NCBI GenBank assembly: GCA_945982465.1
Contig: CAMFSB010000003.1
Span: 1 to 18,011 of the forward strand
From: an uncultured Faecalibacterium sp.
GTDB taxonomy: Bacteria; Bacillota; Clostridia; Oscillospirales; Ruminococcaceae
Reading direction: 5' to 3'
Length of the DNA stretch: 18,011 bases
Below, piece by piece: positions 1-18,011 of this stretch. How positions within the stretch are numbered: the first letter of the stretch is position 1; the number at the start of each line of letters is the position of its first letter. The notes beneath the pieces are model-generated. The model made no database searches, was not told the DNA's origin, and saw only the letters and a list, made by a program, of their open reading frames with translations. The position numbers were made by a program, and so were the translations under genes.

Positions 1-1481
1 TTGAAGATCGCGATGGCACGAAAACCCTGCTGCTCAGCGCGCACCCGTTCGCCGCCTGCAACCGCAAGCACCCGGGCATACAGCGCTTCGGCGGCCTGAT
101 CCAGCGTCAGAACGCCGTCGGCCACGAAACCTGCGTTGAAATCGATCCAGTTGGCTTTTCGCTGGGCCAGAGCGGTGTTGGTGGCGACTTTCAGCGTGGG
201 CGCCGGCGCGCCGAACGGCGTGCCGCGCCCGGTGGAAAACAGGATCAGATGCGCGCCCGCCGCCGTCAGCGCCGTGGCTGAAACCAGGTCGTTGCCGGGG
301 CCGTACAGCAGGTTCAGCCCGGGCAGCGTGCCCGGTCCGCCGGAGCCGACTACATCTGTAATGGGGGCGGTCCCGCCTTTTTGGACGCAGCCGCAGCTTT
401 TATCTTCCAGCGTGGTGATGCCGCCGGCCTTGTTGCCCGGGCTGGGGTTTTCGTAGACTACCTCATTGTGCCGCAAAAAGTAATCTTTAAAGCCGTTGAT
501 CATGTTTACCGCCTTGTCAAAGACGGCGCGGTCCGCGCAGCGGTTCAGCAGTATGCCTTCGGCGCCGAACATTTCCGGCACCTCGGTGAGCACCGTGGCC
601 CCGCCGCAGGCGCACAGCCGGTCCGAAAAGCGGCCGATCACGGGGTTGGCCGTCAGGCCGGAAAGGCCGTCGCTGCCGCCGCACTTCATGCCCACCACCA
701 GGCCGGCGGCGGAAACCGGCCGGCGCGTAAAGCGGCCCGCGTATTCCGCCAGCTGTTCCAGCAGCGAACGGCCGGCGGCAAATTCGTCCTCAACCTGCTG
801 GCAGGTCAAAAACCGGACCCGGGCAGGGTCGTACTCGCCCAGTTCGGCTACAAACTGATCGTGCTGCGGGTTTTCGCACCCCAGATGCACCACCAGCACG
901 GCCCCGGCGTTGGGGTGGCGGCACAGTGCGGCCAACAGCTTGCGGGTCTGCGCGTGGTCGGCACCCGTTTGGCTGCATCCGTACGGATGGGGGAACGCAT
1001 ACAGCCCCTCCACGCTGCCCTGCACCAGATCCTGATTGTCCGCCGCCAGCTTCTGCGCTACCTCGTTGACGCAGCCCACGGTGGGAATGATCCAGATCTC
1101 ATTGCGGATGGCGATCCGTCCGTCCGGGCGCAAATATCCGGGGAAGGTCTCAGGCTGCGCGGCGGGCGGCAGGGCCGGCCCGCTGCCGGGCGCATAGGAA
1201 TACGCCGCCCGGGCCGAAAGCCCGGTGCGCAGATTGTGGGTGTGCACCCAGCCGCCTGCCGGGATGTCCTGCACGGCGCGGCCGATGGGAAACCCGTATT
1301 TGATGACCGGTTCGCCCGCCGCGATGGGGGCAACGGCCATTTTGTGCCCCTGGGGGATAGCCTCAGCGGCAGCGCAGGAACATCCGCTGCCCTGGCAGCG
1401 CTCGCCTGGGGCGATGGGCCGCAGCGCCACCGCCACGTTATCCCGTGGGTCGATCCGGATCAGGGAAAGAGGCTCCGACAT
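1..1481 (-). CDS. uxaA: Altronate dehydratase UxaA (3' end cut by window edge)
   Basis: Dehydrates D-altronate to 2-keto-3-deoxygluconate in the galacturonate branch of pectin-sugar catabolism; cytoplasmic, Fe2+-dependent in known members. The translated minus strand has 493 codons and matches the UxaA pattern throughout: a small N-terminal SAF-like domain with KYGFPIG (61-67) and GWVHTHNL (77-84), then RNEIWIIPTVGCVNE, HPYGCSQTG, HPNAGAVLVVHLGCEN, MKCGGSDGLSGLTANP, LTEVPEMFGAE, YENPSPGNKAGGITTLEDKS and FSTGRGTPFGAP. It leaves the window at ...IAIF; E. coli UxaA has about seven further residues after the equivalent point, so nearly the whole gene is present. The start is ATG at 1481, with GGAGGG eight bases upstream overlapping the uxaB stop region; the gap to uxaB is 13 nt, so the two form one operon. 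A Cys-rich stretch (C29, C34, C36) in the first domain is not in the E. coli protein as I recall it. Confidence 0.95.
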   Translation of the reverse strand, partial: MSEPLSLIRIDPRDNVAVALRPIAPGERCQGSGCSCAAAEAIPQGHKMAVAPIAAGEPVIKYGFPIGRAVQDIPAGGWVHTHNLRTGLSARAAYSYAPGSGPALPPAAQPETFPGYLRPDGRIAIRNEIWIIPTVGCVNEVAQKLAADNQDLVQGSVEGLYAFPHPYGCSQTGADHAQTRKLLAALCRHPNAGAVLVVHLGCENPQHDQFVAELGEYDPARVRFLTCQQVEDEFAAGRSLLEQLAEYAGRFTRRPVSAAGLVVGMKCGGSDGLSGLTANPVIGRFSDRLCACGGATVLTEVPEMFGAEGILLNRCADRAVFDKAVNMINGFKDYFLRHNEVVYENPSPGNKAGGITTLEDKSCGCVQKGGTAPITDVVGSGGPGTLPGLNLLYGPGNDLVSATALTAAGAHLILFSTGRGTPFGAPAPTLKVATNTALAQRKANWIDFNAGFVADGVLTLDQAAEALYARVLAVAGGERVRAEQQGFRAIAIF

Positions 1482-1494
1482 GGCAGTTCCCTCC

Positions 1495-3027
1495 TTAAAC
1501 GTGGTTTTGCAGGCAGGCGGCAAAGGCCGCCCGCGCGCCTGTGCGGCGGATCTGGAACAGATCCGCCAGAACGGCGGCTTCCAGGCCGGGCACAGCGGCC
1601 AGATCCATGCCCCACATCTGCTGGTCACGCAGTATGGCGCCGGTCAATGCGGCGTCGCCGTCGGCGCGCAGCGCATAAAAGCGGTCCAGGACCCAGCCTT
1701 CATCCTGCACGGTATACACATCGCCCTGGGGCCGCCGGCACACCAGCCCCTCGGCCGTGCGGGCCTGGATATCGGAGGAATAAAACGCCAGGTATGCCGC
1801 CAGGCTCATGACCAGGCAGGCGGGCAGCGTGCCGCGCAGTTCCCGGTACTCCAGCAGGCTGGGCAGGTTGCGTGCCTTCCACTTGGCGGTGGAGTTCAGG
1901 CAGATGCTCAGCAGGGCGTGGTCGATGAACGGGTTGCTGAAGCGGTCCTGCACGGCGGCGGCAAAGGCGCGCAGCGCGCCGGGGTCCAGCGGCAGCGTGG
2001 GGATAATTTCCTCATACAGCATTTGGTTCATAAAGCCGCGGAGCACATCGTCCTGCATACAGTCGCGCACAATGTCGAACCCGGCCAGGTACGCCCCGGG
2101 CACAAAGCCGGTGTGCGCACCGTTCAGGATGCGCACCTTTCGCTTTTTATAGGGGGTCACATCCGGCACTACGAACACCTGCTCCGAAAGCCCGGCTCCG
2201 GCAAAGGGCAGCCGCGCTTCCAGCCAGGCGGGGCCTTCGATGGCCCACACGCCGAACGGCTCGGCCACCGTCAGCAGCTCGTCGCGGTAGCCGCAGACCT
2301 GAGCCGCCGCCTGCGTCTCCGGGCCGCGGGGCCGGCCCGGCACAATGCGGTCCACCAGCGTGGAACAAAACGTGTTTGCACTGTGCAGCCAGGCCACGAA
2401 GTCCGGCTCCAAAGCCCAGTCGGCGGCATAGGCGGCGCAGCAGCGCTGCAATTCCCGGCCGTTGTTGTCGATCAGCTCGCAGGGCAGCACGATCAGCCCT
2501 TTGTCGACCGCACCCTCAAAGGCCCGCCAGCGCTCGTACAGCACGCGGGTCAGCTTTGCGGGGAAAGCCGCCGGTGCGTGCGGGCCGAACGCGCTGTCGC
2601 CCGGGCGGTAGGCAATGCCCGCCTCGGTGGTGTTGGAAACAACGTATTCCAGCTGCGGGCTGCGGGCCAGCCGCAGCACGGCCTGCCAGTCGGCATCCAC
2701 GGCGGGGCACAGGCAGTCCTCCACAACGGAGATCACCCGCCCCGTCTGTACCGGGCGGCCGTTTTCCAGCCCGCGCAGGCACAGCGTATAAAGCCCCTGC
2801 TGGCGGCGGAACGGCTCCACGCCCTCCGGATGGGTACCCCGGGGCTGCACCAGCATGACCTTGCCGTTCCAGCCGGCCCGCTCGTTAGCCAGGTCGAACC
2901 AGTGGTCGGCAAAGGCGCGCAAAAAGTTGCCCTCCCCGAACTGCAGTACCTTGACCGGCGCGCTGTGCAACAGATATCCCGTATAGCCGGCGCGCTCCAG
3001 CGCCGCGTAGTCCAAACGCTCCATCAT
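1495..3027 (-). CDS. uxaB: Tagaturonate reductase / altronate oxidoreductase UxaB
   Basis: NAD(H)-dependent reduction of D-tagaturonate to D-altronate, the step before UxaA; a cytoplasmic enzyme of the mannitol dehydrogenase superfamily. The protein has 510 residues, slightly longer than the E. coli enzyme. Visible family marks are the Rossmann entry VLQFGEGNFLRAF (28-39), SNTTEAG (131-137), PCELIDNNG (182-190) and the catalytic-region motif KVRILNGAHT (297-306). Two ATG codons stand in tandem (3027 and 3024). The only ribosome-site candidate, AGAGG, lies 4 nt before the first and 7 nt before the second, so 3024 may be the true start, one residue shorter. It is the first gene of the uxaB-uxaA operon. 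No hexuronate isomerase (UxaC) or regulator is in the window. Confidence 0.93.
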   Translation of the reverse strand: MMERLDYAALERAGYTGYLLHSAPVKVLQFGEGNFLRAFADHWFDLANERAGWNGKVMLVQPRGTHPEGVEPFRRQQGLYTLCLRGLENGRPVQTGRVISVVEDCLCPAVDADWQAVLRLARSPQLEYVVSNTTEAGIAYRPGDSAFGPHAPAAFPAKLTRVLYERWRAFEGAVDKGLIVLPCELIDNNGRELQRCCAAYAADWALEPDFVAWLHSANTFCSTLVDRIVPGRPRGPETQAAAQVCGYRDELLTVAEPFGVWAIEGPAWLEARLPFAGAGLSEQVFVVPDVTPYKKRKVRILNGAHTGFVPGAYLAGFDIVRDCMQDDVLRGFMNQMLYEEIIPTLPLDPGALRAFAAAVQDRFSNPFIDHALLSICLNSTAKWKARNLPSLLEYRELRGTLPACLVMSLAAYLAFYSSDIQARTAEGLVCRRPQGDVYTVQDEGWVLDRFYALRADGDAALTGAILRDQQMWGMDLAAVPGLEAAVLADLFQIRRTGARAAFAACLQNHV

Positions 3028-3085
3028 GCGGCCTCTCGCTGTTTTTTTTCGGCCGGCCGCCGCTGCGGCCCAGCCCTTTGACCCG

Positions 3086-3114
3086 ATTATAGCAGGTCAC
3101 TCCGGCCCGGGCAA
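3086..3114 (-). promoter_or_regulatory. Sigma-A promoter of uxaBA
   Basis: On the minus strand TTGCCC (3114-3109), a 17-bp spacer and a perfect TATAAT (3091-3086). The predicted transcript starts near 3079, giving a leader of about 50 nt before uxaB. The -35 box lies inside the 7+2+7 palindrome at 3107-3122. Confidence 0.75.
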
Positions 3115-3122
3115 GTGCCCGG
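3107..3122. promoter_or_regulatory. Palindrome over the uxaBA -35 box (operator candidate)
   Basis: CCGGGCA-AG-TGCCCGG is a perfect 7-bp inverted repeat with a 2-bp centre that fully covers the -35 hexamer of the uxaBA promoter. The position suits a repressor that blocks RNA polymerase. The regulator is unknown; that it is an operator is inference. Confidence 0.4.
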
Positions 3123-3349
3123 ACAGGATAGAGATTTTTTGTTATATCTTTGGTGGGAAGTCGTATCGTGTCCATCCTCTGTGAAAATGTGATGCTGTTG
3201 AAAGATTCCAGGCCCCGGCCCCGTTCAGCAGGCTGCCACATGCGGGCCGGCCGGGCTGGCTCTTGCCGAAGCTTGCGCGTTTTGCCCACCGCGCGCCGCG
3301 TAAAACCGTGCCCGCCCCGAAAAAAGTTGGCCGCCCGCCCTAAAACCCC

Positions 3350-3378
3350 TTGACAGCAGGGGCCAAAGCGTTTATAAT
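3350..3378 (+). promoter_or_regulatory. Perfect-consensus sigma-A promoter of cysK
   Basis: TTGACA (3350-3355), exactly 17 bp, TATAAT (3373-3378). Both hexamers and the spacer are consensus, so basal transcription should be strong, and control (if any) should act by repression or in the leader. The predicted start is near 3385, leaving a leader of about 165 nt before cysK. Just downstream are AACCT...AGGTT (3386-3402) and the palindrome ATTCGAAT (3407-3414), possible operator elements. Confidence 0.85.
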
Positions 3379-3412
3379 CCGTATAAACCTACACGAAAGG
3401 TTGGTAATTCGA

Positions 3413-3469
3413 ATGAAGCTGCTCCCGCAAAAGCCCCTGTGCAGCCTGCCCGACGGCCGGCGATGTTGA
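3413..3469 (+). CDS. Possible 18-residue cysK leader peptide with Cys codons
   Basis: Inside the long cysK leader an ATG opens an 18-codon frame, MKLLPQKPLCSLPDGRRC, ending in TGT then TGA. It has Cys at positions 10 and 18, the latter being the last sense codon, which is unusual for so short a peptide. AAAGG lies 12 nt before the ATG, which is far. A GC-rich self-complementary stretch follows at about 3471-3503 (GCGGC pairing with either of two GCCGC copies). This could be a cysteine-sensing leader of cysK, or chance. There is no clear U-tract after the hairpin, so simple transcription attenuation is not evident. Confidence 0.3.
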   Translation: MKLLPQKPLCSLPDGRRC

Positions 3470-3550
3470 CAGCGGCGCCGGCACTGGCCGCCGGGCCGCG
3501 CAGTCCGTTTAAAACCGCCGTCCATCCAACACACACAGGAGGAATTGATT

Positions 3551-4483
3551 ATGAGCAAGATCTATACATCCGCCGACCAGCTGATCGGCCATACCCCGCT
3601 TTTGGAGCTGTCGAACATCGAAAAGGCCGAGCATCTGGAGGCCCGTATTCTGGCCAAGCTGGAATATTTTAACCCCGCCGGCTCGGTCAAGGACCGCATC
3701 GCCAAGGCCATGCTGGACGATGCCGAGGCCCGGGGCCTTTTGCACCCCGGTTCGGTGATCATTGAGCCCACCAGCGGCAACACCGGCATCGGCCTGGCCA
3801 GCGTGGCAGCTGCCCGCGGCTACCGCATCATCATCGTCATGCCCGAGACCATGAGCGTGGAGCGCCGCCAGCTGATGAAGGCCTACGGCGCGGAGCTGGT
3901 GCTGACCGAGGGCGCCAAGGGCATGAAGGGCGCCATTGCCAAGGCCGACGAGCTGGCCAAGGAGATCCCGGACAGCTTTATCCCCGGCCAGTTCGTCAAC
4001 CCCGCCAACCCGGCCGCCCACAAGGCCTCCACCGGCCCCGAGATCTGGGCCGATACCGACGGCCAGGTGGACATTTTTGTGGCCGGCGTGGGCACCGGCG
4101 GCACTGTTACCGGCGTGGGCGCGTATCTCAAGGAGCAGAACCCCGCCGTCCAGGTGGTGGCAGTGGAGCCGGCGTCCTCCCCGGTGCTGAGCAAGGGCGT
4201 AGCCGGCGCGCACAAGATCCAGGGCATCGGCGCGGGCTTTGTGCCCGATGTGCTGGATACCGCCGTGTACGATGAGATCATCCCCGTGGAAAACGACGAC
4301 GCCTTTGCCGCCGGCCGTCTGGTGGGCCGCAGCGAGGGCGTGCTGGTGGGCATTTCGTCCGGTGCGGCGGTGTGGGCCGCCATCCAGCTGGCCAAACGCC
4401 CCGAAAACAAGGGCAAGACCATCGTGGCCCTGCTGCCCGATACCGGCGACCGGTATCTTTCCACGCCGCTGTTTGCGGAGTAA
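3551..4483 (+). CDS. cysK: Cysteine synthase A (O-acetylserine sulfhydrylase)
   Basis: PLP enzyme that makes L-cysteine from O-acetylserine and sulfide, in the cytoplasm. The 310-residue protein has the usual length and marks: NPAGSVKDR (41-49, with K47 the PLP lysine), PTSGNTG (73-79, substrate loop), GTGGTVTG (181-188, phosphate-binding loop), ISSGAA (268-273) and [12 protein letters not shown] near the C-terminus. The start ATG at 3551 follows AGGAGG (3537-3542) with 8 nt spacing; an in-frame TTG at 3545 is too close to that site. It is first in the plus-strand run cysK-mnmA-cysteine desulfurase, but an intrinsic terminator follows its stop by 16 nt, so it should be the most strongly expressed of the three. 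Confidence 0.96.
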
Positions 4484-4499
4484 GCCGTTTTGCGACCCT

Positions 4500-4534
4500 G
4501 CGCCGCTCCCCTTGTGCGGGGGCGGCGCTTTTTT
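4500..4534 (+). terminator. Intrinsic terminator between cysK and mnmA
   Basis: GCGCCGC (4500-4506) pairs with GCGGCGC (4522-4528), CCCC (4508-4511) pairs with GGGG (4518-4521), the loop is TTGTGC, and T6 follows at 4529-4534. The mnmA ribosome site starts only 7 nt after the T-run, so this sits inside what otherwise looks like an operon and probably lets only part of the transcription through. Confidence 0.85.
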
Positions 4535-4555
4535 GCCCACAGGAGGGAACAAGGC

Positions 4556-5644
4556 ATGCAGCACAAAGGCGCGTTGATCGCCATGAGCGGCGGCGTGGAC
4601 AGCTCGGTGGCGGCCTGGCTGACCCAGCAGCAGGGCTGCCGGTGTTACGGGGCCACCATGCGGCTGTATGATAATGAAAGCATCGGGCAGTGCGGGTACC
4701 ACACCTGCTGCTCGCAGCAGGACATCGAGGACGCGGCAGAGGTGGCGTTCCGGCTGGATATCCTGTACGAGGTGCTGGATTATACCGAGGAATTCCGCCG
4801 CGAGGTCATGGAAAAGTTTGTGCGGGTGTATGCGGCGGGCGGCACGCCCAACCCCTGCATCGACTGCAACCGCACCATGAAATTCAGCCGCCTGCTGGCC
4901 GCGGCGCGGGCAAAAGGGCTGGACTGCATCGTTACCGGCCACTACGCCCGCATCCAGTACGACCCGGCCCGGGGCCGCTGGCTGCTCAAAAAGGCGCTGG
5001 ACGCGGCCAAGGACCAAAGCTATGTGCTGTACGCCATGACGCAGGACCAGTTGGCCCACACGCTGCTGCCGCTGGGCACGCTGCACAAGACCGAGGTGCG
5101 CGTGCTGGCGCAGCAGCAGGGCTTTTGCAACGCCCGCAAGCACGACAGCCAGGACATCTGCTTTGTGCCGGACGGCGATTACGGCGCGTTTCTGGAGCAG
5201 TATACCGGCCGCCGCCTTGCGCCGAGGCCGTTTATCGACCCGGACGGCCGGGTGCTGGGGCAGCACCAGGGCATGGCCCGGTATACCATCGGCCAGCGCA
5301 AGGGGCTGGGCCTGGCGCTGGGCCGGCCGGCCTACGTGTGCGCCAAGGACCCGGCGCGCAACACCGTGACGGTCGGCCCCGAGCAGGCGCTGTATACCCG
5401 GGGTCTTGTGGCGGAGGACGTGAACTGGATCGCCTTTGACGCCCTGCCCGGCCCGCTGCGCGTGACCGCCCGCACCCGTTACCGGCAGGCCGAGCAGCCG
5501 GCCACCGTTTACCCGGAACTGGGCGGGCGGCTGCGGCTGGAATTTGACGCGCCCCAGCGGGCCATAGCCCCCGGCCAGGCAGTGGTGCTGTACAGCGGCG
5601 ACGAAGTGCTGGGCGGCGGCACCATCGTGCAGGCGCTGCCGTGA
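4556..5644 (+). CDS. mnmA: tRNA-specific 2-thiouridylase MnmA
   Basis: Uses ATP and persulfide sulfur to thiolate uridine 34 of Lys, Glu and Gln tRNAs. The 362-residue protein shows the ATP-pyrophosphatase loop SGGVDSS (11-17), TPNPCIDCN with catalytic C101, VTGHYAR (127-133), DSQDICFVPDGDYG with the second catalytic C202, and IGQRKGLG at the start of the tRNA-binding barrel. The start ATG at 4556 has AGGAGG at 4541-4546 with 9 nt spacing; an upstream in-frame ATG at 4490 would run through the terminator hairpin and is rejected. The next gene, 22 nt downstream, encodes a cysteine desulfurase that can supply its sulfur. C51 and C52 (YHTCC) near the N-terminus are additional cysteines of unknown role. 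Confidence 0.96.
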   Translation: MQHKGALIAMSGGVDSSVAAWLTQQQGCRCYGATMRLYDNESIGQCGYHTCCSQQDIEDAAEVAFRLDILYEVLDYTEEFRREVMEKFVRVYAAGGTPNPCIDCNRTMKFSRLLAAARAKGLDCIVTGHYARIQYDPARGRWLLKKALDAAKDQSYVLYAMTQDQLAHTLLPLGTLHKTEVRVLAQQQGFCNARKHDSQDICFVPDGDYGAFLEQYTGRRLAPRPFIDPDGRVLGQHQGMARYTIGQRKGLGLALGRPAYVCAKDPARNTVTVGPEQALYTRGLVAEDVNWIAFDALPGPLRVTARTRYRQAEQPATVYPELGGRLRLEFDAPQRAIAPGQAVVLYSGDEVLGGGTIVQALP

Positions 5645-5666
5645 CCCATCCAGGGAGGAACAGGGA

Positions 5667-6803
5667 ATGATCTATCTGGACTACAGCGCCGGCACCCTGG
5701 CCGACCCGGCCGTGCTGGAGCGCTTTTGCCAAACTGAGCAGCGCTGGCCCGGCAACCCTAACTCCGCCCACGCCGCCGGCCGGGCGGCCCGGGACGAGCT
5801 GGCCCGCGTTACCCAAAGCATCGCGGCGCTGCTGGGCGTTGCGCCCGCCGAGGTGCTGTACACCTCGGGCGCCAGCGAAGCCAACAACCTGGCCGTCAAG
5901 GGCGTTGCCCGGGCAAATGGCCGCACAGCGGGCCATATCCTTATCACCCCGCTGGAGCACCCCTCGGTCAGCGCTGCGGCGGCCGCCCTGCAAAAGCAGG
6001 GGTTTGCGGTGGAGCAGTTGGCCCTGCTGCCGGACGGAACGGTGGACCTTGCCCGCCTGCGCCAAAGCTTGCGGCCCCACACCGTACTGGTGACCGTGCC
6101 GGCGGTGGACAGCGAGCTGGGTGTGATCCAGCCGGTGCAGGCCATTGCCCGGGCCGTGCAGGAACGGCCGGCCTGCCGCCTGCATGTGGACGCCACCCAG
6201 GCCGTGGGCAAAACGGACGTGTGGTTCGCGGGCCTGGGCGACGGGGTGGACACCATCAGCTTTTCGCCCCACAAATTTTACGGCCTGAACGGCAGCGGCG
6301 TACTGCTGCACCGCCGCGGCCTGGAGCTGGAGCCGCTGATCCACGGCGGGGCCGGCACCACCCGCTATCGCAGCGGAACGCCCGCCCTGGCGCTGGCTGC
6401 CGCGGCCGAAACCGCCCTGCGCACGGCGCTGGAACAGCAGCCCGCCCGCACGCAGCAGGTGCGCCGGCTCAACAGCTGGCTGCGGCAGGAACTTCTGGCC
6501 CGGCCCGGCGTGCGCATCAACAGCCCGGCCGGGGCCGTGCCGCATATTTTGAACGTGAGCGTGCAGGGGATCAAGGGCACGGCGTTCCAGCGCGCGCTGG
6601 ATGCCGAGGGCGTGTGCGTGTCGGTGCGGTCGGCCTGCGCGTCCGACGGCGCGCCCTCGCAGGCGGTGCTGGCGGTCAGCGGCGACGCGCGCAACGCCCT
6701 CGCCGCCTGGCGCATCAGCCTGAGCCACCGCACCACGTTGGAGGAGCTGGAACAATTTTTGGCCGCGTTTGACCGCTGCCGCGCCCGGCTTGCGCAAAGC
6801 TGA
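5667..6803 (+). CDS. Cysteine desulfurase, NifS/IscS family (likely MnmA partner)
   Basis: PLP enzyme that converts cysteine to alanine and an enzyme-bound persulfide. Marks in the 378 residues: LDYSAGT start, TSGASEANNLA (66-76), H98 in LEHPS, HVDATQAVGK (173-182), PLP lysine K203 in SFSPHKFYG, and catalytic C324 in SACASDGAPSQAVLAV. GGAGG lies before ATG 5667. It sits 22 nt after mnmA; B. subtilis has an analogous mnmA-adjacent desulfurase (YrvO) that serves MnmA, so a tRNA-thiolation role is the best inference. No IscU/SufU scaffold gene is present, which argues against a general Fe-S assembly locus. The catalytic loop is short and slightly divergent from the SACTS form of IscS. The gene ends just before a strong terminator. 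Confidence 0.92.
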   Translation: MIYLDYSAGTLADPAVLERFCQTEQRWPGNPNSAHAAGRAARDELARVTQSIAALLGVAPAEVLYTSGASEANNLAVKGVARANGRTAGHILITPLEHPSVSAAAAALQKQGFAVEQLALLPDGTVDLARLRQSLRPHTVLVTVPAVDSELGVIQPVQAIARAVQERPACRLHVDATQAVGKTDVWFAGLGDGVDTISFSPHKFYGLNGSGVLLHRRGLELEPLIHGGAGTTRYRSGTPALALAAAAETALRTALEQQPARTQQVRRLNSWLRQELLARPGVRINSPAGAVPHILNVSVQGIKGTAFQRALDAEGVCVSVRSACASDGAPSQAVLAVSGDARNALAAWRISLSHRTTLEELEQFLAAFDRCRARLAQS

Positions 6804-6816
6804 GGGGCAAAGCGCA

Positions 6817-6859
6817 CAAACAAACAGGGGCTGCCCGGCGGGCAGCCCCTGTTTGTTTG
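6817..6859. terminator. Bidirectional intrinsic terminator, 20-bp stem
   Basis: A perfect 20-bp inverted repeat (6817-6836 with 6840-6859) with a 3-nt loop GGC. The core GGGGCTGCCC is flanked by AAACAAAC on one side and GTTTGTTTG on the other, so a T-rich 3' arm is present whichever strand is read. It closes the desulfurase transcript on the plus strand and can close the convergent amt transcript on the minus strand. Confidence 0.88.
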
Positions 6860-6891
6860 AAAAAAGGAGAAAAAAGGAGGCAAATACCGGA

Positions 6892-6989
6892 CACGGGCTC
6901 GGTTGCAGGCGGCCCGTGCCGGTGAGCGTAACGCTTGGGAACCGCTGCCCCGGCCGCGGGGCCGGCCCTGTTCGGGAAAGGCCGGCCCC
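6892..6989 (-). other. Structured 3' untranslated region of amt
   Basis: Between the amt stop and the shared terminator are two further perfect hairpins: a 10-bp stem GGGGCCGGCC (6958-6967) with GGCCGGCCCC (6980-6989), and a 7-bp stem CACGGGC (6892-6898) with GCCCGTG (6912-6918). Neither has a T-run. They may stabilise the amt mRNA 3' end; function unknown. Confidence 0.4.
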
Positions 6990-7017
6990 CGGCAAAGGCG
7001 TGCGCCCGGGCGTGGGA

Positions 7018-8757
7018 TTATTCCACGTCCTGCAGGGCGGCGAAGTCCTCCTCGCCGGTGCGCACCTTTACCACGCGGGTAACGTTGTAAACAAAGATCT
7101 TGCCGTCGCCGATGTGGCCGGTGTACAGCGCCTTTTTGGCCGCTTCGATCACCGCGTCCACCGGGATCTTGGAAACGATCACTTCCACCTTGACCTTGGG
7201 CAGCAGGGTCGAATCCACCACCGCGCCGCGGTACTTTTCGGCCGAGCCTTTCTGGATGCCGCAGCCCATGACCTGGGTCACGGTCATGCCGGTCACGCCC
7301 AACTGGTTCAGCGCGGCCTTCAGCGCGTCGAACTTGCTCAGCTTGACAATGATGCTCACCTTGTGCATGCCGGTGTCGTACACGCCGTCATGGATGGTCT
7401 CCTGCTTGACCACGGGCACAGCGGCGTTCAGCTGGGCCTCGCTGGCCTTGGCGGGGTCATCCTCGCCCAGGTCGGTGTTGGCGTTCACTTCCATGCCGGC
7501 GCCAGTAGCGTCGGTGATGGCAAAGCCGGAGTAGGCCGAAGCCAGGCCGTGCTCGTGCAGATCCAGGCCGTCGATCTCCACCTCAGCGGGCACACGCAGG
7601 CCAATGAACTTGTCGATCAGCTTGAACACCACGAACATCACGACCAGTACGTACGCCAGCACCGCCACAACGCCCAGCGCCTGCACGCCCAGCTGGGCAA
7701 AGCCGCCGCCGTAGAACAGGCCCTTGCCCACGCCGTCGCCGCCGTTGCCGAACAGGCCGATGGCCACCGTGCCCCAGATGCCGTTGACGCAGTGCACCGA
7801 CACAGCGCCCACGGGGTCGGCGATCTTGGCCACGTTCTCAAAGAATTCCACGCTCAGAACCACCAGGAAGCCGGCCACCAGGCCGATGAAGAACGCGCCG
7901 AACGGGTCGACGGTGTCGCAGCCGGCGGTGATGGCCACCAGGCCGGCCAGCGCGCCGTTCAGCGTCATGGAAACGTCGGGCTTGCCGTAGCGCAGCCAGG
8001 TGAACGTCATGGTCACGCAGGTGGCCACCGCGGCGGCCAGGTTGGTGTTGAAGCAGACCAGGCCCGTCAGCACCATGGCGTCATCGGTGGACAGGCAGAT
8101 GGACGAGCCGCCGTTGAAGCCGAACCAGCAGAACCACAGGATGAACACGCCCAGAGCGGCCGCCGTCAGGTTGTGGCCGGGGATGGCGCGGGCCTTGCCG
8201 TCCTTGCCGTACTTGCCAATGCGGGGGCCCAGCATCCACGCGCCCAGGCAGGCGATGGCGCCGCCCACCATGTGCACCGCCGTGGAACCGGCAAAATCAT
8301 GGAAGCCCAGCTCGCTCAGCCAGCCGCCGCCCCAGATCCAGTGGCCCGAAATGGGATACACCACCAGCGAGATGGCCGCCGAGTACAGGCAGTAGGCCTT
8401 GAAGTTGGTGCGCTCGGCCATCGAGCCGGAAACAATGGTCGCCGCCGTGGCGCAGAACACCGTCTGGAACACGGCGTACACCCACACGGGCATATCCAGC
8501 CCCAGGTGGGAGTAATCGCCCTGGATGAAAAAGTCGATGCCGCCCACCAGCGCGCCGCTGCCCGCGAACATCAGCCCGAAGCCGATGATCCAGTAGCACG
8601 GGGTGCCGATGCAGAAGTCCATCATGTTTTTCATCAGGATGTTGCCCGTGTTCTTGGCACGGGTCAGGCCTGCTTCACACAGGGCGAAGCCGGCCTGCAT
8701 GAAGTAGACCAGGAACGCTGCCACCAGCGTCCACATGACGTTGATCGAGTTGTACAT
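7018..8757 (-). CDS. Ammonium transporter fused to a C-terminal P-II domain
   Basis: Membrane ammonium channel (Amt/Rh family) joined in one 579-residue chain to a GlnB/GlnK-type regulator. Residues 1 to about 385 are the channel, with about 11 membrane helices, D154 and the pore histidines H162 (STAVHMVGG) and H322 (SVHCVNGIWGT). Residues about 386-464 form an acidic, probably flexible linker. Residues about 465-579 are P-II: KVSIIVKLSKFDALKAAL, the T-loop EKYRGAVV (508-514, Y509 at the classical modification position), KVKVEVIV, and TGHIGDGKIFV (546-556). P-II normally acts as a separate GlnK trimer that plugs AmtB; here the ratio is fixed at one per subunit. The start at 8757 follows AGGGAGGG; upstream in-frame codons run through the leader terminator and are rejected. 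Confidence 0.94.
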   Translation of the reverse strand: MYNSINVMWTLVAAFLVYFMQAGFALCEAGLTRAKNTGNILMKNMMDFCIGTPCYWIIGFGLMFAGSGALVGGIDFFIQGDYSHLGLDMPVWVYAVFQTVFCATAATIVSGSMAERTNFKAYCLYSAAISLVVYPISGHWIWGGGWLSELGFHDFAGSTAVHMVGGAIACLGAWMLGPRIGKYGKDGKARAIPGHNLTAAALGVFILWFCWFGFNGGSSICLSTDDAMVLTGLVCFNTNLAAAVATCVTMTFTWLRYGKPDVSMTLNGALAGLVAITAGCDTVDPFGAFFIGLVAGFLVVLSVEFFENVAKIADPVGAVSVHCVNGIWGTVAIGLFGNGGDGVGKGLFYGGGFAQLGVQALGVVAVLAYVLVVMFVVFKLIDKFIGLRVPAEVEIDGLDLHEHGLASAYSGFAITDATGAGMEVNANTDLGEDDPAKASEAQLNAAVPVVKQETIHDGVYDTGMHKVSIIVKLSKFDALKAALNQLGVTGMTVTQVMGCGIQKGSAEKYRGAVVDSTLLPKVKVEVIVSKIPVDAVIEAAKKALYTGHIGDGKIFVYNVTRVVKVRTGEEDFAALQDVE

Positions 8758-8780
8758 AAAAACCCTCCCTCTATGCTTGG

Positions 8781-8818
8781 AAAAACAAAAAGCGCCGCGA
8801 GGAAGTTCCTCGCGGCGC
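8781..8818 (-). terminator. Intrinsic terminator in the amt leader (attenuator candidate)
   Basis: On the minus strand a perfect 13-bp inverted repeat (8818-8806 with 8804-8792) built on GCGCCGCGAGGAA is followed directly by TTTTTGTTTTT (8791-8781). It reads as a terminator in the direction of amt, begins only about 12 nt after the predicted transcription start, and ends 24 nt before the amt ATG. On the plus strand the downstream sequence CCTTTGCCTTT is a much poorer terminator, and there is no plus-strand gene there to terminate. Confidence 0.75.
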
Positions 8819-8837
8819 CTTTGCCTTTGATGGGGCC

Positions 8838-8867
8838 AGTATAACCACCGTTTCACAATTCTGTCAA
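8838..8867 (-). promoter_or_regulatory. Sigma-A promoter of amt
   Basis: On the minus strand TTGACA (8867-8862), an 18-bp spacer and TATACT (8843-8838). Start predicted near 8831. Just upstream are the inverted repeat TTGCG-AAG-CGCAA (8869-8881) and two direct copies of GGCGTT (8886-8891 and 8900-8905), possible sites for a nitrogen regulator. Confidence 0.72.
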
Positions 8868-9171
8868 GTTGCGAAGCGCAATTTTGGCGTTTTTTACAAG
8901 GCGTTGAAAAAACTGTCCGCCCATTTATGGAAAATATATGAACAAATCGCCCCTGGCGGCGGTAGCGCCCTGCATGCCGGGAGAATCACGCCCCGGATCG
9001 TGCCCCCGCGCAGCCCGGCACGGCACCCCCAAAAAAAGCCCGCGCACAAATGTTTACAGATTTTTCTCCGGCCGTGTGGTATGCTGAAAGGGGAGGCCCC
9101 CGCCGCAAGCAAAGGCCGGCTGCGCCCGGCGGCGGGCGGTGTGCGGCCGCCTGCGGGCGGCAAGCCCCGGC

Positions 9172-9537
9172 TTACGGCTGGCGGCCGCCGGCCGGCGGCT
9201 GGGCCTTGCCGTCGTGGGGCTGGGAGTTTTTCAGCTCAAAATGGATCAAAAAGCTCAGCAGCGCGCGCAGGATGATCACCGCGCCCAGCACCACCAGCTC
9301 GCTCATTTCGCGCACCAGCACGGTTTTGAGGATCTCGGCCGCCATTTTGAATTCCAGGCCGGTGGCCAGGCCCTCGGCCAGCTCGAACTGCAGATCGTAC
9401 CGGCGGCGGAAAAAGGTCGACATGATATAGTGGTAAAATGCGTGGATCACGCTCCACGCTACCACAAAGATCCCCATAAATTCAGCCAAAGCGATCACAA
9501 TCGGGAGGACCGCTTCGTTGATCTGCTCCAAAACCAT
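9172..9537 (-). CDS. DUF1622 family small membrane protein
   Basis: A 121-residue protein with three likely membrane segments (about 8-32, 60-76 as an amphipathic or short segment, and 80-103). It has the pattern I associate with DUF1622: a first helix followed by a basic cytoplasmic turn (FFRRRYDLQFELAEGLATGLEFKMAAEILKT) and a second block (MSELVVLGAVIILRALLSFLIHFEL). Function is unknown for the family. The start is taken as ATG 9537 because GAGGTG lies 6 nt before it; the upstream in-frame ATG near 9582 overlaps the promoter and is rejected. The Pro/Gly-rich tail after residue 104 is probably disordered. It stands alone on this strand. Confidence 0.8.
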   Translation of the reverse strand: MVLEQINEAVLPIVIALAEFMGIFVVAWSVIHAFYHYIMSTFFRRRYDLQFELAEGLATGLEFKMAAEILKTVLVREMSELVVLGAVIILRALLSFLIHFELKNSQPHDGKAQPPAGGRQP

Positions 9538-9550
9538 TGATAACACCTCG

Positions 9551-9578
9551 TTTACAGCCTGTTGGTACACAGTATAGT
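9551..9578 (+). promoter_or_regulatory. Plus-strand half of a bidirectional promoter
   Basis: TTTACA (9551-9556), 16 bp, TATAGT (9573-9578). The -10 box overlaps the minus-strand -10 of the DUF1622 promoter (9571-9576). It would start transcription near 9585 toward the small frameshifted ORF at 9624 and perhaps the dipeptidase gene. Confidence 0.5.
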
Positions 9579-9599
9579 CCATCGGGCGAGGTTTGGCAA
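9571..9599 (-). promoter_or_regulatory. Promoter of the DUF1622 gene
   Basis: On the minus strand TTGCCA (9599-9594), 17 bp, TATACT (9576-9571), predicted start near 9564, about 27 nt before the chosen ATG. Its -10 box overlaps that of a plus-strand promoter. Confidence 0.7.
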
Positions 9600-9623
9600 G
9601 AACTGCCGCCGAAAGGAGAAACC

Positions 9624-9817
9624 ATGCACTTCCCGTACAAAAAAGCAGCGCAGGCGGCGTCTGCCCAGCCCGGCGGGGCAGCGCCGGGCGTGCGGCGCAA
9701 AGCTGGGCGGAGTTCGGCGCGCTGGCGGCCCGTGTAGCCGGCGGCCTGCTGCGGGATTTGTTTACAAATGGGAAACTGATGGAGCTGTACAACGCATTGT
9801 ATATCAATGCGCGGTGA
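9624..9817 (+). pseudogene. Small ORF with an apparent frameshift
   Basis: AAAGGAG lies 6 nt before ATG 9624, a good ribosome site. The frame reads MHFPYKKAAQ... and becomes implausible after VRRK, ending at 9737. A second frame (shifted by -1) carries a protein-like stretch from about 9703: SWAEFGALAARVAGGLL, then RDLFTNGKLMELYNALYINAR, with its stop at 9815-9817. One missing A in the AAA run near 9700-9703 would join the two into a product of about 64 residues. The block LFTNGKLMELYNALY resembles the N-terminal part of Rpn/PD-(D/E)XK recombination-promoting nucleases of Firmicutes, which would make this a remnant; that match is weak and from memory. A sequencing error, a real pseudogene, or chance all remain possible. 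Confidence 0.45.
9793..9811. repeat. Perfect 7+5+7 palindrome before the dipeptidase gene
   Basis: CGCATTG-TATAT-CAATGCG. It covers the last codons of the frameshifted small ORF and lies about 130 bp before the dipeptidase start. The AT-rich centre and length suit a dimeric repressor site; it has no T-run, so it is not a terminator. Confidence 0.4.
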
Positions 9818-9942
9818 ACCGCCGGGAACACGGCGCAAAAAGTTTGCATTTGCCAGCGTTCTGTAGTAAAACAAAAGAAGAAGCGCGCGCGGGGCGGCGG
9901 GGCCGCGCGCGGAGAACTGCCCGCCAGGAAAGGAACCGATTT

Positions 9943-11331
9943 ATGGATCAGCAGCTTGTTGCACGCATTGATGCGTTTGTGGAGGAAAACCGCAGCGCGA
10001 TCTTGGAGGACCTGGCCGCGCTGGTGGCCATCAACAGTGTTGAAACGGCCCCGGCCCCGGGCGCGCCCTTTGGCCCCGGCCCCAAGGCCGCGCTGGAAAA
10101 AACGCTGGAAATCGCCGGGCGGATGGGCTTTGCCACCCGCAACTGCGAAAACTACATCGGCTGGGCCGAGCTGCCCGGCGCCGACGCCGAAAAATATCTG
10201 GCCGCCATCTGCCATGTGGACGTGGTGCCTGCGGGCAACGGGTGGGACGCCGACCCCTTTACCATGCGGGTCAACGGCAACTGGCTGCTGGGCCGCGGCG
10301 TGGCCGATGACAAAGGCCCCATGGTGGCGCTGCTGTACGCCATGAAGTTTTTGCAGCAGGAGGGCGCGGCCCTGCGCTACCCCATCCGCGCGCTGGTGGG
10401 CGATAACGAGGAGACCGGCATGCGGGATGTGGACTATTACCTGGAGCATTACCCGGCCCCGGCGTTCTGCTTTACGCCGGACGCCGAGTTCCCGGTGTGC
10501 AACGGCGAAAAGGGCCAGTACGGCGGCGCGCTGGTCAGCCCGGTGTGCGCCGGCCGCGTGGTGGATATTGAGGGCGGCGTGGCCAACAACGCCGTGCCCG
10601 ACCGAGCCAGCGCACTGGTCAAAGCCGACTTTGCCGCCCTGAAGGAAGCCCCCGGCATCACGCTGGAAGCCGAGGGCGAGCTGGTGCGCGTGCGCGGCTG
10701 GGGCAAGGCCGGCCACGCCGCCATGCCTGAGGGCACGGTCAACGCCATCGGCCTGGTGGTGAACTACCTGGCTGCCAACGGCCTGTGCAATGAAGAGGAG
10801 CGCGCCTACTTTGCCGCATTGCAGAAGCTGCACGCCTCCACCGCCGGCGAGGGGCTGGGCATCGCCTGCGCCGACGGCCCGTTCGGCCCGCTGACCATCA
10901 TCGGAGGCCGCATCTTTATGCGGGAGGGCCGCATGGTGCAGACCTTTGACTGCCGCTACCCCACCGTCACCAGCGGCGAAGCGCTGGAAGCCGCCATCCG
11001 CAATGCGGTGTGCAGCGGGGCAGTGCTGGAAAGCGGCCGCAGCAACGCGCCGTTCTACATCGAGGCGGACAGCCCGGCCATCCGCGCCTGCATTGATACC
11101 TACAACGCCGTCACCGGCGAAAACGCCGCGCCGTTCACCATGGGCGGCGGCACCTATGCCCGGCATTTCCCCTACGCGGTGAGCTTTGGCCCCGAGCACG
11201 CGGACATGAAGCTGCCGCCGTTCGGCGGGCCCATGCACGGCGCCAACGAGGCCGCCCCGCTGGACAAGCTGCTGGAAGCGGTCAAGATCTACGCCCTGGC
11301 CCTGCTGGAGCTGGAAAAGGTGGATTTCTGA
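9943..11331 (+). CDS. pepV: M20 family dipeptidase, PepV-like
   Basis: Di-zinc cytoplasmic peptidase that cleaves dipeptides in the final step of peptide use. The 462-residue protein has the PepV length and metal-site order: H91 and D93 in CHVDVVPAGNGWDADPF, D122 in GRGVADDKGP, E156/E157 in GDNEETG, D180 in TPDAEFP, and the late His in GGGTYARHFP. VRGWGKAGHAAMPEGTVNAI is the lid-domain histidine segment. The start ATG at 9943 follows AGGAAAGGA; a longer in-frame reading back to 9562 passes through non-coding sequence and is rejected. No partner transporter is adjacent. The gene has no clear terminator immediately after it; the hairpin cluster begins about 10 nt past the stop. Confidence 0.93.
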   Translation: MDQQLVARIDAFVEENRSAILEDLAALVAINSVETAPAPGAPFGPGPKAALEKTLEIAGRMGFATRNCENYIGWAELPGADAEKYLAAICHVDVVPAGNGWDADPFTMRVNGNWLLGRGVADDKGPMVALLYAMKFLQQEGAALRYPIRALVGDNEETGMRDVDYYLEHYPAPAFCFTPDAEFPVCNGEKGQYGGALVSPVCAGRVVDIEGGVANNAVPDRASALVKADFAALKEAPGITLEAEGELVRVRGWGKAGHAAMPEGTVNAIGLVVNYLAANGLCNEEERAYFAALQKLHASTAGEGLGIACADGPFGPLTIIGGRIFMREGRMVQTFDCRYPTVTSGEALEAAIRNAVCSGAVLESGRSNAPFYIEADSPAIRACIDTYNAVTGENAAPFTMGGGTYARHFPYAVSFGPEHADMKLPPFGGPMHGANEAAPLDKLLEAVKIYALALLELEKVDF

Positions 11332-11341
11332 CAAAGCCGCC

Positions 11342-11746
11342 GCACCCGCTGTTCCCACTTTTTGAAAAAAGTGGGGCAAAAACTTTTTGATCCTGCGCAA
11401 AAATCCTTTTGCGCAGAAGGGCTTTTTGCGAGAGTTTTCCCATAAAAAATCAAGCGCGGCAGTCCAAAGGCAAAAATGCTTTGGACTGCCGCGCTATGAC
11501 GTTTGAGCCGACCGTCTGCCATAGAGTCCCCGCCGCGCAGCGGCGGGGGATCAAACGTTTTCGCCAGGCCTTTTTCAAAAGGCCGCGTTCCCCTTTCTTT
11601 TACGATCCCATCGGCGTTAAGAAATTTTGCTTTTCCTGCAAAATTTCAGCCGATGGCACCTTGTTACGGCGCGGGTCCGCTGCGTCGCAGTGAGGGCGTT
11701 TAAAAAATTTGCCCCGCCCGGAGCGAAGCGGAGGAACAGCGGGTGC
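11342..11746. repeat. 14-bp inverted repeat enclosing the hairpin cluster
   Basis: GCACCCGCTGTTCC at 11342-11355 is the exact reverse complement of 11733-11746. A shorter related copy, GGAACAGCGG, occurs again at 11764-11773. Inside, GGCAAAAACTTTTTGATCC (11375-11393, plus) matches GGCGAAAACGTTTGATCC (11565-11548, minus), each preceded by a T-run/A-run hairpin and followed by a GC-rich hairpin. I see no target-site duplication at the outer ends. Confidence 0.6.
11444..11494 (-). terminator. Terminator-like 16-bp hairpin reading leftward
   Basis: Perfect 16-bp stem (11454-11469 with 11479-11494) and a 9-nt loop. On the minus strand it is followed by TTGATTTTTT, a good terminator tail; on the plus strand there is no T-run. 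No minus-strand gene lies within 490 bp upstream of it, and the phosphatase gene there has its own terminator. Confidence 0.65.
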
Positions 11747-11860
11747 AAATTTTCAGCCCGAACGGAACAGCGGCGGTTTTTCGGTTCCTTTTTGGCGGCA
11801 AAAAGGAACAAAGCCCCCTCCCGGCAGAACTTGCCGGGTTAGCCCTCAGCCAAAACCAAG

Positions 11861-11922
11861 CCGCCAAAACTCAGCCCCGTGGCGGCACCCCGCCGCCAAA
11901 GCCGGCGGCCCGCCAAAACTCA
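11861..11922. repeat. Direct repeat pair CCGCCAAAACTCA
   Basis: The 13-mer CCGCCAAAACTCA occurs at 11861-11873 and 11910-11922, 49 bp apart, separated by GC-rich inverted repeats (GGCGGC...GCCGCC, GCCGGCGGC). It is part of the same repeat-rich region. Confidence 0.5.
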
Positions 11923-11941
11923 ACTCCGCCGTCCGGAATAT

Positions 11942-11971
11942 AAAAAACCGACCTGTCCGCAGGCCGGTTTT
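11942..11971. terminator. Terminator of the phosphatase operon
   Basis: AACCG-A-CCTG-TCCG-CAGG-C-CGGTT with one mismatch (stem 11946-11969). On the minus strand it is followed by TTTTTTATATT, 20 nt past the phosphatase stop; on the plus strand by TTTTCTTGTTTTG, so it may work both ways. Confidence 0.8.
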
Positions 11972-11990
11972 CTTGTTTTGCAGGTCCGCC

Positions 11991-12737
11991 TTACAGCGTA
12001 TGGCCGCTTTCGTCAAACACCGGGCCAAACGCCCCCATGGCCGAAACCGGCTCGCCGCTGGCGCGCAGGTGGGCCGTGTCGCCCATCATCTGGCAGCGGA
12101 AGCCCGCAATGCCGGGGGTCTGCTCCTCGGTATTCAGCACCGTCACGCTGGACGGCGCAAGGAAAAAGCTCTGCCACAGCAGCGGCGGAGCAATGTTCAG
12201 CACATGGCCGGCGGCCGCACCGGTCACGCCCAGGTGGCAGAAGCATACGGCCACAGCATCGCGCCGGGCGTCGGCCGCCACACGGTAATAGCCCTGCTCG
12301 CGGGTATAGCCGTACCGGGCCAACAGTCCGTCCACCCCGGCGCATACCTCGGCAAAGCGGGCGTCCACGTTTTGGGGCATGGCCTGCATCACGGGCAGGG
12401 TTGTCCAGGCGTCCCGGTCGCCGAACGCCGGCCGCGCCGTCCAGTATTCGGGCAGGAAATCCCATGGCTCCCGCTTGCGCTTGCCGGGGCGGTCGGGCAT
12501 ATCGTATTCGCCGCAGTTGAACTCCCGCAGCCAGGGCAGCGTCTGCCCGGTGCAGCCCAGCGCCTGCAGCGAGGGCGCCGCCGTGGCCTGCGCCCGGCCC
12601 AGCGGCGAAACATACACGTTGGTCACGGGCCACTGGGCCACGCGCTTTGCCAAAAGCGCCGCCTCGCGGAAGCCGGCCGCCGTCAGGCTGTCAACGGAAT
12701 AGTCCGGCTCGGCATGGCGGATAAAGATCAGCTTCAT
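11991..12737 (-). CDS. Histidine phosphatase (phosphoglycerate mutase-like) family protein
   Basis: A 248-residue protein of the branch-1 histidine phosphatase superfamily. The N-terminal IRHAEP (R7, H8) carries the phospho-accepting histidine; SPLGRAQATA (44-53) supplies a conserved Arg; CFCHLG (165-170) carries the second catalytic His (H168). The substrate cannot be told from sequence: the family covers sugar phosphatases, alpha-ribazole phosphatase and others. The central segment (about 75-125, Trp/Pro-rich with PGKRKREPWDF) is an insertion typical of substrate-specific lids. The ATG at 12737 has little ribosome site of its own and overlaps the stop of the upstream small gene (ATGA), so it is probably translated by coupling. 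Confidence 0.85.
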   Translation of the reverse strand: MKLIFIRHAEPDYSVDSLTAAGFREAALLAKRVAQWPVTNVYVSPLGRAQATAAPSLQALGCTGQTLPWLREFNCGEYDMPDRPGKRKREPWDFLPEYWTARPAFGDRDAWTTLPVMQAMPQNVDARFAEVCAGVDGLLARYGYTREQGYYRVAADARRDAVAVCFCHLGVTGAAAGHVLNIAPPLLWQSFFLAPSSVTVLNTEEQTPGIAGFRCQMMGDTAHLRASGEPVSAMGAFGPVFDESGHTL

Positions 12738-12871
12738 ACGCGAGGATCATCGTAAATGGTGATATAGCTGCTCTGCTTTTTCTCCTCCAGCAGAGCCAGC
12801 ACGGCCAAAAGGGCGGCGGCAAAGGCGGCAAAGCTGCACACAAACGACACCAAATGTCTGAGAAGTTTCAT
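12734..12871 (-). CDS. 45-residue single-helix membrane protein
   Basis: MKLLRHLVSF..., one hydrophobic segment at about 7-28 (LVSFVCSFAAFAAALLAVLA) followed by a charged cytoplasmic or external tail (EEKKQSSYITIYDDPRV). AAGGAGG lies 10 nt before ATG 12871; the longer in-frame start at 12928 overlaps the promoter and is rejected. Its stop overlaps the phosphatase start by 4 nt. Function unknown; the tight coupling suggests it anchors, recruits or tunes the phosphatase, or only serves its translation. Confidence 0.7.
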   Translation of the reverse strand: MKLLRHLVSFVCSFAAFAAALLAVLALLEEKKQSSYITIYDDPRV

Positions 12872-12899
12872 ACAAATATATCCTCCTTGGCTTTTTCCC

Positions 12900-12928
12900 A
12901 GTATAGCATAATTGCCGGCGGGGTGCAA
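12900..12928 (-). promoter_or_regulatory. Promoter of the small protein / phosphatase pair
   Basis: On the minus strand TTGCAC (12928-12923), 17 bp, TATACT (12905-12900), with TGC directly before the -10 box (extended -10). Start predicted near 12893, about 22 nt before the ATG. Confidence 0.72.
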
Positions 12929-13007
12929 ATCTTCGGCAATTTGGCCATTTGCTTGATTTTATCTTGAAATTTTTACGGGATCGTCAACAAAATGGAAAGT
13001 TTTTTCG

Positions 13008-13035
13008 TTGACTTGACCGTGCAAAATGATACAAT
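13008..13035 (+). promoter_or_regulatory. Promoter of the rnf operon
   Basis: TTGACT (13008-13013), 16 bp, TACAAT (13030-13035). Its -35 overlaps the right arm of the inverted repeat GTCAAC (12983-12988) / GTTGAC (13007-13012), which is flanked inward by AAAA and TTTTTT. This is a possible redox- or energy-responsive operator; it does not match the Rex consensus TTGTTAA-N4-TTAACAA well. Confidence 0.65.
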
Positions 13036-13056
13036 AAGATTATATATGGAACGGCC

Positions 13057-13092
13057 GCCCCGCCATGCCCTTTTTCCGTAAGGGCACGGGGC
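13057..13092 (+). other. Leader hairpin before rnfC
   Basis: GCCCC (13057-13061) with GGGGC (13088-13092) enclosing GCCCTT (13067-13072) with AAGGGC (13080-13085). It lies right after the predicted start of transcription and would overlap the alternative rnfC start at 13094. No T-run follows, so it is more likely an mRNA stabiliser or translation element than a terminator. Confidence 0.45.
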
Positions 13093-13126
13093 TATGTTCT
13101 ACAAGAAATGGGGGATTTGTGAATCC

Positions 13127-14440
13127 ATGTTTAAGAAGCTGAAGCGTGCGGCCGTTGGCGCCAACGTCCCGCATGAAAAGGCCACTGCGGCGCTCAAAGC
13201 GGTGCCGTTCGGCGTTCCGGCCGAAGTGCGCATTCCGATGTCGATGCACATCGGCGCGCCGGCCAAGGCCCTGGTCAAAAAGGGCGACGCGGTCATGGTG
13301 GGCACCCGGATCGGTGAGGCGGGCGGCTTTGTCTCGGCCAACATCCATTCCAGCGTGTCCGGCACGGTCAAGGCGGTGGAGCCGTTCACCCTGGCCAATG
13401 GCCGTACCTGCGACGCCGTGGTGATCACCACCGACGGCCAGCAGACTGTGGACCCGGCGGTGCAGCCGCCGGTGGTCACCGATAAGGCCAGCTTTATGAA
13501 AGCGGTGCGCGACTCGGGCCTGGTGGGCCTGGGCGGCGCGGGCTTCCCCACGGACGTGAAGCTGCAGCCCAAAACGCCGGTGGACACCCTGCTGATCAAC
13601 GCCTCGGAGTGCGAGGTCATGGTCACCAGCGACACCCGCGAAATGCTGGACTTTACCGACACCGTGGTCAGCGGCATTCAGGCGGTGCTCAAGTGGTGCG
13701 AGATCCCGAAGTGCGTCATCGGCATCGAGCGCAACAAGCCCGAGTGCATCGACGCGCTGTGCGCCCTGACCAAGGACATCCCTGCCATTACGGTCAAGCC
13801 TCTGCCCGCCGTGTACGGAACCGGCGCCGAGCTGATCCTGATCGAAAAGTGCCTGGGCCGCGAAGTACCCCACGGCGGCCTGCCGGCCGACGCGGGCTGC
13901 GTGGTCATGAACGTCACCTCCGTGAGCTTTTTGGGCAAGTACCTGAACACCGGCATGCCGCTGGTGGAGCGCACCCTGACCATTGACGGCGACGCGTGCG
14001 CCAGACCCTGCAACGTCACCGCCCCGGTGGGTACTTCCATGCAGGAGCTGATCGACTTTGCCGGCGTCAAAGAGGGGGTCAAGCTGTCCAAGGTGATCGC
14101 GGGCGGCGCCATGATGGGCCCCGCTGTGGCCGATCTGTCCAACCCCATCACCAAGACCAGCTCCAGCCTGCTGATGCTGGGCGAAGACGAGGCCACGATG
14201 CCCGCGATCGACCCCTGCATCCGCTGCGGCCGCTGTGTGGAATACTGCCCGCTGGGCCTGGAGCCGGTGGAAGTGGCCGGCGCGTACGACCGGCGCGACC
14301 TGGAAGAGCTGGGCAAGCTGCATGTGGATTACTGCTTTAACTGCGGCTCGTGCACGTTTGTGTGCCCGGCCAAGCGCCCTGTCACCCAGATGATGAGCCT
14401 GGCCAAGGCATTTTATCTTGAAAAAGGAGGCAAAAAATAA
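13127..14440 (+). CDS. rnfC: Rnf complex subunit RnfC
   Basis: Peripheral subunit of the ion-pumping ferredoxin:NAD+ oxidoreductase, holding the NADH/FMN site. The 437-residue protein has an N-terminal barrel-like domain (PMSMHIGAPAKALVKKGD), the Rossmann-like GLVGLGGAGFPT, and two C-terminal [4Fe-4S] motifs: C364, C367, C370, C374 and C403, C406, C409, C413. It is shorter at the N-terminus than some homologues and lacks the long C-terminal repeats of the E. coli RsxC. The start is uncertain: ATG 13127 (MFKKL) looks most like RnfC, with GGGGG 12 nt upstream; ATG 13094 is in frame but overlaps the leader hairpin. It is the first gene of the operon and overlaps rnfD by one base (TAATG). Confidence 0.93.
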   Translation: MFKKLKRAAVGANVPHEKATAALKAVPFGVPAEVRIPMSMHIGAPAKALVKKGDAVMVGTRIGEAGGFVSANIHSSVSGTVKAVEPFTLANGRTCDAVVITTDGQQTVDPAVQPPVVTDKASFMKAVRDSGLVGLGGAGFPTDVKLQPKTPVDTLLINASECEVMVTSDTREMLDFTDTVVSGIQAVLKWCEIPKCVIGIERNKPECIDALCALTKDIPAITVKPLPAVYGTGAELILIEKCLGREVPHGGLPADAGCVVMNVTSVSFLGKYLNTGMPLVERTLTIDGDACARPCNVTAPVGTSMQELIDFAGVKEGVKLSKVIAGGAMMGPAVADLSNPITKTSSSLLMLGEDEATMPAIDPCIRCGRCVEYCPLGLEPVEVAGAYDRRDLEELGKLHVDYCFNCGSCTFVCPAKRPVTQMMSLAKAFYLEKGGKK

Positions 14441-15390
14441 TGGATGCGAAACTGATTGTTTCGGCCTCCCCGCACGTGCGCGCACCTGAGAGCACCCGCA
14501 GCCTGATGGGCAACGTGATCATTGCGCTGGCGCCCTGTGTGGTGGCTTCGGCCATTATTTTCGGCTGGCGTGCGCTGCTGCTCACCGCTGTTACGGTGGC
14601 GGCCTGTGTGGGCTTTGAGTGGCTGTACTGCAAGCTGATGAAGAAACCGATCCCGGTGGGCGATCTGTCCGCCGTGGTCACCGGCCTGATCCTGGCCATG
14701 AACTTCCCCGTATCGCTGCCCATCGGCGAGGCGATCGTGGGCGCGTTTATCGCCATCGTGCTGGTCAAGCAGCTGTTCGGCGGCATTGGCATGAACTTTG
14801 CCAACCCCGCTTTGGTGGGCCGTATCGCCCTGTTCAGCGGCTTCTCCAGCGCCATGACCAACTGGGTGTACCCCGACGCGGCCGTGGACCAGCTTTCCAG
14901 CGCCACCCCACTGCAGGTGGCCGACCCCTCCCGCCTGAGCCTGCTGGACCTGTTTATGGGCGTGCACGGCGGCGTGATGGGCGAGACCTGCGCGCTGGCC
15001 ATCCTGATCGGCTTTGTGTACTTAGTGGTCACCAAGACCATCAGCCCGGCGATCCCGGTCACCTACCTGGCCACCGTGGCGGTGATGAGCCTGCTGGCCG
15101 GCCGCGACCCGATGGTGCAGCTGCTCAGCGGCGGCCTGCTGTTCGGCGCGGTGTTCATGGCCACCGACTATGTCACCAGCCCCTTTACGCTGAAAGGCAA
15201 GCTGATCTTTGGCGTGTGCCTGGGCGTGATCACCTGCGCGATCCGCTTCTGGGCGAACATGGCCGAGGGCGTATCGTTCGCCATCCTGCTGATGAACCTG
15301 TTTGTTCCGTACATCAATGACCTGACCCGTCAGACCCCGTACGGCTACATCAAGCCGGCGAAACCTGCCAAAGGGGGTGCCGACAAATGA
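14440..15390 (+). CDS. rnfD: Rnf complex subunit RnfD
   Basis: Integral membrane subunit related to NqrB, 316 residues with about eight to ten membrane helices. The FMN is covalently attached to a threonine, here T156 in LSSATPLQVAD; the later segment MATDYVTSPFT (240-250) is also a family mark. The N-terminus SASPHVRAPESTRSLMGNVIIAL is typical. AAAAAGGAGG precedes the ATG inside the rnfC end; its stop overlaps the rnfG start by 4 nt. Confidence 0.95.
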   Translation: MDAKLIVSASPHVRAPESTRSLMGNVIIALAPCVVASAIIFGWRALLLTAVTVAACVGFEWLYCKLMKKPIPVGDLSAVVTGLILAMNFPVSLPIGEAIVGAFIAIVLVKQLFGGIGMNFANPALVGRIALFSGFSSAMTNWVYPDAAVDQLSSATPLQVADPSRLSLLDLFMGVHGGVMGETCALAILIGFVYLVVTKTISPAIPVTYLATVAVMSLLAGRDPMVQLLSGGLLFGAVFMATDYVTSPFTLKGKLIFGVCLGVITCAIRFWANMAEGVSFAILLMNLFVPYINDLTRQTPYGYIKPAKPAKGGADK

Positions 15391-15956
15391 AAAAGAACGA
15401 AACCTTTGAAACCATGGTCAAGCCGGTTCTGGTGCTGGTGGTGATCTGCCTGATCACCAGCGCGCTGCTGGCCGTGACCAACAGCTTTACGGCCCCCATC
15501 ATCGCGGCCAACGAGGAAGCGGCCGCCAACGCCGCGTACATCGAAGTGCTGCCCGAGGCCGACGGCTTTACCAACCTGACGGCCGAGGTCACCACCGAGA
15601 ACATCACCGCCGCCATGAAAGCCACCAACGGCGCGGGCTGGTGCATCAAGGCCACCGGCAAGGGCTACGGCGGCGATGTGCCTGTGGTCATCGCGTTTGA
15701 TAACGACGGCAATATCCTGGCCGTGAAGTTCATGCAGAACTCCGAATCGGCCGGCTTTGGCATGCGCCTGTGGGACGGCAGCGGCGACGGCGAGGTGTTT
15801 GCCGCGTCGCTGGTGGGCAAAAACGCCCCCGTCACCCTCAAGCAGGACGGTGTGGACGGCCTTTCGGGCGCCACCATCTCCAGCAAGGCGGCGGTCTCCG
15901 CTGTGAACAGCGCGATGGAATGCCTGGCCGAACTGCAAGCAAAGGAGGCAGCGTAA
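15387..15956 (+). CDS. rnfG: Rnf complex subunit RnfG
   Basis: Membrane-anchored flavin subunit, 189 residues. One N-terminal helix (about 12-32) and an extracytoplasmic FMN-binding domain ending in DGLSGATISSKAAVSAVN, where T163 of SGAT is the FMN attachment threonine. The start is coupled to rnfD by ATGA overlap. The length is usual for clostridial RnfG. Confidence 0.95.
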   Translation: MKKNETFETMVKPVLVLVVICLITSALLAVTNSFTAPIIAANEEAAANAAYIEVLPEADGFTNLTAEVTTENITAAMKATNGAGWCIKATGKGYGGDVPVVIAFDNDGNILAVKFMQNSESAGFGMRLWDGSGDGEVFAASLVGKNAPVTLKQDGVDGLSGATISSKAAVSAVNSAMECLAELQAKEAA

Positions 15957-15959
15957 ACT

Positions 15960-16613
15960 ATGGCTGAAAAAAGCAAGGTGAGCATTGTCACCAACGGCCT
16001 GATCAAGGAAAACCCGGTGCTGCGCCTGGTGCTGGGCACCTGCCCCACGCTGGCGGTCACCACGGCGGTTTCCAACGCCCTGGGCATGGGCGTGGCCGCC
16101 ATGGCCGTTCTGATCTGCTCCAATATCGTTATTTCCGCACTGCGCAAGGTGATCCCCGATAAGGTGCATCTGCCGTGCTACATCACCATCATCGCCACCT
16201 TCGTCACCATCGTGCAGATGGTGGTCAAGGCGTACGCTCCCGCGCTGGACACCGCCCTGGGCGTGTACCTGCCGCTGATCGTCGTGAACTGCATCATCCT
16301 CGGCCGTGCCGAGATGTTCGCCTGCAAGCATACCGTGGTCGAGTCGGCTCTGGACGGCGTGGGCATGGGCCTGGGCTTTACCCTGGCGCTGACCGCCATG
16401 GCCACCGTGCGCGAAGTGCTGGGCGCGGGCACCTGGCTGGGCTTTACCGTCCTGCCCGAGAGCATGGACCGCTTTACCCTGATGACCAGCGCTCCCGGCG
16501 GCTTCTTCACCTTCGGCATCCTGATGGCGCTGGTGGTGTGGATCGAGACCAAGACCAACAACCGCATCGAGCGCAAGATCGGCTGTGCTGCGGAGAAAGG
16601 GGCGACTGAATAA
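15960..16613 (+). CDS. rnfE: Rnf complex subunit RnfE
   Basis: Integral membrane subunit, 217 residues with about six helices. Family marks: NGLIKENPVLRLVLGTCPTLAVTTAVSNALGMG at the N-terminus, GVYLPLIVVNCIILGRAEMFA in the middle and ESALDGVGMGLGFTLAL after it. RnfE and RnfA are paralogous and inverted relative to each other in the membrane. It has AAGGAGG within the rnfG end. The stop overlaps the rnfA start by one base. Confidence 0.95.
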   Translation: MAEKSKVSIVTNGLIKENPVLRLVLGTCPTLAVTTAVSNALGMGVAAMAVLICSNIVISALRKVIPDKVHLPCYITIIATFVTIVQMVVKAYAPALDTALGVYLPLIVVNCIILGRAEMFACKHTVVESALDGVGMGLGFTLALTAMATVREVLGAGTWLGFTVLPESMDRFTLMTSAPGGFFTFGILMALVVWIETKTNNRIERKIGCAAEKGATE

Positions 16614-17245
16614 TGGCACTGGGTGTAAAACTTGCTTCGATCTTCTTCAGCATGATCCTGGTCAACAACTATGTGCTGGTGAAGTTCCTGGGCATCTGCC
16701 CGTTTTTGGGCGTGTCCAAAAAGCTGAATTCGGCGTTTGGCATGTCGATGGCGGTCATCTTTGTCATGCTGATCGCCACGCTGGTTACCTTCCCCATTCA
16801 GATTTTCCTGCTGGACGCCAACGACCTGGGCTACCTGCAGACCATTGTGTTCATTCTGATCATTGCGGTGCTGGTGCAGCTGATCGAGATCGTGCTCAAA
16901 AAGTATATGCCCCCGCTGTATAACAGCCTGGGCGTGTACCTGCCCCTGATCACCACCAACTGCTGCGTGCTGGGCGTGACCGTTCTGAACGTGGACAACT
17001 ACGCCGCCGACGTGGTCAAGTTTGGCTTTGGCTACGCCTATGCCGAGGCGCTGGTGTGCGCCGTGGGCGCGGGCGCCGGCTTTATGCTGGCAATGGTGAT
17101 GTTCAGCGGCGTGCGCAAGCGCGTGGAAGCGTGCGAGTGCCCCGCCAGCTTCAAGGGCCTGCCCATCACGCTGGTGGCTGCGGCCATCACCAGCCTGTCG
17201 TTTATGGGCTTCGGCGGCATCGTCGAGGGCATCTTCAACCTGTAA
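16613..17245 (+). CDS. rnfA: Rnf complex subunit RnfA
   Basis: Integral membrane subunit, 210 residues with about six helices, paralogue of RnfE. Marks: SMILVNNYVLVKFLGICPFLGVSKK, GVYLPLITTNCCVLGV (compare RnfE) and FMGFGGIVEGIFNL at the C-terminus. Conserved cysteines in the ICPF and NCCVLG segments are those proposed to bind an iron-sulfur centre between RnfA and RnfE. GAAAGGGG precedes the start. rnfB follows after 13 nt with AAGGAGG. Confidence 0.95.
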   Translation: MALGVKLASIFFSMILVNNYVLVKFLGICPFLGVSKKLNSAFGMSMAVIFVMLIATLVTFPIQIFLLDANDLGYLQTIVFILIIAVLVQLIEIVLKKYMPPLYNSLGVYLPLITTNCCVLGVTVLNVDNYAADVVKFGFGYAYAEALVCAVGAGAGFMLAMVMFSGVRKRVEACECPASFKGLPITLVAAAITSLSFMGFGGIVEGIFNL

Positions 17246-17258
17246 GGAGGAACAACAC

Positions 17259-17726
17259 ATGAATATCGCATTAGCTGTTATCCTCTGCACGGTCATCGGC
17301 GCTGTGGGCGCGGCCATTCTGGTGGCTGCCGCCAAGTTCATGGCTGTTGAAGAGGACCCCCGCATTGCCGAGGTCACCAGCTGCCTGGCCGGCGCCAACT
17401 GCGGCGGCTGCGGCTATGCCGGCTGTGCCGACTACGCCAAGGCGGTCGTGATGGACGGCGTGCCCGTAAACCTGTGCGCCCCCGGCGGCGCGGCCAGCGG
17501 CCCCCTGCCCGCCACCTTCCTCCTCCCCTTCGCCATGGGGGCCTGCTCCGCCCTGGGCGGCAGCATCATGACCGACGCCTTCGGCACCGTGGCCATGGTG
17601 GCCATGACGCCCCTGGTCACCATCCAGGCCATGGGCCTGTACAGCCAGCTCCGCCACAAGCTGGCCCGCCGCCGTCTGCTCTATCACATGGAGCGGGTGG
17701 AGGACACCGTGGTCTATTTCGACTGA
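17259..17726 (+). CDS. RnfB N-terminus fused in frame to a DUF1538 C-terminus (chimera)
   Basis: Residues 1 to about 78 are RnfB: a membrane helix (2-26), AVEEDPRIAEVTSCL, and the first [4Fe-4S] motif C48-x2-C51-x4-C56-x16-C73 in GANCGGCGYAGC...NLC. Genuine RnfB continues with ferredoxin-type clusters to more than 250 residues; all of that is missing. From about residue 80 the sequence changes to PATFLLPFAMGACSALGG, then SIMTDAFGTVAMVAMTPL, which I recognise as the C-terminal repeat of DUF1538 membrane proteins, ending in a basic and acidic tail. The join lies in GC-rich GGCGGCGCGGCCAGCGG (17484-17500). Neither half can work as its parent protein. An assembly chimera is the simplest explanation; a real deletion or recombination is the alternative. 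The start ATG 17259 has AAGGAGG. Confidence 0.85.
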   Translation: MNIALAVILCTVIGAVGAAILVAAAKFMAVEEDPRIAEVTSCLAGANCGGCGYAGCADYAKAVVMDGVPVNLCAPGGAASGPLPATFLLPFAMGACSALGGSIMTDAFGTVAMVAMTPLVTIQAMGLYSQLRHKLARRRLLYHMERVEDTVVYFD

Positions 17727-17741
17727 GAGAGGAGGCGCGCT

Positions 17742-18011
17742 TTGGACGCCATCAAATTGATCGTCTCCATTGTGGAGCGGGGCAAGGGAGTGACCATGCA
17801 GCGGCTGTATGACCAGCGCCAGGTCTTCCTCCACCTTCAGTGCGCCGGCCGCGGCACCGCTACTTCGGAAATCTTAGACATTTTAGGCCTGGGGTCCAGC
17901 GAAAAGGATGTGGTCTTCAGCTTTGCCGCCGCCCCGTCCGCTCAGCTGCTGCTCCATGACCTGGACAACGACCTGCGGGGCAGCGCAGGCACCTCAGGCA
18001 TCGTGTTCTCC
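17742..18011 (+). CDS. P-II-like regulator of DUF1538 neighbourhoods (3' end cut by window edge)
   Basis: Starts at TTG 17742, with GAGGAGG 6 nt upstream, 15 nt after the chimeric ORF. The first 90 residues, MDAIKLIVSIVERGKGVTMQ and onward with LQCAGRGTATSEILDILGLG (about 34-53), resemble the P-II-like family found next to DUF1538 genes; the T-loop tyrosine motif YRGAV of GlnB/GlnK is absent. The partner role with DUF1538 is from family context, not shown here. The gene lies right of the suspected junction and may belong to another genome. It continues past the window end. Confidence 0.65.
   Translation, partial: MDAIKLIVSIVERGKGVTMQRLYDQRQVFLHLQCAGRGTATSEILDILGLGSSEKDVVFSFAAAPSAQLLLHDLDNDLRGSAGTSGIVFS

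Follow-up and report, generated by a model that had tools for sequence, protein, structure and literature searches.

A reading frame joining rnfB to DUF1538 at the end of a Faecalibacterium contig: very probably a chimeric assembly

Two pieces of background concern the locus described here. UmpAB, which belongs to the DUF1538 proteins, has been reported to be a two-component Na+(Li+,K+)/H+ antiporter (PMC5484666); this function has no bearing on the host of the contig. In genomes obtained from metagenomes, misassembly into chimeric contigs is, according to the GUNC authors, one of the two principal computational sources of error (PMC8201837). The same authors call misassemblies relatively rare (PMC8201837).

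The window, i.e., the whole stretch of DNA that was analysed, comprises 18,011 bp and is the entire contig C3 of a draft genome (G000) of 1.93 Mb in 327 contigs, which appears to be of the metagenome kind. Near its end, a reading frame begins as rnfB, the gene for subunit B of the Rnf ferredoxin:NAD+ oxidoreductase, and ends as a gene for a DUF1538 membrane protein. We are almost certain that the window is a chimeric contig and that the join is an artefact, not a gene fusion. On this view, the rnfCDGEAB cluster up to about position 17495 is native to the organism, and the last 510 bp or so of the contig come from another bacterium and comprise the 3' end of a DUF1538 gene with the beginning of the gene that follows. 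At a conserved, GC-rich place within rnfB, the assembly would have strayed onto a foreign path, either by an error of the assembler or because the assembler followed a chimeric read. We infer that the join was made by assembly or library preparation, not by the organism.

The junction and its surroundings

Upstream of the junction, Pfam detected all the genes of the rnfCDGEA series that the first-pass annotation had listed as intact and in canonical order, with the reservation that the two Rnf-Nqr genes were assigned as E and A by gene order alone (Table 1). The DNA from 15004 to 17495 is 80% identical to a single stretch of contig C19 of a genome of the same genus (G018). Elsewhere in the window, at 7018-8856 on the minus strand, lies a gene for an ammonium transporter (PF00909) whose C-terminus bears a P-II regulatory domain (PF00543). 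Amt-GlnB fusions are a known kind of protein.

Table 1. Features around the junction, with the origin assigned to them in the preferred reading
Feature	Position	Strand	Basis
rnfC, rnfD, rnfG, rnfE, rnfA; presumed native	13094..17245	+	Pfam: RnfC_N/Complex1_51K, NQR2_RnfD_RnfE, FMN_bind, Rnf-Nqr, Rnf-Nqr
rnfB start (residues 1 to ~79) carrying the first Fe-S motif; presumed native	17259..17495	+	PF04060; same-genus RnfB identity; continuation on G000:C176
Join zone; short GC-rich similarity and three odd residues (A78, L83, P84)	17484..17510	+	Comparison with 80 DUF1538 loci
3' end of DUF1538 gene, ~76 codons and stop; presumed foreign	17496..17726	+	PF07556; P0001 (77/80 residues); L049 (85%); collinear DNA match to Oscillospiraceae-type loci
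Partial ORF, 90 aa in the window, no Pfam match, cut by the contig end; presumed foreign	17742..18011	+	Inside the 522-bp collinear L065 match

The junction ORF (17259-17726; 155 aa) reads through the junction without a stop or a change of frame. Pfam assigns residues 43-75 to the Fe-S motif of RnfB (PF04060) and residues 76-127 to DUF1538 (PF07556). The latter domain is incomplete, since it covers profile positions 158-210 of 211 only, and the C-terminal 4Fe-4S ferredoxin domains of RnfB are absent from the ORF. Residues 1 to ~80 are 74-84% identical to RnfB in 23 of 24 genomes of the same genus; over residues 1-69, RnfB of one of them (G023) reaches 90%.

Scanned in steps of 30 bp, the identity to rnfB of G018 ranges from 67 to 97% as far as step 17469 (80% there), and beyond the switch it is 33% (step 17499) and 17% (step 17529). 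The DUF1538 gene of locus L065 shows 63, 90 and 83% in these same three steps. Together with L082, L054, L049 and L050, it yields 10-40% before step 17469, 60-70% in this step and 80-93% in the next two. The blastn match to G018 stops at base 17495. Pfam and the stepwise identities agree with the first-pass annotation that RnfB ends past its first Fe-S motif and proceeds in frame into the C-terminus of a DUF1538 protein, and the blastn stop and the steps agree with the switch position it had given, 17484-17500. This is about 510 bp from the end of the contig.

Both proteins had been supposed to read Gly-Gly-x-Ala-Ser-Gly at the join. For DUF1538 this holds true: most of 80 loci read Gly-Gly-Val-Ala-Ser-Gly there. 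In the RnfB proteins of 19 same-genus loci, however, only Gly-Gly is common, and what follows is divergent (e.g., T-A-C or P-K-A). It is this Gly-Gly, shared in register by the two genes, that has kept the join in frame. The short homology that had been proposed as the driving force is real as a GC-rich similarity, but it is short indeed. Between window positions 17465-17500 and the 80 DUF1538 loci the longest exact run in register is 9 bp (43 of the 80 loci), and the longest exact word of 17465-17520 that occurs anywhere in these loci is 13 bp. Usual assembly k-mers are longer, and a graph branch at the join of C3 is, therefore, undemonstrated. Moreover, ORF residues 78, 83 and 84 are A, L and P, where the DUF1538 loci have V (80/80), M (80/80) and T (77/80; A in the remaining 3).

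An exact similarity of just 9-13 bp and three clustered substitutions, as they might occur near the end of a chimeric or low-quality read, would fit a chimeric molecule that had arisen by PCR or ligation, was already present in the library and was then followed by the assembler. We consider this special case of a chimeric contig possible, yet rather doubtful; from the assembled sequence it is indistinguishable from a graph error. If true, it would mean the same in practice, since the organism itself would have no such fusion.

The remainder of rnfB

The first-pass annotation had considered a loss of RnfB. This is not supported, as the remainder of the gene is found in the same genome. A search of G000 with the complete RnfB of G018 found the protein mainly in two places: residues 1-82 lie on C3 and residues 85-263 on contig C176. 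Five other matches are much weaker (E 1.5e-7 to 8.5e-4). The match on C176 starts at the very first base, extends to base 537 and shows 89% identity. The first codon of this contig aligns with RnfB residue 85, and the reading frame that opens it carries the 4Fe-4S ferredoxin domains. On contig C19 of G018, the match to the window ends at base 2497 and that to C176 begins at base 2513; downstream of rnfB, C176 keeps matching C19 in several pieces. Because C3 and C176 map consecutively there, the native rnfB is divided over two contig ends, between which some 15 bp (residues 80-84) are missing.

The adjacency is deduced from G018, since the two contigs do not overlap: the start of C176 recurs in the window for no more than 7 bases, or 8 when reverse-complemented. 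When the C176 part was used to look for a full-length RnfB from this species, none of the matches listed was closer than 87% (P0016), so there is no direct reading of the native sequence across the gap. Very probably, the organism's own rnfB continues on contig C176, and RnfB probably is intact in the organism.

That rnfB breaks in drafts is not peculiar to G000. In G023, the gene is also split over two contig ends, L131 (end of G023:C61) and L132 (end of G023:C53). The break lies about 25 bp before the point that corresponds to the C3 junction, and the two ends overlap exactly by 41 bp; we read it as a branch of the assembly graph. Among 103 listed proteins with the RnfB motif, many leave RnfB at varied positions to continue in unrelated or frame-shifted tails, as judged by a crude ungapped comparison; this list was selected by a 155-aa query that is only half RnfB, favours short proteins and gives no rate.

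Some public RnfB-like entries have peculiar ends. P0043, P0069, P0075, P0092 and P0108 terminate in SYTHLTLPTK, EIGRAHV, KIGRASCRERG, RKSTRLNSSH, SLIHISEPTRH or the like, which we take to be translated sequencing-adapter DNA. P0059 and P0104 run on into sequence with PF01409 and PF00415. All these proteins are probably further artefacts.

The origin of the tail and the nature of the join

The best match to the whole tail is L065, with 79% DNA identity over 522 collinear bp. Of the 30 matches listed, 28 further loci show 70-80% over 451-533 bp, and the last one, L125, shows 88% over 155 bp only. The collinear loci are from records titled Lawsonibacter, Flintibacter muris, Pseudoflavonifractor, uncultured Oscillospiraceae and others. 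The DUF1538 part of the tail is 85% identical to L049. At the protein level, P0001, a DUF1538 protein of 268 aa, is identical in 77 of 80 tail residues (96%), and the three differences are residues 78, 83 and 84 of the ORF, all of them at the join. L065 has, when compared by eye, a similar ORF (~5257-5916) directly after its DUF1538 gene; the ORF that follows DUF1538 there and in the window is possibly a partner of the DUF1538 protein. A donor was not found at the DNA level, where 79% is the best value for the whole tail. The tail resembles the DNA of another lineage, akin to the genomes titled Lawsonibacter or Flintibacter. The G+C content does not discriminate, being 0.627 for rnf, 0.646 for the tail and 0.691 for C176.

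Of course, the tail could also stem from a DUF1538 gene of the host itself. This is unlikely. A search of the G000 assembly disclosed no other DUF1538 match. In G018 and four more of the 24 same-genus genomes no DUF1538 was found, and the matches in the other 19 share 66-73% over 55-64 tail residues. When the tail was searched for at the DNA level in 148 family genomes, 25 of them matched, G000 included, and the other 24 did so more weakly; the best of these (G069) has 84% over the first 157 bp of the tail. Four of the 148 (G070, G101, G135, G144) match, again more weakly, in both DUF1538 and the following ORF; judged by sequence similarity, the pair exists in the host's family too. Over the whole tail, no family genome among the 148 equals the Lawsonibacter-type loci in closeness.

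Whether both halves occur together elsewhere was also checked. RnfB matches are found in 23 of the 24 same-genus genomes, DUF1538 in 19 and both in 18. In each of the latter they are apart, either on different contigs (12) or separated by at least ~83 kb (6), and the junction itself is seen in none of the 24. The 19 same-genus rnfB loci (L005-L023) read, without exception, as whole genes of 265-306 codons. An RnfB N-terminus is present in none of the 80 DUF1538 loci. Of 1588 protein matches, 120 were listed, 103 with the RnfB motif and 17 with DUF1538, and not one of these 120 combines the two. On the strength of these 24 genomes, 80 loci and 120 listed proteins, a genuine gene fusion is rejected.

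A rival reading is a true recombination, in the organism or in one of its strains, that attached the terminal part of a DUF1538 gene from another genus to the first part of rnfB and thereby inactivated rnfB. The preserved reading frame and the short GC-rich similarity would be compatible with such an event. Yet the rest of rnfB, together with G018-like sequence downstream, is present in the same genome and starts some 15 bp past the join. DUF1538 of the same genus is only 66-73% identical over 55-64 residues, as opposed to the 96% of P0001 over the whole tail. The odd residues sit at the join itself, the contig ends 510 bp beyond it, and the genomes, loci and listed proteins inspected are devoid of the junction. 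We, therefore, deem recombination highly improbable. The same must be said of its variant in which a single strain has acquired a real in-frame rnfB-DUF1538 hybrid by intergenus recombination, favoured by short codon-level similarity, and lives beside strains with an intact rnfB, as represented by C176; only a very slight chance can be conceded to it.

The first-pass annotation had left the choice between misassembly and recombination. The former is borne out: the remainder of rnfB opens C176, the tail is collinear with loci of another lineage and the junction is missing from all other genomes, loci and listed proteins inspected. Recombination finds no support.

Comparison with known systems

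The rnfB-DUF1538 ORF should be taken neither for a new protein architecture nor for a sign that the Rnf complex has been lost. It shows clearly how breaks and false joins can arise within a conserved stretch of rnfB in draft genomes; the break of G023 affects the same portion of this gene. Where protein collections contain truncated or hybrid RnfB entries, these should be viewed with suspicion.

With RnfB the junction ORF shares residues 1 to ~79, PF04060 and the position directly after the presumed rnfA. Unlike RnfB, it lacks the ferredoxin-like domains, which are on C176 of the same genome. With the DUF1538 membrane proteins (UmpA/UmpB) it has in common the last ~80 residues, which match the end of the family; in contrast to them, it covers just profile positions 158-210 of 211. 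A further parallel is with the chimeric contigs described in the GUNC paper (PMC8201837). C3 differs from these in the shortness of its tail, ~510 bp with two partial genes, which tools working at the contig level would probably miss. It is like them in that fragments from two sources are joined, a native gene is split and the tail is of a different lineage.
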